From: Leifsonia sp. TF02-11
GTDB lineage: Bacteria > Actinomycetota > Actinomycetes > Actinomycetales > Microbacteriaceae
Length of the DNA stretch: 64,000 nt
Direction: 5' to 3'
Assembly (NCBI RefSeq): GCF_017565305.1
Contig: NZ_JAGEKP010000017.1
Location: forward strand, 62,001-126,000
This document shows, piece by piece, positions 1-64,000 of this stretch. Every line of letters begins with the position of its first letter. Within the stretch, counting starts at the first letter, position 1. The translations under genes and the position numbers were made by a program. Below the pieces are notes generated by a model that was given only the letters and a program-made list of their open reading frames with translations, did not search any database and was not told the origin of the DNA.

Positions 1-579
1 CTGACCGCGCTTGATCTCCTCGTCGAAGAGACCGACCGCCAGGAGCCGATCGCGGTCGAAGACTCCGAGGTACACCGTCTCGGCCGGGCCGGCGGACCCG
101 CCGACGTGCAGCTTCGTGCCGCCCAGACCGACGCGACTGCCGTAAGCGCGCGCGACGGCGCGCTCGAACGGGGTCGTGCCCTGCGCGTCCATGAGACCGC
201 CGACGTTGTCCGCACCGGTCTCGAGGATGGTCTCGACGGCGATGCGCGCGTAGTCGGGCGGGAGCACGCTGTGGGCGTCGACGCGGATCACCACCGGATA
301 CCGGGACTCGCGGATGGCGAGGTTCAGTCCGGCGGGCGTCGAGCCGACCACGTTGTCGACGACGCGGATGCGGGAGTCGACCGAGGCCAGCTCGGCGACG
401 AGCTCCGTGGTGCCGTCGATGCTGGGGCCGAGCGCGATGGTGACCTCGAACGGCCCGGTGTAGTCCTGCGCGAGGAGGCTGTCCACTGCGGCCCGGACAT
501 GGGTCGCCTCGTTGAGGACCGGCATCACGTAGGACACACCGGGGAGGGTGTTCACGCTATCTTCCGGCATCTGATCCAT
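1..579 (-). CDS. Family 2 glycosyltransferase, 3' end outside window
   Basis: The N-terminal 193 residues of a GT-A fold glycosyltransferase are present; the gene runs off the left edge. The start of the fold is clear: VSYVMPVLNE for the first nucleotide-binding strand, then LGPSIDGTTELV and the acidic VDAHS motif in the DxD position. The pattern resembles ExoA-type family 2 transferases that build exopolysaccharide or cell-envelope glycans; acceptor and sugar cannot be told. The start is the ATG at 579 or the in-frame ATG at 570; neither has a strong ribosome binding site. A TAAGCT -10-like hexamer lies at 599-604 on the minus strand. The gene is downstream of the htrA-like gene but separated from it by a terminator. 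Confidence 0.85.
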   Translation of the reverse strand, partial: MDQMPEDSVNTLPGVSYVMPVLNEATHVRAAVDSLLAQDYTGPFEVTIALGPSIDGTTELVAELASVDSRIRVVDNVVGSTPAGLNLAIRESRYPVVIRVDAHSVLPPDYARIAVETILETGADNVGGLMDAQGTTPFERAVARAYGSRVGLGGTKLHVGGSAGPAETVYLGVFDRDRLLAVGLFDEEIKRGQ

Positions 580-656
580 TCGTCGTTCGGCCTCGCCGAG
601 CTTATCAGCCGGCGATGGGCAGGACTCCGGGCCGTGACGGCGCCGCCCCGCACGGC

Positions 657-689
657 GGAGGGCCGCCCCGCGTTGCGGGACGGCCCTCC
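657..689 (-). terminator. Terminator-like hairpin behind htrA-like gene
   Basis: A two-part stem: GGAGGGCCG at 657-665 pairs with CGGCCCTCC at 681-689, with an inner CCCGC/GCGGG stem around a GTT loop. It lies 15 bases beyond the htrA-like stop on the minus strand. There is no U-tract, as for most hairpins in this window. Confidence 0.6.
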
Positions 690-703
690 GAGTGTCGTGC
701 GAC

Positions 704-2566
704 TCAGCTCGCGGGAAGCGAGCCGAGCGTGACCGTCGTGGTCTTGGTCTGGCCGTCGCGGATGTACGTGACATCGGCCTTGGAGCCGGCGGCCAGGGCG
801 CGGACCTGCGCGGTCAGGTCGGTGGCGTCGGTGATCGGGAGGCCGTTGAAGTTGACGACGACGTCGCCCGCCTGCAGGCCGGCGCCGGCCGCCGCGCCGC
901 CCGAGACCACCGACTTGATCGATGCTCCGACCGTGGTCGCCTTGCTGTCGTTGCCGGCGTCTCCGACGTTCGCTCCGAGCAGGCCGTGGGTGGCCGAGCC
1001 GTTCTTGATCAGCTCGTCGGAGATGCGCTTGGCGACGTTCGACGGGATCGAGAAGCCGACGCCGATGCTGCCCGACTGGCTGCCGCTGGAGCTGCTGCCG
1101 CCCGCGCTCGCGATGGCGACGTTGATTCCGATCAGCTGGCCCTTGCTGTCGAGCAGCGCGCCGCCCGAGTTGCCCGGGTTGATCGACGCGTCCGTCTGGA
1201 TGACGGGGAGCGAGATCGTGCCCTGGCTCTGGCCCTGCTGCGACGATCCTCCGCCCTGGTTCGGGAAGTCGAAGTTGAACGGATTCTGCGAGCCTCCCCC
1301 GCCGTTGCCGTCGCCCGACTTGGGCGCTGCCGAGGACGCGATGCTGATCGAGCGGTTGAGCGCGCTGACGATGCCGTCGGTCACCGTGCCGGAGAGGCCG
1401 AGCGGGGCGCCGATCGCGACCGTCGTGTCGCCCACGTTGAGCTTGCTGGAGTCACCCCAGGTGATCGGCGTCATCCCGCTCGCACCGTCGAGCTTGATCA
1501 CCGCGAGGTCGGTGGTCGGGTCGGTGCCGACGATCTTGGCGGTGTAGATCTTGCCGTCGTTGTCGGTGACGCTGATGCTGACGTTGGAGGCGGCGCCGTC
1601 GAGGGTGACGACGTGCGTGTTCGTGAGGATGTAGCCGTCCGAGCTGAGGACGACGCCGGATCCGGTGCCGCCCTCGCTGGAGGCCGTGACCGAGATGGTG
1701 ACGACGCTCGGCGACGCCTTCGCGGCGACCGCGGTCACGGTTGTGGCGTTGTTGGCGTCGTTGACCGTGATGTTCTGCGGGCCGGAGACCGTCTTGATGG
1801 TGGCGTTGCTGCCGGTGGCGGCGTAGAGGCCGATTCCGGCGCCCGCGCCGGCGACGCCGCCGATGAGCGCACCGATGGCCAGCGTCGCGATGATCAGGCC
1901 GGTGTTGCGCTTGCGCGGCGCCTTCTCTGCGGTGGCCGTTCCCGGCGCGGCGAGGTAGGGCGGCTGCTGGCCGGCGTGCTGCTGGGCGTAGGGAGCCTGA
2001 CCGTAGGCGTTCGGCTGCCCGAACGAGCCGTTGCCGTAGTTCGGCTGAGCCGCCGCAGGCTGGCCGTAGGGCTGCTGGGGGGCGACGGGCTGGGTCGGCT
2101 GGGCCTGGTTCTGCTGCGGCTGGTGAGCGGCCGGCACGCCGGGCTGGGGAACCGTCGGCTGCTGCGCGGTGGGCTGCTGCGCCGTCGGCTGCTGAGCCGC
2201 GGGGGCGGCGCCCTGCGCTGCGGGAGCGGTCCAGCCGTGGCCGGCGGCCGGCGCCGGGGGCTCGACAGGAGCCTGAGGCTGGGCAGGGGCCACCGGCTGC
2301 GCCGGCACCTGCGCTTCGGCAGGGGTCTGGGGCTGGGCAGGGGTCTGCGCCTCGGCAGGAACCTGCGGCGCGGCAGAAGCCTGCGCCTCGGCAGGAACCT
2401 GCGGCGCGGCAGAAACCTGCGTCTCGGCAGGAACCTGCGGCTGTGCGGCGGCCGGGGCCTCCGCGGGGGCCGGGGTGGGCTGCGCAGCGCCGGCATCCAC
2501 GACCGCTTCGGTCTCGGCGTCGTTCTGGGGCTTCGCGGGGTCCGGTGTGATCGGAGTGTCGGTCAT
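704..2566 (-). CDS. HtrA/DegP-like membrane serine protease with PDZ domain
   Basis: A 620-residue S1C-type trypsin-like protease for extracytoplasmic protein quality control. Residues 1 to about 215 are a cytoplasmic Pro/Gln/Ala-rich tail with short repeats (AQQPT three times; PAEAQ-type units). One transmembrane helix follows at about 221-245 (GLIIATLAIGALIGG). The protease domain has the full triad: His318 in LTNTHVV, Asp in TTDLAVIKLD and Ser in NPGNSGGAL. A C-terminal PDZ domain carries AGLQAGDVVVNFNG. The ATG at 2566 has AAGGAG upstream; longer in-frame reading upstream is antisense to the aminotransferase gene. It is monocistronic, divergent from the dapC-like gene and followed by a hairpin. 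Similar proteins in other actinobacteria lie next to sigE/rseA/tatB; here it does not. Confidence 0.93.
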   Translation of the reverse strand: MTDTPITPDPAKPQNDAETEAVVDAGAAQPTPAPAEAPAAAQPQVPAETQVSAAPQVPAEAQASAAPQVPAEAQTPAQPQTPAEAQVPAQPVAPAQPQAPVEPPAPAAGHGWTAPAAQGAAPAAQQPTAQQPTAQQPTVPQPGVPAAHQPQQNQAQPTQPVAPQQPYGQPAAAQPNYGNGSFGQPNAYGQAPYAQQHAGQQPPYLAAPGTATAEKAPRKRNTGLIIATLAIGALIGGVAGAGAGIGLYAATGSNATIKTVSGPQNITVNDANNATTVTAVAAKASPSVVTISVTASSEGGTGSGVVLSSDGYILTNTHVVTLDGAASNVSISVTDNDGKIYTAKIVGTDPTTDLAVIKLDGASGMTPITWGDSSKLNVGDTTVAIGAPLGLSGTVTDGIVSALNRSISIASSAAPKSGDGNGGGGSQNPFNFDFPNQGGGSSQQGQSQGTISLPVIQTDASINPGNSGGALLDSKGQLIGINVAIASAGGSSSSGSQSGSIGVGFSIPSNVAKRISDELIKNGSATHGLLGANVGDAGNDSKATTVGASIKSVVSGGAAAGAGLQAGDVVVNFNGLPITDATDLTAQVRALAAGSKADVTYIRDGQTKTTTVTLGSLPAS

Positions 2567-2712
2567 GGTGTGGTGCTCCTTCCAAGCACTAGACAGCTTG
2601 GGATGCCAACCTGAGCGTTCTATTTGCGGGTCCTGTGGGCGACCTTCCGCCTCCCGATGACTCTCCACAACGTACCGAATGCAAGCGGTGTGAGGGAGCC
2701 CCTCGCCTGCCC

Positions 2713-2718
2713 TAGCCT
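2713..2718 (+). promoter_or_regulatory. -10 element of dapC-like gene
   Basis: TAGCCT lies 28 bases before the ATG at 2747. It predicts a leader of about 20 bases that contains the GAGAGG ribosome binding site. No clear -35 is visible. Confidence 0.4.
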
Positions 2719-2746
2719 GGGTCCGGGACAGGACGAGAGGGTGACG

Positions 2747-3943
2747 ATGACGGTAACCGGAGCGTGGCGGGCGGCCGCCGGGGGCGCTGGCCTGCTGGGT
2801 GCGGACGGCGCGGTGCGCCCGACGATCTTCGCCGAGATGAGCGCCCTCGCCGTGCGCACGGGCGCGATCAACCTCGGGCAGGGCTTCCCCGACGAGGACG
2901 GCCCCGGCGTGGTGCTCGACACCGCAATCGCCGCCATCCGCGACGGCGCCAACCAGTACCCGCCCGGCATCGGCATCCCGCTGCTGCGCCAGGCCGTCGC
3001 CGACCACCAGCGCCGCTTCTACGGGCTGGAGTTCGACCCCGACCGCGAGGTCCTCGTGACGGCGGGCGCGACGGAGGCCATCGCCGCGACGCTCCTCGCC
3101 CTTCTCGAGCCGGGCGACGAGGTGGTCACCTTCGAGCCGTTCTACGACGAATACGGCGCGGTGATCGCGCTGGCCGGCGGCGTGCACAAGACAGTGCCGC
3201 TCGAACCGCCCGCGTTCCGGCCCGACCTGGACCGGCTGCGCAGCACGGTGTCCGACCGGACGCGCGTCATCCTGGTGAACACACCGCACAACCCGACGGG
3301 GGCCGTGCTCGACCGCGAGACGCTGCAGACGGTGGTCGACCTCGCCGAGCGGCACGACGCCGTCATCGTGACCGACGAGGTCTACGAGCACCTCACGTTC
3401 GGCCCGCGGCACATCCCGGTCGCCACGCTCGACGGCGCGCGCGAGCGGACCGTGACGATCTCCTCCGGTGGCAAGACGTTCAACACGACGGGGTGGAAGG
3501 TGGGCTGGCTCACCGCCCCGGCGGAACTGGTGACGGCCGTCCTCGCCGTCAAGCAGTTCCTCACGTATGTGAACGGCGCACCGTTCCAGCCGGCGATCGC
3601 TGCCGGGCTCGCCCTCCCCGACGAGTTCTTCACCGGGATCGCCGCCGCCCTCGCCCACAAGCGCGACGTGCTCTCGGCCGGCCTGCAGGCCGCCGGGTTC
3701 GAGGTGCATCCGAGCGACGGGACGTACTTCGTCGTCGCGGACGCGGCGGCGCTCGGGCATCCCGACGCGGTGGAGTTCTGCCGCCGGCTCCCCGAACTCG
3801 CCGGGGTCGTGGCCGTGCCGCTCGCCGCCTTCTGCCGCGACGACTACGCCGCCCGCACCGCGTCGCTCGTGCGGTTCGCCTTCTGCAAGCGTGTGGATGT
3901 GCTCGAGGAGGCGGCACGCCGGCTGGCGTCGTTGCGCTCGTGA
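2747..3943 (+). CDS. dapC: DapC-like PLP-dependent aminotransferase
   Basis: A 398-residue fold-type I aminotransferase. Visible motifs are INLGQGFPDEDGPG near the N-terminus, NTPHNPTG, TDEVYEHLTF and the PLP lysine K243 in SSGGKTFNTTGWKVGW. From memory of the family, the sequence is close along its length to M. tuberculosis Rv0858c, N-succinyldiaminopimelate aminotransferase, which makes the lysine/peptidoglycan precursor between DapD and DapE. Both dapD and dapE occur later in this window, which supports the call. Related methionine/kynurenine/glutamine transaminases share these motifs, so the substrate is an inference. The ATG at 2747 has GAGAGG six bases upstream; a GTG at 2741 lies inside that site. 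Confidence 0.75.
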   Translation: MTVTGAWRAAAGGAGLLGADGAVRPTIFAEMSALAVRTGAINLGQGFPDEDGPGVVLDTAIAAIRDGANQYPPGIGIPLLRQAVADHQRRFYGLEFDPDREVLVTAGATEAIAATLLALLEPGDEVVTFEPFYDEYGAVIALAGGVHKTVPLEPPAFRPDLDRLRSTVSDRTRVILVNTPHNPTGAVLDRETLQTVVDLAERHDAVIVTDEVYEHLTFGPRHIPVATLDGARERTVTISSGGKTFNTTGWKVGWLTAPAELVTAVLAVKQFLTYVNGAPFQPAIAAGLALPDEFFTGIAAALAHKRDVLSAGLQAAGFEVHPSDGTYFVVADAAALGHPDAVEFCRRLPELAGVVAVPLAAFCRDDYAARTASLVRFAFCKRVDVLEEAARRLASLRS

Positions 3944-3962
3944 GCGCAGCCCGACCGGCTGC

Positions 3963-4769
3963 TCAGTCGTTCGGCTCCACCCGGTAGCGGCGCAGCTGCA
4001 GGGCCGGATTCCGTCTGCGAACGTCCGCGACGCGCTCTGTCGAGACTTCGGCGACCGCGACGCCGGTCGTCTCGCCGAGGCCCGCGAGCACGACGCCCAT
4101 CGGGTCGACGATCACGCTGTTGCCCACGCCGATGGGCGGCGTGTGGTCCGCTGCTGCGACGTAGAGGGTGTTCTCGATGGCGCGCGCGGTCAGCAGGGTC
4201 GACCAGTGGTGCTCCTTGAGCGGTCCGCGCACCCACTCGGCCGGCACGGCGACGAGGTCGGCGCCGGCGTCGACCAGCCGACGGGTGACCTCGGGAAAGC
4301 GCAGGTCGTAGCAGGTCTGCATCCCGACGCGGAGGCCGTCGACCTCGAACACCTCCGGCAGGGCGAGGTCGCCGGGAACCACCCAGTCGGACTCGGTCGC
4401 GCCGAACGCGTCGTAGAGGTGCTGCTTGCGGTAGACCGCCAGGGTCGAGCCGTCCGGTCCGACCGCGACGAGGGTGTTCGCGAACTTGTCGTGGATTCCC
4501 GTCCGCTCGACGAGCCCGGCGATCGCGAAGACACCGTGCTCGCGCGCCGCCGTGCCCAGCGACTGCACGAACTCGCCGTCGAGCGGCTCGGCGTTGCGCG
4601 CGAAGGAGGGGCCGAGCGGGTCGGCGAAGTACGACGAGTACTCCGGGAAAACGACCAGGCGCGCTCCGCGGGCTGCGGCGACGGCGAGGAGGCCCGCGAC
4701 CAGATCGCGGTTGTGGACACGATCGTCGCCCGGCGTGAACTGGGCGACGGCGACGCCGACCCCGCTCAC
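3963..4769 (-). CDS. Nitrilase-superfamily carbon-nitrogen hydrolase
   Basis: A 268-residue cytosolic amidohydrolase with the complete Glu-Lys-Cys triad: E43 in VVFPEYSSY, K115 in VYRKQHLYD and C153 in MQTCYDLRFPE. The family cleaves omega-amides, carbamoyl or deaminated-glutathione-type substrates; the specific substrate cannot be read from sequence. It is the last gene of a seven-gene operon. Its GTG start overlaps the histidine kinase stop by four bases (GTGA), so translation is probably coupled. It ends 19 bases from the convergent dapC-like stop. Its place at the end of a signalling and small-molecule operon suggests it acts on the same metabolite as the PIG-L, ATP-grasp and PHP proteins upstream, but that is inference. 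Confidence 0.88.
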   Translation of the reverse strand: MSGVGVAVAQFTPGDDRVHNRDLVAGLLAVAAARGARLVVFPEYSSYFADPLGPSFARNAEPLDGEFVQSLGTAAREHGVFAIAGLVERTGIHDKFANTLVAVGPDGSTLAVYRKQHLYDAFGATESDWVVPGDLALPEVFEVDGLRVGMQTCYDLRFPEVTRRLVDAGADLVAVPAEWVRGPLKEHHWSTLLTARAIENTLYVAAADHTPPIGVGNSVIVDPMGVVLAGLGETTGVAVAEVSTERVADVRRRNPALQLRRYRVEPND

Positions 4770-6544
4770 GGTGCGGCCTCCGCGCCGGGCACCGCCTCGG
4801 CGACCGGCGCAGGGGTCTCGATCGGGAGGCGGAGGCTGATGGACGTCCCGACGCCCTCCTCGCTCGCGATGTCGAGCCGGCCGCCGTGGGCCGTGACGAT
4901 CGCCTTCGTGATGGTGAGGCCGAGGCCGACGCCGGGTACGGCGTTCCGCGTGGCCGTCGAGGCGCGGAAGAACCGCTGCGAGAGCTGGCTCAGCTCGACC
5001 GCCGGGATGCCGATTCCGGTGTCGGTGACCGCGACCACCGCCGCGTCGCCGTCCCGCCGCAGCGAGACCGTGACGCTGCCGCCCGCCGGCGTGAACTTGA
5101 GCGCGTTGGAGACCAGGTTGTCGACGGCCTGGCCCAGTCGAACAGTGTCGCCGCGCACGTCGACGGGCTCGTCCGGCACCTCCATCACCAGCGCGACCCC
5201 TGCGGCGGCTGCGCCCGGCCGGGCCGACTCCACCGAGGCGGAGACGACGGAGCGCAGCTCCGCGTCCGTGATGTCGATCGGGAACCTCCCCGACTCGACT
5301 TGCGCGGTGAAGAGCAGGTCTCCGACCAACCGGAGCAGGCGGTGGGCATTTCGCTCCGCGACGCCCAGGTACTGCAGCTGCTCGTCGGAGAGCGGCGCCT
5401 CGTCGTCGTCGCGCATCAGCTCCAGGTAGCCCAGGATCGAGCTGAGCGGCGTGCGCAGCTCGTGCGAGATGAGACCGACGAACTCGTCCTTCAGCCGCGC
5501 GAACTCGCGGGCCTGGGTCATGTCGGTGGCGACGAAGATGAATCCGACCCTGTGGCCGTTCTCATCGATCCGCGGGGTCGCCGCCACCTGCACGGGAACG
5601 TGCTTGCCGTCCGCGCGCACGTACGTCCAGTCGCGCACGTCCGCGTAGCCTGCCCGCACGGTGTCGACCAGAGCCGAGAAGTCGTCGGCGCTGACCACGG
5701 TGGTGAAACGCGCGTCCATGTCGCGCAGCCGATCCTCGAGCTCGCTCACCAGGTGGAACTCGATGACCCGCCGATCGTGACCGAGGACCTGCGCCTCGGT
5801 CAGGCCGAGCATCTTCTCCGCACCCGGGTTCCAGACGTCGATCACGCCGTCGAGGTCCGTGCCGATCACGGACTGCTCGGTGACGGCGTTCCAGATGCTC
5901 TGGATGAGCCGGTTCGCGGTCTTGAGCCGCGCTTCGTTGAGCACCAGCTCGTCCTGCGTGCGCTGGGCCTGCTCGAGCAGTTCCTCGCGCTGGGCGGCCA
6001 CGGCACGGGAGGCGGCCAGCTGCACGCGGGACCGGTGGGCGATCTCGTTGACGACGGCGGCGACGATCAGATAGATGACCGGGGAGAAGAAGGCGCGCAG
6101 GAGGTCCGCCGCGCTGGTCGCGGCATGATCCACCAGGATCGGGCCGAGCAGGACGACGAAGATGCCCGCCGCGGCGATGACGATGTTGCGACGCCCCTCC
6201 TCTGTCGCGATCCAGACGAACGGCAGCAGCAGGATGACGCCGATCGCCGACGTCGAGCCTCCTGTGCCGATCCGCATCAACGCGATCGACATCATCGCGA
6301 CGAGCGGGACGGCGACCGCCCAGGCGGACGGGATCTGCCGCCAGGGCACGAGCAGCGAGAGCAGCAGCGCTCCGATCATCACCAGGGTGGCACCGATGAT
6401 GAAGACCGGAAGGTGCGCGCTCATCACGCCGGGGATGAAGGTCAGTCCGAGCGCGATAGTGAAGCCGACGAGAGTCGGCACCAGCTTGAGGAAGACGGAG
6501 GGCGAGTCCAGCGGGATCCGACCCAGCCAGCGGTCGACGGTCAT
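4766..6544 (-). CDS. Membrane PAS sensor histidine kinase
   Basis: A 592-residue sensor kinase. Residues 15 to about 155 hold about six hydrophobic helices with very short loops, with no large extracytoplasmic domain. A coiled linker follows, then a PAS domain (about 205-345; GTDLDGVIDVWNPGAEKMLGL, ending in IFVATDMTQ). The HisKA domain has phospho-acceptor H361 in GLISHELRTPL. The HATPase domain has an N box (NLVSNALKF), G1 (DTGIGIP) and G2 (GVGLGLTITK). All catalytic motifs are intact, so it should be active. The start ATG overlaps the response regulator stop by four bases. The lack of a periplasmic sensor loop points to sensing within the membrane or a cytoplasmic ligand in PAS. The partners are probably the two receivers encoded upstream. 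Confidence 0.93.
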   Translation of the reverse strand: MTVDRWLGRIPLDSPSVFLKLVPTLVGFTIALGLTFIPGVMSAHLPVFIIGATLVMIGALLLSLLVPWRQIPSAWAVAVPLVAMMSIALMRIGTGGSTSAIGVILLLPFVWIATEEGRRNIVIAAAGIFVVLLGPILVDHAATSAADLLRAFFSPVIYLIVAAVVNEIAHRSRVQLAASRAVAAQREELLEQAQRTQDELVLNEARLKTANRLIQSIWNAVTEQSVIGTDLDGVIDVWNPGAEKMLGLTEAQVLGHDRRVIEFHLVSELEDRLRDMDARFTTVVSADDFSALVDTVRAGYADVRDWTYVRADGKHVPVQVAATPRIDENGHRVGFIFVATDMTQAREFARLKDEFVGLISHELRTPLSSILGYLELMRDDDEAPLSDEQLQYLGVAERNAHRLLRLVGDLLFTAQVESGRFPIDITDAELRSVVSASVESARPGAAAAGVALVMEVPDEPVDVRGDTVRLGQAVDNLVSNALKFTPAGGSVTVSLRRDGDAAVVAVTDTGIGIPAVELSQLSQRFFRASTATRNAVPGVGLGLTITKAIVTAHGGRLDIASEEGVGTSISLRLPIETPAPVAEAVPGAEAAP

Positions 6545-6930
6545 ACGGTCTCCACCAGCCCGAGCATCGACCGGATGCGCTCGGAGAGGACTCGGGGGCT
6601 GAACGGTTTGATGATGAAGGAGTCGGACCGGTTGGCGACCACGCCGTGATCGGTGAGCAGCTGCACGGAGGCGGACACCATCAGGATGAGCGTGTCCTTC
6701 GTCGCGTCGTCGCCGCGGATCGCCTCGGCGACCTCGACCCCGTTGAGGCCCGGCATCGAGATGTCGAGCACGGCGAGGTCGATACCGCCCTCGCCCACGG
6801 CGTCGAGCGCCGCGCGGCCGTTGTCGACGGCGGCCACGATCTCGACGCCGGCGCGGTTGGCGGCGATCACCATCAGGCCGCGGATGTCGTCGTCGTCGTC
6901 CGCGATCACGATGCGCTTGACGTCGCTCAC
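6541..6930 (-). CDS. Single-domain response regulator (receiver only)
   Basis: A 129-residue receiver domain with nothing after it. It has the acidic pocket (VIADDDDD), phospho-acceptor D56 in VLDISMPGLNG, the signalling Ser in MVSAS and the lysine in FIIKPFSP. With no output domain it must act by protein contact or as a phosphate relay, in the CheY manner. The start is a GTG at 6930 whose GTGA overlaps the stop of the small membrane gene. The kinase gene follows directly with an ATGA overlap, so the cognate kinase is very likely that gene. Longer in-frame starts further upstream would run back through the small gene and are not needed. Confidence 0.9.
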   Translation of the reverse strand: MSDVKRIVIADDDDDIRGLMVIAANRAGVEIVAAVDNGRAALDAVGEGGIDLAVLDISMPGLNGVEVAEAIRGDDATKDTLILMVSASVQLLTDHGVVANRSDSFIIKPFSPRVLSERIRSMLGLVETV

Positions 6931-7082
6931 GAGAAGAACACCACCCGCACTACGACGACCGCGGCGATCACGAGAAGCGCGATGGCGCCGTAGATCGGCA
7001 GACGCAGCTCCCACCTCCGGTTGCGGTCGATCTCGCGCTGCAACTCCTCGCGCTGCACGCGGGTCAGCTGGACGGGGCTCAT
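6927..7082 (-). CDS. Small single-pass membrane protein, 51 residues
   Basis: A 51-residue protein with a charged N-terminal half (about residues 1-27, likely an amphipathic helix) and one C-terminal transmembrane helix of about 22 residues (YGAIALLVIAAVVVVRVVFFS). Both ends overlap their neighbours by four bases, inside an operon with no other gaps, which is strong evidence that it is real. No family is recognised. The shape (cytoplasmic helix plus tail anchor) would fit an adaptor or membrane tether for one of the operon enzymes or for the kinase, but that is a guess. Confidence 0.7.
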   Translation of the reverse strand: MSPVQLTRVQREELQREIDRNRRWELRLPIYGAIALLVIAAVVVVRVVFFS

Positions 7083-7831
7083 CGGCGCTCCTCCCGTTCC
7101 GAGGCCTCCACGGCGTCGAGCACGGCCGTCACCCGGTCGTATCGGCCGACATCGGCCGCGTCGTGACTGTCGGTGGACGCAACGATACGCGCTCCGGCGT
7201 CCCTGAGGGCCAGCACGGCGACCGGACCGGGGCACCCCCACTTCTCGTTCACCTCGACGAGGGTGCCGGTCGCCGCCGCCGCGGACGCCCAGGCCGCCAG
7301 CCGGTCCGCGCCGAGTTGCTCCTCGGAGAGTCCCACCTTCGGCAGGATCGAGAACCAGTGCGCGAGCTGCGCGTGCCTGGTGCCCTCCATGGCCCGGATG
7401 CTCGCCTCGATCAGGAGGTCGAGAGCGTCGTCCGCCGACAGGCCGTCGGCGAGGCGGCGGCGCGTCTCGTCCGGCGACCACGGCCCGTCGGTGCCGGGGA
7501 ACTGGTGGTCGCCGATCACGATCGCGTCGACGCCGCCCGCTCCGACCACGAGATCGGCGGGGATGTCGACCGCACCGGAGGCGTCGAGCAGCTTGGCCTC
7601 CACGCCCGTGAGCACGGTGAGGCCCTCCGGCGCGGGCTCGGCCGCCACCGCGGCGAGGAACTCGGGCACCCAGGTGGTGGACGCGCGCACGTGGTCGGTC
7701 AGCCGGACCCGGGCGAGCCCCGCCGCGGACGCCGCCGCGAGGTTCTCCGCGACACTGCTCCTGGCATCGTCCGAGAACGTGGAGTGCACGTGGAAGTCGC
7801 CGCGCAACAGGGCGCGCAGACGATCGGTCAC
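7079..7831 (-). CDS. PHP-domain metallophosphoesterase
   Basis: A 250-residue PHP-fold protein, similar in layout to histidinol-phosphate phosphatase-type PHP enzymes. Metal-binding motifs are visible in order: GDFHVHSTFSDD near residue 12, RLTDHVR, LTGVEAKLLD, IVIGDHQFPG and the late ASTDSHDAADV. The active site looks intact. The substrate is unknown; the family removes phosphate from small molecules. There are 4-base overlaps with the ATP-grasp gene before it and the small membrane gene after it. It is unlikely to be the histidine-pathway enzyme, because no his genes are nearby and the neighbours are a sensor kinase and ligase. Confidence 0.87.
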   Translation of the reverse strand: MTDRLRALLRGDFHVHSTFSDDARSSVAENLAAASAAGLARVRLTDHVRASTTWVPEFLAAVAAEPAPEGLTVLTGVEAKLLDASGAVDIPADLVVGAGGVDAIVIGDHQFPGTDGPWSPDETRRRLADGLSADDALDLLIEASIRAMEGTRHAQLAHWFSILPKVGLSEEQLGADRLAAWASAAAATGTLVEVNEKWGCPGPVAVLALRDAGARIVASTDSHDAADVGRYDRVTAVLDAVEASEREERR

Positions 7832-8838
7832 TTCTCCGGTCCCTCCGCGTGGGCCGCGTTCTCCGAGACGAGGACGTCGGCAGGGTCGAGGAAGACGTCT
7901 TCGAGGTAGCGCACGTTCGCGAGCTCGGTGAAGTCGACCGCGGAGGGCACGGGTCGGCCAAGCACGAGGTCGAGGAGCAGCGACGGCATGTCCACCCCCG
8001 CCGCGATCGTCAGCGGCATCGCGCCGGGGAAGCGCGGGTTGACCTCCAGCAGAGCGGGGACGCCGTCGCTGCTGTACCGGAGCTGCACATTGGCGACACC
8101 GGTGAGCCCGATGGCCCTGGCGACGTCGGAGGCCGTCTGCGACAGCTCGTCCCTGCGCACCGTCCGGCCCGCGATGGAGACGCCGGAGTCGACCCGCTCG
8201 CGGGAGCGCGGCACGGCGGCGATCACCGTGCCGTCCAGGCCCGCGAGCACGTCCACCGAGAACTCCTCGCCCGGCAGGTTCTCCTGCACCAGGATGCTCT
8301 GGTCCTCCCCCAGCGCCTCCAGGGCGGCACGATCGGCGATCAGGCGCACGCCGCGCGAGCCCGCACCGCTGCGCGGCTTGATAATCACGGGGAAGACCCA
8401 GTCCGCGCCGACACCGTCCCGGTCCAGGAGCCGGGTCTCCGGGATGCGCGCCTTGCCGTCGACGGCCTGCGCGAGGCGGTACTTGTCGAGGCAGGTCACG
8501 AGCGTCTCGTGGCTGGGCGCTGCCAGCGCCGTGCCGACGGCGGCGAGGTCGTCGCGGCGCGCGGCGAGGCCGGGCAGCTCCACATCGACGGTCGAGAAGA
8601 GCACAGCGATGTCGTCAGTGGCGCACAGGGCGATCACGTCGTCGACGAACGACGGTGCCTTCCCCGGCGGCACGATCCGCCTGGCGGATTCTGGCACGAG
8701 ATACAGGCCGCTCGCCCAGCCGTCCATGTCGGCGGCGTAGACCTCGACGTCGTCGCGCTTGAGCAGCGAGCGGATGACGGCGATACCCGCCGGGCCGCCG
8801 GCTCCCGTGACGAGGACGCGGGTGCGGGATGCGGTCAT
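7828..8838 (-). CDS. ATP-grasp ligase, carbamoyl-phosphate-synthase-like
   Basis: A 336-residue protein with a pre-ATP-grasp Rossmann-like segment (VLVTGAGGPAGIAVIRSLL) and an ATP-grasp domain. The ATP-binding strand is FPVIIKPRSGAGSRGVRLI, the hinge is ILVQENLPGEEFSVDVLAG and the metal-binding end is LLEVNPRFPGAMPLTIAAG. Such enzymes activate a carboxylate as acyl-phosphate and join it to an amine or thiol. Within the operon, a deacetylase that frees an amine (PIG-L) followed by a ligase that could use it is a chemically sensible pair. That pairing is inference. It overlaps both neighbours by four bases. Confidence 0.88.
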   Translation of the reverse strand: MTASRTRVLVTGAGGPAGIAVIRSLLKRDDVEVYAADMDGWASGLYLVPESARRIVPPGKAPSFVDDVIALCATDDIAVLFSTVDVELPGLAARRDDLAAVGTALAAPSHETLVTCLDKYRLAQAVDGKARIPETRLLDRDGVGADWVFPVIIKPRSGAGSRGVRLIADRAALEALGEDQSILVQENLPGEEFSVDVLAGLDGTVIAAVPRSRERVDSGVSIAGRTVRRDELSQTASDVARAIGLTGVANVQLRYSSDGVPALLEVNPRFPGAMPLTIAAGVDMPSLLLDLVLGRPVPSAVDFTELANVRYLEDVFLDPADVLVSENAAHAEGPEK

Positions 8839-9902
8839 TCCTGGTTCCTCCGGATTCGGGCGTCGGTCTGCATGGCAGACGCCGGGATGGAGATGTCCGC
8901 GGTGTCGCGCATCACCTCCAGCGGCTCGCAGTTGGTGCCGCCGCCGAACCGAGACCAGTAGCGGGCGGTGGCGAGGACGAAGTCGTGATCCAGGTACGAG
9001 CGCAGCTCGGTCTGGGAGCGGAAGCAGTCGATGAGTCGCAGCTTGGCGTCGGTGAAGCCGTCGATCGGCACGAATCGGGTCGGCCGGAAGTCGATCGTCG
9101 CGGACGGGCTCTGGAAGCAGCAGACGGTGCGGACGTTGCGGGTCGCGACGTTGACGGCCGCGTGCACCGCCCTGTGGTCCTGGTGGCGGTCGTGCGCGGA
9201 GTGCGTGTAGACGATGTCGGGCTGCACTTCGGCGACGACGCGCTCGATGATGCTCACCGTCGGGTCGGCGGCCGAGATGCGGGTGTCTTCGAGGTCTTCG
9301 AGGAACAGCCGCGCGCCGAGCAGCTCGGCGGCGGCGAGGGACTCGTGCTGGCGGTCGTCGGCGTCGCCGCCGCGGGCACCGCGCGAGAGCGTCAGGATGA
9401 CCACCTGGTTGCCGGCGTCGCGGTGGGCGGACAGGATGCCGCCGACACCGATCTCGACGTCGTCGGGGTGCGCTCCGATCGCCAGGACCACCTGCTGCTG
9501 GCTGGCTGCGCGCTTAGTGCGGCCCTCCTCGGCGAGACGGTTCACGATGGCGACGAGCTCGGACGACGCGATGGGCTTGGTGAGGAACTCGTCGGCCTGC
9601 GCCCGCAGCGCGGAGACCGCGTAGTCCACCGACACGTGCGCGGTCATGACCACGACAGGGAGCCCTGGGTGCCTGCTGCGCACCTCGCGCAGCAGGTCGA
9701 TGCCCGAGATCCCCGGCATCTCGATGTCGGTGATGACGACATCGGGGTCGAACGAGGCGATCGTGTCGAGGGCGACGGAGGGATCGGTGACGGCGACGAC
9801 CTGCGCGTCCGCACGCTTCTCGAGCACGGTCTTCATGTAGAAGGCGACGTCGGGGTCGTCCTCGATCACGCACACGCGGTACTTCTGGGCCGAATTCGCC
9901 AT
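8835..9902 (-). CDS. Response-regulator receiver fused to PIG-L deacetylase
   Basis: A 355-residue two-domain protein. Residues 1-125 are a receiver: acidic pair in CVIEDDPDV, phospho-acceptor D59 in VITDIEMPGISG, Thr in VVMTAH and Lys in FLTKPIAS. Residues about 137-330 are a PIG-L/LmbE zinc deacetylase with the first metal motif AIGAHPDDVEIG and the second HSAHDRHQDHRAVH. The family removes N-acetyl groups from GlcNAc-type substrates (MshB in mycothiol synthesis is an example). The fusion implies an enzyme switched by phosphorylation. It is the first gene of the operon. The ATG at 9902 is chosen because AGGAG then sits six bases away; the ATG at 9908 would abut that site. Confidence 0.9.
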   Translation of the reverse strand: MANSAQKYRVCVIEDDPDVAFYMKTVLEKRADAQVVAVTDPSVALDTIASFDPDVVITDIEMPGISGIDLLREVRSRHPGLPVVVMTAHVSVDYAVSALRAQADEFLTKPIASSELVAIVNRLAEEGRTKRAASQQQVVLAIGAHPDDVEIGVGGILSAHRDAGNQVVILTLSRGARGGDADDRQHESLAAAELLGARLFLEDLEDTRISAADPTVSIIERVVAEVQPDIVYTHSAHDRHQDHRAVHAAVNVATRNVRTVCCFQSPSATIDFRPTRFVPIDGFTDAKLRLIDCFRSQTELRSYLDHDFVLATARYWSRFGGGTNCEPLEVMRDTADISIPASAMQTDARIRRNQE

Positions 9903-9926
9903 ACGCATCTCCTGGGTCCTGCGACG

Positions 9927-9932
9927 ACTCTA
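9927..9932 (-). promoter_or_regulatory. -10 element of the seven-gene signalling operon
   Basis: TAGAGT on the minus strand, 24 bases before the ATG at 9902. Downstream is CCCAGGAG as ribosome binding site. No convincing -35 is seen. It is the only promoter-like signal near the operon head, and the later genes overlap without gaps. Confidence 0.45.
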
Positions 9933-10005
9933 GTGGGACGGGCGGTCTAGGGAGCCCCGGACGCGCCACGGGCACGCCCGGACGCGCCCGGGCGTGCACC
10001 CGGAT

Positions 10006-10034
10006 TTCACAGCACCCTGCGGCCGTGCTAGAGT
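10006..10034 (+). promoter_or_regulatory. Promoter of initiator tRNA
   Basis: A TTCACA -35, a 17-base spacer and a TAGAGT -10, ending 12 bases before the first base of the tRNA. This is the best-formed housekeeping promoter in the window. Confidence 0.65.
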
Positions 10035-10046
10035 CATTTCTTGTGC

Positions 10047-10123
10047 CGCGGGGTGGAGCAGCTCGGTAGCTCGCTGGGCTCATAACCCAGAGGTCGTAGG
10101 TTCAAATCCTGCCCCCGCAACCA
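10047..10123 (+). tRNA. Initiator tRNA-fMet (anticodon CAT)
   Basis: A 77-base cloverleaf with encoded CCA. The acceptor strands are CGCGGGG and CCCCGCA, leaving a C1-A72 mismatch. The anticodon stem is CTGGG/CCCAG, with three consecutive G:C pairs next to the loop CTCATAA, and the D stem has A11:T24. These three features define bacterial initiator tRNA and separate it from elongator tRNA-Met and lysidine-modified tRNA-Ile. The T loop is TTCAAAT. Confidence 0.97.
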
Positions 10124-10126
10124 ACT

Positions 10127-10170
10127 GGCCCGGACTTGAGGAGAAATCCCCAGGTCCGGGCCGCTTTTTG
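10127..10170 (+). terminator. Rho-independent terminator of tRNA-fMet
   Basis: GGCCCGGAC (10127-10135) pairs with GTCCGGGCC (10154-10162), followed by GCTTTTTG. It is the only hairpin in the window with a proper T-run. Confidence 0.9.
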
Positions 10171-10212
10171 TTCACGGGGCTGTGGCCTCGACCCGGATGA
10201 TGGCAGCGGAGG

Positions 10213-11724
10213 ATGATGGACGAGGCCCTCGACGGCACCCGCGTCGCTGCGGTCTGGGAAGAGCATCCCACCTGGGCACTGCTGCGCAGCTACAACGGCC
10301 GCTGGGTCCTCCCCCTCTTCTCGCGTCATCTGGAGTTCGCGGACGGGACCGTCTCCGCCGACTGGTTCCACCAGAAGGTCGCCGACGCCCTCGAGGAGCT
10401 CAGCGACGATCGCGAGGCAGACGATCGCGATCCCGCCGATCCCGAGGGCACGCGGACGTCGCCCGCCGAGTACTGCCGCAGTTGGGTCGACAGCCGCTGG
10501 CTGGTCCGCACCCGTGCGGGCGCCGGCGAGGGACGGGCACGATATCGCCTCTCCCAGTACTCGCTGCAGGCGCTCCGGGTCGTGCGCGAACTGGCGGAGC
10601 CCGACAGCGCGGTCTCGGAGGCCCGCTTCGCGAGCATCGCCCACGCCGTCCACAATCTGGCGGCACTGACCGATCCGACGGCCGAGTCCCAGCTCGATCG
10701 GCTCGACCGCGAGATCGCGGAACTGCAGCGACGCAGGGCCAACATCGCGGAGCACGGCGCGCAGATCGCGGGACCGGAGACGGTCGCACGGCAGGTGCGC
10801 GAGGTGCTGCGCTTGACCGCGACCCTGCCGGAGGACTTCCGCCAACTGGGCGCGATGGTGGAGCAGCGGCACCGCGAGGTCGCCAGGGCCGCGTCGTCGC
10901 AGACCATCGGCAAGGGCGCACTGGTGGACCGCTTCCTGCGGGACAACGATCTCCTGGAGCAGACGCCGGAAGGACGCGCCTACCGCGGCTTCGCGGCGAT
11001 GCTGTCGTCGCGCGAAGTGGACACGATGCGGGCGGACATCGAGCGCGTGCTCGCCCAGCCCGCCGAGGTCACCGAGCTCACCGAGCGGCAGCGGGCGCAG
11101 CTGGAGACCTTGATCACGTCGCTGCTCGCCGAAGAGCAGCTCGTCCAGGAGACGTACATGCGCTGGACGTCGTCGCTGCGCCGGTTCCTCAGCAGGAACG
11201 CCTCCGACCGGCACGCGCGTCTGCTGTCGCTCGCCGGGCGGGTGCTCGACGCGGGAGCGCTCTGGACCCAACGCCGGCCCGGCCCGGTGCTGGTCGACGG
11301 GGATGTCCTGGGCATCGGCGCCTGGGATCTCGTCGACGTGACCCAGGCGCAGCTCTGGCGTGACAGAGGGCGCCCCGACATCGGCGTCGCGATCGCCGAG
11401 AACGACGACCCGCTGCCCGACGAGGAGCGCGAGGCGCTCCGCCTCGCCGTCGCGACCAGCTCTGCGGCGGTCCGCGAGACGATCGACGCACTCCTCGCGG
11501 ACGCGGAGACCGTCACCGGTGCCGACGTGTACGCGGCGACGCCGGAGGAGTACCGCAGACTCGGTCTCGCCGTCAGCCTGATCGAGCTCGGCGCCGAGCA
11601 CGGCGCGGTGGCGGAGGGCGTGCAGACGGTCCCGCTCGATGTCGCCGCCGGCGCACGCGAAGTGACCATGCCGCTCCTGGTCTTCGGACGGGACGCGGCC
11701 GACCAGGAGACGGACGAACGGTGA
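10213..11724 (+). CDS. jetA: JetA/MksF-like kleisin (DUF3375)
   Basis: A 503-residue protein of the DUF3375 family, the kleisin-type bridge of Wadjet (JetA) and MksBEF (MksF) SMC complexes. The recognisable start is WEEHPTWALLRSYNGRWVLPLFSRHLE. A helical, charged middle (about 150-330) is followed by the conserved block with ALWTQRRPGPVLVDGDVLGIGAWDLVDV split by short linkers, and a C-terminal acidic end. The known role is to link SMC heads and recruit the JetB/MksE subunit. It sits 89 bases behind tRNA-fMet, with GGAGG directly before ATG 10213; ATG 10216 is equally possible. It overlaps the next gene by four bases (GTGA). Confidence 0.85.
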   Translation: MMDEALDGTRVAAVWEEHPTWALLRSYNGRWVLPLFSRHLEFADGTVSADWFHQKVADALEELSDDREADDRDPADPEGTRTSPAEYCRSWVDSRWLVRTRAGAGEGRARYRLSQYSLQALRVVRELAEPDSAVSEARFASIAHAVHNLAALTDPTAESQLDRLDREIAELQRRRANIAEHGAQIAGPETVARQVREVLRLTATLPEDFRQLGAMVEQRHREVARAASSQTIGKGALVDRFLRDNDLLEQTPEGRAYRGFAAMLSSREVDTMRADIERVLAQPAEVTELTERQRAQLETLITSLLAEEQLVQETYMRWTSSLRRFLSRNASDRHARLLSLAGRVLDAGALWTQRRPGPVLVDGDVLGIGAWDLVDVTQAQLWRDRGRPDIGVAIAENDDPLPDEEREALRLAVATSSAAVRETIDALLADAETVTGADVYAATPEEYRRLGLAVSLIELGAEHGAVAEGVQTVPLDVAAGAREVTMPLLVFGRDAADQETDER

Positions 11725-12428
11725 CGGACAGTGAACTGGTGACAGACGGACGCGAGGACGCCGGCGCGACCGCCGCGGACGCCTTCGGCGATCGACTGGT
11801 CGGCGACCCCCTCCCCCGCGAGGCGCGGCTGGCCCTCGTCACCCTGCTGACCAGCCGGTTCATCACGCGCGGCACGCACCAGGAGGCGTGGCGCGGCCTG
11901 CTCGACCACGAGGCCGACATCCGTGCCCGGCTCGACGAGCTGTTCCTGACGCTGCACCTGGACGTCGCTCACGAGGTCGCGTTCAAGAGGCAGAGCGGCG
12001 AGGACGGCGTGCCGGTGCTCCTGCGGCGCGAGAAGCCCCTCTCGCGCGATGCGTCCCTGCTGCTGGTGCTGCTGCGGCAGGAGCACGCGTACACCGACGC
12101 GACGGACGAGCCCGTCACGGTGAGCCGCGACCACATCGCCGAGTTCCTCAGCCGGTTCCAGGCCGACTCGGCGCACGACGAGGTGCGCACCGATCGGCGT
12201 GTGCAGGCCGCGATCGCCGCACTCGACCGGCTCGAGCTGCTGACGCCCGCTCCCGAGGACCCCGACCTGCTCGTGGTGTCACCGGCCGTGGTGCCGCTGA
12301 TCGGCACGGACCAGCTGCTGCACCTGGAGCGGACGTTCCTCACCGCCGCCGGCGAGGACGTCGCGGACGACGAAGACCCCGACGAGCCCGACGACACCAC
12401 CGACACCGCAGAGGAGGACGGCGAGTGA
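11721..12428 (+). CDS. jetB: JetB/MksE-like subunit (DUF4194)
   Basis: A 235-residue DUF4194-type winged-helix (KITE) protein that binds the JetA/MksF subunit. Recognisable parts are LFLTLHLDVAHEVAFKRQ, the conserved ALLLVLLRQEH-like segment (here LLLVLLRQEHAYTDA) and a DNA-binding-like VSRDHIAEFLSRFQ region. The C-terminal 25 residues are almost all acidic. The GTG start at 11721 overlaps the JetA stop, and its own stop overlaps the JetC GTG, so all three subunits are probably made in a coupled way, as expected for a fixed-ratio complex. Confidence 0.85.
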   Translation: MTDSELVTDGREDAGATAADAFGDRLVGDPLPREARLALVTLLTSRFITRGTHQEAWRGLLDHEADIRARLDELFLTLHLDVAHEVAFKRQSGEDGVPVLLRREKPLSRDASLLLVLLRQEHAYTDATDEPVTVSRDHIAEFLSRFQADSAHDEVRTDRRVQAAIAALDRLELLTPAPEDPDLLVVSPAVVPLIGTDQLLHLERTFLTAAGEDVADDEDPDEPDDTTDTAEEDGE

Positions 12429-15400
12429 ACGATCTGCCGGAGGACGACGGCCTGGTCCGCCGCGGCCAGTTCCGCATCGAGCTCGTGCAGCTTCTCAACT
12501 GGGGAGCATACGACGGCCTGCACCGGATGCCCGTCGGCCGTGGCGGCATCGCCATCCTGGGTCCGACCGGGCGCGGCAAGTCGACCGTGCTGGACGCGAT
12601 GTCGGCGGTCATCATGCCCAACCCGCAAGAGTTCAACCGGGCAGCACGGGACGACTCCCGGCAGCGTTCCGAGCGGACCGTGTACAGCTACGCGCGCGGA
12701 AAGACCGACGAGGTGAAGGACGCCGGCTCCGACTCGACGACCACGCACTTCCTGCGCCCGCTCGGCACCGCCTTTCCGAGCGGCGCCGCGATCACCTGGC
12801 GCACCGAACTCGGCGAGACGGTCACCGCGGCACGCCTCGCCTGGATCGGTCCGGACACCTCGACGCAGGACGAGGTCACCACGGCGACGGTCTACCTCCT
12901 TGCGCACGGGGAGTTCCCGCTTGCGCGACTGACCGAGCTGGTGCAGGAGCCGGGGAGCTCGTCGCCGCTCACGCGCGCCTCCCTCGGCCGGCTGGTGCAC
13001 CCCGAGCGCGACCTCGTGACCTCCTCGCAGCCCGAGCTGCGGGTGCGGCTCTGCGAAGAGCTCGGCATCGGCGGCAGCGACGAGTCGCAGCTGAAGGCGC
13101 TCACCCTGCTGCGCCGCGCGCAGGCGTCCAAGGGCGTCTTCTCGATCGACGAGCTGTTCAAGAGCTTCGTGCTGACCGAGCCGCGCGCGCTGTCCCGGTG
13201 GGAGACCACGCTCAGCAGCTACCGCGAGGCCTCCGCCCTCTACGACGTCTTCGAGACCACCCGGCGCAAGCTGGAGGTGCTGGCCGACGTCCCCGCGCTG
13301 GCCGAGCAGCTCGCCGCCGCGCGCGACGACGCGACGGGCAAGCGTCGGCTGCTGAGCGCCGCGGAGGGAGAGAACGACCCGCGGCTGCGCGTCTGGCTCG
13401 CCGAGCACGTGCGCGACTGGGTGTCAGTACAGGTGGACACCGTCCGCGAGCGCAAGCGCGAACAGGAGGCTCTGCGCCGCACGGCCGAGTCCGACGAGAC
13501 CGCGGCGCACCGTGCCCTGCAGGATGCGCAAGCACGCCTGGGCGCCCTCGGCGGGGACCCGTCCGTGGCCCTGCGCCGCGAGCTGGACTCGGCCGAGCGC
13601 TTCCTGCTCGCCCAGAAACGCGATCGGGCCGCGGCGGATGCGGTGTTCGCCCGGGCCGGCCTGGACACGCCGGAGTCCGCCGAGCATCTCACCCGGCTGC
13701 AAGAGCAGGCCGAGGCGCTCCTGGCCGCCAACGTGTCCGACGACGATGAGAAGGCACAGCGCTACGAGCTCGCCGGCCGCGTCGACGCCGCCAAGAAGGC
13801 CGTCGCGGCGGCCGTCGAGGAGAAGCGCTCGTACGAGCAGCGCAGCAGCAACGTGCCCGCCGACGCTGACGAGCGTCGGCGCCGCATCGCCGCGGCCGTC
13901 GGGCTTCCTGCCGCCAGCCTGCCGTACACGGGCGAGCTGTTCGAGGTGGCCCCCGGCCGCCGCGATTGGAGCCGCGCTGTCGAGGCCGTGCTCGGCGAGA
14001 CCGCGACGCACCTCATCGTCGACGAGCGCAGCTTCCCGGCGGTCCGACGGTTCGTCGACGACGCGGACATGCGCGGGCGGGTCGTGCTCGTGCCCGCGAC
14101 GGCCGGGCTCGCACCCGAGCTCGACCCGATCGACCGGACCGTTCCCGCCCTGCTGCACTTCGACGAGGCCAGCCCGTTCTGGGGCTGGCTCCACGACGAG
14201 CTCGTCCGCGACCGCAGCGTGCTGTGCGTCGAGTCGCCCGACGAGCTCGATGCGCCCCGCGGTGCCGGCATCTCGGCGGCAGTGACGCGCGCGGGCATGC
14301 GGTCGGCCGCCCGAGGTCGCGTCATCAAGGACGACCGCCGGACCGCGTCCTGGATCGGACTCGACAACGCCCCGCGCATCGAGGAGCTGGCGGTGCGCAT
14401 CGCCGAGCTGGAGGCCGAGCTGAGCGCGGCGCGGGCCGAATCGGATCGGGCGGAGGCCGAGCACAGTGCGGCGCGTGGCCGCGGCGAGGCACTCGCAACG
14501 GTCCGGGCCATCGAGTGGGACGCGATCGAGCTCGTCCCCCACGAGGCTCGCGTCGCCGAGCTCACCGATCGGCTCGCCCGTGTCGCCGTCGACAACCCGG
14601 AGGCCGCGGCGCTCCAGGACGAGGCGGACCGGCACGACCGCGCCCGCATCGAGGCGGCGAAGCGCTCCGCCGCCATCCAGGCGAAGCTCGACGAGCTCGA
14701 GGCGGAACACGCCGACCTCAACGACATCGAGGACAGCGTCGCCGATGCGCTGGAACGCAACACCCCGCTCACCCCGGACGAGCGCATGTTGCTCGGGACC
14801 CTCCCGTTCGCGGCTCCGAAGCAGTCGGCCGACGTCGATCGCCGCTACGCCGAGGCGCTGGGGGCTCTGCGCGACCAGATCGACACGCACCAGCAGAGCG
14901 TCGAGCACCTCTCGGAGGTGATCGTGGTCACGTTCGAACGCTACCGCGACCTGGATCCGGCGGCGGAGATCGATGCCACGATCGACAGCCTGCCCGCCGT
15001 TCTCGCCATCCACCGCACTCTGGTCGAGGACGACCTGCCGCGGGCGAAGGCCGATTGGCTCGTGAAAGCCGGGGCGAGCATGGGCGACAGTTTGCGCGCG
15101 CTGCTCCGCCAGATCGAGGACGACGGCCACACGATCCGGCGCGGGGTGCGCCCGATCTCGAACGCACTCCGCGGAATCGAGTTCCGCGAGGGTTCCACGC
15201 TCGACATCGAGCCGCGCCCGGTGTCGAACAGCGACCTCCACGAATTCACGCGGACGCTGCGCCGGCACACCTCCGACCGGCCGGGCTCCGACCGCAGGGA
15301 CGCTTCAACGGTCGAGCGCGACTTCCTGGACCTCCGGCGCGACCTGTCCCGGCTCGAGGAGCGATCGCGGGCGGGCGAGGCCTGGCGCCGGCGCGTGCTC

Positions 15401-15832
15401 GACGCGCGCGAGCACTATCAGTTCCGCGCGATCGAGACGCGCGCCGACGGCACCCAGATCGTCCACGAAGGCGTCGCGGGCAAGTCGGGCGGCGAGGGCC
15501 AGGAGCTGATCGCCTTCGTGCTCGGAGCCGCGCTGCGGTATCGGCTGGGCGACGGTACCGACGCGACCCCGACCTACGCGCCGATCGTGCTCGACGAGGG
15601 CTTCGTGAAGGCCGACAACGAGTACACGGGCCGTGCCCTCGCGGCCTTCCGCGGGCTCGGCTTCCAGCTCATCGTCGGCGCGCCGCGCGACAAGGTCAAC
15701 GCCTTCGAGGAGCATGTCGAGTCGGTCGCCTACATCACCGGCGATCCGGCCAGGCCCGGCTTCTCGCGCATCTACTCGCTCAGCATCCGCGAGGCGTTGG
15801 AAGGCGAGCGGCTCGCCCTCCTGCCGGAATGA
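12425..15832 (+). CDS. jetC: JetC/MksB-like SMC ATPase
   Basis: A 1135-residue SMC-like ATPase. Walker A is GPTGRGKST at about residues 45-53. Long coiled coils run at about 280-470 and 640-780. They flank a hinge-like region at about 495-590 that contains LPYTGELFEVAP and WSRAVEAVLGETATHLIVDE. The signature KSGGEGQELIAF is at about 1018, and Walker B is YAPIVLDEGFVKAD just after. All ATPase motifs are intact. The family (JetC of Wadjet type I; MksB) extrudes DNA loops; with a JetD nuclease it cuts small circular DNA, and without it the complex acts as a condensin. The GTG start overlaps the JetB stop. No jetD follows: the next gene is convergent and unrelated. Confidence 0.88.
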   Translation: MNDLPEDDGLVRRGQFRIELVQLLNWGAYDGLHRMPVGRGGIAILGPTGRGKSTVLDAMSAVIMPNPQEFNRAARDDSRQRSERTVYSYARGKTDEVKDAGSDSTTTHFLRPLGTAFPSGAAITWRTELGETVTAARLAWIGPDTSTQDEVTTATVYLLAHGEFPLARLTELVQEPGSSSPLTRASLGRLVHPERDLVTSSQPELRVRLCEELGIGGSDESQLKALTLLRRAQASKGVFSIDELFKSFVLTEPRALSRWETTLSSYREASALYDVFETTRRKLEVLADVPALAEQLAAARDDATGKRRLLSAAEGENDPRLRVWLAEHVRDWVSVQVDTVRERKREQEALRRTAESDETAAHRALQDAQARLGALGGDPSVALRRELDSAERFLLAQKRDRAAADAVFARAGLDTPESAEHLTRLQEQAEALLAANVSDDDEKAQRYELAGRVDAAKKAVAAAVEEKRSYEQRSSNVPADADERRRRIAAAVGLPAASLPYTGELFEVAPGRRDWSRAVEAVLGETATHLIVDERSFPAVRRFVDDADMRGRVVLVPATAGLAPELDPIDRTVPALLHFDEASPFWGWLHDELVRDRSVLCVESPDELDAPRGAGISAAVTRAGMRSAARGRVIKDDRRTASWIGLDNAPRIEELAVRIAELEAELSAARAESDRAEAEHSAARGRGEALATVRAIEWDAIELVPHEARVAELTDRLARVAVDNPEAAALQDEADRHDRARIEAAKRSAAIQAKLDELEAEHADLNDIEDSVADALERNTPLTPDERMLLGTLPFAAPKQSADVDRRYAEALGALRDQIDTHQQSVEHLSEVIVVTFERYRDLDPAAEIDATIDSLPAVLAIHRTLVEDDLPRAKADWLVKAGASMGDSLRALLRQIEDDGHTIRRGVRPISNALRGIEFREGSTLDIEPRPVSNSDLHEFTRTLRRHTSDRPGSDRRDASTVERDFLDLRRDLSRLEERSRAGEAWRRRVLDAREHYQFRAIETRADGTQIVHEGVAGKSGGEGQELIAFVLGAALRYRLGDGTDATPTYAPIVLDEGFVKADNEYTGRALAAFRGLGFQLIVGAPRDKVNAFEEHVESVAYITGDPARPGFSRIYSLSIREALEGERLALLPE

Positions 15833-15868
15833 GGGGCTGACCGGGACGACGCGGACGCGCTGAGGAGC

Positions 15869-16387
15869 TCAGTCGAACGACAGCTCGTCGAGTTCCGGCA
15901 CCTCCACCCCCGCCGCCACGAGCTCGAGCGTGACGCGCTCGACGATGTCGGCCGCCGGCTCGCCGTCGTCGTACGTCGCGTGGGCGCCGGCGGGGACGAT
16001 GACGTCGAAGCCGCGTTCGAGCGCTCCGACCGCGGTGGCCTGGACGCAGTGCTCGCTCTGCAGCCCGGCGACCACGACGGTGTCGACGCCCATCGCCCGC
16101 AGCACATCGGCGAGGGCAGGGTTCGACTCGAAGGCGTTGGCCGCGTCCTTGCGGATCACCGGCTCACCGGGCAACGGCGTGAACACCAGCTGCCAACCGG
16201 GGGTGCCCGGCTCGTCCGGGTCGCCGGCGCGGCCGTCGTTCTTGACGTGGACGATCGCCGCGTCGGCGTCCCTGGCGGCGTCCAGCAGGCCGGAGAGCAG
16301 GTCGCGGAAGCCGGCTGCTCCGGCGATGGCGTCCTGACCTTCCAGCATGGCGCGCTGCACGTCGACGAGGATGAGGCCGTATCCCAT
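15869..16387 (-). CDS. Isochorismatase-family cysteine hydrolase
   Basis: A 172-residue hydrolase with the family triad: Asp in LILVDVQ, Lys in VHVKND and Cys in GLQSEHCVQAT, plus the cis-peptide loop before the Cys. Members include nicotinamidase, N-carbamoylsarcosine amidase and related amidases; this one cannot be assigned. Four in-frame ATGs exist (16408, 16399, 16396, 16387). The last is preferred because MGYGLILVDVQ matches the usual N-terminus and GGAG lies just before it. It is convergent with jetC (36-base gap) and divergent from the first ROK gene. Confidence 0.85.
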   Translation of the reverse strand: MGYGLILVDVQRAMLEGQDAIAGAAGFRDLLSGLLDAARDADAAIVHVKNDGRAGDPDEPGTPGWQLVFTPLPGEPVIRKDAANAFESNPALADVLRAMGVDTVVVAGLQSEHCVQATAVGALERGFDVIVPAGAHATYDDGEPAADIVERVTLELVAAGVEVPELDELSFD

Positions 16388-16446
16388 GCGCTCCATCATG
16401 CGCCGCATTCGCTAGGGTCGTAAACCGGGGGTCTCGAGGGAGGACT

Positions 16447-17586
16447 GTGGCAGACGAACACGTCAAGGCGACGCAGTCCGCCGTGCGCGAGCGCAACCTG
16501 ACGACGGCGCTGCAGCTGGTGCTGTCCGGCGACGGGCTCGCCACGCGTGCCGCCATCGCCCGTCGAACGGGCCTGACCTCCGCCACCGTCTCGTCTCTGC
16601 TCGCCGGTCTGATCGCGGACGGACTCGTCATCGAGGGCCGGCTGGCCGAGAGCACGGGCGGCAAGCGCGCCACGACACTCCGCATCGATGCGGAGCACAA
16701 CGTCCTGCTGTCGGTGATCGTGCAGCCGGGGCTCGTCCGCGGGGCCGTCGTCGACCTCCTGGGCGATGTCGTCACGAGCATCGCGCACCGCACGACGACC
16801 ACGGCGACGCTCGACGACGTCCGTTCGGTCGTGCGCAGGCTGGCCGCAGCGACCACAGCACGGGTCGCCGCCGTGGGGATCCAGGTGCCGGGCATCGCCG
16901 ACGGCGACCTGATCAGGGAGAGCGTGCAACTCGGCTGGGTCGACGTCGATCTGGGGCGGGAACTCGCCGGGATCGTGTCCGCCCCGGTGCGGCTCGTCAA
17001 CGATGCGGACGCCGAGGCGATCGCCGACTACGCGGTCTCCGACGAGTTCGGCGCCAACCAGCTGTTCGTCTCGCTCAGCACCGGAGTGGGCGCCGCGGTG
17101 ATCGTCGACGGCGCGGTGCTGGCCGGCGCCTCCCATCGGGCAGGCGAGATCGGCCACGTCCCGGTGCTGTTCGGCGATGATGCCCCGGTGTGCGCCTGCG
17201 GCAACCGCGGTTGTCTCGAAGAGGTTGTGTCCGTCACCAGCCTCCTCGGACTCCCCCACGGCGCCGACCTGGAGGCCGTGGACGTCGCGGCCCTCGCCGC
17301 CCTCCCCGAGTCGCGCGAGCGGATCGCCGCCGGCGCCAGGACGTTGGCCCGCGCCCTCCTGATGGTGGGCGCAGCGCTCGACGTGCCCAACATCGTGCTC
17401 GGCGGCGCCGCGCCCAAGCTCGGTGCAGACTTCATCGGCCACGTGCGGGCGGAGGCGGCCCGGCATCCGGTCCGGGCGGCGATGCCGCTCAGCTTCCGGT
17501 ACGCCAAAACCGCACTGGAGCAGCCGTTCCGCGGTGCCGCCCAGTACGCCCTCCAGTCGACGCTCGGGGTCAGCTGGGCGCGCTGA
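16447..17586 (+). CDS. ROK-family transcriptional regulator with zinc motif
   Basis: A 379-residue NagC/XylR-type repressor. The N-terminal winged helix (about 15-75) has RAAIARRTGLTSATVSSLLAGL. The C-terminal ROK sugar-binding domain keeps LSTGVGAAVIVDGAVLAGASHRAGEIGH and the zinc motif CACGNRGCLEE. The sensor half therefore looks intact and may bind a phosphosugar. The start is a GTG with GGGAGG upstream; a TAGGGT hexamer at about 16413 could be the -10. No transporter or sugar enzyme lies beside it, so its targets are elsewhere. It is tail-to-tail with a second ROK gene. Confidence 0.88.
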   Translation: MADEHVKATQSAVRERNLTTALQLVLSGDGLATRAAIARRTGLTSATVSSLLAGLIADGLVIEGRLAESTGGKRATTLRIDAEHNVLLSVIVQPGLVRGAVVDLLGDVVTSIAHRTTTTATLDDVRSVVRRLAAATTARVAAVGIQVPGIADGDLIRESVQLGWVDVDLGRELAGIVSAPVRLVNDADAEAIADYAVSDEFGANQLFVSLSTGVGAAVIVDGAVLAGASHRAGEIGHVPVLFGDDAPVCACGNRGCLEEVVSVTSLLGLPHGADLEAVDVAALAALPESRERIAAGARTLARALLMVGAALDVPNIVLGGAAPKLGADFIGHVRAEAARHPVRAAMPLSFRYAKTALEQPFRGAAQYALQSTLGVSWAR

Positions 17587-17613
17587 GGAACCCGAAGCCG
17601 GCGAGCACCGTCC

Positions 17614-18810
17614 TCAGGACACGCCGAGCTGGGCGGAAAGCACCATCACCACGCAGCCGCGCAGCACGATGTCCCTGCCCTGACTGGTCATCCGGAGCGT
17701 CACGTCCGAGTGGAATCCGGCCATCGTTCGATTGCGGAGGGTCTCGCCGAGGGCGTCGATCAGCCCGCCTGACAGCAGTTCCTCCGGGCCGCTCAGCACG
17801 ACCTCGGAGAGGTTCAGGGCACCGACGATGGGCGCAAGGGCGACACCGAGCCGCTGGCCCGCCTCGCGGAGCACCGGCTCGACGGGACGCCCGGCGACCG
17901 CCTCCGCGGCGATCTTCGACTCGAGGCGGGGCACCGCGACCCAGGCCTCGAGACACTTCTCGCGGTCGTACGGCCCCTCGGAGCCGTCGTCGGTGCCGAC
18001 CATGACCTGGCCGATCTCGCCGGCGGCGAACCGGCTGCCGAACACGAGCGCGCCGGCGACGAGCAGTCCGGATCCGACGCCGTGGCCGACCTTGACGAGC
18101 ATCATGTCGCCGTGCGCGTCGCCGAAACCGTGCTCGGCCAACACGGCGACGTTGGCGTCGTTCGCGACGAAGACCGCCAGGCCGGTCCGTTCGGCGATCG
18201 TGCGCTGCAGAGGCTCGTCGGTCCATCCGAGGTTGGGCGCGGCGACGACCGTACCGGTCGCGTCCACGATTCCGGGGGACCCGATCCCGATGCCGAGGAT
18301 CGGCGCGGTGGCGGACTCCACGAGTTCGTCCACCAACGCGAGCACCTTCGCGACCGCATCCTCGCCGCGGCTTCCGGCGAGGGCGACCTCAGCGCTCCGC
18401 AGGACGCGGCCGTCGATGTCGAGGACGGCGCCGCGGAAGACCGCGTGCTCGCTGAGATCGACTCCCACGATCTGCGCGGCCGATCGGTCGACGTCCAGGA
18501 GGACGGCCGGCTTGCCCGGGCGTGCGTCGCCGCGCTGGCCGACCTCGACGACCAGGCCCTCGGCGATCAGCTCGCCGACCAGGTCGGAGATGGTGACGCG
18601 GGTGAGGCCGGTCTCCCTCGCGAGGTCCGCCCTGCTCGCCTGACCGTTGCGGTACAGCGACTGCAGGACGAGCGAGCGGTTGTGGTTGCGCGCGTGCTCG
18701 GGAAGAACCTTGGAGTGCGGACGCAGCACCCGCCCGGGTACCAGAGGCCCGTCCGCTCCGGCCGGACGGGGCTCAGGGAAGGAGGGGCGGCGCGCTTCGT
18801 CGACGAGCAT
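17614..18810 (-). CDS. ROK-family regulator lacking the zinc motif
   Basis: A 398-residue ROK regulator. A winged helix at about 60-120 (RADLARETGLTRVTISDLVGELI) follows an unusual 50-residue N-terminal arm. The ROK domain has VFVANDANVAVLAEHGFGD, VGHGVGSGLLVAGALVFGSRFAAGEIG and then GPYDREKCLEAW where other members have CxCGxxGCxE; three of the four zinc ligands are missing. Sugar sensing may be altered or lost. The ATG at 18810 is chosen; a TTG at 18831 would add seven residues. There is no ribosome binding site before either, and TTTACT lies seven bases before the ATG, so a leaderless message is possible. Confidence 0.82.
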   Translation of the reverse strand: MLVDEARRPSFPEPRPAGADGPLVPGRVLRPHSKVLPEHARNHNRSLVLQSLYRNGQASRADLARETGLTRVTISDLVGELIAEGLVVEVGQRGDARPGKPAVLLDVDRSAAQIVGVDLSEHAVFRGAVLDIDGRVLRSAEVALAGSRGEDAVAKVLALVDELVESATAPILGIGIGSPGIVDATGTVVAAPNLGWTDEPLQRTIAERTGLAVFVANDANVAVLAEHGFGDAHGDMMLVKVGHGVGSGLLVAGALVFGSRFAAGEIGQVMVGTDDGSEGPYDREKCLEAWVAVPRLESKIAAEAVAGRPVEPVLREAGQRLGVALAPIVGALNLSEVVLSGPEELLSGGLIDALGETLRNRTMAGFHSDVTLRMTSQGRDIVLRGCVVMVLSAQLGVS

Positions 18811-18850
18811 GTTTGTTAGTAAAGTGGACAATCAAAGTTTGCACAAGTGG
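18811..18850. promoter_or_regulatory. Putative ROK operator/promoter region
   Basis: An AT-rich island in high-GC DNA directly before the second ROK gene. On the plus strand it reads GTTTGTTAGTAAAG, then TCAAAGTTTGCAC, an imperfect repeat of the GTTTGTTAGT-like half-sites known for XylR/ROK repressors. On the minus strand, TTGTGC and TTTACT are 18 bases apart and could be -35 and -10. Autoregulation is inferred. Confidence 0.4.
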
Positions 18851-18925
18851 ACAGCCCGGTACTCTCCCGAGTTCGCGATGTTCCAATAGGGCGCCGACAA
18901 CTTTGCACGGCGCCCGAGCATACGA

Positions 18926-18959
18926 GAGCAGCCCGCACCGAAATCGGTGCGGGCTGCTC
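18926..18959 (-). terminator. Terminator hairpin behind UPF0182 gene
   Basis: A perfect 16-bp stem (GAGCAGCCCGCACCGA and its complement) with an AA loop, starting 12 bases beyond the UPF0182 stop. There is no T-run. Confidence 0.7.
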
Positions 18960-18970
18960 GCGGCGTGCTG

Positions 18971-21922
18971 CTACTTCGAGCTGGAGCTCGATCCGGTGCC
19001 CTCCGCGGCGATCGCGTCCTGAAGCGCCTGCTGCAGGCGGGCATCCGCGGCACCGTACGCCGTCCAGTCGCCCGCTTTCAGAGCGGCCTGGCGGTCGGCG
19101 AGGGCCTGCTTGGCGTTCTGAAGGGCCTGCTGCAGGGCGGCGTTGTTCTGGCCCGTCGTGGAACCGGAACCTGTTCCCGCCCCGGTTCCCGAGCCCGTGC
19201 CCGAACCTGAGCCCGTTCCGCCGGTTCCCCCTCCACTTGTCGCTGGGATGTTGTTGTCGCCAGCAGTCGCCCCAGAGTCTCCGCCGAACAACGAGTCCAA
19301 TGCCTTGTCGAGCGTGTCCTCGAAGGCGATCTTGTCGCCGAACGCCACGAGCACCTTCTGCAGGATCGGATAGCTCGTCTCACCGGTCGACTTCACGTAC
19401 ACGGGCTGGACGTAGAGCAGGCCGCCGCCGACCGGCAGCGTCAGCAGGTTGCCGTTGATCACATCGGTCTTACCCTGTCTCAGCAGGTTCAGCTCCTGAG
19501 ACACGGTCGGGTCGGAGTTGAAGTTGTTCTGAACCTGACCCGGCCCGGGTATGGTGTCGCTCGACGGCAGGGACAGGAGCCGGAGCTTGCCGTAGCCGGC
19601 GGCTTTCTTCCCCTTCGCCGAACCGGCATCCGCATCCACCGCGAGATAGCCCTTGAGGATGGATCTGCTGGACTCGCTCGCGGCCTGCGGGATGAACGTC
19701 GTGTAGAGCGAGAACGACGGCTTCTCCTGGCCGGGCATCTGCATCGTGAGGTAGTACGGCGGCTGCAGGGTCGGATCCGACGGCGACGAGGTCGGGTCGT
19801 TGGGGGTCGTCCAGGCGTCGTCGCGCGAGTAGAAGGACCCGGCGTCGGTGACGTGGTACTGGCCGAGCACCGATCGCTGCACCTTGAACAGGTCGGACGG
19901 GTACCGCACGTGACTCAGCAGCTGAGCGCTCATGTCGCTGATCGGCTTGACCGTGGTCGGGAAGATCTTCTCCCAGGTCTTCAGCACCGGGTCCTTCGCG
20001 TCCCACGCGTACAGCTGGACCGAGCCGTCGTACGCGTCGACCGTGGCCTTGACCGAGTTGCGGATGTAGTTGATGTTGTCGAAGGCGTAGGCCGGCTTCG
20101 GTGTCTCGGTGTCCGCGATCGAGTCGCTCAGGCTGCCGACGTGCGAGTACGGGTACTGGTCGCTCGTCGTGTAGGCGTCGATGATCCACTTGATGCGGCC
20201 GTCGATGACCGCGGGGTAGGCCTGCGAGTCGAGGGTCAGGTAGGGCGCCACCTTCTGCACGCGCTTGATCGGGTCGCGGTCGTAGAGGATCTGCGAGTCG
20301 CTGTTGACGGCGTCCGACAGGACGATCTGCTCGTCCTGGAACTTCAGCGCGTAGACCAGCCGCTTGAAGATGTTGTCGAGCTTCGGACCGCCGTCGCCCG
20401 CGAACGTGGTGTAGGTCTGCTGCGCGTTATCGCTCCCGCCGGGGTAGTCGAGCTCCACCGACTTGGCGCCCTTCGGCGCGCCGACGATCGAGTACGTCGG
20501 CGACTGCTGGCCGAAGTACACCCGCGGCTCGTAGGTGCCGAGTGTGCCGGTGCTCGGGATCCCCGACTCCATGAAGACGGGCTGGCCGTCGCTGGAGCGC
20601 TGGTTGCCGTACGCGGCGACCATCCCGTAGCCGTGCGTGTAGACGATGGTGTCGTTGAACCAGCTGCGGCTGGTGAGACCGGACTGGTTGAGCTCGCGCA
20701 CCGAGACCACCGCGTCCTGCTCGTTGCCGTTGATCGTGTAGCGGTCGACGTTGAGGTTGCGCGGGAACGAGTAGTACTGCCGGAACTGCTGGAGCTGCTG
20801 GAACGACGGGCTGATCACCGCGGGGTCCATGATGCGGATCTGAGCGGTGGTCTGCGCATCCTGGCGGAGCGCGCCGGCCTGCGCGTTCGTCGTGGCGTCG
20901 TAGGGGATCACCTGGATGTCGCTGAGCCCGTACGCGTCGCGTGTCGCGTTGATCGAGTCCTGGATGTACGGGGTCTCCAAGTTCTTCTGGCTCGGGTCGA
21001 CCTGGAAGCGCTGCACCACCCACGGATAGATCGCGCCGACGACCAGCGCCGCCACGATGAGAAGCGCGGTGCCGACCACCGGGAAGCGCCAGCGGCCCGT
21101 GAACGCGGTGAGGGCGAAGAGCACGGCGACGAAGATCGCCGCGCCCGCGAGAACGGCGCGGCCGGGGATGGACGCGTTCACATCGGTGTAGGCGGCGCCG
21201 TTGATCATGTCGTTGACGTTCGAGTCGGTCACGGTCGCGTAGCGGTCGAGCCAGATGCTGACGCCCTGCAGCAGCAGGTAGAGGGCGGCGATGACCGCGA
21301 TCTGCACGCGCGCCGCACGCGAGATGCGCACCTCCCGGCCGCTGAAGCGGATGGAGCCGTAGAGGTAGCAGGTTGCGAGGGTCGCCAGCAGTGCGATGAG
21401 CACCACGGCGGACGCGAAGGCGACGGCGCTGCGGTAGAACGGCAGCGCGAAGAGGTAGAAGCCGATGTCGAGGTGGAACAGCGGGTCCGTCTTGCCGTAC
21501 GACGTGCCGTTCAGCCACATCGCCGCCGCCTGCCACCTGCTCGCGGCCGAGACGCCCGCGAAGATGCCGAACACGATGGGGATGCCGTACATCGCGAGCC
21601 GGCGGAGCGGCTCGATCACCTGCTGGTACCGGTCGAGCTGGGTGTTCAGCTTGGCGTAGACCGGCCGCAGCCGGTAGGCGAGCTGGATGGCCAGCCACAG
21701 CGGGAGGGCCATGGCGAAGAACCCGATGAAGAACATCGCTGCGCCCGCGAACCACTGGGTGGTGAGCACGTTGAGGTAGCCGACCTGCTGGTACCACAGC
21801 ACGTCGGCGTAGAGTCCCGCGAAGACGAAGAACAGGATGACGAGCGCCACGATCACGCCCAGCGTGATCCAGATGGCCGCCCGCCGGCGTCCCGGGGGTC
21901 GAACTGCAGCGGTTGAACTCAC
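18971..21922 (-). CDS. UPF0182 family large membrane protein
   Basis: A 983-residue actinobacterial conserved membrane protein (COG1615; same family as M. tuberculosis Rv3193c). The N-terminal third (about 15-330) has seven or so transmembrane helices. The rest is predicted outside the membrane and contains the family blocks NLETPYIQDSINATRDAYGL, PYLTLDSQAYPAVIDGRIKW and KPAYAFDNINYIRNS. The last 130 residues are a Gly/Ser/Thr-rich linker and an Ala/Gln-rich helix, probably variable. Function is unknown. The start is a GTG with AGAGGG upstream; the longer reading frames on the plus strand here are antisense noise. It is followed on the same strand by a terminator. Confidence 0.93.
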   Translation of the reverse strand: MSSTAAVRPPGRRRAAIWITLGVIVALVILFFVFAGLYADVLWYQQVGYLNVLTTQWFAGAAMFFIGFFAMALPLWLAIQLAYRLRPVYAKLNTQLDRYQQVIEPLRRLAMYGIPIVFGIFAGVSAASRWQAAAMWLNGTSYGKTDPLFHLDIGFYLFALPFYRSAVAFASAVVLIALLATLATCYLYGSIRFSGREVRISRAARVQIAVIAALYLLLQGVSIWLDRYATVTDSNVNDMINGAAYTDVNASIPGRAVLAGAAIFVAVLFALTAFTGRWRFPVVGTALLIVAALVVGAIYPWVVQRFQVDPSQKNLETPYIQDSINATRDAYGLSDIQVIPYDATTNAQAGALRQDAQTTAQIRIMDPAVISPSFQQLQQFRQYYSFPRNLNVDRYTINGNEQDAVVSVRELNQSGLTSRSWFNDTIVYTHGYGMVAAYGNQRSSDGQPVFMESGIPSTGTLGTYEPRVYFGQQSPTYSIVGAPKGAKSVELDYPGGSDNAQQTYTTFAGDGGPKLDNIFKRLVYALKFQDEQIVLSDAVNSDSQILYDRDPIKRVQKVAPYLTLDSQAYPAVIDGRIKWIIDAYTTSDQYPYSHVGSLSDSIADTETPKPAYAFDNINYIRNSVKATVDAYDGSVQLYAWDAKDPVLKTWEKIFPTTVKPISDMSAQLLSHVRYPSDLFKVQRSVLGQYHVTDAGSFYSRDDAWTTPNDPTSSPSDPTLQPPYYLTMQMPGQEKPSFSLYTTFIPQAASESSRSILKGYLAVDADAGSAKGKKAAGYGKLRLLSLPSSDTIPGPGQVQNNFNSDPTVSQELNLLRQGKTDVINGNLLTLPVGGGLLYVQPVYVKSTGETSYPILQKVLVAFGDKIAFEDTLDKALDSLFGGDSGATAGDNNIPATSGGGTGGTGSGSGTGSGTGAGTGSGSTTGQNNAALQQALQNAKQALADRQAALKAGDWTAYGAADARLQQALQDAIAAEGTGSSSSSK

Positions 21923-22054
21923 GTGTGGCCCTCTTGCTCCTCGTGGGGTGACTCAGAGAACCATCCTAGGTGGCCGTCGCTTGGAGAACGCTGCGGCCCG
22001 GCGGTGAGGACGGCGAACGCCGGATGGACGCGCGCAGCGAGCGACGGCGCCGAC

Positions 22055-23194
22055 TCAGGAGGCGGGACAGGTGGGGAGGCCGGCTGTGCTCGACCCGCTG
22101 CTCACGGCCTTCAGCACGGCGAGGGAGTCGGCGAGCGTCTTGACGGCGAAGACGTGCAGGCCGGACGGGATGTGTCCGGTGACCTCGTCGCAGTTCGAGG
22201 CGGGCGCGAGGAAGTAGCTCGCTCCCCCGGTGTCGCGGGCCGCGAACATCTTCTGCCGGATCCCGCCGATCGCACCGATCGTCCCCGTGTTGTCGATGGT
22301 GCCGGTGCCGGCGACCTTCTTTCCGCCGTTGAGGTGGCCCGGTGTCAGCTTGTCGATGATTCCGAGGGCGAACATCTGGCCGGCGCTCGGGCCGCCCACG
22401 TTGTTCAGCTGGATGTTGACCTCGAACGGGAACGTGTAGTCCATGCCGGCGCCGATTCCCAGGACGACCTGCCCCTGGGTCTCCTCCGGCGTGATCGAGA
22501 CCGTCGAGGCGGCGCCGTCGCGGACGATCCCGACCTCGGCCGCCTTGCCCGCGCCGTTCGCCGAGACGGCGCTGCGGAGCTCGCCGACGCTGGAGACGGC
22601 GGTGCCGTTGACGCTCGTGATCTGGTCGCCGGTCTTCAAGACCTTCGCGGCCGGCGAGTTCGGGATGAGCTGCTTGACCTCCACGTGCTGCGGGAAGGTG
22701 TAACCCAGTTCGTTGAGGGCCGCGGCGATGGCGTCCTGCTGGGAGTCGACCATGAGCGCGGCGTTCGCGGCGTTGGACTGCTCGGTCGTCGTCCCAGGAG
22801 GGAAGACGGCGTCGATCGGCTGCACGGCGCGGCTCGGGTCGAACCAGGCGGTGATGATGTCGAACCAGCTCGGACGCTGATCGGGGTTGCCGACGACCGA
22901 CACGGTCAGCAGATCGAGGGAGCCCGCCGTCGGATAGGTCGTCTGACCGGGGATGGTGATCAGCTGCTGGGCGCCGGTAGTCGGCTCCGACCCCACCTTC
23001 TGATCGGTGCCGAGCGTGTTGTAGACCGGTCCGGGCTGCTCGATCACGAACGGCGCAGGCGCCAGCGCGAGGACGAGGGCGAGCACGACGGCGACGCCGA
23101 TCGAGACCCATCCGACGATGACCCGGCGGGAGGGGGCCACCCGCTCGCGCTCGGGCGTCGGTCCGGGCCGGCCGTCGTCGGTGAACAGCGTCAC
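22055..23194 (-). CDS. YlbL-family PDZ/Lon-like membrane protease
   Basis: A 379-residue protein: one N-terminal transmembrane helix (about 25-47), a PDZ domain at about 165-240 (NSPAAKVLKTGDQITSVNG) and a C-terminal S16 Lon-type protease domain. The catalytic Ser is in NVGGPSAGQMFALGI and the Lys in GGIRQKMFAARDTG. It is the YlbL type (Rv3194c in M. tuberculosis), an envelope-facing serine-lysine protease. The GTG at 23194 has AAGGGA six bases before it. It runs in the same direction as the UPF0182 gene downstream (132-base gap with a possible TAGGAT -10 at 21962-21967) and is divergent from the DUF2342 gene, as in mycobacteria. Confidence 0.92.
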   Translation of the reverse strand: MTLFTDDGRPGPTPERERVAPSRRVIVGWVSIGVAVVLALVLALAPAPFVIEQPGPVYNTLGTDQKVGSEPTTGAQQLITIPGQTTYPTAGSLDLLTVSVVGNPDQRPSWFDIITAWFDPSRAVQPIDAVFPPGTTTEQSNAANAALMVDSQQDAIAAALNELGYTFPQHVEVKQLIPNSPAAKVLKTGDQITSVNGTAVSSVGELRSAVSANGAGKAAEVGIVRDGAASTVSITPEETQGQVVLGIGAGMDYTFPFEVNIQLNNVGGPSAGQMFALGIIDKLTPGHLNGGKKVAGTGTIDNTGTIGAIGGIRQKMFAARDTGGASYFLAPASNCDEVTGHIPSGLHVFAVKTLADSLAVLKAVSSGSSTAGLPTCPAS

Positions 23195-23350
23195 GTGCAG
23201 TCCCTTCGGTCGTGTTCGCCACGGGCGCACAGCACACGGCGCAGCCCGAGCCGATTCTCACCCGGCTCACGACGATCACGGGCTAGCGTAGATCCCAAGC
23301 CTGGAAAGCCGTAATCAACGGCGGAATCCATTCGAGACGAGGGGCGCACC

Positions 23351-24694
23351 ATGGCCGACGATCCGAACAAGGAACCGGACGACGAGTTCCGGGACATGCT
23401 CCGCGAGTTCCTGTCGGGCGACTCCTCGATCGACCCGAGCCAGCTCGCCGGGGCGGCGGGGCTGCCCAACGATCCCGCCGCCATCCAGCAGCTGCTGGGC
23501 CAGCTGCAGAACGCGCTCCTGAACCCGGGAGGCGGCATCAACTGGGACCTGGCGTCGCAGCAGGCCCGCACGCTCGCCGGCGAGGGGGCGCATCCGGTCA
23601 CCCCGGCCGAGCGTTCGGCCCTCGACCAGGCCTTCAACGTCGCCGCCCTCTGGCTCGACGAGGCGACGACCGTCGCCGGGCTCTCGACACCGCCCGAGCT
23701 CATCGGCCGCGCCGAGTGGGCACGGCAGACCATGCCGCTCTGGACGCAGCTGGCCGAACCGGTCGCCCTCAGCATCTCCGACGCACTCACCCGCGTTCTC
23801 ACCGAGCAGGCGCCGGAAGAGATGCAGGGCATGATCCAGAACGCGGGCCAGGTCATGCGCTCAGTCGGCGGCGCGCTGTTCGCGATGCAGCTCGGCCAGG
23901 TGGTCGGCCAGCTCTCCAAAGAGGTCGTCTCGGGAGGCGACATCGGCATCCCCCTGCTCGCCGACGGGGCGGCGGCACTCATCCCCCAGAACGTGGCCGA
24001 GTTCGGCGACGGCCTCGACATCCCGCTCGACCAGGTGCAGCTGTACCTGGCCGTCCGCGAACTCGCGCACGCACGGCTGTTCCGGCACGCCAAGTGGCTG
24101 CGCCTGCAGCTCATCACGCAGATCACGGCGTTCGCGCGCGGCATCACGATCGACACCGACCGCCTGGAGTCGCTGGCCGAGAGCTTCGACCCGGCGAACC
24201 CCGAGGAGCTGCGCGAGGCGATGGTCTCCGGCGCCCTCATCCCGCCCAAGACCGAGGAGCAGCAGGAGGCGCTGGGGCGCCTGGAGACCGTGCTCGCCCT
24301 CGTCGAGGGCTGGGTCGACGTGGTCACCGCCGGCGCCACGCGACTCCTGCCCAAGGCCGACGCCATCGCCGAGACCGTGCGGCGGCGCCGCGCGGCGGGC
24401 GGGCCCGCCGAGTCCGCGTTCGCCACGCTGGTCGGTCTCGAGCTGCGCCCGCGCAGGCTCCGCGATGCTGCAGCGATGTGGCAGGCCGTCACCGACGCCG
24501 TCGGCCAGGAGGCACGCGATCACCTGTGGTCGCACCCCGACCTCCTCCCCCAGGCCGCCGACCTCGACGACCCGTCGGCGCTCGTCGCCCGGCTGACCGC
24601 GGCGGCGTCCGGGCAGGAGCCGGAGCGCGACGAGTTCGACCAGGCGCTCGAGGACCTGCTCCGCGGCGACGGAGAGCGACCGACGGAGGACTGA
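23351..24694 (+). CDS. DUF2342 zinc-dependent metalloprotease-like protein
   Basis: A 447-residue member of the DUF2342/TIGR03624 family (Rv3195 type), annotated in databases as zinc-dependent metalloprotease or F420-associated hydrolase. The conserved centre is YLAVRELAHARLFRHAKWL at about residues 235-253, with His residues that could bind metal; no HExxH motif is present. The N-terminus is acidic and the C-terminal third has a conserved TRLLPKADAIAETVRRRRA helix. Activity has not been shown for the family as far as I know. The start ATG follows GAGGGG. A TAGCGT hexamer at about 23284 may be the -10. It is divergent from ylbL. Confidence 0.87.
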   Translation: MADDPNKEPDDEFRDMLREFLSGDSSIDPSQLAGAAGLPNDPAAIQQLLGQLQNALLNPGGGINWDLASQQARTLAGEGAHPVTPAERSALDQAFNVAALWLDEATTVAGLSTPPELIGRAEWARQTMPLWTQLAEPVALSISDALTRVLTEQAPEEMQGMIQNAGQVMRSVGGALFAMQLGQVVGQLSKEVVSGGDIGIPLLADGAAALIPQNVAEFGDGLDIPLDQVQLYLAVRELAHARLFRHAKWLRLQLITQITAFARGITIDTDRLESLAESFDPANPEELREAMVSGALIPPKTEEQQEALGRLETVLALVEGWVDVVTAGATRLLPKADAIAETVRRRRAAGGPAESAFATLVGLELRPRRLRDAAAMWQAVTDAVGQEARDHLWSHPDLLPQAADLDDPSALVARLTAAASGQEPERDEFDQALEDLLRGDGERPTED

Positions 24695-24743
24695 CCGCAC
24701 ATCCTCCGGCCGCCTGTGGACGGAGGCGGCTCGGCCGTCGTGC

Positions 24744-24752
24744 TGTGGATAA
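24744..24752 (-). other. Single consensus DnaA box
   Basis: TGTGGATAA, the exact complement of the consensus TTATCCACA, lies alone in the gap before the TOMM-like gene. No cluster or AT-rich unwinding region is nearby, so it is not an origin; it may be chance or a DnaA-sensitive promoter site. Confidence 0.35.
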
Positions 24753-24789
24753 CTCGGAACGCGATTCCTCCGCCCGCCAGGATGGGCGA

Positions 24790-25728
24790 ATGGTCTACCA
24801 GCTCGATCCCGCGGTCCCCCGCGTGTGGCGCTCGCCGCACGCCCTCCAGTTCGGCGTGGAGCGTCCGCGCCTCATCCTCGACCCTCTCGACGCCGCCGGT
24901 GAACGGATGGTCTCCGCACTGGCGGGCGGCGTCGCGATCGGCGCCCTCCGGCTCATCGCGCGCAGCGCCGGAGCCGATCCGGCTGCCGCCGACGCCCTGG
25001 TGGCGCGGCTGGAACCCGTGCTCGCCCGCGAGACCGACGGCGATCACGCCCCCGCGCGCGATGCGATCGTCGTGCTCGACGGCACCGGCCCGACGGCGGC
25101 GCGGATCCTCGGCCTCCTGCGCGAGGCCGGGGTCGACGCCCGCAGTGGTCTCCACGCGGACGACCCCGCCGTGGACGACGCCGCCGTCGCGATCGTGATC
25201 GGGTCATACGCCGTCGCCCCGCACCGCCACCAGCGCTGGCTGCGTCGCGACATCCCGCACCTCGCCGTCGTGTTCGGCGATGCCGGCGCGACGGTCGGCC
25301 CGCTGGTGCTTCCGGGCGAGACGGCGTGCCTGCGCTGCCTCGATCTGCATCGGCGAGACCAGGACCCGGCGTGGCCGGCCCTCGCCGCACAGCTGCACAC
25401 CCGCCCGGCGCCCGGCGAGTCGGAGCTGGTGTGCGGGGCGGTGGCGTCGGCCGCGGCGTCCGTCGTGCTCGCCGCGCTCGACGGGCGCACGAGACCGGGA
25501 GAATCGGCGACGGAGCCGCCCTGCGCTACGGCCACGGCCTCCCGCTACGACGCCGGCACGGCGCGCTGGAGCGACTTCGGCTGGGAGCCGCATCCCGAAT
25601 GCGGGTGCCTCACTCCGCTGACGTTCCCGATCGCGTCGCCGCGCGCGGCGCTGCGAGCTCGGCGAGGAACCGCGACGGCTGACGCGACACCGGACGACCA
25701 GGCTGGCTGCCGCGCTGTGCCCAGCTGA
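24790..25728 (+). CDS. ThiF/TOMM-cyclodehydratase-like zinc protein
   Basis: A 312-residue protein. Residues about 10-100 resemble the leader-peptide-binding (winged-helix) part of TOMM/PqqD-type proteins. Residues about 100-260 are a Rossmann-like ThiF/YcaO-partner fold with VLDGTGPTAARILGLLRE and PLVLPGETACLRCLDLHRRD. Two cysteine pairs, CLRC and a late CGC, look like a structural zinc site, as in E1-like bacteriocin cyclodehydratases. No ATP-binding Arg/Lys finger is obvious. Its position matches Rv3196 of M. tuberculosis. No YcaO or precursor peptide gene is visible. The C-terminal 40 codons overlap the end of the convergent uvrD2 gene by 119 bases. Confidence 0.75.
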   Translation: MVYQLDPAVPRVWRSPHALQFGVERPRLILDPLDAAGERMVSALAGGVAIGALRLIARSAGADPAAADALVARLEPVLARETDGDHAPARDAIVVLDGTGPTAARILGLLREAGVDARSGLHADDPAVDDAAVAIVIGSYAVAPHRHQRWLRRDIPHLAVVFGDAGATVGPLVLPGETACLRCLDLHRRDQDPAWPALAAQLHTRPAPGESELVCGAVASAAASVVLAALDGRTRPGESATEPPCATATASRYDAGTARWSDFGWEPHPECGCLTPLTFPIASPRAALRARRGTATADATPDDQAGCRAVPS

Positions 25729-27370
25729 GCCGAAGCCGATGCCGCGCGCGGGTGATGCCGACGTAGAGAAGCCTGCGCTCCTCGTCGACCTGCTCGAACG
25801 TGGTCGCGTAGCTGATCGGCACGAGCCCCTCCGACAGACCGACCAGGTGCACCGAGTCCCACTCCAGGCCTTTCGCCGCGTGCAGCGTGGCGAGAGTGAC
25901 GGCCGACAGCGTGGGTTCGTGCTGGCCGGCCTGTCGTGCCATCAGCTCGTCGGTGAACCGGCGGAAGGTCGCCCCCTCCGGCATCTCGTCGACCAGACCC
26001 ATGATCGCGTTGAGCGACTCCCACCGCTCGCGCACGGCGCCACGGCCCTCCGGGGGCCGCACCGACCAGCCGAGCGTGCGCAGCACGTCGCTCACCGACT
26101 TGAAGAGCGGCTCGTCGGTCGCGGCCACGCTCGCGGCGCGCAGGGTCATGACGGCCTGCCGCACCTCCGGGAGGTCGAAGAACCGCTTCGATCCGCGCAG
26201 CTGATAGCTGATCCCGAGGTCGCCGAGCGCCTGCTCGAGCGCCGCGGCCTGCACGTTGACGCGATAGAGCACGGCGATGCTCTCGGGTCGGGCGCCGGCG
26301 CCGAGTTCCTGCGCGATGCGCTCGGCCACCGCGCGCGCCTCCGCGCGATCGTCCTCGAACGCCTCGGGCGGCGGCACTTCGTCGCCGGGGCGGGTCTCGT
26401 GGACGGCGTGGAGGGTCAGCGCGCCCGACCGCCCCCGCATCAGACGGTTCGCCGTGTCGATCACCGGAGGGGCCGACCGGTAGTTCTGCTCCAGTCGGAC
26501 GACGGTCGCGCCGGCGTGCTCTCGCTCGAAGTCGAGCAGATAGTCGCTGCGCGCGCCGGCGAACGAGTAGATGGTCTGGCTCGCGTCGCCCACGACGCAC
26601 AGGTCGCGCCTGGTGCCGAGCCACAGCCCGAGGAGCTGGTGCTGCAGCGGCGAGACATCCTGGTACTCGTCGACGACGAAGTACCGGTACTGCTCGCGCA
26701 CCTGCATCGCGACCGACGGCTCCGTCTCGATCATGCCGGCGCACACGAGCAGCACGTCCTCGAAGTCGATCTGCTTGCGCTCGTCCTTGAGCTCCTCGTA
26801 CGTGCGGTGGAGGTCGACGAGCTTCTCGGCGGTGAGCGCTCCGGGCAGCGGGCGGGAGGCCAGAGCCGTCGCGTACTCGTCGAGACTCAGGCTCGAGACC
26901 TTGCGCCACTCGATCTCTGCGGCCACATCGCGCAGCGTCGCGGTATCCACCCGCAGCCCCAGCTTCTCCGCGGCACGGCCGAGGACGCGGCCCTTGCCGT
27001 CGAGCACGCTCGGAAGCTGGCCGCCCACGACCTGCGGCCAGAAGTAGTTGAGCTGGGACAGCGCGGCGGCGTGGAACGTGCGCGCCGACACTCCGCCGGC
27101 ACCGAGCTGGCGGAGCCGCCCGCGGAGCTCCGCCGCAGCGCGGTTGGTAAAGGTCAGCGCCATCACGCGGTTGGGGGTGAACGCGCCGGTTGCGACGCCG
27201 TACGCGATCCGGTGTGTGATCGCCCGGGTCTTGCCCGTGCCCGCGCCGGCGAGGACGCACACGGGGCCGAAGAGCGCCTCCGCGACGACGCGCTGTTGGG
27301 CGTCGAGGCCGGCCAGGAGCGCCTCGGGCCCAGAGGCGCTGCTCGTGCTCGCCGGGAGGCCGGCGTTCAT
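25610..27370 (-). CDS. uvrD2: UvrD2-type superfamily 1 DNA helicase
   Basis: A 586-residue 3'-5' SF1A helicase. Motifs in order: Walker A GAGTGKTRA (about 37-45), motif II VVDEYQDVSPLQ, motif III VVGDASQTIYSFAGA, motif IV LEQNYRS, motif V TLHAAKGLEWDSVHLVG and motif VI YVGITRARHRL. It matches mycobacterial UvrD2 in sequence and in its place beside nudC. M. tuberculosis UvrD2 is about 700 residues with an HRDC domain and C-terminal extension; this one stops soon after motif VI and lacks both. The start ATG overlaps the nudC stop by four bases. The 3' end overlaps the convergent TOMM-like gene. Confidence 0.92.
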   Translation of the reverse strand: MNAGLPASTSSASGPEALLAGLDAQQRVVAEALFGPVCVLAGAGTGKTRAITHRIAYGVATGAFTPNRVMALTFTNRAAAELRGRLRQLGAGGVSARTFHAAALSQLNYFWPQVVGGQLPSVLDGKGRVLGRAAEKLGLRVDTATLRDVAAEIEWRKVSSLSLDEYATALASRPLPGALTAEKLVDLHRTYEELKDERKQIDFEDVLLVCAGMIETEPSVAMQVREQYRYFVVDEYQDVSPLQHQLLGLWLGTRRDLCVVGDASQTIYSFAGARSDYLLDFEREHAGATVVRLEQNYRSAPPVIDTANRLMRGRSGALTLHAVHETRPGDEVPPPEAFEDDRAEARAVAERIAQELGAGARPESIAVLYRVNVQAAALEQALGDLGISYQLRGSKRFFDLPEVRQAVMTLRAASVAATDEPLFKSVSDVLRTLGWSVRPPEGRGAVRERWESLNAIMGLVDEMPEGATFRRFTDELMARQAGQHEPTLSAVTLATLHAAKGLEWDSVHLVGLSEGLVPISYATTFEQVDEERRLLYVGITRARHRLRLSWAQRGSQPGRPVSRQPSRFLAELAAPRAATRSGTSAE

Positions 27371-28389
27371 GGGACGACCGGCGGCTCGTCGAGCGACCCG
27401 CCATACCAGTCCTCGATCAGGGCACGCGCGATCGAGGAGCGGCCGGGCAGGATCACCTGCTCGCGCGCCGCCCACAGCTCGTCCCGGCTGAACCAGCGCA
27501 GGTCGAGGATCTCCTCGCCGTCGGGGGTGAGAGCAGCGGGCGCCTGGTCGTCGGCGAGCCGCGCCGACATGCCCACCATGACGGAGGCCGGGAACGGCCA
27601 CGGTTGCGAGCCCTTGTACCGCGCATCGACGACCCGTACGCCGGCCTCCTCGAAGATCTCGCGCTCGACGGCGGACTCGAACGACTCCCCCGGCTCCACG
27701 AAGCCCGCGAGCAGCGAATAGCGGGAGTGCTCCCACATCGCGTTCGAGCCGAGCAGCAGCCGGTCGTCGGCGTCGAGCACCGTGACGATGACCGCGGGAT
27801 CGGTGCGGGGGAACACCTCGGACCCGTCTTCGAAGCAGCGCCGCACCCAGCCCGCCTGCTCGACCACGGTGGGCGTTCCGCAGCGCGGGCAGTGCGTGTG
27901 CGAGGCGTGCCAGTTCGCGATGGCGAGCGCCTCGGTGAAGAGCCCGGCGTCGCGGTCGCTGAGCGCCGTGGCCACGGTGCGCAGGTTGCCCCAGCGCGTC
28001 TCGTCCGGCTCGAGCTCGCCTGCTGCGGCATCGGTGAGCACCTCCAGCACGATCGCCGACCCGGCCGGCTCGCCCGGTACATCGACCAGCGTGCGGCCGA
28101 GGTACACGCGGAGCAGAGCCGCGGTCACCCGCTCGACCGGGAGCAGGTCGAGGGCGGCGGGCCCGGCGTCCGGGGCACTCCAGCCGTCAGCGGAGGGCGT
28201 CGCTGCGGCGACGCTCTCCGGCGTCAGCAGGGCACGGCCATTCCACAGGGCGAGGACCCGCGTCGTCGGCTCCTCCCACAGTTCGTCGAACAGCGCCGGC
28301 CGGGAACGGGCCGCGTGATCGCGGTCGATCGCGTGACGGGAGAGCGGGAGGGCGGCGAGCGGCAGAGCAGACGTCGGAGCGGACGACAT
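27367..28389 (-). CDS. nudC: NAD(+) diphosphatase NudC
   Basis: A 340-residue Nudix enzyme that splits NAD(H) into NMN(H) and AMP and can remove NAD caps from RNA. A zinc ribbon begins with HCPRCGTPT at about residue 165, with one more Cys seen in WVRRCFEDG. The Nudix box is complete (GFVEPGESF, then EREIFEEAG). The diagnostic SQPWPFPASVMVGM follows, which separates NudC from other Nudix enzymes. The ATG at 28389 has AAGGG at good spacing; the upstream GTG/ATG starts lack one. It is translationally coupled to uvrD2, as in M. tuberculosis (Rv3199c-Rv3198c). Confidence 0.95.
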   Translation of the reverse strand: MSSAPTSALPLAALPLSRHAIDRDHAARSRPALFDELWEEPTTRVLALWNGRALLTPESVAAATPSADGWSAPDAGPAALDLLPVERVTAALLRVYLGRTLVDVPGEPAGSAIVLEVLTDAAAGELEPDETRWGNLRTVATALSDRDAGLFTEALAIANWHASHTHCPRCGTPTVVEQAGWVRRCFEDGSEVFPRTDPAVIVTVLDADDRLLLGSNAMWEHSRYSLLAGFVEPGESFESAVEREIFEEAGVRVVDARYKGSQPWPFPASVMVGMSARLADDQAPAALTPDGEEILDLRWFSRDELWAAREQVILPGRSSIARALIEDWYGGSLDEPPVVP

Positions 28390-28457
28390 CGAGAACCCTT
28401 CGGGGACGGAGCGGACGTGCAAGGCGTGGCGGAACTGCCCACGCGCGGAAGTCCATT

Positions 28458-28469
28458 TAGCCTAGGTCC
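28458..28469 (+). promoter_or_regulatory. -10 of leaderless APH-like gene
   Basis: TAGCCT at 28458-28463, then six bases and the ATG at 28470. There is no room for a ribosome binding site, so the message probably starts at the A of ATG. Confidence 0.55.
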
Positions 28470-29519
28470 ATGGCCAGATCCCCTCTCACTCTAGCCGCGC
28501 TGGCCAGCTCGGCCGTGCCCGACCTCACCGTCACCGGTACTCGGCGCTACTCCGCCGACGGAGCGGGCGAGTTCGACTCCGCCGTGCTCACCGCGTCGGA
28601 CGGGAGCGCCTGCATCGTGCGGGTGCCGCTCACACAGGCGGCAGAGACGGAGCAGAGCTCCGACCTCGTCGCCCTCCGCGCTCTCACCACCGGCATCCGC
28701 AGCCGGCTGCCGTTCGACGTGCCGAACTATCTCGGTCAGACCCCGGTCGGCGGCACGCGCGCGATCGTCTACGACTTCCTCCCCGGCGACCACATCGCCG
28801 TCGAGGACATCCCGCCCGGCGACGGGCTGGCCGGTTCGATCGGCCACGCCATCGCGGCCATCCACACCCTCCCCACCAGTTTCGTCGGCGAGGCCGGCCT
28901 CCCTGTGCTCTCGGCTGCCGAGTCCCTGTCGTCGACCGCCGCCCTCATCGAGTCGGCCGCCTCGACGGGCAAGCTGCCCGCCGCGCTGCGCGAGCGCTGG
29001 CGCGACGCCGTCGCCGACCACTCGATCTGGCAGTTCCAGCCGACGGTGATCAACGGCGCTCTGACGGCCGACTCGTTCCTCGTCGACGGCGAGACCGTCA
29101 GCGCGGTCCTGGGCTGGTCAGCGCTGCGCGTCGGCGATCCGGCCCGCGACCTGCACTGGCTGCTGGCGATGAACCCGGAGGCCACCGACGGCGCGCTCGT
29201 CGCCTACGCCTCCGCACGTCAGGTCGCCACCGACCGCCAGTTCACGCAGCGCGCGATGCTGTACGCCGAGCTGGAGGTCGCCCGTTGGCTGCTGCACGGC
29301 CGCGAGCTGCGCGACCAGAGCATCGTGGACGACGCGGTGCAGATGCTCGACGGGCTGGTGGATCGCGTCCACAGCAACGCCGTCACCCCGCTGTCGACCG
29401 CGACCGGTCCGATCATGGCGGTCGACGACGTCGAGGCCCTGCTCGACCGGACTCCGGGCGACCGCGCCTCCGTCCGGCCGGGCGGTATGCGCCCGGTCGA
29501 CGACTCCCCCGCCGGCTGA
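28470..29519 (+). CDS. APH-fold phosphotransferase homologue, predicted pseudokinase
   Basis: A 349-residue protein with the layout of aminoglycoside/macrolide phosphotransferases: N-lobe, hinge (AIVYDFLPGDHI) and C-lobe (GHAIAAIHTLP, then VGDPARDLHWLL). The catalytic parts are gone. Where the family has HGDLxxxN, this protein has NGALTADS; the base Asp, the His and the metal-binding Asn are all replaced. Where IDW should supply the second metal ligand there is LGW. The N-lobe Lys position reads IVRV. The fold is therefore likely kept and catalysis lost. It is divergent from nudC-uvrD2, which suggests a shared role in NAD or DNA-repair regulation (inference). The C-terminal 60 residues are Pro/Gly-rich. 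Confidence 0.82.
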   Translation: MARSPLTLAALASSAVPDLTVTGTRRYSADGAGEFDSAVLTASDGSACIVRVPLTQAAETEQSSDLVALRALTTGIRSRLPFDVPNYLGQTPVGGTRAIVYDFLPGDHIAVEDIPPGDGLAGSIGHAIAAIHTLPTSFVGEAGLPVLSAAESLSSTAALIESAASTGKLPAALRERWRDAVADHSIWQFQPTVINGALTADSFLVDGETVSAVLGWSALRVGDPARDLHWLLAMNPEATDGALVAYASARQVATDRQFTQRAMLYAELEVARWLLHGRELRDQSIVDDAVQMLDGLVDRVHSNAVTPLSTATGPIMAVDDVEALLDRTPGDRASVRPGGMRPVDDSPAG

Positions 29520-29555
29520 CCCCGCCTGCCCCGCTCTCCCCGCTCTCCCCGCCGC

Positions 29556-29612
29556 CGAGGGGCACGTTGTTGTCCCTTTCGGCGCCCGAAAGGGACAACA
29601 ACGTGCCCTTCG
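29556..29612. repeat. Long palindrome, family A, copy 1
   Basis: Two 27-base arms and a 3-base loop (CGC), between two convergent gene ends. The base of the stem is CGAGGGGCACG/CGTGCCCTTCG with one G-U wobble; the tip arm is TTGTTGTCCCTTTCGG. No T-run follows on either strand. It would work as a bidirectional terminator but is much longer than usual. It shares base, size, loop length and wobble position with 58025-58081. Confidence 0.8.
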
Positions 29613-29620
29613 AGTGAGCG

Positions 29621-32600
29621 TCAGCCCGTTACGGACGCCCACAGGGCGGCGAGCTCGGCCTCCGAGTACAGGCGGTGCGGGCGGATGACCCGGTCGTCCG
29701 CCACGAAGTAGAACACGGCGTCGATCCGCGCCGGGTCGATGCCCGCGTGCCGGGCGTAGGCGAGGCGGTAGAGCGCGAGCTGCAGTTGCTTGCGTTCCAG
29801 ATCGTCGTCGTCGCGCGGAGCCTTGCCGGTCTTCCAGTCCACGATCTGGACGTCGTGGTCGCCCCCGCTCAGCGCGTACACGGCGTCGAGCTTGCAGACC
29901 AGGACCTGACCGGCCAGCGTCACGTGGATCTCGAGCTCCACCTCCTGCGGCGCCTTCGACGCCCACTCGCTCGCCGCGAACGTCGCCTGCAACTCGGCCA
30001 GCGCCTCCGCTCCCAGGAGTTCACCTGCCGGATCGTCCAGCTCGGTCGCCGCCGCGTCGAGCTCGTCAGACGTCCCCCCTGGGACGCCGTACCGCTCCTC
30101 GACCCAACGGTGGAAGAGCGTGCCGAGCCGGGTCTGTCGGTAGGGCCGCTCGGGCATCGGCCGGCGCAGCTGCGCCGCCACCCCGGCCGCGTCGCTCACG
30201 AAGTCCTTGAATCGGGAGGCGGGGATGCGGGTCGGTAGCTCGACGAGCCCGTCCTCCGCCTCGCGGCGGGCACGCTCGGCGAGCAGCAGGTCGACGTCGA
30301 GGGCGTACAACCCGCCGTCGCCGGGGCCGCGCTCGCGCGCGGAACGCACGGCCTCGGCCGCGGCCTCCACGCGGTTCCGGCGCGGGCCGAGCGGGTCGAG
30401 CGGCCAGAGCACCGTGCGCGACTCGGGCGCGAGCGGGTTCTCGTCCGGCTCGTCGCACGGCGGGAACGCGTCTGCCGGCAGGAGTCCGGCCTGCTGGAGC
30501 TCGAGCAGATAGGCGCCGGGGCCGCGCGGGCGCGACTGGGTCGACCAGTAGGACCCGCTCAGCAGCAGGCTCTCGCGCGCCCGGGTCACGGCCACGTAGA
30601 TCAGTCGGCGCTGCTCATCGAGGTGCCTGCTGACGTTGGCGGCCTCGAAGGCGGAGATCGCCTCGTCGACCTGCTTCTGGTCCTCCGCATTGCGCCACGG
30701 GAGCACGGGCAGCTCGGCGGAGTCGCCCCGGAACTCGTTGGGCAGCTGACCGAACGCCAGCCAGCCGCGCTTGCTCTGCGGTGGTCCCGGCAACTCGCCG
30801 TCGACCATCCGCGGCACCGCCACGACATCCCACTCCAGGCCCTTGGCGCCGTGGATGGTGAGGATCTGCACGGTGCCTGGCTCGGCGTCCTCACTGCGCG
30901 GCGCGAGGTTGTCGCGCTGCTCGGCCTCGGCCAGCCAGGCCAGGAACGAACCGAGCGTCGCCCGGTCGTCACTGGCGAGATAGGAGGCCACCTGCTCCGC
31001 GAACGCATCGAGCGAGGCCTGCCCGAGCTGGGCCGACTCGTTCGCCGCGACCTCGATGTCGAGCCGGAGTTCCTGCTGCACGAGCGTGACGAGATCGAGG
31101 AGGTCGAGGCCCGAGCGCGAGCGCAGCTGGTCGAGCTGACGCCCGGCCGCACGGAGGCGCTCCAACCCGACGGCCGTGAACGCGGCCAGCTGACCGTGGC
31201 CGTCCGGCGCCTCCACGACGAAGTCGAGCGCGTCGACGAGCGAGGCCGACTCCTCCGCGACCACGGAGCCGCGCAGCCGTTCGCGCACCTCCGGGTCGAG
31301 GGTCTGGAAGCGATGGTCGCGCGCCGCGAGCCAGCTCGCCACCCGGCGCAGCGCCGCGATGTCGCGCGGGCCGACGCGCCAGCGCGCCCCGGTCAGCAAC
31401 CGGATCAGCTCGGATCCGGCCGTCGGGTCGTGCATGACCCGCAGTGCGCTCACCAGGTCGGCGACGACGGGCTGCTCCAGGAGGCCGCCGAGACCGAGCA
31501 CGTGGTATGGCACGCCGCGCTCCGCGAGAGCGGCCGTGAACGCGTCGATCTTCTTGATGGAGCGGCAGAGCAGCGCCGCGGACGGCGGCAGACCGGTGCG
31601 ATCGCGCTGGGCCAGCCGCTCGCGCAGCCATTCGGCGATGCCGGCCGCCTCGTCCTCCACGGTCTGGCCGAAGAGGTGGTCGAGCTCCCCCGCGATCGCG
31701 CCGGGGCGGGGTTGCAGCAGCTCGACGTGCACCGGGGAACCCGCCGAGAGCGGTGCGACGAGCGTGTTCGCCGCGTCGAGCACGCGCGTCGGATTGCGCC
31801 AGCTGGTGCTCAGCGCGTACGACGCGGCACCGTCCCGGTGTCCGCCGAAGTCGAGCGGGAACCGGCCGAGGTTGGCGGCGCTCGCACCGCGCCACCCGTA
31901 GATCGACTGGTGCGGGTCGCCGACCGCCATGACGGCCTCCCCCGCGAACAGCGCGGCGAGGAGGCGGGTCTGCACCACAGAGGTGTCCTGGTACTCGTCG
32001 AGGAGCACGACGCGGTAGCGGCGCCGGTAGTCCTCGACCACCGACGGGATCCGCTCGCACACGGACAGGGCGAGCGCGACCTGGTCGGAGTACTCGACGA
32101 AGCCGCGCCGCCGCTTCTCGTCGGCGAACCGCTCCGCCAGGTCGAGCAGCGGCGGCAGCGATCCCACCGCGGCGACGGCCGCCCGCACGGAGGCGTAGGC
32201 GTCTTTCACACGGCCGCTGCCGGTCGGCAGGTCGAGCAGCCGAGCGAAGCCCTCGACCATCCGGTGCACGTCGGCCGCCTCTGCGACGTTCTCGCTCAGC
32301 GCCCTGCTGAGCTCGAGAACGGCGGTGGTGACCGCGTCGACGCTCTTGTCGAGCTCGACGAGCCGGTCGTCCGAGCTGGCGACGACGACGCGCCGGGCGA
32401 GCTGCCAGGCCGACGCCTCGCTGAGCACGGCCGACTCGGGCTCGCGCCCGATCAGCAGCGCGTTCTCTCGAAAGATCGCATTGGCGAACGCGTTGTAGGT
32501 GGCGATCTCCGGGGCGTCGAACGGATCGAACACGACGTCGCTGAGACCGGAGGCGGCCAGCTGTTCGATGCGTCGACGCACACGCTCGGCCAGCTCGCCC

Positions 32601-32947
32601 GCGGCCTTGCGCGTGAAGGTCAGCCCGAGGATCTCCGGCACCCGCACGAGCCCGTTGGCGAGCAGCCAGACCACCCGGTTGGCCATCGTCTCCGTCTTGC
32701 CGCTGCCCGCCCCGGCCACGACGATGGCCGGCCCCAGCGGCGCCTCGATCACGGCCTCCTGCTGCGCGGTCGGTCGCGGGAGGCCGAGCGCGTCGGCGAT
32801 CTCCGCGGCGCTCAGCCGACGGGCCGGGCGCGCGGGCTCCTGCTCGGCGGCCGCCGCGGCGAAGGCCTGCTCGACCAGGTCGATCGCAGGCTCGGTTCCT
32901 TCGATGCCGAACTGGTCTGCCAGATCGAGGAGTCCGTCGTCGTTCAT
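29621..32947 (-). CDS. adnB: AdnB-type helicase-nuclease subunit
   Basis: A 1108-residue UvrD-like motor fused to a RecB-type nuclease; M. tuberculosis AdnB (Rv3201c) is of similar length. Helicase motifs: Walker A VVAGAGSGKTETM (about residues 90-100), motif II VVLLDEYQDTSVVQ, motif III AVGDPHQSIYGWRGA, motif V TIHGAKGLEWDVVAVPR and motif VI IYVAVTRARESLLLSG. The C-terminal nuclease has VQIVDWKTGKAPR, then KQLQLALYRLAY, the PD-(D/E)XK core. AdnAB resects double-strand ends in actinobacteria in place of RecBCD/AddAB. The ATG at 32947 follows GCGGAG and is 13 bases after the adnA stop. Confidence 0.94.
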   Translation of the reverse strand: MNDDGLLDLADQFGIEGTEPAIDLVEQAFAAAAAEQEPARPARRLSAAEIADALGLPRPTAQQEAVIEAPLGPAIVVAGAGSGKTETMANRVVWLLANGLVRVPEILGLTFTRKAAGELAERVRRRIEQLAASGLSDVVFDPFDAPEIATYNAFANAIFRENALLIGREPESAVLSEASAWQLARRVVVASSDDRLVELDKSVDAVTTAVLELSRALSENVAEAADVHRMVEGFARLLDLPTGSGRVKDAYASVRAAVAAVGSLPPLLDLAERFADEKRRRGFVEYSDQVALALSVCERIPSVVEDYRRRYRVVLLDEYQDTSVVQTRLLAALFAGEAVMAVGDPHQSIYGWRGASAANLGRFPLDFGGHRDGAASYALSTSWRNPTRVLDAANTLVAPLSAGSPVHVELLQPRPGAIAGELDHLFGQTVEDEAAGIAEWLRERLAQRDRTGLPPSAALLCRSIKKIDAFTAALAERGVPYHVLGLGGLLEQPVVADLVSALRVMHDPTAGSELIRLLTGARWRVGPRDIAALRRVASWLAARDHRFQTLDPEVRERLRGSVVAEESASLVDALDFVVEAPDGHGQLAAFTAVGLERLRAAGRQLDQLRSRSGLDLLDLVTLVQQELRLDIEVAANESAQLGQASLDAFAEQVASYLASDDRATLGSFLAWLAEAEQRDNLAPRSEDAEPGTVQILTIHGAKGLEWDVVAVPRMVDGELPGPPQSKRGWLAFGQLPNEFRGDSAELPVLPWRNAEDQKQVDEAISAFEAANVSRHLDEQRRLIYVAVTRARESLLLSGSYWSTQSRPRGPGAYLLELQQAGLLPADAFPPCDEPDENPLAPESRTVLWPLDPLGPRRNRVEAAAEAVRSARERGPGDGGLYALDVDLLLAERARREAEDGLVELPTRIPASRFKDFVSDAAGVAAQLRRPMPERPYRQTRLGTLFHRWVEERYGVPGGTSDELDAAATELDDPAGELLGAEALAELQATFAASEWASKAPQEVELEIHVTLAGQVLVCKLDAVYALSGGDHDVQIVDWKTGKAPRDDDDLERKQLQLALYRLAYARHAGIDPARIDAVFYFVADDRVIRPHRLYSEAELAALWASVTG

Positions 32948-32960
32948 CTCCGCACCCCGT

Positions 32961-35900
32961 TCATGCGCTGACCGCCGGAACCAGATGGATGCGGTACCCG
33001 TAGGCCGCGTGCGGATCCCGGTCACCGAGGTCGACGACCCCGGCGAAGGTCGCTCCCGCCATCCCCTCCGCGGCGGCGGCGACCCGCTCCTCGAGCCGGC
33101 GCAAGGACTCCTCGTCGACCCGCTCCTGGACGACCTCGCGATACGCCTTGCCCCGCACGCCCTTCGCGACGAAGAGGAGCTTGGCACCGCCGGGAGGCCG
33201 TTCGCCCGCCTCGACGGCACCGTGCTCGAGCGCGAGCTGGTAGGCGCCGAGCTGGGCGTGGGAGGCCGTCTCTGCGGCGCTCGGCACCGTGCGGCCCGTC
33301 TTCAGGTCGACGATCACGACGGCGCCGTCGGGAGTCTCCTCCACGCGGTCGATCTTGCCGCTGATCCGCGCCCGTCCGAGGTCGAGCTCGAACGCCCCCT
33401 CCGATCCGAGCAGCCGTCCGCCCGCGCGCTGGAAGTCGCGGAGGTACTCCGACACGCCGGCGACCAGCCCGCGCGTGCGGCGGCGCTCGCGCTCCTCGAT
33501 CCAGGGGGATTCGAACTGCAGTTGCGACCAGCGGCGTTCGATTCCGGCCCAGAGCACGTCGACGCTGGTCTCGTCCGTCTCGCTCGCCTCCTCCAGGACG
33601 GCGTGCACCACGGTGCCGATGCCCGCTGCGAGACCGCTCGGCGACGCTGCCATCTCGTCGATGAACCACACCAGCGGCGACTTCTCGAACGTGCCGAGGC
33701 GAGACGGGGACACCTTCACCATCGCCTCCGGGTCGTCCAGGTCGACGAGCGGCTCCGTCGTCGACGGCTCGACGAGTCCGTACCAGTCGGCGGGATCGGC
33801 GCCCTCCACGCCGGCCTCCGCCAAGCGGGCGAGGGCGTCGGCGGCGTCGGGCGAGCCGGTCGTCACCAGCCGGCGCCGCAGGCGGCCCACCATGCCGCGC
33901 AGCGACAGCGGGTGGATGCCGGGGTCGTCGTCATCGACCGCGAGCCCGGCCGCGAGCCGCAGGAACGGCGACGGCTGCTCGTCGTCGTTGGCCGTCGCGG
34001 TCAGCACCACCTGGCGTCGCGCGCGGGACACGGCGAGGGCGAACATCCGCAGTTCGTCACCGAGCACGTCGGCGCGCTCGTCCGTGGTCTCCGGACGGCG
34101 CCCCGCGAGGGCGTCGTCGAGCTCCTGCGGGTGCAGGAGCGACCCGCGCAGCCGCAGATTCGGCCACACGCTCTCCTGGAGTCCGGCGACCGCGACCACC
34201 TCGAACTCCCGCCCGACCGTCGCACTCGGCGTGCACACCAGGACCGCATCGCCGGTGGTGCGCGCCGCGAGCGTGTCCTCCGGCACCTCGGCGCCCAGCA
34301 GCTCGACCACGAAGTCGGCGGCCGGGCGCTCCGGCGACCGCTCGACGAAGCGCCGGGCCGCGGTGAACAGCGCCACGACGCCGTCGAGGTGCCTGTCGGC
34401 CTCGTCCGCGACGATCCCCGACCGCTCCGACTGCTCCAGCCAGCGCGAAGCCAGACCGCTGCGCTCCCACGCGTGCCAGAGCAGCTCCTCGATGGTCGCC
34501 CCGGCCGCGGCCTTCTGTCGGCAGCCGCGCAGCGTCTCCGCGAGCCGCGCCGCGCGCCGCGCCGGCGACGAGTCGATGGTCGCCAGATGGGCGGGATCGG
34601 CCAGCGCCTCCACCAGGAGGTCGTCACCTGCGCGGTTGCCGTCCCCGGCGAGCTCCTCCTGCCGGAGCGCCAGGCGCAGCCGTCGCAGGCTCACCGCGTC
34701 GAGGCCGCCGAACGGCCCGATCAGCAGTTCGGTCGCGACCTCCGGGGTCAGGGGCTGTGCGCCGAGGGCGACGCCCGCGATGGTGACGAGCTGGCGCGCC
34801 GCGTAGTCGTCGCGCAGCGGCCGCCCGGCGATGCTGGTGGTCGTCGGCACTTCGGCGACCGCGAGCGACCGCGCGAGGCCCGGGATGTGCGCCCCGGACC
34901 GCACGACGACGGCCATGCTGCTCCATGGCACGCCATCGATGAGCCGGCGCTCGCGCAGCAGGCGCGCCAGTCGCGCCGCCTCGGCGGGTGCGGACGGCGC
35001 ACGCACGACCAGGACCTCCGGCCCGGAGTCCTCCTGGGGTTGCCGCGCGGGAGCCGCCACCCGGTGCACCCCCGCCGCGGCGGCACCGATGCGCTCGGTG
35101 ACGCGGGAGGTCAGCTCCCGCAACACGGGTGTCTGCCGGTGGGCCGTGCCGAGGACGATGCGGGTGACCGGGACGTCGAGGCGCGTGCCGAGCTGTCCGA
35201 GCGCGGAGACCTCCGCGCCGCGGAACGTAGTGGAGGCGACATCGGGGTCGCCGAACGCGATCACCGCGACGCCGCGCGCCGCGACGGCGCGCAGCAGCGC
35301 GATGGTGGCGACCGTCGCCTCCTGCAGGTCGTCGACGAACACGGCGCGCACGCCGTCGAGCGAACTGCCCTCGCGCACCACCGACACGGCGGACGCGATG
35401 AGCTCGGCGGAGTCGACGTAGCCGCCGCGGAAGCTGTCGAGCACCGTCTGGTACTCGGCGATGAACCGCGAGGCCGCCCTCCACTCGTCACGCCCGGTGA
35501 TGGCGCCGAGTTCGGCCAGGCGCGCCGGGGAGACGCCTCTCTCGGCGCAGCGGCCGATCAACTCGCGGAGCTCGGTGCGGAAGCCGCGCAGGATGCGGAC
35601 CTCCGGGCCGAGGGAAGCCGGCCAGGCCGGGCCGGTGCCGTCCTCCAGGTGGCCGTTCAGCAGCTCGGCGATGATCTGGTCCTGGTCGCCGCCGGTCAAG
35701 AGCCGCGGCGGCTCCCAGCCGTTGCGCTTCGCCTGGTCTCCCACCAGCTGGAACGCGAGCGAGGTGGCCGTGCGCGCCAGCGGCCCGGGCGTCGGCACTC
35801 CCAGGCGCAGGGCGATGCGATCGCGGAGGGCCGTCGCGGAGGCCCGGGAGGCGCTCAGCGCCAGCACCTGCGCGGCCGAATAGCCGCGTTCGTGCACGCG

Positions 35901-36065
35901 CTCGGCGATCGCCTCGACGAGCACGGAGGTCTTGCCGGTGCCCGGCGCGCCGAGCACGGCGGCCGACGCGCCGTCCGGCAACTCGAGCACGCAGCGCTGC
36001 GCCGGGTCGAGCTCGAGGACCGGGTCGGCATCGTCGATGCGCGGTCGGAAACCTCGGGCTGTCAT
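32961..36065 (-). CDS. adnA: AdnA-type helicase-nuclease subunit
   Basis: A 1034-residue partner of AdnB (Rv3202c type). Walker A is VLGAPGTGKTSVL at about residues 36-48. Motif II reads VFVDDLQEAT in place of DEYQD, as expected for the more diverged motor. Motif III is AFGDPDVASTTFRG and a late AVSRARRQVVLTAT segment serves as motif VI. The C-terminal RecB-like nuclease has AVVIVDLKTGRTVP, then HAQLGAYQLALEHG. Both subunits therefore carry a nuclease, the hallmark of AdnAB. ATG 36065 has AAGGA very close; a GTG nine bases earlier is possible. It forms an operon with adnB and is divergent from DUF3107. Confidence 0.93.
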   Translation of the reverse strand: MTARGFRPRIDDADPVLELDPAQRCVLELPDGASAAVLGAPGTGKTSVLVEAIAERVHERGYSAAQVLALSASRASATALRDRIALRLGVPTPGPLARTATSLAFQLVGDQAKRNGWEPPRLLTGGDQDQIIAELLNGHLEDGTGPAWPASLGPEVRILRGFRTELRELIGRCAERGVSPARLAELGAITGRDEWRAASRFIAEYQTVLDSFRGGYVDSAELIASAVSVVREGSSLDGVRAVFVDDLQEATVATIALLRAVAARGVAVIAFGDPDVASTTFRGAEVSALGQLGTRLDVPVTRIVLGTAHRQTPVLRELTSRVTERIGAAAAGVHRVAAPARQPQEDSGPEVLVVRAPSAPAEAARLARLLRERRLIDGVPWSSMAVVVRSGAHIPGLARSLAVAEVPTTTSIAGRPLRDDYAARQLVTIAGVALGAQPLTPEVATELLIGPFGGLDAVSLRRLRLALRQEELAGDGNRAGDDLLVEALADPAHLATIDSSPARRAARLAETLRGCRQKAAAGATIEELLWHAWERSGLASRWLEQSERSGIVADEADRHLDGVVALFTAARRFVERSPERPAADFVVELLGAEVPEDTLAARTTGDAVLVCTPSATVGREFEVVAVAGLQESVWPNLRLRGSLLHPQELDDALAGRRPETTDERADVLGDELRMFALAVSRARRQVVLTATANDDEQPSPFLRLAAGLAVDDDDPGIHPLSLRGMVGRLRRRLVTTGSPDAADALARLAEAGVEGADPADWYGLVEPSTTEPLVDLDDPEAMVKVSPSRLGTFEKSPLVWFIDEMAASPSGLAAGIGTVVHAVLEEASETDETSVDVLWAGIERRWSQLQFESPWIEERERRRTRGLVAGVSEYLRDFQRAGGRLLGSEGAFELDLGRARISGKIDRVEETPDGAVVIVDLKTGRTVPSAAETASHAQLGAYQLALEHGAVEAGERPPGGAKLLFVAKGVRGKAYREVVQERVDEESLRRLEERVAAAAEGMAGATFAGVVDLGDRDPHAAYGYRIHLVPAVSA

Positions 36066-36173
36066 GTCCTTCACGGTATCGGCGTCCGCCGACAGAGAAC
36101 GCGACCGAGCCCCGCGAGCCGCGTGCCGTAGTCTGAACTCGCAACCGCCGGTCTGATTCGAAAGGCACATCCC

Positions 36174-36398
36174 GTGGAGATCCGCATCGGAATCGTCAAC
36201 GCCCCCCGCGAGCTCAGCTTCGAGTCGGCCCAGTCGGCCGAGGAGCTCACCGAGCAGATCCAGGCCGGCCTCACCAGCGGCACCGGAATCCTCAAGCTCA
36301 CCGACGACAAGGGCCGCGTCTACATCGTCCCGACGGCCGGCATCGCGTACGTCGAGGTCGGCACCGAGGAGTCGCGCCGCATCGGCTTCGTCGGCTAG
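36174..36398 (+). CDS. DUF3107 small conserved protein
   Basis: A 74-residue ATP-binding-like small protein of the DUF3107 family (TB9.4/Rv3208A in M. tuberculosis). It is recognised by MEIRIGIVNAPRELSFES and the central KLTDDKGRVYIVPTAGIAYVE. Function is unknown. The GTG start has GAAAGG upstream and a TAGTCT -10-like hexamer at about 36129. Its own stop codon TAG forms the first half of the -10 of the next gene. Confidence 0.93.
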   Translation: MEIRIGIVNAPRELSFESAQSAEELTEQIQAGLTSGTGILKLTDDKGRVYIVPTAGIAYVEVGTEESRRIGFVG

Positions 36399-36407
36399 AT
36401 TCCTCGC
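36396..36407 (+). promoter_or_regulatory. -10 of leaderless membrane-protein gene, built on a stop codon
   Basis: TAGATT at 36396-36401, then six bases and GTG at 36408. Bases 36396-36398 are also the TAG stop of the DUF3107 gene. Confidence 0.5.
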
Positions 36408-36710
36408 GTGGAACTGCTCTTCGTCGCGCTCGCCGGCGCCATCCTCGGCCTCGGCGCCCGGTACCTCCTGCCGAACCGTCACACGCACGGCTCCGTGCTC
36501 ATCCCGGCCCTCGGGGTGAGCGTCGCGTGCATCCTCTGGGTCGCCCTCACCTGGGCCGGACTGAAGTGGAACGGCGGCTGGATCTGGTGGATCACGCTGC
36601 TCGGCACCGCGGCGATCGTCGTGGTCGCGGACCTCGTCATCGGGCGGGTTCGCACGAGCCACGACGACAAGCTCCTGCACACGCTCGCCAAAGGCGCCGT
36701 CGCCCGCTGA
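36408..36710 (+). CDS. Small membrane protein, about three helices
   Basis: A 100-residue integral membrane protein. Three hydrophobic stretches are visible: LLFVALAGAILGLGARYLL, VLIPALGVSVACILWVALTW and WWITLLGTAAIVVVADLVIG. A short basic cytoplasmic tail follows (RVRTSHDDKLL). No family is recognised, though it seems to be a conserved neighbour of DUF3107 in this group. It starts nine bases after the DUF3107 stop, probably from both the DUF3107 message and its own leaderless one. It is followed by a repeat cluster. Confidence 0.75.
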   Translation: MELLFVALAGAILGLGARYLLPNRHTHGSVLIPALGVSVACILWVALTWAGLKWNGGWIWWITLLGTAAIVVVADLVIGRVRTSHDDKLLHTLAKGAVAR

Positions 36711-36726
36711 CACGACCCGCCGTCGG

Positions 36727-36920
36727 CTACGGAGGACATCCGCCGTCGGCGGCCCCCGATCGGCAGCTAACGGAGGAGTTCGGCGGCCGTTGCGACCGCA
36801 ACTCCTCCGTTGCCTACGGCCATAAGGGCGTCGCTAACGGAGGAGATCGGCGCCGAGATCGGCCGCAACTCCTCCGTTGGCCGCTTTCCGGAGCAGTCTC
36901 GGGGTGAAACTCCTCCGTTG
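36727..36920. repeat. Cluster of inverted CGGAGGAG/CTCCTCCG repeats
   Basis: A 13-base unit occurs in both orientations in the gap between convergent genes. CTAACGGAGGAG occurs at 36767 and 36834, with a decayed CTACGGAGGAC at 36727. AACTCCTCCGTTG occurs at 36800-36812, 36867-36879 and 36908-36920. Spacing is 33, 34, 33 and 41 bases. The units can pair in several ways into alternative hairpins. The DNA between units is partly shared (GGCCG and GATCGG tracts). No open frame or T-run is present. Confidence 0.75.
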
Positions 36921-36933
36921 CCGACGACAGCGA

Positions 36934-37671
36934 TCAGGCCGTCAGGCCCAGGGCGTCCATCCGGCGCGTGTGCGCAGCGATCAGCTCGGTGAAGATGGGC
37001 TCGATGCGCTCGTCGTCCGCGCGATTGCCCGACAGGTGCAGAGCGGAGCGCGCGACCAGCAGCGTGTCGCCGACCAGCCTGCGCCCCCACATGGCCAGGC
37101 GTGAGCCCAGCTGCGGATCCGTCTCGATCTCGGCGCGCAGCACCTCCAACAATCCCTCCTGACCGGAATCCGAGCCGAGCAGCTGGGCCACGCGCGGGCC
37201 GACGTCTCCGGGGAGGCCGCCCGCCAGCCGGATGAAGAAGTCGTCGAGAAGACCGCCCGCCATCAGGGCGGCGAGCAGGGTCTCCCGCCAATCGGCGCCG
37301 ATCAGCAGCGCGCGGAAGCCCTCGATCTCGTCGGCGAACGGCCGCATGACGGCGGAGGGCTCGTCGCCGCGACGCCGGATCTCGGCCACGATGCCGTGGT
37401 GCTTCGAGAGCGCCAGCCCGGCTGCGACCGCGACGGCCTCCTTGGCGCGCAGCGCGTCGACGCTCCGCGCACCTGGCGCGTCGGTGTCGGCCGCAACGCG
37501 CGAAAGCGTCTGGAACTGCTCCAGCTGCAGGTAGGCGGCCTGGCCCAGGTACGGCAGGAGGTCGGGCATCACCTCGTGCAGGTCGACGCGCACGGACGGC
37601 GGCCGCGGGGCGCGCGGCGCGAGGCGGGGAAGCTCGACCGCGGGTCGGCGTCTGGTGAACCACGTTGACAC
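36934..37671 (-). CDS. Ferritin-like fold (MiaE-like) protein
   Basis: A 245-residue protein of the actinobacterial ferritin-like group (PF13794, MiaE-like; Rv3210c position in M. tuberculosis). It is largely helical, with the family-typical PYLGQAAYLQLEQFQTLSRVA and KEAVAVAAGLALSKHHGIVAEI. The Glu and His residues in these helices could bind a metal pair, though the classic ExxH arrangement is only partly visible. Function is unknown; a tRNA hydroxylase role is only a fold-based idea. The GTG at 37671 is seven bases behind a TACACT hexamer, so it is probably leaderless. It is divergent from the DEAD-box helicase gene. Confidence 0.82.
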   Translation of the reverse strand: MSTWFTRRRPAVELPRLAPRAPRPPSVRVDLHEVMPDLLPYLGQAAYLQLEQFQTLSRVAADTDAPGARSVDALRAKEAVAVAAGLALSKHHGIVAEIRRRGDEPSAVMRPFADEIEGFRALLIGADWRETLLAALMAGGLLDDFFIRLAGGLPGDVGPRVAQLLGSDSGQEGLLEVLRAEIETDPQLGSRLAMWGRRLVGDTLLVARSALHLSGNRADDERIEPIFTELIAAHTRRMDALGLTA

Positions 37672-37684
37672 GTACAGCAGTGTA
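37672..37684 (-). promoter_or_regulatory. -10 of leaderless ferritin-like gene
   Basis: TACACT (minus strand, 37679-37684), then seven bases and the GTG at 37671. Confidence 0.5.
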
Positions 37685-37794
37685 ACGGGGACGTCCAGTA
37701 GGCTTGTGGTGCCGTCGGCGCAGGATCGACGGCCCTGCGCCTGCGAAGAGAGACAGGGCGTGGACTCACTTTTCGACCGACAGGCAACATTTAC

Positions 37795-39273
37795 GTGACT
37801 TTCTCCGAACTCAATATCGACCAGGACATGGTGGACGCCCTCGCCAGCAAGGGCATCGTCGAGCCGTTCCCCATCCAGGCGCAGACCATCCCGCTCGCCC
37901 TCGACGGCCAGGACATCATCGGCCAGGCAAAGACCGGAACGGGTAAGACCTTCGGCTTCGGCCTCCCGATCATCCAGCGACTCGGCCTCGACCCGGCTCC
38001 CGGCGTCCAGGCCCTCGTCGTCGTCCCGACGCGCGAGCTCGCCGTCCAGGTCTTCGAAGACCTCGAGCAGGCCGCGTCCAACCGCTCGACGACGGTGACC
38101 GCCATCTACGGCGGCAAGGCGTACGAAGGGCAGATCGCCCAGCTCAAGGCCGGCGCGCAGATCGTCGTCGGCACGCCCGGCCGGCTGCTCGACCTGGCCG
38201 GCCAGCGCCTCCTGAACCTCTCCAACGTGCGCGAGATGGTGCTCGACGAGGCCGACAAGATGCTGGACCTCGGCTTCCTCTCCGACATCGAGAAGCTGTT
38301 CGCGCAGACCCCGGCGACCCGGCACACGATGCTCTTCTCGGCCACGATGCCCGGCCCGATCGTGGCGCTGGCCCGTCGCTTCATGACGCGGCCCATCCAC
38401 ATCCGCGCCACCGACCCCGACGAAGGTCAGGTGCAGGCGAACATCAAGCACCTCATCTACCGGGCGCACTCGCTCGACAAGGACGAAGTGGTCGCGCGCA
38501 TCCTCCAGGCCGAGGGCCGCGGCAAGACCGTCATCTTCACCCGCACCAAGCGGGCGGCGGCCAAGCTGGTCGAGGAGCTCGGCGACCGCGGCTTCAACGC
38601 CGCCGCGGTGCACGGCGACCTCAACCAGGAGCAGCGCGAGCGCGCGATGGCCGCGTTCAAGGCCGGCAAGAAGGACGTGCTCATCGCGACCGACGTGGCC
38701 GCCCGCGGCATCGACGTCGACGACGTGACCCACGTCATCAACCACACCATCCCCGACGACGAGAAGACCTACCTGCACCGCGCGGGCCGCACGGGACGTG
38801 CGGGCAAGACGGGGATCGCGGTCACCTTCGTGGACTGGGAAGACCTGCACAAGTGGGCGCTCATCAACCGCGCCCTCGAGTTCGGTCAGCCCGAGCCGAC
38901 CGAGACCTACTCGTCGTCGCCGCACCTGTACAGCGACCTCGGCATCCCGGAGGGCGCCAAGGGCCGGCTCAAGTCGACACCGGCGGTCAAGGCTCCCGAG
39001 AACCAGGACGGCGCGCGCCGCGACTCGACCGGCCCCGCCAACCAGGGCGAAGGCCGATCGCGCAACCGTCGCCGTCGCACCCGCTCCGGCGGTGCGGCAA
39101 GCGAGGGCACGACGGCTCCCGCTGCGGCGTCGACCGACGGCGGCGGCGAGCAGAAGGCCGCGGCCGCGGGAACGCACGACGGAGGCGGTGCGCAGCACCG
39201 CGACGGCAACAGTGCACCTCGCCGGCGCCGCCGTCGCTCGCGCGGCGGCTCTCCCGCGACGCCCGCGAGCTGA
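37795..39273 (+). CDS. DEAD-box RNA helicase, RhlE-like
   Basis: A 492-residue RNA helicase. The Q motif is FPIQAQTIPLAL, motif I AKTGTGKTFGF, motif II VLDEADKMLD, motif III FSATMPG, motif V ATDVAARGIDVDDV and motif VI HRAGRTGRAG. The last 110 residues are a disordered basic tail with Arg clusters (NRRRRTRSGG; PRRRRRRSRGG), typical for RNA-binding actinobacterial DEAD proteins. It is in the position of Rv3211 (rhlE). The GTG start is 95 bases behind a TAGGCT hexamer at about 37698, leaving a leader of about 85 bases. The leader ends in an unusually AT-rich stretch (ACTTTTCGACCGAC, then CAACATTTAC). Confidence 0.92.
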   Translation: MTFSELNIDQDMVDALASKGIVEPFPIQAQTIPLALDGQDIIGQAKTGTGKTFGFGLPIIQRLGLDPAPGVQALVVVPTRELAVQVFEDLEQAASNRSTTVTAIYGGKAYEGQIAQLKAGAQIVVGTPGRLLDLAGQRLLNLSNVREMVLDEADKMLDLGFLSDIEKLFAQTPATRHTMLFSATMPGPIVALARRFMTRPIHIRATDPDEGQVQANIKHLIYRAHSLDKDEVVARILQAEGRGKTVIFTRTKRAAAKLVEELGDRGFNAAAVHGDLNQEQRERAMAAFKAGKKDVLIATDVAARGIDVDDVTHVINHTIPDDEKTYLHRAGRTGRAGKTGIAVTFVDWEDLHKWALINRALEFGQPEPTETYSSSPHLYSDLGIPEGAKGRLKSTPAVKAPENQDGARRDSTGPANQGEGRSRNRRRRTRSGGAASEGTTAPAAASTDGGGEQKAAAAGTHDGGGAQHRDGNSAPRRRRRRSRGGSPATPAS

Positions 39274-39298
39274 GGCCGACCCGCGCCAACAGACGGAG

Positions 39299-39330
39299 AA
39301 CGCCGCCCGCCGATATCGGCGGGCGGCGTT
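39299..39330. terminator. Bidirectional terminator, perfect 32-base palindrome
   Basis: A perfect palindrome centred on GATATC between two convergent genes (16-base arms, AACGCCGCCCGCCGAT and its complement). TTT follows on the plus strand. Confidence 0.75.
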
Positions 39331-39375
39331 TCCTGTCAGACCGTTTCCTGTCGGCGGGAGGGGCGCTCCGGGCGC

Positions 39376-40530
39376 TCAGTACCAGTTGGGGTCGTGGCTC
39401 ATCTCGAAGCTCCACGCCGCACACGGCGATCCGTAGGCACGGTTGATGTAGTCGAGACCCCAGTCGACCTGCGTGTTCTGGTTGGTCATCCAGTCGGAGC
39501 CGGCGGACGACATCTTGCTGGCCGGAAGGGACTGCGGGATGCCGTAGGCGCCGCTCGAGCTGTTGAAGGCGTCCGCGCGCCACCCCGACTCGTGGTTCCA
39601 CAGTTTGATGAGGCAGCCCATCTGGTCCTGGCCCCACCCGAAGGCCGCCAGTCGGCTGGACGCGTAGGCCTGCGCCGCCGCCGGGTCGACGTTCATGCCG
39701 GGCGGAGGCGCGAAACCGTCGGAGCCGCCGCCGCTGTTCGCGGCCTGCGCCGCCGCCTGGGCGGCAGCGACGCCCGCGGCGTACTGCTGCTCCACCGACG
39801 CCTCGGTGTTCTGCAGCGACGCCAGCTGCGCGTACAGCGTGTTCGCGTGCTGCTGCTGGTCGGCGAGCTGCGCGTCGGCCGCTGCCTTCGCCGCGGTCGC
39901 CACCTGCAGCGCCTTCTGCGCGTCCTTGTCCCGCTGATCGCGGATCTTCTGCGCCGCCGCCGCCTGCTCGCTGAGCGCCGCGGCGGCGTTCTTCTGCGCT
40001 GCGGCCTGCGCGAACATGCCGGACGCCTGGTCGGCGAGCCGGGACATCGCGCCCAGCTGATAGAGCAACGACTGCTTGGACCCGCCCGTGGCGAACGCAC
40101 CGGGTGAACCTGTACCGCCGAGGAAGAGCCTGATCGACACGTCGGAGGTCCCCGAGCGCGTCAGCTGCGCCGCGAACTTACCGCTCTCGGCCCGCAGTTG
40201 GTCGGCCTTCGCGGCCGCCGCCTGCGCCTGCTGCCCGAGGTCCTGGGCCTTGGCCGTCGCGGCCTTCAGGGCGGCCTCCGCCTGGCCGTACTCGCCGAGG
40301 CGTTTCACGGCCAGGTCCCCTGCGGCGTTCGCCGCCGTCTGCAGGGAGGTCAGCAGGGCGTTGATGCGGTCGACCTCGGCCTGCGCCGCGGCGGCGTTCG
40401 CCTTGGCGGCCTGCACGTCGTCCCAGGAGGGGTAGGAGTCCGCGTTCGCCGGTGCAGCGCCGCCCGCCACCGTCAGCGCGCAGACCAGCGCTGCAACCGT
40501 GATCGTAGACGTCCAGACTCGCCGAGCCAC
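39376..40530 (-). CDS. Secreted coiled-coil protein with transglycosylase-like C-terminus
   Basis: A 384-residue exported protein. The signal peptide is MARRVWTSTITVAALVCALT, with cleavage expected after the PANA segment near residue 30. Residues about 35-270 are Ala/Gln-rich coiled coil of the kind found in NlpC/P60 and M23 cell-wall hydrolases. A short disordered linker leads to a C-terminal domain with LIKLWNHESGWRADAFN, SSGAYGIPQSLPASKMS and NTQVDWGLDYINRAYG, the pattern of resuscitation/lytic transglycosylase-like domains with Glu in HESGW as likely catalytic residue. It probably acts on peptidoglycan. The GTG start has GAGG five bases upstream. Confidence 0.87.
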   Translation of the reverse strand: MARRVWTSTITVAALVCALTVAGGAAPANADSYPSWDDVQAAKANAAAAQAEVDRINALLTSLQTAANAAGDLAVKRLGEYGQAEAALKAATAKAQDLGQQAQAAAAKADQLRAESGKFAAQLTRSGTSDVSIRLFLGGTGSPGAFATGGSKQSLLYQLGAMSRLADQASGMFAQAAAQKNAAAALSEQAAAAQKIRDQRDKDAQKALQVATAAKAAADAQLADQQQHANTLYAQLASLQNTEASVEQQYAAGVAAAQAAAQAANSGGGSDGFAPPPGMNVDPAAAQAYASSRLAAFGWGQDQMGCLIKLWNHESGWRADAFNSSSGAYGIPQSLPASKMSSAGSDWMTNQNTQVDWGLDYINRAYGSPCAAWSFEMSHDPNWY

Positions 40531-40580
40531 TCGAACCTCGCTTCCCGATCCCCGCCGACCAGGCTAACCGCAGGTTCAGC

Positions 40581-41447
40581 TCACGCGTAGAAGGGCGCCG
40601 CGCCTGTCGCTTCTTCGATCATCCGGTCGACGACGGCCGGATCCGTCGTGTTCTCCCCCAGCCGGTTGGGCTTTCCCGCGCCGTGGTAGTCGCTGGATCC
40701 GGTGATCGCGAGGCCGTACTTCTCGGCGTAGCGGCGCAGCTCGGCCACGCCCTCCGGCCGGTTCTCGCGGTGGTCGAGCTCGAGGCCGAACAGCCCGGCG
40801 TCGACCAGCCTCCTGAGTCGCTGCTCGGGGATGACGCCGCGGCTGCTCGTCGCCGGGTGCGCTAGCACGGGAACGCCGCCCGCACCGCGGATGAGGCGGA
40901 CCCCTGTCATCGGATCCGGCGCGTAGTGCGGCTGGAAGTAGCCGCTGCGCCAGTGCAGGATGCCGGCGAACGCTGCGCTGCGGTCTTCGGCGAGGCCACG
41001 GGCGACGAGGGCGTCGGCGATGTGCGGCCGGCCGACCGTCGCCCCCTCTGTCGCCTGTGCGAGCACGTCGTCCCAGGTGATGTCGTAGTCCTCGGCGATG
41101 CGGCGCACCATGTCCTCCGCGCGGCGCATCCGACCCTCGCGGATACGCAGGGTCTCTGCGACGAGTGCGTCGTTCGCGGGATCGAAGAGGTAGCCGAGCA
41201 TGTGGACGCTGGCGAACTCGACGCGCGTGGACAATTCCATCCCGGGAATCACCGTCACCCCGACCTGCGCTCCGGCATCGGCGGCGGCCGCCCAGCCGGC
41301 CGTCGAGTCGTGGTCGGTGAGCGCGACGGCGCCGAGGCCCGCGACGGCCGCGGCGCGCACGAGCTCGGCGGGAGTCTCCGTGCCGTCCGACACGCTCGAG
41401 TGCGTGTGGAGGTCGACGGGCCCGCGGAACCGTCGCTGCGCAGCCAT
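40581..41447 (-). CDS. PHP-domain phosphatase (TrpH/RnaAM-like)
   Basis: A 288-residue PHP protein of the TrpH/YciV type, which removes 3'-phosphate from nucleoside 3',5'-bisphosphates or trims RNA 5' ends. The metal motifs are DLHTHSSVSDGTETP, ALTDHDSTAGW, PGMELSTR, VLAHPATS and ITGSSDYHGAGKPN. It differs from the PHP protein at 7079-7831 in having the inserted helical domain with GRPHIADALVARG. The ATG at 41447 is chosen (GGAGG just before); ATG 41456 would add three residues. It is divergent from the aminopeptidase P gene with a 33-base gap. Confidence 0.9.
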   Translation of the reverse strand: MAAQRRFRGPVDLHTHSSVSDGTETPAELVRAAAVAGLGAVALTDHDSTAGWAAAADAGAQVGVTVIPGMELSTRVEFASVHMLGYLFDPANDALVAETLRIREGRMRRAEDMVRRIAEDYDITWDDVLAQATEGATVGRPHIADALVARGLAEDRSAAFAGILHWRSGYFQPHYAPDPMTGVRLIRGAGGVPVLAHPATSSRGVIPEQRLRRLVDAGLFGLELDHRENRPEGVAELRRYAEKYGLAITGSSDYHGAGKPNRLGENTTDPAVVDRMIEEATGAAPFYA

Positions 41448-41480
41448 GCCCTCCATCCTAGGAGTGGAAGAATGGTCGGC

Positions 41481-43001
41481 ATGTCGTCCGAGAACACCAC
41501 CGCACCCGCCAGCACAGAGCAGGACGCCCCTCGCGCCACGGCGAACCGGTCCACCACGCCCGGTTCCGACGCGTTCCGCGCCTACATCGGCAGCAACTGG
41601 GCGGAGCGTCCGGAGGTCGTGCCCGGTGCCCGCGAGCAGGCCTCCTACGCCGCGGCGCGCCGCGCGCGCGTCTCCGAGCTGTACCCGGGGCGCCGGCTGA
41701 TCATCCCCGCCGGTCGGCTCAAGCAGCGCTCCAACGACACGGACTTCGCGTTCCGCGCGCACTCGGCCTTCGCCCACCTCACCGGCTGGGGGTCCGACTC
41801 AGAGCCCGGCAGCGTCCTGGTGCTCGAGCCGAACGGTTCGGGACACGACGCGACCCTCTACTTCCGGGAGCGCGCGGGTCGCGACTCCGACGAGTTCTAC
41901 GCCAACCCCGAGATCGGCGAGTTCTGGATCGGCCCCCGCCCCTCGCTCGCGCAGGTCGCCGGCGACCTCGGCCTGCCGACCCGAGGGATCGCCGAGGTGG
42001 AGACCGTGCTCGACGCGGTCGACGCTGCCACCCTCGTGCTGCGGGAGGCCGACCCCGAGCTGACCGACCGCGTCGACGCGACGCGGCTGGTCCTCGCCGC
42101 CGAGGCGGGCGCCGACCTCGATCCGGAAGACCACGCGGACGACGACGCCCTCGCACGCGACCTGTCCGAGCTGCGCCTGGTCAAGGACGCCTTCGAGGTC
42201 GCGGAGCTGCGAGCAGCCATCGCCGCGACCGCCGCCGGCTTCGACGACGTGATCTCCGACCTCCCGCGCATCGTCGCCCACCCGCGGGGCGAGCGTCTCG
42301 TGGAGGGCGTCTTCAACGGGCGCGCCCGCGCGGACGGCAACGCGGTCGGCTACGACACGATCGCCGCCAGCGGACCGCACGCGTGCATCCTGCACTGGAC
42401 GCGCAACGACGGGCCCGTGGTGCCCGGCGACCTGATCCTGCTCGACGCCGGTGTGGAGGTCGACAGCTACTACACCGCCGACATCACTCGCACCTTCCCC
42501 GTCGACGGCACGTTCAGCGAGACCCAGCGCTTGGTCTACGAGACGGTCAGGGAGGCTGCGGACGCGGCGTTCGCGATCGTGCGTCCCGGCATCCGGTTCC
42601 GCGAGATCCACGCGACGGCGATGGCGGTGATCGCCCGCCGCACGGCCGAATGGGGTCTGCTGCCGGTGTCCGCGGAGGACGCGCTGCAGGCCGACAACCA
42701 GCACCACCGGCGCTACATGGTGCACGGCACCAGCCACCACCTGGGCCTCGACGTGCACGATTGCGCCCAGGCCCGCCGGGAGATGTACCTCGACGGCGTG
42801 CTGGAGCCCGGCATGGTCTTCACGATCGAGCCCGGCCTGTACTTCCAGCCGGACGACCTGACCGTCCCCGAGCGGTTCCGCGGTATCGGCGTGCGCATCG
42901 AGGACAACATCCTCGTGACGGCCGACGGCGCGGAGAACCTCTCGATCGCGCTCCCCCGCACCGCGGACGACGTGGAGGCGTGGGTGCGTCGGCTCAGCTG
43001 A
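41481..43001 (+). CDS. Aminopeptidase P (Xaa-Pro aminopeptidase)
   Basis: A 506-residue M24B metallopeptidase that removes residues N-terminal to proline. The N-terminal domain (about 30-220) has NDTDFAFRAHSAFAHLTGW. The pita-bread catalytic domain holds all five ligands: two Asp in LLDAGVEVDSYYTADITRTF, His in HGTSHHLGLDVHD, Glu in FTIEPGLYF and Glu in GVRIEDNILVT. ATG 41481 is preferred, with GGAAG ten bases before it; ATG 41472 would abut that site. The stop codon lies inside a 14-bp hairpin. Confidence 0.93.
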   Translation: MSSENTTAPASTEQDAPRATANRSTTPGSDAFRAYIGSNWAERPEVVPGAREQASYAAARRARVSELYPGRRLIIPAGRLKQRSNDTDFAFRAHSAFAHLTGWGSDSEPGSVLVLEPNGSGHDATLYFRERAGRDSDEFYANPEIGEFWIGPRPSLAQVAGDLGLPTRGIAEVETVLDAVDAATLVLREADPELTDRVDATRLVLAAEAGADLDPEDHADDDALARDLSELRLVKDAFEVAELRAAIAATAAGFDDVISDLPRIVAHPRGERLVEGVFNGRARADGNAVGYDTIAASGPHACILHWTRNDGPVVPGDLILLDAGVEVDSYYTADITRTFPVDGTFSETQRLVYETVREAADAAFAIVRPGIRFREIHATAMAVIARRTAEWGLLPVSAEDALQADNQHHRRYMVHGTSHHLGLDVHDCAQARREMYLDGVLEPGMVFTIEPGLYFQPDDLTVPERFRGIGVRIEDNILVTADGAENLSIALPRTADDVEAWVRRLS

Positions 43002-43013
43002 CGCACCCACGCC
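42977..43013. terminator. Hairpin enclosing the aminopeptidase P stop codon
   Basis: A perfect 14-bp stem (GGCGTGGGTGCGTC and its complement) with a 9-base loop. The right arm starts inside the TGA at 42999-43001, so the last four codons are part of the stem. It lies between convergent genes and has no T-run. Confidence 0.65.
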
Positions 43014-43023
43014 GAAGAATCGC

Positions 43024-43626
43024 TCAGGCGGGCGGCGCGGGCGGCCGGCCGTCGTCGCCGGCCGGCGATGCCGGCGGTGCGGGCGGCGGGTCGGACGGGT
43101 GCTCCGGCTGAGCCCAGCCGCCCGGGGCCGGCGTGATGTCCGGCTCGGCGCCGAGGAGGTTGCGTGCGCGGTTGAGGAGGTCGGGGTCGACCAGCACCGA
43201 GTAGCTCGTGGCGATCACCTGCATCACCGAGGTGTAGTCGCGGCGTCGACGGTTGATCGCGTACGACACGATGCCGAACAGCATCCCGAAGCCCGCGCCG
43301 ATGAGCACGGCTGCGATCACGAAGGCGTAGCTCACGGTCGGCGAGAAGATGAGCAGCAGGAGGCCGAAGAAGATGCCGAGCCAGGCACCGGAGGCCGCAC
43401 CCGCCAGAGCGACGCGACCCCAGGTCAGCTTGCCGGTCACGCGCTCGACGCTCTTGAGGTCGCTGCCGACGATCGACACCTTGTCGACGGGGAAGTCGGC
43501 GCGCGCCAGAACGTCGACCGCCTGCTGCGCGTCGAGGTACGTCTCGTAGGTGGCCACGACCTCTCCCCGAGGCATCGTCGGGAAGAGCATCCGGTTACGT
43601 CCGCCGAGCGGGCTGGGAGTGGTCAT
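43024..43626 (-). CDS. GSP17M-like stress protein with two membrane helices
   Basis: A 200-residue protein. The N-terminal general-stress-protein-17M-like segment (about 20-75) reads GEVVATYETYLDAQQAVDVL, then VSIVGSDLKSVERV. Two close transmembrane helices follow (about 78-125; LAGAASGAWLGIFFGLLLLIF and AFVIAAVLIGAGFGMLFGI). A cytoplasmic part resembles the same fold again (YTSVMQVIATSYSVLVDPD), and the tail is Pro-rich. Function is unknown; homologues are often beside MgtE-like genes, as here. The ATG at 43626 follows GGGGC. It is divergent from the MgtE-like gene. Confidence 0.8.
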   Translation of the reverse strand: MTTPSPLGGRNRMLFPTMPRGEVVATYETYLDAQQAVDVLARADFPVDKVSIVGSDLKSVERVTGKLTWGRVALAGAASGAWLGIFFGLLLLIFSPTVSYAFVIAAVLIGAGFGMLFGIVSYAINRRRRDYTSVMQVIATSYSVLVDPDLLNRARNLLGAEPDITPAPGGWAQPEHPSDPPPAPPASPAGDDGRPPAPPA

Positions 43627-43669
43627 GCCCCATTGTCCCATCCTCACCGTCCGCCCGGCCGGAAGGGCT

Positions 43670-43682
43670 TAAGTTATTAGTC
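43670..43682 (+). promoter_or_regulatory. -10 of leaderless MgtE-like gene
   Basis: TAAGTT at 43670-43675, then seven bases and the GTG at 43683. Confidence 0.5.
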
Positions 43683-44996
43683 GTGAGCACCCGCATCTTC
43701 GTCGCCCGACTGGCCGGCACCAGTGTGTTCGACCCGGTCGGCGACCGTGTCGGGCGTGTCCGAGACGTCCTGGTCGTGTATCGCAAAGACGATCCGCCCA
43801 GCGTCGTCGGACTGATCGTCGAGATCCCGGGCAAACGGCGGGTGTTCCTCTCGATCGGGCGCGTGACCAGCATCTCGAGCGGGCAGATCATCACCAACGG
43901 CCTGATCAACGTGCGCCGCTTCGAGCAGCGCGGCGGCGAGGTCCGAGTGATCGCCGAGCTGCTCGGCCGCAAGGTGGTCTTCACCGACGGCACGGGAGAG
44001 GCGACCATCGAGGATGTCGCGATCGAGGAGTCCGATACCGGCGAGTGGGCGGTCAGCCAGCTCTTCGTCCGCCGGCCCAAGGCCGGCTCCTCCCCGTTCG
44101 GCAAAGGCCCGACCACGTTCGCGACCTGGAACGAGGTGCGCGAGAAGCAGGCGCGCGGCGAGGCGCAGTCCGCGGAGCAGCTGATCGCGACCTACTCGGA
44201 ACTGAAGGCAGCCGACCTGGCGAACACGCTCCTCGACCTCCCGCAGCAGCGCATGCTGGAGGTCGCGGAGGAACTCCCCGACGACCGCCTCGCCGACGTC
44301 CTGCAGGAGATGCCGGAGAGCGAGCAGGTGCAGATCCTGTCCCGGCTCGACGACGACCACGCCGCCGACGTGCTCGACCAGATGGAGCCGGACGACGCGG
44401 CCGACCTCATCGCGCAGCTCTCCGACGAGCGCGGGGAGCACCTCCTCGAGCTCATGGAGCCGGAGGAGGCCGAGGACGTCCGCATGCTCCTCAGCTATGC
44501 GCCGGAGACCGCAGGCGGGCTGATGACCACCGAGCCGATCATCGTCTCGGCCGACGCCACCGTGGCGGAGGGCCTCGCGCTGATCCGCCGTCACGAGCTC
44601 GCGCCGGCGCTCGGGGCCGCCGTGTGCGTCACCCTGCCTCCGTTCGAGGCCCCCACCGGACGCTTCCTCGGCGTCGTGCACTTCCAGCGGATGCTGCGCT
44701 ACCCGCCGCACGTGCGCCTCGGAACGCTCCTCGATCCGAGCCTGGAGCCGGTGACCGCCGACACCTCGGCCGCCGAGGTCTCGCGCATCCTCGCCAGCTA
44801 CAACCTCGTCTCCGTCCCGGTGGTGGACGAGAAGCATCGGCTCGTCGGGGTGGTGACCATCGACGACATCCTCGACTATCTGCTCCCCGACGACTGGCGA
44901 AGTCAAGACGAGGACGAGCCCGTGAAAGCGCCGTCCGACGAGACCGGCAGTATCCGCATCGTGAACGGAAGGAGGGGCGCAGGTGGCACGAGGTAG
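43683..44996 (+). CDS. Soluble PRC-barrel/MgtE-N/CBS protein
   Basis: A 437-residue cytosolic protein. A PRC-barrel-like N-terminus (about 1-150) is followed by the MgtE superhelical N domain (about 165-290), with LIATYSELKAADLANTLLDL and repeats of the EMPESEQVQILSRLDDD type. Two CBS motifs follow (about 290-410; ETAGGLMTTEPIIV and LVGVVTIDDILDYLLPDDW). These parts match the magnesium-sensing half of MgtE channels, but the five-helix channel domain is absent. It may sense Mg2+ or regulate another transporter; it is Rv1232c-like. It overlaps the DUF1003 gene by 14 bases and forms an operon with it and mrp. The start is leaderless. Confidence 0.88.
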   Translation: MSTRIFVARLAGTSVFDPVGDRVGRVRDVLVVYRKDDPPSVVGLIVEIPGKRRVFLSIGRVTSISSGQIITNGLINVRRFEQRGGEVRVIAELLGRKVVFTDGTGEATIEDVAIEESDTGEWAVSQLFVRRPKAGSSPFGKGPTTFATWNEVREKQARGEAQSAEQLIATYSELKAADLANTLLDLPQQRMLEVAEELPDDRLADVLQEMPESEQVQILSRLDDDHAADVLDQMEPDDAADLIAQLSDERGEHLLELMEPEEAEDVRMLLSYAPETAGGLMTTEPIIVSADATVAEGLALIRRHELAPALGAAVCVTLPPFEAPTGRFLGVVHFQRMLRYPPHVRLGTLLDPSLEPVTADTSAAEVSRILASYNLVSVPVVDEKHRLVGVVTIDDILDYLLPDDWRSQDEDEPVKAPSDETGSIRIVNGRRGAGGTR

Positions 44997-45507
44997 GCAG
45001 GACGCGAGCCTGGACGCCCCGAAGGGCCTGCGCACGTCGGTGCTCCCCCGACGCGACCGGGTGGACCAGAGCGACCGTTTCGGCCGGTTCACGGAGTGGA
45101 TCGCGCGGGCCATGGGCACGCCCTGGTTCGTCCTCGGGCTGACCATCTTCGTGGCGGCCTGGATGCTCTGGAACACGCTCGCCCCGAATTCGTGGCGGTT
45201 CGACTCGGCCGCGCTCGGGTTCATCGCGCTCACGCTGGTGCTCTCGCTGCAGGCCTCCTACGCCGCTCCCCTCATCCTGCTCGCGCAGAACCGCCAGGAC
45301 GACCGCGACCGCGTGCAGATCGAGCAGGACCGTCAGCGTGCCGAGCGCAACCTCGCCGACACCGAGTACCTGGCGAGGGAGGTCGTGGCACTGCGTCTGG
45401 CGGTCAAGGACATGGCCACCAAGGACTTCATCCGCGCCGAGCTGCGCGCACTGCTCGAGGACCTCGAGCGGGGCGAGCCCGACGATGGCGGGCGCGCGCG
45501 TGCCTGA
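44983..45507 (+). CDS. DUF1003 membrane protein
   Basis: A 174-residue DUF1003 protein. Two transmembrane helices lie at about 47-66 and 78-98 (WFVLGLTIFVAAWMLWNTL; LGFIALTLVLSLQASYAAPL). The family signature LLAQNRQDDRDRVQIEQDR follows, then a cytoplasmic helical tail. The usual role is unknown; it is commonly beside CBS/MgtE-like proteins and is thought to assist ion transport. The GTG start lies inside the previous gene. Confidence 0.9.
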   Translation: MARGRQDASLDAPKGLRTSVLPRRDRVDQSDRFGRFTEWIARAMGTPWFVLGLTIFVAAWMLWNTLAPNSWRFDSAALGFIALTLVLSLQASYAAPLILLAQNRQDDRDRVQIEQDRQRAERNLADTEYLAREVVALRLAVKDMATKDFIRAELRALLEDLERGEPDDGGRARA

Positions 45508-46654
45508 GTCCTCACCCGACCTCGCGCGGCTCGTGGAGCGGGCGCTGGGCGGCGTCCTGGATCCCGAGATCCGCAAACCGATCACCGAGCTCGACATGAT
45601 CGGCGGCGTGGACGTCGACGCGGCCGGCGCCGCGACCGTGCGGGTGAAGCTCACCATCGTCGGCTGTCCCGCGGCCGATGCGATCGAGCGCGACGTGCGC
45701 GCCGCCGCCTCCGCCGTGCCCGGAGTCACGGCCGTGACCGTCGACGTGTCGGTGATGTCGCCCTCCGAGCGCGCGGCGCTGACCGAGAAGCTGCGTGGCG
45801 GGCGCGCGGCCAGGGTGCAGCAGTTCGGGCCCGACTCGCTGACGCGCATCTACGCCGTCACCAGCGGCAAGGGCGGCGTGGGCAAGTCCACCGTCACCGC
45901 GAACCTGGCCGTCGCGCTCGCCGAGCGCGGCCTGCGGGTCGGGGTGGTGGACGCCGACGTGCACGGCTTCTCGGTGCCCGGCCTGCTCGGGCTGACCGAC
46001 GCCGACGGCGTCGCGGTGCGTCCGACCCGTGTGGACGACATGATCTTGCCCCCGGTGGCGTATGGCGTGAAGGTGATCTCGATCGGGATGTTCGTCGACT
46101 CGGCCTCCGCCGCTGTCGCCTGGCGCGGCCCGATGCTGCACCGGACGATCCAGCAGTTCCTGGGCGACGTCTTCTTCGGAGATCTGGACGTGCTGCTGCT
46201 CGACCTGCCGCCCGGCACCGGCGACGTGGCGATCTCGGTCGGACAGCTGCTGCCGCAGGCGGAGGTGCTCGTCATCACGACACCGCAGCCGGCAGCGGCA
46301 GACGTCGCGGAGCGCAGCGGCGTCGTCGCCCGGCAGACCGGCCAGCGCATCGTCGGGGTGGTCGAGAACATGGCCGGACTCGTGCAACCCGACGGCACGG
46401 TCCTCGAGCTGTTCGGCTCCGGCGGAGGAGCCGAGGTCGCGCGGCGGCTGAGCGCCGGTCAGGACGAGCGGGTGCCGCTGCTCGCGAGCGTCCCGCTGAG
46501 CGTGCCGCTGCGCGCGGGCGGCGACGCCGGTGCCCCCATCGTCGTCACCGACCCGCAGGACCCCGCGGCCGCCGCGATCCGCGCCGTAGCGGAGCAGCTG
46601 GCCGTGCGGCCTCGCGACCTCCCTCGCCGCAAGCTCCCGCTGTCCACCCGCTGA
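45485..46654 (+). CDS. mrp: Mrp/NBP35-type P-loop ATPase
   Basis: A 389-residue ApbC/Mrp protein. The N-terminal MIP18/DUF59 domain (about 10-95) has VLDPEIRKPITELDMIGGV. The P-loop is VTSGKGGVGKSTVTANLA (about 122-139), followed by VVDADVHGFSVPGLLG and LLLDLPPGTGDVAISV. In Fe-S carrier Mrp proteins a CxxC pair follows ENM; here that place reads ENMAGLVQPDGTVLELFG with no cysteines, so cluster carriage by this site is unlikely. Start ATG 45485 overlaps DUF1003 by 23 bases; GTG 45500 is possible. It is the last gene of the operon. Confidence 0.88.
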   Translation: MAGARVPESSPDLARLVERALGGVLDPEIRKPITELDMIGGVDVDAAGAATVRVKLTIVGCPAADAIERDVRAAASAVPGVTAVTVDVSVMSPSERAALTEKLRGGRAARVQQFGPDSLTRIYAVTSGKGGVGKSTVTANLAVALAERGLRVGVVDADVHGFSVPGLLGLTDADGVAVRPTRVDDMILPPVAYGVKVISIGMFVDSASAAVAWRGPMLHRTIQQFLGDVFFGDLDVLLLDLPPGTGDVAISVGQLLPQAEVLVITTPQPAAADVAERSGVVARQTGQRIVGVVENMAGLVQPDGTVLELFGSGGGAEVARRLSAGQDERVPLLASVPLSVPLRAGGDAGAPIVVTDPQDPAAAAIRAVAEQLAVRPRDLPRRKLPLSTR

Positions 46655-46682
46655 CGCTCGACCGCCGAACCGCGGGAGTTCC

Positions 46683-48152
46683 TCAGCCCGGCTCGACGAT
46701 CCGGGCCAGCAGCTCGACGAGGAGTCGCTCCGTGAGCGGGCGCGGCAACGCGTCGATCAGGGCCAGCAGCGGCGCCTGATCGCTCGGGAGTCCCGGGCTG
46801 TCGCCGGCGATCCCCACCGCCCGCAGGATCCCCGCGGCCGTGTCGGAGTCCAGCGCCCCCGCGCCGAGCGGCGGCAGAGCGGCCAGGGCCGCCTCGGCGT
46901 CGACCTGCGGCTCTCCGCGCACCTCGTCGGCCGAGGCTCGGAGCGCCGCCTCCAGCTCGTCCAGCCGATCGCGCGTCACCGGCGTGATCGTCAGGTGGGT
47001 CGTGTGCGGCAGGCGCGTGCCGTCGGACTGGCCCAGCCCGGGCTGCAGCTGCAGGTACCAGCCTCGACGCCGCGCCCGGTCGGCCCAGTGGTGCGGGTCG
47101 ACGCGCTCCTCCTCCGGCACCGTGTCGTCCGTCGCGACCGCCAGCAGTGGCCCGGTGGGCGACCCGACGACCCGGAGTCCGTCGATGTCGGCGACGACAT
47201 CGGCGAGCGCCCGCGTCGCACGCAGGCACGACTCGGCGAGCTCCGCGAATCCGCGCGCGCCGAGCGCCTGGATGATCGCCCACGAGGCCGCGAGGGCGCC
47301 GGCGGACTTGGACCCCAGCAGAGTCGGGTTCACGACGGGATAGCCCGGCCAGCCGGTCGTGGCGAAGTACTGCAGCCGCTGCCGGTCGCGACCGCGCTGC
47401 AGGAGGACGCTCGCGCCCTTGGGCGCGTAGCCGAACTTGTGGAGGTCGGCGGAGACACTGGTGACCCCGGCCACGCGGAAGTCCCACGGCGGGACGGCCG
47501 AGCCGTCGGCCCCCCGCCAGAACGGCAGTATCCAGCCGCCGATGCACGCGTCGACGTGGAGGTCGACGCCGCCGTCGTCGCACGCTGCCGCGACCTCCTC
47601 CACCGGGTCGAGGGAGCCGTAGGGGTAGGAGGGCGCTGACACGACCGCCAGCGCGACGTCCGGCCCCAGCCGCTCGATGAGCCCGGCGGCCTCCAGACGA
47701 CCGGTCTGCGGGTCGACGGGCACGAGGTCGAGGTCGAGGTCGAAGTACTCCGCCGCCTTGTGGAAGGCCGCGTGCACGGTCACCGGTGCGACGATCCTGG
47801 GCCGGCCGACGCCGCCGGCCGTGCGCCAGGCCTCCCGTGCCGTCTTCACCGCGAGCAGGCACGACTCCGTGCCGCCGGAGGTCACCGACCCGACGACCTC
47901 GTCGCCGCCGTGCAGGAGCTCGCGGGCGAACCCGAGCACCTCGCGCTCCATGACGGCGACCGAGGTGAACGTGGTCGGGTCGAGCCCGTTGACCGGCTGC
48001 ACCAGCCGGACGGCCTCCGCCGCCAGTTCGTCGAGCTCGGCGATTCCGGAGTCGTACACGTAGCTGAGCACGTGGCCGCCGTGGGTCGGTGCGTCCGCGG
48101 CGCGCAGTGCGGACAACCGGGCGAGGATCGCGTTCCGGTCAAACGACGTCAT
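46683..48152 (-). CDS. PLP-dependent decarboxylase/lyase-like enzyme
   Basis: A 489-residue fold-type I PLP enzyme of the group II decarboxylase/sphingosine-phosphate-lyase-like branch. The motifs are VTSGGTESCLLAVKTAR, HVDACIGGWILPF and the PLP lysine K239 in SVSADLHKFGYAPKGAS. The substrate cannot be assigned; amino-acid decarboxylation and C-C lyase activity are both possible. The ATG overlaps the transporter stop by 14 bases and has GGGAG before it. Its place in an operon with a GPH-family transporter suggests the transporter brings in the substrate. Confidence 0.85.
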   Translation of the reverse strand: MTSFDRNAILARLSALRAADAPTHGGHVLSYVYDSGIAELDELAAEAVRLVQPVNGLDPTTFTSVAVMEREVLGFARELLHGGDEVVGSVTSGGTESCLLAVKTAREAWRTAGGVGRPRIVAPVTVHAAFHKAAEYFDLDLDLVPVDPQTGRLEAAGLIERLGPDVALAVVSAPSYPYGSLDPVEEVAAACDDGGVDLHVDACIGGWILPFWRGADGSAVPPWDFRVAGVTSVSADLHKFGYAPKGASVLLQRGRDRQRLQYFATTGWPGYPVVNPTLLGSKSAGALAASWAIIQALGARGFAELAESCLRATRALADVVADIDGLRVVGSPTGPLLAVATDDTVPEEERVDPHHWADRARRRGWYLQLQPGLGQSDGTRLPHTTHLTITPVTRDRLDELEAALRASADEVRGEPQVDAEAALAALPPLGAGALDSDTAAGILRAVGIAGDSPGLPSDQAPLLALIDALPRPLTERLLVELLARIVEPG

Positions 48153-49518
48153 CGACGTCTCCCTTCCGTAGCCGGTAGCGGACCAGCGGCACGAGACTGG
48201 CCGCGACGATCGCCGCCGGGATGATGCTGAAGGCGAGCACGATGCCCGCGACCGCGCTCCCGGGCTGGGTGATCCCCGCGGTCGCGGCCGACGGGTCCCC
48301 CGCTCCCGAGATGTAGCCGGCGATGCCGATGACCGTGGTGAACGCCGCGGCGCCCAGCGCCATCCCCGTCGTCTCCCCCGCCGTCCACATGCCGCCGAAG
48401 GTGCCGGCCCTGCCGGGACCGTTGCGGCGGGAGTCGTGCGAGATGACGTCGGGCAGCATCGACATCGGCAGGGACTGCATGCCGGCGTAGGCCGCGCCGG
48501 CGAGTGCCACGGACGCATAGACCCACGCGCCGGGGAGCCAGAGCAGCAGCACCATGGACAGGGCGGCGACGCCGAACAGCACGCTCGCGATGCGGAAGCC
48601 GCGCTCCTTGCCGATCCGGCGCGCCACGACTCCCCAGAGCGGCGTCACGACGAGGGCGGGGCCGATCAGCGCGAGGAAGAGAAGCGTCACGGCGTCCTCT
48701 GAGTGCAGCACCCAGGTCGCGACGTAGTTCGCGCCGGTCAGCATCATCCCGGTCGCGAGTCCCTGCAGGAGGAATGTCAGCAGCAGCGCCCGGAACGGCT
48801 GGCTGTCGCGGAGGGCGCCGATGCCGGCCGAGTAGTTGGTTCGCAGGGTGACCAGCACGCTCTCGCGCGGCGGCAGCACGGCGGCGGGCTGCTGGCGCGG
48901 CGCGACGAACGCCGAGACGAACATGCCCGCCCCGATCACGAGCCCCGCCACCAGCGCCATGACGAAGTAGGCGACGAATCCCGTGCCGCCGCCGAGCTGG
49001 CGGAGCGCCGGCCCGCCCGCGCCGAACAGCAGGATCGCGAAGGTGAGAACGACCACCCGCCAGGTCAGCAGCCGCGTGCGCTCGTCATAGCCGGCTGCCA
49101 GCTCGGCCGGGAGGGCGATGTAGGGCACCTGGAACAGGCTGAACGCCGTTGCGGTGATCAGGAACGCCAGGAAGACCCACAGCGCGGACACTCCCGTCGG
49201 TGTTCCGGGAGGCACGGCGAAGGTCAGCAGAAAGAACACCGGGAGCGAAACCGCCCCGACCAGCATCATCGCCCGCCGTGAGCCGCGCGCGGCCAGCATC
49301 CGGTCGCTGCGTGCCCCGATCACCGGATCGATGATCACGTCCCAGACCTTGGCGACCGTCACGACCGCCCCCGCGACGAAGGCGGCGACCCCGAGCGACT
49401 CGGTCAGGTAGTAGACGAGGACCAGCCCGGGAAGGGTCGCGAAGCCTCCGGTACCGAGCGAGCCGACGGCGTAACGGGCGACAGTCGACCGGGTCAGCGA
49501 CTGCTGCGTTGCGATCAT
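48139..49518 (-). CDS. MFS transporter, GPH cation-symporter type
   Basis: A 459-residue twelve-helix transporter. The GPH signature DVIIDPVIGARSDRMLAARGSRR lies between helices 2 and 3, and MLPDVISHDSRRNGPGRAGTFGG is the matching loop in the second half. GPH members couple glycosides, hexuronides or similar solutes to Na+ or H+. It is first in an operon with the PLP enzyme. The ATG is six bases behind TACGAT, so it is probably leaderless, although GGGA is also present. Confidence 0.9.
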   Translation of the reverse strand: MIATQQSLTRSTVARYAVGSLGTGGFATLPGLVLVYYLTESLGVAAFVAGAVVTVAKVWDVIIDPVIGARSDRMLAARGSRRAMMLVGAVSLPVFFLLTFAVPPGTPTGVSALWVFLAFLITATAFSLFQVPYIALPAELAAGYDERTRLLTWRVVVLTFAILLFGAGGPALRQLGGGTGFVAYFVMALVAGLVIGAGMFVSAFVAPRQQPAAVLPPRESVLVTLRTNYSAGIGALRDSQPFRALLLTFLLQGLATGMMLTGANYVATWVLHSEDAVTLLFLALIGPALVVTPLWGVVARRIGKERGFRIASVLFGVAALSMVLLLWLPGAWVYASVALAGAAYAGMQSLPMSMLPDVISHDSRRNGPGRAGTFGGMWTAGETTGMALGAAAFTTVIGIAGYISGAGDPSAATAGITQPGSAVAGIVLAFSIIPAAIVAASLVPLVRYRLRKGDVDDVV

Positions 49519-49530
49519 TCCCGCATCGTA
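49519..49530 (-). promoter_or_regulatory. -10 of transporter operon
   Basis: TACGAT (49525-49530, minus strand), six bases, then the ATG at 49518. Confidence 0.45.
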
Positions 49531-49579
49531 TTGGATGCACAGGCGTATCGGGGCGTCAGGTCAGCCGCGACGCGCGGAG

Positions 49580-49600
49580 GACCGCCGGGAAGGGGCGGTC
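49580..49600 (-). terminator. Hairpin behind tatB
   Basis: A GACCGCC/GGCGGTC stem with a 7-base loop, starting three bases beyond the tatB stop. It has no T-run. Confidence 0.5.
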
Positions 49601-49602
49601 GG

Positions 49603-49962
49603 TCAGGTGGCCTCGGCGTCGAAGGGCGGCACAGAGCCCGACGGGAGCGCGCCCTTGCGCTGCGCGTAGGCCGACTGGGTCACCGGCTTGATCGCCGACG
49701 GGGCGGGGGTGTCGTCCATCAGGGCCTCGCGCACGATCCGGCGCGGGTCGTACTGACGCGGATCGAGCTTCTTCCAGTCGACGTCGTCGAACTCCGGGCC
49801 CATCTCTTCTTTCATGCGGGCCTTCGCGCCGTTGGCGAAGTCGCGCATCGAACGGATGAACTGGCTGAACTTGGCCGCGTACTGCGGGAGGCGCTCAGGA
49901 CCGATGAGGAACGCAGCGATCACTGCGATGATGAGGAGTTTCTCCGGAGTCAGGCCGAACAC
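49603..49962 (-). CDS. tatB: Sec-independent translocase subunit TatB
   Basis: A 119-residue protein. The N-terminal helix LTPEKLLIIAVIAAFLIGPE has the conserved Glu and the GPxxLP hinge (GPERLPQYAAKF). An amphipathic helix (FIRSMRDFANGAKARMKEEM) and a disordered Pro-rich tail follow. The short EFDDVDWKKLDPRQYDPRRI segment is typical of actinobacterial TatB. It forms the substrate-binding complex with TatC, which is not in the window. The GTG is six bases behind TACTCT, so it is probably leaderless. It is divergent from the O-methyltransferase. Confidence 0.93.
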   Translation of the reverse strand: MFGLTPEKLLIIAVIAAFLIGPERLPQYAAKFSQFIRSMRDFANGAKARMKEEMGPEFDDVDWKKLDPRQYDPRRIVREALMDDTPAPSAIKPVTQSAYAQRKGALPSGSVPPFDAEAT

Positions 49963-49974
49963 ACATGAAGAGTA
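49963..49974 (-). promoter_or_regulatory. -10 of leaderless tatB
   Basis: TACTCT (49969-49974, minus strand), six bases, then the GTG at 49962. Confidence 0.5.
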
Positions 49975-50043
49975 TCGCGCGCGGCTGCGCGAATGCTGGA
50001 TTCCGTGGGCCTATCCTGGATCGGAGCCACCGACGGGAGAACA

Positions 50044-50676
50044 GTGTCAGACAAGGACTCGAACTGGAGATTCGCCGACGACGTGATCGTCGAGAGCGAG
50101 GTCATCACTCGGGCACGCCAGCAGTCCCTCGAGCTGGGCGTCGAACCCATCGCCCCGAGCACGGGCGCGCAGGCGGCTGTCGTGGTCGCGGCGACGGCCG
50201 CAGAGAACATCGTCGAGATCGGCACAGGAGTCGGGGTGTCGGGACTGTGGCTGCTCACCGGGGGGACGCAGGCGCAGCTGACCAGCATCGACGTCGAGGT
50301 CGACCACCAGCAGCACGCGCGCACCTTCTTCACCGAGGCGGGGATCGCGGCCAACCGGGTGCGGCTCATCACCGGGCGCGCACTGGACGTGCTCCCGAGG
50401 ATGAACGAGAACTCCTACGACATCGTCTTCGTCGACGCCGATCCGCAGTCGGTCATCGAGTACGTCGAGCACGGCCTCCGGCTGGTCCGGCCGGGCGGCA
50501 CGGTGCTGGTCGCCCGCGCCCTCTGGCGCGGCAGGGTCGCCGACCCGGCCGCGCGCGATCCGCTCTCCACCGGCTACCGCACGCTGATCACCGAGACCGC
50601 CGGCTCCGGCGCGGTCATCAGCGCGCTGTCCCCCGCCGGCGACGGGCTGCTCCAGCTCACCAAGCTCACGCCGTAG
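50044..50676 (+). CDS. O-methyltransferase family protein
   Basis: A 210-residue SAM-dependent methyltransferase of the Rv1220c/caffeoyl-CoA type. The SAM motif is ENIVEIGTGVGVSGLWLL and motif II is LTSIDVEVDHQQHAR. The metal/SAM strand is YDIVFVDADPQSVIEYVEHG, and GGTVLVARALWRGRVADP follows. Substrate unknown. The GTG at 50044 has GGGAG upstream; a TATCCT -10 lies at 50013-50018, giving a leader of about 20 bases. In mycobacteria sigE, rseA and htrA stand between this gene and tatB; none is here. Confidence 0.9.
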   Translation: MSDKDSNWRFADDVIVESEVITRARQQSLELGVEPIAPSTGAQAAVVVAATAAENIVEIGTGVGVSGLWLLTGGTQAQLTSIDVEVDHQQHARTFFTEAGIAANRVRLITGRALDVLPRMNENSYDIVFVDADPQSVIEYVEHGLRLVRPGGTVLVARALWRGRVADPAARDPLSTGYRTLITETAGSGAVISALSPAGDGLLQLTKLTP

Positions 50677-50693
50677 ATCCACGCCCGAAAACG

Positions 50694-50727
50694 GAGAAGA
50701 GGCCCCGATCGCTCGGGGCCTCTTCTC
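50694..50727. terminator. Bidirectional terminator hairpin
   Basis: A perfect 15-bp stem (GAGAAGAGGCCCCGA and its complement) with a TCGC loop, between the convergent O-methyltransferase and DUF3117 genes. It has no T-run. Confidence 0.75.
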
Positions 50728-50740
50728 ATCGGGTCGATCG

Positions 50741-50914
50741 TCAGGAGGCGCTCACGACGCTCGCGAGAGCGTCGTGGAGCTCCTTGGCCTCCGCGTCATT
50801 GACGGAGACGACCAGACGTCCCCCACCTTCGAGCGGCACCCGCACGATGATGAGCCGTCCCTCCTTCACAGCCTCCATCGGCCCGTCCCCGGTCCTCGGC
50901 TTCATGGCCGCCAT
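50741..50914 (-). CDS. DUF3117 small conserved protein
   Basis: A 57-residue DUF3117 protein. It is recognised by MAAMKPRTGDGPMEAVKEGR and VRVPLEGGGRLVVSVNDAEA. It is nearly invariant in actinobacteria, with unknown role. The start ATG has AAGGGGAG at good spacing. The promoter region contains a GATAAT -10 inside an inverted repeat, so expression is probably controlled. Confidence 0.92.
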   Translation of the reverse strand: MAAMKPRTGDGPMEAVKEGRLIIVRVPLEGGGRLVVSVNDAEAKELHDALASVVSAS

Positions 50915-50930
50915 GCAGCTCCCCTTTCGT

Positions 50931-50957
50931 GGATGTCTCCCCTATTATCCGACATCC
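50931..50957 (-). promoter_or_regulatory. Operator-like inverted repeat over the DUF3117 promoter
   Basis: GGATGTC (50931-50937) and GACATCC (50951-50957), 13 bases apart. The -10 hexamer GATAAT (minus strand, 50944-50949) lies between them. The geometry suits a dimeric repressor that blocks the -10. Confidence 0.5.
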
Positions 50958-50982
50958 GGGGCAGGCGGGGGAAATCGCCCGT

Positions 50983-53900
50983 CTACCCCTGGGGGTGCGT
51001 GGGCCGCCCGTCGTCACCGTTCCCGCCGTGTCGGCGCCGGCGGACCGACACCGTGATCACACCGGCGACGATCAGCGCAGCGGCCAGTGCGATCGCGCCG
51101 ATCGACACCACGGAACCCGTGCCCGCCAGCGGTGTGCCCGTCGTCCCCGTCTCGGGCGGCGGCGTCGGGGTCGGGGTCGGCGGAATCGGGGCGGTGGTGT
51201 CGACGAGCACGGTCACCGGCGGGGTCGTCACCGGCCCTCCACCCGGCCCCGTCGCCGTCCCCGTCGCCGTGTTCTGGATCGGCGACCCGGTCAGGTCGGC
51301 CTCCACGACGACGTAGGCGGCGGTGCAGACGACCGTCGCGCCCGGCAGGAGCGAGGCGGCGTCCGGCGGGCACACCGGCGTCGGCGCCGTGCCTGCGCCG
51401 GTGAAGATGGTCTCCGCCACGGTCGCAGCGGTCAGCGTCACGTTACCGGTGTTGGTGAGCGTGTACCGGTAGAGGATGGTCTGCCCGGCCGTCGCCACCG
51501 AGGTCGGATCGGCGGACTTGAGCAGCGTCAACGCCGGAGCGGGTGTCGCCGGGATCGTCGTCGACGAGTCGTTGGAGGTGACGGTGCTCTCGTCGGGCGC
51601 GATTCCGGTCGCCGTGGCCGTGTTCGTCACGTGCCCCGCATCGATGTCGGTCTGGGTGAGGGTGTACGTCGCCGTGCAGGTCGCCTGTTCGCCCGGGGCG
51701 AGTACACCGGGCGGGCAGGTGGCGACGGGCGCCGGCCCGCTGCCGGAGAACACCGTCTCCTGGATGGCCAGGGCGCCGACGTTCACGTTCCCCGTGTTGG
51801 TCACCACGAAGGAATAGGTGATGAGCTGGCCCGCGACGAACTGCGCGGGGCCGCTCGGGCTCGCCGACTTGACGAGCGAGAGCGCGGGCGCCGTGCCGAG
51901 CGGAGTCGTCGTGCTCGCCGGTGGCGAGGTCACGGTCGAGGCGTCGGGCGCCGTCCCGGTCGCGGTGGCGTTGTTGACGACCCTCCCCACGTCGATGTCG
52001 GCCTGGGTCACGGTGTAGGTCGCGGTCGCCGTCGCGGACTGCCCCGGGGTGAGCACGCCGTCGGCGCCCGGCCAGGTGAACACCCGCGCGGGCAGCCCGG
52101 CCAGCTGATCCGTGATCTCGACCCCCGTGAGCGTCGTGTTCCCCGTGTTCGTCACGGTGAACGTGTAGACGATCGGGTCGCCGACCGCGGCGGGGTGGTG
52201 GATGCCGGAGGCGTTCGCCGCCTTGGTCAGCGCAATGGCCGGGGCGCGAGGGATCGGCGTGTCGGTGTCCGCCGTGTTCGAGGGCGTGTTCGCCCCCTGC
52301 GGCGTCGTCCCGTTCGCGATGGCCTCGTTCGCCACGTGGCCCGCGTCGATGTCGGCCTGCGTGATCGGGTAGGTCACCGTCGCGGTCGCCTGCCCGTTCG
52401 GCGCGAGGACGCCCGCGGTGCCCGGCCAGGTGTAGGCGATCGCCGGGAGACCGGGCAGGAGGTCCGTGATCGCGACGCTGCTCAGGGTGACGTTGCCGGT
52501 GTTGGTGATCGTGAAGGAGAACGTGATCGGGTTGCCGACGGCCGCGGGGGTCGAGAACGCGGGCGCGGCCGCCTTGGTCAGCGCCAGAGCCGGAGCCGGC
52601 GCCAGCGGAGTCACGGTGGACTGCGGAGCGGAGTCGACCGGGGGCCCGATGGGCGGGGTCCCGCTGGCCGTCGCGGTGTTCCGCACGCTGCCGGCGTCGA
52701 TGTCCGACTGCAGCACGGAGTACGTCGCCGTCGCGGTCGCGGATTCCCCGGGCGCCAGGGTGCCGGCGACGCCCGGCCAGGTATAGGCGATCGTCCCGAG
52801 TCCCGCCAGCTGGTCGGCGATGCTGACGCCCGTCAGCGTCACGTTGCCGGTGTTCTTGATCGTGAAGTTGTACACGATCGGATTGCCGGGCCTGGCGGGG
52901 TTCGCCACACCGGATGCGTCCGCTGTCTTGACGAGGTCGATCGCCGGAGCGGCCGAGCCCGAGATCACCGCGTCGGAGGTGTCCGTGACCGCTGGGCCGG
53001 TCGGCGGCGTGCCCGTGACCTCGGCCGTGTTGGTGACGTGGCCCGCGTTCACGTCGGCTTGCGTGATCGTGTACGTGCCGGTGCACGTCATCGATGCACC
53101 CGCGGCCAGGGTCGTCGCCGGACAGGACGCGACAGGAGGCGGACCGGTGCCGGAGAACGTCGTCTCGGAGACGGCGATCGACGTGAGCGGAACGTTCCCC
53201 GTGTTCGTCACCAGGAACGAGTACGCCACCGGTCCGCCCACGACGAACTGCGACGGGTCGGTGAGGTTCGTCGACTTGACCAGCGAGATGGCCGGCGCGT
53301 CCGGCGTGGTGAACACCACCGTGCTGCTTCCCGGTGTCAGCAGGCCGTCGAGGGTGCCGATGTTCGACGGGCCGTTGGTGAACGTTCCCGCCACGGCCGA
53401 CGTGACCGGAACGGTGAACGTGCAGGAGGCCATTCCCTCGGCGAGGTTGCCGATGCCCGTGATCTGTGTGCCGTTGATCGTCGCGACCCCGGCCGGGCAG
53501 TCGGTCGTTGCCGGGCCAGAGAAGACCAGGCCGGTGGGCAGCGTGTCGGAGAAGGTCCAGCCGTCCTTCGCCGCCAGCTCGTCGGTGTTGGTGATCGTGA
53601 AGGTCAGCGTGGAGTTCTGCCCGGCGGGGAGGGTCGACGGCGAGAACTCCTTGTCCAGTTGCGGGGTGGCGTCGACGATCGTGGGGTCGTCGAACCCGGA
53701 ATCGTTGCCGCGGAACGCTCCCGTCGCGTTGTAGAGCTGGATGCCGAGGCTGGTGACGCCCGCGGGCATGCGGAAGCCCGCCGAGTTCAGCTTGGCGATG
53801 TGATAGGTATGGCCGCCGGTCGTGATGACCCGCGCCGCCGCGTCCGTGCACGGGTTCAGCCCGCTCGCGAGGGTGGCGATCGTCCCGCCGCCGGTGCCGG

Positions 53901-54582
53901 GCGCCGGGCCGGACCCGGTCTGGTTCTGGATGAGGTTGAACGTCAGCGATGGATCGACACGCCCGAGGCCCGGACCTTCCGACACGCAGTTCGCAGCGCC
54001 GTAGATCGCGCTGATCTGGTAGAAGTGGCCTGGCACGATCGTTCCGGTGATCGGCTGTGCGGTCTGGAACTGGACTCCCGGCCCCGGATTGACGCCGCCG
54101 TTGGAGTAGGCCGACAGGATCTGGTTCGTCTGCGCCGTGGCGAGCGCCTCGCCGCGGTAGAGACCGATCGCGGTCGCCATGCCCTGCAGGAACGACCACG
54201 CGGTCGCGTCGCATCCCGAGTCGATGCCCGTCACGACCGCATTGCGCGGGGTGCTCGAGCGGAGGATCCAGCCGTTGCACTGGTTGCCCGTCGGCGCCCA
54301 CGCCGGGCTCGTCACATAGGTCGAGTTGCCAGCCGCCGGGCCGCCGGTGTACTGGCCGATCCGGATACCGTTGGTCGCCGTCTGGTTCTGGAAGTTCTCG
54401 TAGAAGACGGGCGTGGGAAGCGCTCTCGGGACGCCGGGGATCGCATCGGCTGCCGAAACGGCACCGGCCACACCGAGAATCCCGAGTGCGAGCGCCGTGG
54501 TCGCCGCGACGACGCGGCGCAGGACCGATCGCGCGTCGCTTCCGCGACGTGTGGAGTCGAGCGCGTCCCCTTCTCGACCCAT
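50983..54582 (-). CDS. Large repeat surface protein with LAXTG sorting signal
   Basis: A 1199-residue exported protein. The signal peptide covers about residues 1-46 (VVAATTALALGILGVAGAVS). A unique N-terminal domain (about 47-300, four to six Cys) reads like a carbohydrate- or protein-binding beta domain. A DUF11-like module follows (about 306-425; STLTFTITNTDELAAKDGWT). Six tandem modules of about 117 residues span about 426-1131, each with VTNTGNVxLT, a TxxDIDAG segment and a TATATG segment (DUF7507-like). The end is a Pro/Thr linker, LAGTG, a helix and RRRR, the class E sortase (LAXTG) layout. It probably anchors to the wall and displays an N-terminal head on a stalk. ATG 54582 follows GAGG. 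Confidence 0.88.
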   Translation of the reverse strand: MGREGDALDSTRRGSDARSVLRRVVAATTALALGILGVAGAVSAADAIPGVPRALPTPVFYENFQNQTATNGIRIGQYTGGPAAGNSTYVTSPAWAPTGNQCNGWILRSSTPRNAVVTGIDSGCDATAWSFLQGMATAIGLYRGEALATAQTNQILSAYSNGGVNPGPGVQFQTAQPITGTIVPGHFYQISAIYGAANCVSEGPGLGRVDPSLTFNLIQNQTGSGPAPGTGGGTIATLASGLNPCTDAAARVITTGGHTYHIAKLNSAGFRMPAGVTSLGIQLYNATGAFRGNDSGFDDPTIVDATPQLDKEFSPSTLPAGQNSTLTFTITNTDELAAKDGWTFSDTLPTGLVFSGPATTDCPAGVATINGTQITGIGNLAEGMASCTFTVPVTSAVAGTFTNGPSNIGTLDGLLTPGSSTVVFTTPDAPAISLVKSTNLTDPSQFVVGGPVAYSFLVTNTGNVPLTSIAVSETTFSGTGPPPVASCPATTLAAGASMTCTGTYTITQADVNAGHVTNTAEVTGTPPTGPAVTDTSDAVISGSAAPAIDLVKTADASGVANPARPGNPIVYNFTIKNTGNVTLTGVSIADQLAGLGTIAYTWPGVAGTLAPGESATATATYSVLQSDIDAGSVRNTATASGTPPIGPPVDSAPQSTVTPLAPAPALALTKAAAPAFSTPAAVGNPITFSFTITNTGNVTLSSVAITDLLPGLPAIAYTWPGTAGVLAPNGQATATVTYPITQADIDAGHVANEAIANGTTPQGANTPSNTADTDTPIPRAPAIALTKAANASGIHHPAAVGDPIVYTFTVTNTGNTTLTGVEITDQLAGLPARVFTWPGADGVLTPGQSATATATYTVTQADIDVGRVVNNATATGTAPDASTVTSPPASTTTPLGTAPALSLVKSASPSGPAQFVAGQLITYSFVVTNTGNVNVGALAIQETVFSGSGPAPVATCPPGVLAPGEQATCTATYTLTQTDIDAGHVTNTATATGIAPDESTVTSNDSSTTIPATPAPALTLLKSADPTSVATAGQTILYRYTLTNTGNVTLTAATVAETIFTGAGTAPTPVCPPDAASLLPGATVVCTAAYVVVEADLTGSPIQNTATGTATGPGGGPVTTPPVTVLVDTTAPIPPTPTPTPPPETGTTGTPLAGTGSVVSIGAIALAAALIVAGVITVSVRRRRHGGNGDDGRPTHPQG

Positions 54583-54688
54583 GACGACCTCAGTGGCGAA
54601 CGCCTCTCGTGGAGTTGCTCACGCCAAGGGACCATAGACCCATCGGTTCACCGCGACAAGAGCCGACCCGCGAAATCGCCCCGGATGA

Positions 54689-55933
54689 TCACGGCGGCGA
54701 CCAGTCGGCGCCGTCGACACCCCAGCAGATCGCGATCCAGCCCACCTGCAACGCGAGGAAGAGCACGACGATCGCCACCCGGTACACGCGGCTCTTCGGC
54801 ATCGCCACGACGCCCAGCAGCGGGAACAGCGGCATCAGGATGCGGAAGGTGCTCGACTGCGGGAAGAACACCGCGAGCAGATAGAGCGAGTAGGCGACGA
54901 TCCAGAACCGCAGGTCCACGCCGAGCCGGCGCACGGGGGGCGAGAACAGCAGCACGGCGAAGACCGCCACGATGAGCACCATGGCCGCGATGCCGACCCA
55001 GCCGGGGATGCCCAGCATCACCTTCGCCCACCAGTCGGCGCCCTGGAACCACGGCGTGAACGGGACCAGGTGGGTGTGGCCGATGTAGGGCGCGCGCCAC
55101 GCCAGCTCGGTGTCGGTGTAGGCGGTAAGCGAGCCGGTGGCCACCGCCGCGATGGCAGGCCAGGCGAGCCCCGCGACCGCGCTGAACACCGCCAGTGCCG
55201 CGCTCAGCATCTGCTCCCGGATCGGGAAGGGCTCCCGTTTCCTGCGCACCCAGCGATAGACCACGTGCAGACCGACGGCCAGGGCGAAGGCGAGACCGCT
55301 CGGGCGTGTGAACGCCATCACCAGGACCACGGGGAACAGCCAGCCGTACCGCCGTTCCACGAGCAGCAGCAGCGCCGTCGTCAGGAGCAGGAGGTAGAAC
55401 GACTCGGCGTAGGCCAGCTGGAACAGCGGGGAGACCGGGGCGACGCAGAACAGCACGACCGCGAACAGACTGGTCGAGGCGCCGAGCCCGACGCGCAGCA
55501 TCAGCCGGTAGAAGACGAGCGCAGCACCTGCCGCACACGCGAACGAGACGAGAACGGCGGCCGGCGACCACGGCAGCCGCGTGACGAACATGACGGCGTC
55601 GACCAGCCACGGGTAGCCGGGCAGGAACGCCCAGGCGTTCTCGGTCACGTGGCCGTCGCTCATCGGCAGTGTCGCCGGGTATCCCCAGCCGGCGACGATG
55701 TTGTACCAGAGCCCGTCCCAGATGGTCGCGTACGAGAAGTAGTCCGGGTGCGCGCCCGTCCAGGGGTTCTTGCCCTGGTTCGCCGCGAAGATCAGCAGGA
55801 TGACGGTCGTGACGACCCTGCTGGCGAGGAAGATCGCGAGGACCCGCACCCACCACCGCGACCACCAGAGGATGGCGGGAGGGGCGACGGCCTCCTCCTC
55901 CTCAGCGGGAGCCGGAACCGCTGAGCCAGGCAC
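54689..55933 (-). CDS. PIG-V-like membrane mannosyltransferase
   Basis: A 414-residue polytopic protein (about ten helices) of the COG5542/PIG-V-like GT-C group. The signature is IWDGLWYNIVAGWGYP near residue 90, with the catalytic-type Asp on the first outer loop. LAYAESFYLLLLTTALLL and AFTRPSGLAFALA match the family. These enzymes move mannose from a polyprenyl-phosphate carrier onto envelope glycolipids or proteins. The GTG at 55933 with GGAGGCGGG upstream is chosen; the basic Ser/Arg-rich reading before it is dapE in another frame. It overlaps dapE by 32 bases, so it is probably in the dapE operon. Confidence 0.83.
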   Translation of the reverse strand: MPGSAVPAPAEEEEAVAPPAILWWSRWWVRVLAIFLASRVVTTVILLIFAANQGKNPWTGAHPDYFSYATIWDGLWYNIVAGWGYPATLPMSDGHVTENAWAFLPGYPWLVDAVMFVTRLPWSPAAVLVSFACAAGAALVFYRLMLRVGLGASTSLFAVVLFCVAPVSPLFQLAYAESFYLLLLTTALLLLVERRYGWLFPVVLVMAFTRPSGLAFALAVGLHVVYRWVRRKREPFPIREQMLSAALAVFSAVAGLAWPAIAAVATGSLTAYTDTELAWRAPYIGHTHLVPFTPWFQGADWWAKVMLGIPGWVGIAAMVLIVAVFAVLLFSPPVRRLGVDLRFWIVAYSLYLLAVFFPQSSTFRILMPLFPLLGVVAMPKSRVYRVAIVVLFLALQVGWIAICWGVDGADWSPP

Positions 55934-56984
55934 GGAGACCCGCCTCCACCGAGACGATCTGCTCGACGTCGACCCGCTCGTCGTCGGCGTGCGCCTTGAG
56001 CGGGTCGCCGGGACCGTAGTTGACCGCGGGGATGCCGAGGGCGCTGAAGCGCGCGACATCGGTCCAGCCGTACTTGGGCTTCGCGACGCCGCCGACCGCG
56101 GCGACGAACTCCTGCGCGAGCGGGGCGTCGAGCCCGGGGCGCGCGCCGTCGGCCCGGTCGACCACGGTGATCTCGTAGCCGTCGAACAGCTCGTGCAGGT
56201 AGGCGATGGCCTCCTCCGAACTGCGCGACGGTGCGAACCGGTAGTTGACGTGCACCATCGCCTCGTCCGGGATGATGTTGCCGGCGACTCCGCCCGAGAT
56301 GCCGACGGCGTTGAGACCCTCGCGGTACACCAGCCCGTCGACCTCCACCTCGCGCGCGGTGTAGCCGGCGAGCAGATCGAGGACGGGCGCGATCTTGTGG
56401 ATGGCGTTGTCGCCGACCCAGCCGCGCGCCGAGTGTGCGCGCAGGCCGTAGGCGCGGACCTCCACGCGCAGGTTGCCGTTGCAGCCGCCCTCCACGACGC
56501 CGTTGCTCGGCTCGCCGAGGATGGCGAAGTCGCCGACGAAGAGGTCGGGCCGGTTGCGGGCCAGCCGGCCGAGACCGTTCAGCTCGGCGTTGACCTCCTC
56601 GTGGTCATACCACATCCAGGTCACGTCGATCGCGGGCTCGGTCAGCTCTGCCGCGAGCTTGAGCTGCACGGCGACGCCGGCCTTCATGTCGACGGTGCCC
56701 CGGCCCCAGAGGTACCGGACGCCGCCGTCCTCCTCGAAGCGGGTCGGGAGGTTGCCGTTGAGCGGGACCGTGTCGATGTGGCCCGCGATGAGTGCCCGGC
56801 GCTCGCGCCCGAGGTTCGTGCGCGCCACCACGGTGTCTCCGTCGCGGATGACCTCGAGGTGCGGCAGAGGCGAGAGAGCCTCGACGATGGCATCGGCGAG
56901 GGTCTTCTCGTCGCCGGAGACCGACTCGATGTCGCAGATCTGTCGCGTGAGGTCGATGGACGTGGCGCTGAGGTCGAGAGGCAC
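55902..56984 (-). CDS. dapE: Succinyl-diaminopimelate desuccinylase
   Basis: A 360-residue M20 metallopeptidase-fold enzyme that frees LL-diaminopimelate for lysine and peptidoglycan. The motifs are ALIAGHIDTVPLNG, LWGRGTVDMKAGVAVQL, MWYDHEEVNAELNGL and DFAILGEPSNGVVEGG; the di-zinc ligands are all present. The pairing with the divergent dapD supports desuccinylase over other M20 enzymes. The GTG at 56984 is six bases behind TAGATT on the minus strand. The message is therefore probably leaderless and shares promoter DNA with dapD. Confidence 0.93.
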   Translation of the reverse strand: MPLDLSATSIDLTRQICDIESVSGDEKTLADAIVEALSPLPHLEVIRDGDTVVARTNLGRERRALIAGHIDTVPLNGNLPTRFEEDGGVRYLWGRGTVDMKAGVAVQLKLAAELTEPAIDVTWMWYDHEEVNAELNGLGRLARNRPDLFVGDFAILGEPSNGVVEGGCNGNLRVEVRAYGLRAHSARGWVGDNAIHKIAPVLDLLAGYTAREVEVDGLVYREGLNAVGISGGVAGNIIPDEAMVHVNYRFAPSRSSEEAIAYLHELFDGYEITVVDRADGARPGLDAPLAQEFVAAVGGVAKPKYGWTDVARFSALGIPAVNYGPGDPLKAHADDERVDVEQIVSVEAGLRAWLSGSGSR

Positions 56985-57001
56985 GCTACTAATCTAGGGG
57001 C
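56985..57001. promoter_or_regulatory. Bidirectional leaderless promoter between dapE and dapD
   Basis: The whole gap is 17 bases. The plus strand has TAATCT (56990-56995), six bases, then ATG 57002. The minus strand has TAGATT (56996-56991), six bases, then GTG 56984. The two -10 hexamers overlap by five bases, so only one polymerase can open the site at a time. Any -35 must lie inside the opposite gene; none is clear. Confidence 0.6.
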
Positions 57002-58006
57002 ATGCCTTCCGACTTTCCTGACCAGTCCGTCGCGTCCGCCGACGCGGGCGCTGCCGACGCCCGCACCGCCTGGGGCTACGGCCTGGCGACGATCGCCGGC
57101 GACGGCACGGTGCTCGACACCTGGTTCCCCGAGCCGAGACTCGGCGGCATCCCCGCTGGCCGGGAGCGCTGGATCGCGCCGGCCGAGCTGGAGGAGCTCG
57201 CGGGCGACGACCCCCGCCGCAACGTGCGCGTCGACATCGTGACCGTGGAGGTCGACCTCGATGCGGCCCCGGCCTCCACCCCGGACGCCTATCTTCGACT
57301 GCACCTGCTGTCGCACCTCCTGGTGCGCCCCAACACGGTGAACCTCGACGGCGTCTTCGCTCATCTGCCGATCGTGGCCTGGACCAACGCAGGGCCGGTG
57401 CTCCCCGCCGACCTCGAGCGCCTGCGCCCACGGCTGCAGCGGGCCGGCATCCACGTGACCGGCATCGACAAGTTCCCGCGCCTGCTCGACTACGTGACGC
57501 CCGACCGCGTGCGCATCGCGGATGCCTCGCGCGTGCGGCTCGGCGCCCACCTCGCCCCCGGCACCACCGTGATGCACGAGGGCTTCGTCAACTTCAACGC
57601 GGGAACGCTCGGCTCCTCGATGGTCGAGGGCCGCATCTCGCAGGGCGTCGTCGTCGGCGACGGCTCCGACATCGGCGGCGGCGCCTCCATCATGGGCACG
57701 CTCTCGGGCGGAGGCACCCAGCGCGTCGCGATCGGCGAGCGCGCCCTGCTCGGAGCGAACTCCGGCATCGGCATCTCGATCGGAGACGACACGGTCGTCG
57801 AGGCCGGCCTCTACGTAACGGCCGGCACCAAGGTCGTGGTCGTCGACGGGCCGGTGACCGCCGACGGTCGCGCACAGACGGTGAAGGCCGTCGAGCTCTC
57901 CGGCGTCCCCGGCCTGCTGTTCCGCCGCAACTCGCTCACGGGCGCCGTCGAGGTGCTCCGGCGCGCCGGCAGCGGGGTCGAGCTGAACGCCGCGCTGCAC
58001 GCCTGA
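57002..58006 (+). CDS. dapD: Tetrahydrodipicolinate N-succinyltransferase
   Basis: A 334-residue actinobacterial-type DapD, which succinylates tetrahydrodipicolinate. The N-terminal domain has [20 protein letters not shown]. The left-handed beta-helix runs at about 170-285 with hexapeptide turns. It contains [38 protein letters not shown] and [18 protein letters not shown]. It matches mycobacterial DapD in length and motifs. The start is predicted leaderless. It is convergent with the dehydrogenase operon across a long palindrome. Confidence 0.95.
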
Positions 58007-58024
58007 GCGTCCCGGCGACAGCGC

Positions 58025-58081
58025 CGAGGGGCACGCAAACGCCCCTAAAACACGGTTTTAGGGGCGTTTGCGTGCCCTTCG
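58025..58081. repeat. Long palindrome, family A, copy 2
   Basis: Two 27-base arms and a 3-base loop (ACG), between convergent dapD and the dehydrogenase E2 gene. The base of the stem is CGAGGGGCACG/CGTGCCCTTCG, identical to the palindrome at 29556-29612 including the single G-U wobble. The tip arm differs: CAAACGCCCCTAAAAC. No T-run follows. Confidence 0.8.
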
Positions 58082-58095
58082 CGGTCGTTCGGTGC

Positions 58096-59436
58096 TCAGA
58101 CGAGCGTGAGGACGGACGCGGGGTCGGCGAGGATGCCGCCGATGTCGGCGAGGAAGCGCGAGCCCTGCTCGCCGTCGACGATGCGGTGGTCGAAGGTGAG
58201 CGCGAGCGTCAGCACGTCCCGCAGCGCGATCCCGCCCTGGTGCTCCCACGGCTGGCGGCGCACGGCGCCCACGGCGAGGATGGCGGCCTCCCCCGGCGTC
58301 AGGATAGGTGTGCCGGCGTCGACCCCGAAGACGCCCACGTTCGTGATGGTGATCGTGCCGCCGGTGAGCGCGCCGGGCGGCGTCTTGCCCGACCGCGCGG
58401 TGACGGCCAGCTCACGGATTGCGCCGGACAGCCCGGCGAGCGACAGGGCGTCCGCATCGCGGACGACCGGAACCAGCAAGCCGCGCGGTGTTGCCGCGGC
58501 GATTCCGAGGTGGATGGCCCTGGTCTGCACGATCTCCTGGGCCGCGTCGTCCCAGCGCGAGTTGACCTCAGGGGTGCGTCGGACGGCCAGGCACAGCGCC
58601 TTGGCGACCACCGCCAGCAGTCCGGGCCGCGACTCGGCGAACTCGGGGCGGGCGCGCAGGCGCTCGATCAGCTCGTTCGTCGGAGTCACGTCGATCGTGA
58701 GGAACACGGTGGCCTGTGGAGCCCCGAAGGCACTGCGAACCATCGCGTCCGCCGTCGCCTTGCGGACACCGCGGATCGGGATGCGGATCTCCTCGGCGTC
58801 GCCACGGGTCGCGGGAGTCGCTGGCGCTTCGGGCGCTGGCGCCTGTGCCGCGTAGGCGTCGAGGTCGGCGCGCGTGACGAGGCCGCGCTCGCCCGTTCCG
58901 GCGACCGCGGCGAGGTCGATGCCCCGCTCCCGCGCCAGCTTGCGGACGGGCGGTGTCGCGCGCGGTCGCTCCTGGACCTCTGCGGCGACGGGAGCGGAGG
59001 CCGGAGCAGCCGCGGCGACCGCCGGCTCCCTCACGACCGGCGCTGTCAGTCCCGGGCGCGGCCGGCGGGCCGGCCTCCCCCGGGCATCGGGACGGGCGCC
59101 GTAGCCGACGAGCATCGGCTCGCGCACCTCCTCTGCGTCGGCAGCGTCGGCGGCGTCGGCAGTGGAGTCGGACTCTGCGTCCGGCTCCGGCGTCCCCGCC
59201 ACCTCGAAGGCCACCAAGGGCTCCCCCACCGAGACGGTGACGCCGGGCTCCACGTACAGCCGCGACACCGTGCCCTCGTATGGTGCGGGCAGTTCGACGA
59301 GCGCCTTGGCGGTCTCCACCTCGGCGATGATCTGGTTGAGCTGAACCGTGTCGCCCACAGCGACGTGCCAGCTCACCAGTTCGGACTCGGTCAGCCCCTC
59401 TCCCAGGTCCGGGAGCGCGAAGTCCTTGACCGCCAT
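58096..59436 (-). CDS. 2-oxoacid dehydrogenase E2 (dihydrolipoamide acyltransferase)
   Basis: A 446-residue E2. The lipoyl domain (1-75) carries K44 in AEVETAKALVE. An acidic/Pro-rich linker follows, then the E1/E3-binding domain at about 155-190 (ATPPVRKLARERGIDLAAVAGTGERG). The acyltransferase domain starts at about 220 and ends with the catalytic FDHRIVDGEQGSRFL. A single lipoyl domain and the tie to two-gene E1 fit a branched-chain type complex; pyruvate cannot be fully excluded. The start ATG shares one base with the E1-beta stop (TGATG). No E3 gene is present. Confidence 0.93.
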   Translation of the reverse strand: MAVKDFALPDLGEGLTESELVSWHVAVGDTVQLNQIIAEVETAKALVELPAPYEGTVSRLYVEPGVTVSVGEPLVAFEVAGTPEPDAESDSTADAADAADAEEVREPMLVGYGARPDARGRPARRPRPGLTAPVVREPAVAAAAPASAPVAAEVQERPRATPPVRKLARERGIDLAAVAGTGERGLVTRADLDAYAAQAPAPEAPATPATRGDAEEIRIPIRGVRKATADAMVRSAFGAPQATVFLTIDVTPTNELIERLRARPEFAESRPGLLAVVAKALCLAVRRTPEVNSRWDDAAQEIVQTRAIHLGIAAATPRGLLVPVVRDADALSLAGLSGAIRELAVTARSGKTPPGALTGGTITITNVGVFGVDAGTPILTPGEAAILAVGAVRRQPWEHQGGIALRDVLTLALTFDHRIVDGEQGSRFLADIGGILADPASVLTLV

Positions 59437-60446
59437 CAGTCGTCCACTCCGCTCAGCGAGTTCGGCCGGTCCATCGCGCGGTCGATGCCGTCGAGGATGC
59501 GGTCGAGGTCGGGCAGGTGCGCGGCCTCCAGCCGGGCGGGCGGGTACGGGATGTCGTGGCCGGTGATCCGCACGGGGGCGTGCTCCAGGTAGTAGAAGCA
59601 GCGCTCCGTGATCGATGCGGAGATCTCGGCGCCGAGGCCTCCGGAGAGGGCGGCTTCGTGCGTGACCACGAGCCGTCCCGTTTTGCGCACAGAGGCGGCG
59701 ACGGTGTCGAGGTCGAGCGGAGACAGCGACCGCAGGTCGATGACCTCCACCGACACGCCCTCGTCCGCTGCGGCGAGAGCCGCATCCGTGGCCAGCTGCA
59801 CCAGACCGCCGTACGTCACCAGGGTGACGTCGGCACCGGGGGTGACCACGCGGGCCGTTCCCATCGGGCGGGCGTCCTGCAGCGCCGCCTCCTCGTCGAC
59901 GTCGCCCTTCGCGTGGTAGCGGCGCTTCGGCTCGAAGAACAGCACGGGGTCGTCCGAGGCGATCGCCTGCTGGATGAGCGTGTACGCGTCCTGCGGCGTG
60001 GACGGGCTGACCACGCGCAGGCCGGCCGCATGGGCGAAATACGCCTCCGGCGAGTCGGAGTGGTGCTCGGCGGCGCCGATGCCGCCCGCGAACGGCACCC
60101 GGATGGTGATCGGCATGCGCACGGCACCGGCCGTGCGGTAGTGCATGCGGGCCACCTGGCTGACGATCTGATCGAACGCCGGGTAGATGAAGCCGTCGAA
60201 CTGGATCTCCACGACCGGCCGCAGCCCGCGGTACGCCATCCCGACGGCCGTGCCGAGGATGCCCGACTCGGCGAGCGGCGAGTCCATCACCCGGCGCGGA
60301 CCGAACTCGGTCTGGAGGCCGTCCGTCACCCGGAACACACCCCCGAGCGTGCCGATGTCCTCCCCCATCAAGACCACGCGGTCGTCGTCGGCCAGCGAGC
60401 GCCGGAGGCCGGCGTTGATGGCCTTCGCCATGCTGAGAGCGGTCAT
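59436..60446 (-). CDS. 2-oxoacid dehydrogenase E1, beta subunit
   Basis: A 336-residue transketolase-fold subunit. It has VVLMGEDIGTLGGVFRVTDG, FGPRRVMDSPLAESGILGTA and VEIQFDGFIYPAFDQIVSQ, typical of branched-chain E1-beta. The thiamine-contacting Glu is in GEDIG and the proton-relay His in RVVSPSTPQDAYTL context is preceded by AEHHSDSPEAYFAH. It overlaps E1-alpha by four bases. Confidence 0.93.
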   Translation of the reverse strand: MTALSMAKAINAGLRRSLADDDRVVLMGEDIGTLGGVFRVTDGLQTEFGPRRVMDSPLAESGILGTAVGMAYRGLRPVVEIQFDGFIYPAFDQIVSQVARMHYRTAGAVRMPITIRVPFAGGIGAAEHHSDSPEAYFAHAAGLRVVSPSTPQDAYTLIQQAIASDDPVLFFEPKRRYHAKGDVDEEAALQDARPMGTARVVTPGADVTLVTYGGLVQLATDAALAAADEGVSVEVIDLRSLSPLDLDTVAASVRKTGRLVVTHEAALSGGLGAEISASITERCFYYLEHAPVRITGHDIPYPPARLEAAHLPDLDRILDGIDRAMDRPNSLSGVDD

Positions 60447-61573
60447 CGGTCACCGCCCACGAACGTGCGCAGGTAGCGCGAGTAGTGATCCCGCTCCCGG
60501 GCCAGGCCGGTATGCGGCTCGGCGTAGACGTTGTCGAACACGGTCAACGGGTCGGGATCCTGCAGTGCGACGACGCCCCGGCGCATCTCGACGGCGACCG
60601 CGTCGGCGTGCTCCTGGATCGCGGCGAGGCGGTCCTCGGTGAGCATCCCGGCGGCGGCGAGGTGCGCCTCCACCCGGGCGATCGGGTCTTTGCCGCGCCA
60701 CTGGTCGAGCTCGGCCGGGTCGCGGTAGCGGGTCGGGTCGTCGGCCGTCGTGTGCGGGCCCATCCGGTAGGTGACGGCCTCGATGAAGGTCGGGCCGCCT
60801 CCGGTCCTGGCGCGGTCGAGCGCGGCACGAGTCACGGCCATGACCGCGAGCACGTCGTTGCCGTCGACGCGGACGCTCGGGACGCCGAAGCCTGGTGCGC
60901 GCTCGGCGATCGGGCGCTGCGCCTGGAGGCCGACGGGCTCCGAGATCGCGTACTGGTTGTTCTGGCAGAAGAAGATGACGGGCGCGGCGTAGGTGGCGGC
61001 GAAGATGAGGGCTTCGTTGACATCGCCCTCGGAGGTGGCGCCGTCGCCGAAGTACGCGATCGAGGCCGCGTCGGTCCCGTCGGCCTGGATGCCGATGGCG
61101 TACCCGGTGGCGTGCAGGGTCTGCGCTCCGATGATGACCTGCGGGGTCGCCATGTTGATGTCGTAGGGGTTCCAGCCGCTCTGGGTCGTGCCGCGCCACA
61201 CGCGCAGCAGGTCGACGAGGCCGGCTCCGCGACAGTACGCGACGCCGTGCTCACGGTAGCTGGAGAAGACGAAGTCGTCGCTGCGGAGCGCCCGACCGGA
61301 ACCGATCTGCGCGGCCTCCTGGCCGAGAAGCGGCGGCCACAGGCCGAGCTCGCCCTGCCGCTGCAGCGCGGTCGCCTCCGCGTCGATGCGCCGGATGACG
61401 ACCATGTCCTCGTAGAGGTCGAGAAGCTGCTCCGGGCCGACATCGGCGACCCAGGCGTCGAAGCGGACGTCGCTCGTGCGCGCGCCCTCGGGAGTCAACA
61501 GCTGGACGGTATCCGCTCCAGCGGGAAGGTGGACGTCGTCCAGTCTGGTGTCGGGCTGATTGTCGATCGTCAC
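60443..61573 (-). CDS. 2-oxoacid dehydrogenase E1, alpha subunit
   Basis: A 376-residue thiamine-diphosphate subunit. The TPP motif runs from GDGATSEGDVNEALIFAAT to FFCQNNQYAISEP. RMGPHTTADDPTRYRDPAE is the phosphorylation-loop region, and LLGQEAAQIGSGRAL is typical of BCKDH/PDH E1-alpha of the heterotetramer type. It makes acyl-CoA from branched 2-oxoacids, a source of starters for the branched fatty acids these bacteria use. It is the first gene of the operon; GTG start with GAAGG upstream. It is divergent from an Lrp-type regulator. Confidence 0.93.
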   Translation of the reverse strand: MTIDNQPDTRLDDVHLPAGADTVQLLTPEGARTSDVRFDAWVADVGPEQLLDLYEDMVVIRRIDAEATALQRQGELGLWPPLLGQEAAQIGSGRALRSDDFVFSSYREHGVAYCRGAGLVDLLRVWRGTTQSGWNPYDINMATPQVIIGAQTLHATGYAIGIQADGTDAASIAYFGDGATSEGDVNEALIFAATYAAPVIFFCQNNQYAISEPVGLQAQRPIAERAPGFGVPSVRVDGNDVLAVMAVTRAALDRARTGGGPTFIEAVTYRMGPHTTADDPTRYRDPAELDQWRGKDPIARVEAHLAAAGMLTEDRLAAIQEHADAVAVEMRRGVVALQDPDPLTVFDNVYAEPHTGLARERDHYSRYLRTFVGGDR

Positions 61574-61661
61574 GGTTCACGCAACCTTCACTCTCACGTC
61601 CGATCCGCCCGCTTGTGGCACGCGTGATCGGCTTCCGGCCTCCTTGCCGGAATTACCCGAA

Positions 61662-61690
61662 AGGCTACGCTCCCCGTTCAGCGCGCACAA
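61662..61690 (-). promoter_or_regulatory. Promoter of the 2-oxoacid dehydrogenase operon
   Basis: On the minus strand, TTGTGC (61685-61690), a 17-base spacer and TAGCCT (61662-61667). It gives a leader of about 80 bases before the GTG at 61573. Confidence 0.5.
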
Positions 61691-61743
61691 CTAACGGCGC
61701 GTCGACCGTGCACACTGCACTGTCGGAGAGGTGCGGCCGGTGC

Positions 61744-61756
61744 TAGCTTTCACACT
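61744..61756 (+). promoter_or_regulatory. -10 of leaderless lrp-like gene
   Basis: TAGCTT at 61744-61749, then seven bases and ATG 61757. Confidence 0.5.
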
Positions 61757-62218
61757 ATGCGCACGTTCGACATCACCGACCGCCGGATCCTCGTCGCCCT
61801 CACCGACGACCCGCGATCGACCAATGTCTCGCTCGCCGATCGACTGGGGCTGAGCCGCAACACGGTGCAGGCGCGGGTGGCCGAACTGGAGCGCAGCGGG
61901 GCCTTCCTGTCGTTCGAGCGCCGCATCTCGGCGACGGCCGCGGGCTATCCGCTCGCCGCGTTCGTGACAGTGCACGTGCAGCAGCAGAAGCTCGCCGAGA
62001 TTGTCGAGCACCTGGCCTCGATCCCGGAGATCGTGCAGGCGCACGGCCTGTCCGGGCCGTCCGACCTGCTGCTGCGGGTCGTCTGCACCGACGCGGAGGA
62101 CCTGTTCCGGATCACCGGCGCCATCCAGTCGACCGACGGCGTCGTCCGAGCCGAGACCTCCCTCGACATGGGCGAGCTCATCCCCTACCGCCTGCGCCCC
62201 CTCCTCACCCGCGACTGA
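61757..62218 (+). CDS. Lrp/AsnC-family regulator
   Basis: A 153-residue regulator. The N-terminal helix-turn-helix has STNVSLADRLGLSRNTVQARVAELE split over two helices (about 15-45). The C-terminal RAM ligand domain (about 65-145) has FVTVHVQQQKLAEIVEHL and SGPSDLLLRVVCTDAEDLFR. It is divergent from the branched-chain dehydrogenase operon, the usual position of BkdR-type regulators that respond to branched-chain amino acids. Control of that operon is therefore likely but inferred. Confidence 0.92.
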   Translation: MRTFDITDRRILVALTDDPRSTNVSLADRLGLSRNTVQARVAELERSGAFLSFERRISATAAGYPLAAFVTVHVQQQKLAEIVEHLASIPEIVQAHGLSGPSDLLLRVVCTDAEDLFRITGAIQSTDGVVRAETSLDMGELIPYRLRPLLTRD

Positions 62219-62219
62219 C

Positions 62220-62295
62220 CGCAGCCATCGCTTCCTCACTTTCTCCCGCTGCGACCCGGCGTGTCGCGAGAGAAAGTGAGGAAGCGATGGCTGCG
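62220..62295. repeat. 26-bp inverted repeat with 24-base loop
   Basis: A perfect stem whose left arm (62220-62245) begins CGCAGCCATCGCTTCCTCAC and whose right arm is 62270-62295. It starts two bases after the lrp stop, between convergent genes. It is longer than any known terminator stem and has no T-run. Its sequence differs from the other palindromes in the window. Confidence 0.8.
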
Positions 62296-62310
62296 CGGGC
62301 ACGGGAGACG

Positions 62311-62347
62311 GCGAAGGCCGCGCCGACGGAGTCGGCGCGGCCTTCGC
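62311..62347 (-). terminator. Terminator hairpin behind pnp
   Basis: A perfect 17-bp stem (GCGAAGGCCGCGCCGAC and its complement) with a GGA loop, 14 bases beyond the pnp stop. It has no long T-run; AAGCG precedes it. Confidence 0.7.
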
Positions 62348-62361
62348 TTACAGACGGGAGA

Positions 62362-64000
62362 TCAGCTCTCGACGGGAGCCGGCGCGCCCTCGGCGGGCTC
62401 GACCGGGCCTTCGGAGGCCGCGTCGCGGCCGTGGGTGTCCGCCTCGTCGGCGAGCACCGGGGCGAGCGACAGCTTTCCGCGGTCGTCGATCTTGGTGATC
62501 TCGACCAGGATCTTCTGGCCGACGCCGAGCACGTCCTCGACGTTCTCGACACGCTTGCCACCGGCCAGCTTGCGCACCTCGGAGATGTGCAGCAGGCCGT
62601 CCTTGCCGGGCAGCAGCGAGATGAACGCGCCGAACGCGGCGATCTTGACGACGGTTCCGAGGAACTGCTCGCCGACCTCCGGGTTCGTCGGGTTCGCGAT
62701 CGCGTTGACCTGGGCGCGGGCCGCCTCGGCCGAAGGGCCGTCGGTGGCGCCGATGTAGACGGTGCCGTCCTCCTCGATGGAGATCTCGGCGCCGGTCTCG
62801 TCCTGGATCGCGTTGATCGTCTTGCCCTTCGGGCCGATCAGCTCGCCGATCTTGTCGACGGGGATCTGGACCGAGATCACGCGCGGCGCGGTCGGGGCCA
62901 TCTCGTCCGGGGTGTCGATCGCGGCGTTCAGCACGCTGAGGATGGTCGTGCGAGCATCCTTGGCCTGCTTGAGCGCGCCCGCCAGCACCGACGACGGGAT
63001 GCCGTCGAGCTTGGTGTCGAGCTGGATCGCGGTCACGAACTCGCTGGTGCCGGCGACCTTGAAGTCCATGTCGCCGAGCGCGTCCTCCGCGCCCAGGATG
63101 TCGGTCAGCGCCGCGTAGCGGGTCTCACCGTCGACGACGTCGGAGATCAGGCCCATGGCGATGCCGGCGACCGGGGCGCGCAGCGGCACACCGGCGTTCA
63201 GCAGCGACAGGGTGGAGGCGCAGACGGAGCCCATCGAGGTCGAGCCGTTGGAGCCGAGAGCCTCGGACACCTGGCGGATCGCGTACGGGAACTCCTCGCG
63301 GCTCGGCAGCACCGGCACGAGCGCGCGCTCGGCCAGGAAGCCGTGGCCGATCTCGCGACGCTTCGGCGAGCCGACGCGGCCGGTCTCACCGGTCGAGTAG
63401 GGCGGGAAGTTGTAGTGGTGCAGGTAACGCTTCTTGGTGACCGGCGACAGCGAGTCGATCTGCTGCTCCATCTTGAGCATGTTCAGCGTGGTGACGCCCA
63501 GGATCTGGGTCTCGCCGCGCTGGAAGATCGCCGAGCCGTGGACGCGCGGGATGACCTGCACCTCGGCGTCGAGCGGACGGATGTCGGTCAGGCCGCGGCC
63601 GTCGATACGGATGCCCTCGCGCAGCACACGGCCGCGCATGACCACCTTGGACACCGACTTGTATGCCGCGGAGAACTGCTCCAGCGTCTCCGCGGGGAGC
63701 ACACCGGCCTCCACCTTCTCGGTGATGGCGACCTTGACGCGGTCCTTGAGCGCGTCGTCGGCGTTCTGGCGCTCGATCTTGTCGGCGATCTGGTAGACGT
63801 TCACCAGCTCGTCGTAGGCGAGGCCGGCGACGTTGTCGTAGGTCTCCTTCGAGTAGGGCAGGAACACCGGGTAGTCGGCGATCGCCTTCGCGGACTGCGA
63901 GGCGAGCACGGTCTGCGCACCCACCAGCTGGCGGATGAACGGCTTGGCGGCCTCCAGACCCTGGGCGACGACCTCCTCGTTCGGCTTGACAGCGCCGCCC
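62362..64000 (-). CDS. pnp: Polyribonucleotide nucleotidyltransferase, 5' end outside window
   Basis: The C-terminal 545 residues of PNPase, the 3'-5' phosphorolytic RNase. The second RNase PH domain has [22 protein letters not shown] and the phosphate/metal site [20 protein letters not shown], with [19 protein letters not shown]. The KH domain follows ([19 protein letters not shown]), then S1 ([20 protein letters not shown]). The tail is acidic/Pro-rich. The N-terminal RNase PH copy lies beyond 64000. No truncation or odd residue is visible in the part present. Confidence 0.97.

What the first reader, a model, noticed from the sequence alone, without database searches (positions are those of the whole stretch)
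3963..9932. Seven-gene, fully overlapping signalling operon whose outputs look like enzymes, not DNA binding
Seen: seven minus-strand genes, each junction a 4-base ATGA or GTGA overlap, with one promoter-like -10 at the head. Order: receiver/PIG-L fusion, ATP-grasp ligase, PHP phosphoesterase, 51-residue membrane protein, single receiver, membrane PAS kinase, nitrilase-type hydrolase. Established: the families are a deacetylase, an amide-type ligase, a phosphoesterase and an amidohydrolase. Inference: a sensor kinase controls, by phosphorylation, an enzyme set that remodels one amino-sugar, amide or phosphate-bearing small molecule, perhaps a membrane-associated signal or envelope precursor. 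I know of no described pathway with this gene set.
Basis: partly seen in the sequence, partly recalled or inferred. Interest (0 to 1): 0.8.

Follow-up and report, generated by a model that had tools for sequence, protein, structure and literature searches.

The report
Phospho-switched sugar deacetylase and synthase operon
A soil-bacterium operon links a membrane sensor directly to a sugar-trimming enzyme, and comparison with relatives shows that its missing partner, a membrane sugar-polymer-type synthase, lies elsewhere in this genome.

Summary
The seven genes, their order and all six 4-base overlaps are real; the window is a Leifsonia close to L. shinshuensis. Comparison corrects three points.

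(1) A member is missing. In 70 of 80 named loci a membrane family-2 glycosyltransferase (GT2; PgaC/NodC-like, not a member) follows PHP. GT2 and PHP occur in the same 14 of 150 family genomes and the same 3 of 396 phylum genomes. In the window's genus GT2 lies elsewhere (28 of 28 genomes); trees suggest a replacement from another lineage.

(2) The 51-residue membrane protein belongs to GT2: such an ORF follows 84 of 84 operon GT2 genes, and here it stayed behind when GT2 left.

(3) The nitrilase is a neighbour: adjacent in 28 of 94 loci, and often beside an aminotransferase where there is no operon.

The constant unit is a receiver fused to a PIG-L deacetylase, usually beside the kinase; ATP-grasp, PHP, GT2 and the small protein form an optional cassette. 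Best reading: a sensor kinase switches N-deacetylation of a hexosamine glycoconjugate made by GT2 and processed by ligase and phosphoesterase. The wiring is well supported; phosphotransfer and product are inference. My searches found no description in print.

The parts
8835..9908 (-). Receiver domain fused to PIG-L (LmbE-type) N-deacetylase, 357 aa; proposed phospho-controlled output enzyme
   Evidence: Pfam Response_reg 12-122 and PIG-L 142-255; key residues in 91 of 91 rows; no predicted membrane helix
7828..8838 (-). ATP-grasp ligase, 336 aa (ATPgrasp_Ter / PRK12767 type)
   Evidence: closest solved sequence 2pn1; alignment A3
7079..7831 (-). PHP phosphoesterase, 250 aa
   Evidence: YcdX the only PDB match at 0.001; His/Asp/Glu set conserved in at least 98% of 92 rows
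6927..7082 (-). 51-aa single-helix membrane protein; inferred partner of the GT2 synthase, left in place after GT2 was lost from this spot
   Evidence: such an ORF follows 84 of 84 operon GT2 genes, and follows PHP only in the 10 loci without GT2; 0 of 8 relocated GT2 genes examined have it; 0 of 11 loci without the cassette
6541..6930 (-). Single-domain response regulator, 129 aa
   Evidence: Pfam Response_reg; Asp56, Ser86, Lys108 in at least 97% of 39 rows
4766..6544 (-). Membrane sensor histidine kinase: six hydrophobic helices, PAS, HisKA, HATPase, 592 aa
3963..4769 (-). Nitrilase-superfamily amidase, 268 aa; neighbour joined to the operon tail, not core
2624..3943 (+). Class I aminotransferase, convergent with the nitrilase and its frequent neighbour in the family (the ORF start is probably further in)
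10047..10123 (+). tRNA-Met upstream, divergent from the operon

Best explanation
This is a two-component system whose output is an enzyme. A membrane PAS kinase senses an envelope or membrane signal and phosphorylates a receiver that is fused to a PIG-L N-deacetylase, with a second stand-alone receiver probably as a competing or relay partner. The deacetylase works with a cassette of ATP-grasp ligase, PHP phosphoesterase, a PgaC/NodC-like membrane GT2 synthase and a small single-helix partner of that synthase. [quoted passage not shown] the deacetylase frees an amine on it, or on its precursor, only when the kinase says so; the ATP-grasp enzyme caps that amine by amide formation; the phosphoesterase removes a phosphate from an intermediate. 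In Leifsonia the operon copy of GT2 was lost and replaced by a related GT2 at another chromosomal site, and the small partner stayed behind. Shown here: gene content, conservation, shared phyletic profile, fusion, intact active-site residues, displacement by tree. Inferred: phosphotransfer, substrate, order of steps, product.
For: Order receiver-PIG-L > ATP-grasp > PHP > GT2 > small ORF, usually > kinase, in named loci from 15 genera plus unnamed MAGs: of 80 named loci 70 have GT2; PHP > GT2 within -8 to +30 bases in 68 of these 70; ATP-grasp > PHP in 80 of 80; kinase within 1.5 kb after GT2 in 57 of 70. Same phyletic profile of PHP and GT2: 14 of 150 family genomes, the same ones, 9 of 85 genera; 3 of 396 in the phylum sample, the same ones; GT2 in 28 of 28 genomes of the window's genus. 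GT2 keeps DXD, ED and QxxRW residues in 40 of 40 rows (40 chosen by me from 68 of suitable length); best NCBIfam model PgaC/IcaA, for the window genome's GT2 116.9 bits, then MftF, EpsU and NodC. Small ORF after GT2 84 of 84, against 0 of 93 after the deacetylase, 0 of 94 after ATP-grasp, 0 of 85 after the kinase and 10 of 94 after PHP, exactly the 10 loci that lack GT2. Trees: operon proteins group Leifsonia with Diaminobutyricibacter (100/99), whose GT2 groups with Sanguibacter (97/95); the solo Leifsonia GT2 groups elsewhere with a second, unlinked GT2 of G075 (100/100). A sister gene set with PIG-L, GT2 and ATP-grasp also carries a UDP-GlcNAc 2-epimerase over its cut-off and a HAD phosphatase (L182), which points to UDP-HexNAc as feedstock.
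Against: Receiver-PIG-L exists without ATP-grasp, PHP, GT2 and the small protein in 11 of 25 family genomes, 9 of them with a kinase beside it, so the deacetylase also has work without the cassette. G040 has the four enzymes without receiver or kinase. The kinase match is far (9) or not in the fetched stretch (8) in 17 of 94 loci. The sensor region is not specific to the operon: 66 of 150 family genomes ring at 1e-6. GT2 scores far below the PgaC cut-off (115-137 against 422 bits), so polymer identity is open. No substrate, phosphotransfer or product is shown by any search. The 94-locus set holds at least four genomes twice, and related genomes are not independent.
Confidence: 0.6

Rival explanations
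1. The deacetylase switch acts on a general envelope hexosamine (a peptidoglycan or lipid-linked precursor, or UDP-GlcNAc), and the ATP-grasp/PHP/GT2 cassette is a separate exopolysaccharide pathway that is merely co-transcribed with it.
For: Receiver-PIG-L beside a kinase without the cassette in 9 of 11 such loci; in several loci the module sits at the same nitrilase-aminotransferase site with or without the cassette.
Against: In the family sample all 14 genomes with PHP and GT2 have receiver-PIG-L; the cassette lies directly behind it, mostly overlapping; the distant loci L173 and L174 keep the fusion.
Confidence: 0.22
2. A mycothiol- or bacillithiol-like small molecule: glycosyl transfer, dephosphorylation, PIG-L deacetylation, amide ligation.
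For: Same four activities in logic (recalled); of the deacetylase models listed the protein scores best against BshB1, below its cut-off (82.5 against 182.5 bits).
Against: GT2 is an integral membrane protein with about six helices and not a GT4; the genome has no MshC over its cut-off; sister loci have an exosortase-like gene.
Confidence: 0.1
3. One reading: all seven genes, nitrilase included, form one pathway on an amide-bearing small molecule.
For: The nitrilase overlaps the kinase gene by 4 bases here and is next to the operon in 28 of 94 loci (17 tail, 11 head).
Against: No match in the fetched stretch of the other 66 of 94 loci; present in 8 of 9 family genomes outside the genus, six of which have neither PHP nor GT2 nor receiver-PIG-L; beside an aminotransferase in 6 of 7 such loci read, the aminotransferase named by eye and checked by Pfam in the window and two loci; its best model is deaminated glutathione amidase, below the cut-off.
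Confidence: 0.08

Closest known systems
PgaC/IcaA poly-beta-1,6-GlcNAc synthase loci (PgaC with small membrane PgaD, deacetylase PgaB)
   Same: Processive-type membrane GT2, a small membrane partner encoded next to it, and a hexosamine N-deacetylase
   Different: GT2 far below the model cut-off; deacetylase is cytosolic PIG-L with a receiver, not PgaB; ATP-grasp and PHP added; control by a kinase (PgaD and PgaB features recalled)
NodC-NodB-NodA (Nod factor core)
   Same: Logic of GT2 chitooligosaccharide synthase, cytosolic deacetylase, then an enzyme that caps the freed amine (recalled)
   Different: PIG-L instead of NodB, ATP-grasp instead of NodA, plus PHP and kinase; NodC model 46-89 bits against a cut-off of 550 in four GT2 scanned
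Exosortase-type PIG-L/GT2/ATP-grasp/WecB cluster found here in L182, L180 and L063
   Same: Homologous PIG-L, GT2 and ATP-grasp
   Different: Exosortase-like protein, UDP-GlcNAc 2-epimerase and (scanned in L182 only, seen by eye in L180) a HAD phosphatase; no PHP or kinase match in these loci
Mycothiol/bacillithiol pathways
   Same: Glycosyl transfer, PIG-L deacetylation, amide ligation
   Different: Soluble GT4 enzymes and thiol product (recalled); no MshC over cut-off here
Response regulators with enzyme outputs (CheB, RpfG, PleD types; recalled)
   Same: Receiver fused to an enzyme
   Different: Output is a PIG-L deacetylase; my searches listed no paper on such a protein

Membership tests
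Two-component system with enzymatic output | Kinase with HisKA and HATPase, and a receiver with conserved phospho-Asp fused to an enzyme | tested here: met
Two-component system with enzymatic output | Phosphotransfer from this kinase to the fused receiver changes enzyme activity | not testable with these tools
   needs biochemistry
PIG-L / LmbE deacetylase | Domain match over cut-off and metal/catalytic residues (residue roles recalled from MshB) | tested here: met
   86.2 bits against 28.2; His147, Asp149, Asp150, His245 in 91 of 91
PgaC/IcaA poly-GlcNAc synthase | TIGR03937 over its cut-off | tested here: not met
   116.9, 136.5, 115.0 and 117.6 bits against 422.3 in the four GT2 scanned
NodC chitooligosaccharide synthase | TIGR04242 over its cut-off | tested here: not met
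   46-89 bits against 550
Processive GT2 (cellulose/hyaluronan/chitin synthase type) | DXD, ED and QxxRW motifs with membrane helices after the catalytic domain (motif meanings recalled) | tested here: met
   Asp152/Asp154, Glu245/Asp246, Gln282/Arg285/Trp286 invariant in 40 rows; one helix before and five after in L109
Mycothiol pathway | MshC (TIGR03447) over cut-off in the genome | tested here: not met
   240.4 against 485.1 bits
Deaminated glutathione amidase (nitrilase gene) | NF033621 over cut-off | tested here: not met
   234.9 against 355 bits

The most novel reading that the evidence does not exclude
A previously undescribed, phosphorylation-gated glycoconjugate pathway of Actinomycetota with Nod-factor-like logic: a membrane GT2 and its 44-90-residue helper build a hexosamine oligomer or glycolipid, a receiver-PIG-L fusion removes the N-acetyl group on command of a membrane kinase, and an ATP-grasp ligase caps the freed amine, so that sensing changes the chemistry of an envelope sugar directly and without a transcription step. 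The synthase gene was lost from the operon and replaced by a relative elsewhere in Leifsonia.
Probability: 0.35. Interest if true: 0.85.

Novelty: new variant of a known kind. Interest (0 to 1): 0.66.

Why it matters
If right, bacteria can switch the amine chemistry of an envelope glycan by phosphorylating a deacetylase itself, bypassing gene expression. It predicts one testable metabolite across Microbacterium, Leucobacter, Leifsonia, Blastococcus and others, gives a function to a small membrane protein that annotation would overlook, and shows how an operon's key gene can be found at another site from its phyletic profile.

Tried and rejected
Mycothiol-like pathway: looked for MshC in the own genome, none over the cut-off. 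Nitrilase as pathway member: rejected, with the caveat that it is next to the operon at either end in 28 of 94 loci; my first thought (note), that it joined only in the window's genus, was wrong. Small membrane protein as kinase accessory: rejected, it occurs in 8 loci without a matched kinase and in none of 11 cassette-less loci, 9 of which have a kinase. My first sequence-motif test for the small ORF was too strict (23 of 85) and was replaced by a length-and-hydrophobicity test with controls; its threshold was set after seeing examples. A first conservation run on receiver-PIG-L had only one row because of a length filter and was redone. Class-wide ATP-grasp hits: 19 of 296 genomes at 1e-50. 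With G000 and G040, five of the 19 carry this system (G000, G719, G728, G040, G590), two the exosortase-type set (G613, G619), six fetched ones neither, two of these with a weak PIG-L match nearby, and six were not fetched. Plasmids: no PHP match at 1e-30. Papers: ten searches, all that were allowed. Five returned no paper; of the ten papers listed by the other five I saw titles and the start of abstracts, none of which describes this operon. Two hold both 'GlcNAc-PI de-N-acetylase' and 'response regulator' (PMC6722419, PMC3281065); I did not open them. One paper was opened, at passages (PMC12419801), and is unrelated; one was not held. No structural evidence is used.
Full report
What is there. 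The seven minus-strand genes at 3963-9908 are real, in the stated order, and all six junctions are 4-base overlaps. Pfam gives receiver + PIG-L, ATP-grasp (ATPgrasp_Ter best), PHP, nothing for the 51-aa protein, receiver, PAS/HisKA/HATPase and CN-hydrolase. A tRNA-Met lies upstream on the other strand and a class I aminotransferase converges on the nitrilase. A promoter scan found no sigma-70-like site on the minus strand at the head. The window's genus is Leifsonia: the nearest named locus is Leifsonia shinshuensis DP-L11, PHP 94% identical.

Conservation in the genus. A receiver-PIG-L search of 60 relatives gave strong matches (2e-196 or better) in 27 of 28 same-genus genomes, own included; the 28th (G006) has its contig end inside the PHP gene. 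Of 26 same-genus loci fetched, 25 show all seven genes in order; 124 of 156 junctions are -4 by my start choice, all six in 8 of 26 loci. In two small genomes (G017, G022) the ATP-grasp and kinase matches are partial; G017 also has only a partial GT2 match and no nitrilase match in the locus.

The missing member. In another genus (G029) and another family (G040) a membrane GT2 follows the PHP gene. A GT2 search at 1e-40 then found one orthologue in all 28 same-genus genomes, never at the operon (G000: contig C23, 645718-647202; in two pieces in G024), plus G029 and G040, and none in the other 30 of 60. In a family sample PHP and GT2 were each found in 14 of 150 genomes, 9 of 85 genera, and these are the same genomes; all PHP hits were at 7.6e-90 or better with none between that and the limit of 1e-25. 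In a phylum sample each was found in 3 of 396, again the same. The two samples share some genomes, and related genomes are not independent; if genera were independent, a chance match of 9 of 85 would have a probability of about 2e-12. In the 11 of these 14 genomes outside the window's genus GT2 lies next to PHP (coordinates). ATP-grasp was not searched across the family sample; it is present in the operon of all 14.

Named loci. A scan of genome contigs with the PHP alignment confirmed 121 relatives and kept the best 80. Of these 80, 70 have GT2 and the 10 without are Leifsonia of the window's type; PHP > GT2 spacing is -8 to +30 in 68 of 70 (L119 +303, L126 -148 with my start choice); ATP-grasp > PHP in 80 of 80; the kinase lies within 1.5 kb after GT2 in 57 of 70. 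The other 13 are 11 Blastococcus (in 9 of them the best kinase match is weak and several kb upstream), one Janibacter and one short contig. The receiver and PIG-L share one ORF in 75 of 78; two exceptions have two tandem receiver-PIG-L genes, one (L120) looks split.

The small protein. A short ORF with a C-terminal hydrophobic helix directly follows GT2 in 84 of 84 loci, 8 of which have no matched kinase. The same test gave 0 of 93 after the deacetylase, 0 of 94 after ATP-grasp, 0 of 85 after the kinase and 10 of 94 after PHP; these ten are exactly the ten loci that lack GT2. None of 8 relocated Leifsonia GT2 genes examined has it, nor do 11 loci without the cassette. So the window's 51-aa gene marks the place from which GT2 went missing.

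Displacement. In a tree of PHP plus ATP-grasp the Leifsonia operon groups with Diaminobutyricibacter (100/99). In the GT2 tree Diaminobutyricibacter groups with Sanguibacter (97/95), while the solo Leifsonia GT2 groups with a second, unlinked GT2 of G075 (100/100) inside the Okibacterium/Frigoribacterium clade (100/100). The simplest account is replacement by a relative from another lineage. Rows flagged as long branches lie outside these groups, except that Sanguibacter is flagged in the PHP plus ATP-grasp tree, where it does not bear on the Leifsonia group.

Minimal unit. Receiver-PIG-L is in 25 of 150 family genomes at 1e-60: the 14 with PHP and GT2, plus 11. In the 11, no ATP-grasp, PHP or GT2 match over 45 bits lies in the fetched stretch (7 to 19 kb) and a kinase is next to it in 9. 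One of these 11 (G156, L196) is a 43% match whose receiver alone scores under 45 bits. So the deacetylase switch can stand without the trio; in this family PHP and GT2 were not seen without it. Outside the family G040 has the four enzymes without receiver or kinase.

Active sites. Receiver Asp17, Asp61, Thr89, Lys111 and PIG-L His147, Asp149, Asp150, His245 are in 91 of 91 rows. PHP His14, His16, Asp21, His47, Glu78, His109, His158, Asp221 and His223 are in at least 98% of 92 rows. GT2 keeps DXD, ED and QxxRW in 40 of 40 chosen rows. Residue roles are recalled from the families.

Nitrilase. It is found in 8 of 9 family genomes outside the genus, most of them without the operon, and beside an aminotransferase in 6 of 7 such loci read by eye. 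It is next to the operon in 28 of 94 loci (17 tail, 11 head), with no match in the fetched stretch of the other 66. In several loci the operon or the minimal unit sits at this nitrilase-aminotransferase site, which explains the adjacency without a shared pathway; a functional tie is not excluded.

Sister set. Three loci (L063, L180, L182) carry homologous PIG-L, GT2 and ATP-grasp with an exosortase-like gene and a UDP-GlcNAc 2-epimerase; L182 also has a HAD phosphatase. In L182 the exosortase signature TIGR04178 and WecB pass their cut-offs (Pfam's exosortase model does not), and GT2 again scores best with PgaC without passing.

Mechanism. The fused receiver must be cytosolic, so the N-deacetylation is cytosolic; a cytosolic deacetylase can act on a precursor, on a lipid-linked sugar or on a short chain before export, which favours NodC/HpnI-like logic over deacetylation of an exported polymer. 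This is inference. The ATP-grasp enzyme is the natural candidate to cap the freed amine; the phosphoesterase step is the least certain. The kinase may also act on the stand-alone receiver; which one it prefers is unknown. The sensor region is shared with other kinases of the family (66 of 150 genomes at 1e-6).

Verdict. 'Undescribed' rests on ten full-text searches of an open-licence library, which lacks most subscription papers, and on listings rather than full reading.

Noticed in passing
L180 4000-13000, L182 5900-12100, L063 8000-13600: A sister gene set: PIG-L, PgaC-like GT2, exosortase-like protein, ATP-grasp, UDP-GlcNAc 2-epimerase (and a HAD phosphatase in L182), with no match to this operon's kinase in the stretches read.
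   Followed up: partly
L148 6490-9021 and L162 6712-9000: Two tandem receiver-PIG-L genes of different subtypes in one operon; by eye the first resembles the subtype of G035, which lacks the cassette.
   Followed up: partly
L049 and L058: In two small genomes of the window's genus several operon genes give only partial matches, as if the pathway were decaying.
   Followed up: no
L176 8475-9968: G075 carries a second, unlinked GT2 that is the closest relative of the solo Leifsonia GT2 in the tree, beside its operon copy; it may point to the donor lineage.
   Followed up: partly
L045 and L064: G005 carries the operon near both ends of its single contig; probably untrimmed overlap of a circular chromosome.
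   Followed up: no
L189 7000-19000: G072 has receiver-PIG-L followed by a run of several kinases with related membrane sensor regions.
   Followed up: no
L173 3446-4861: Near the distant G565 operon, on the other strand, lies a gene that looks by eye like an MBOAT (alginate-type) O-acyltransferase.
   Followed up: no
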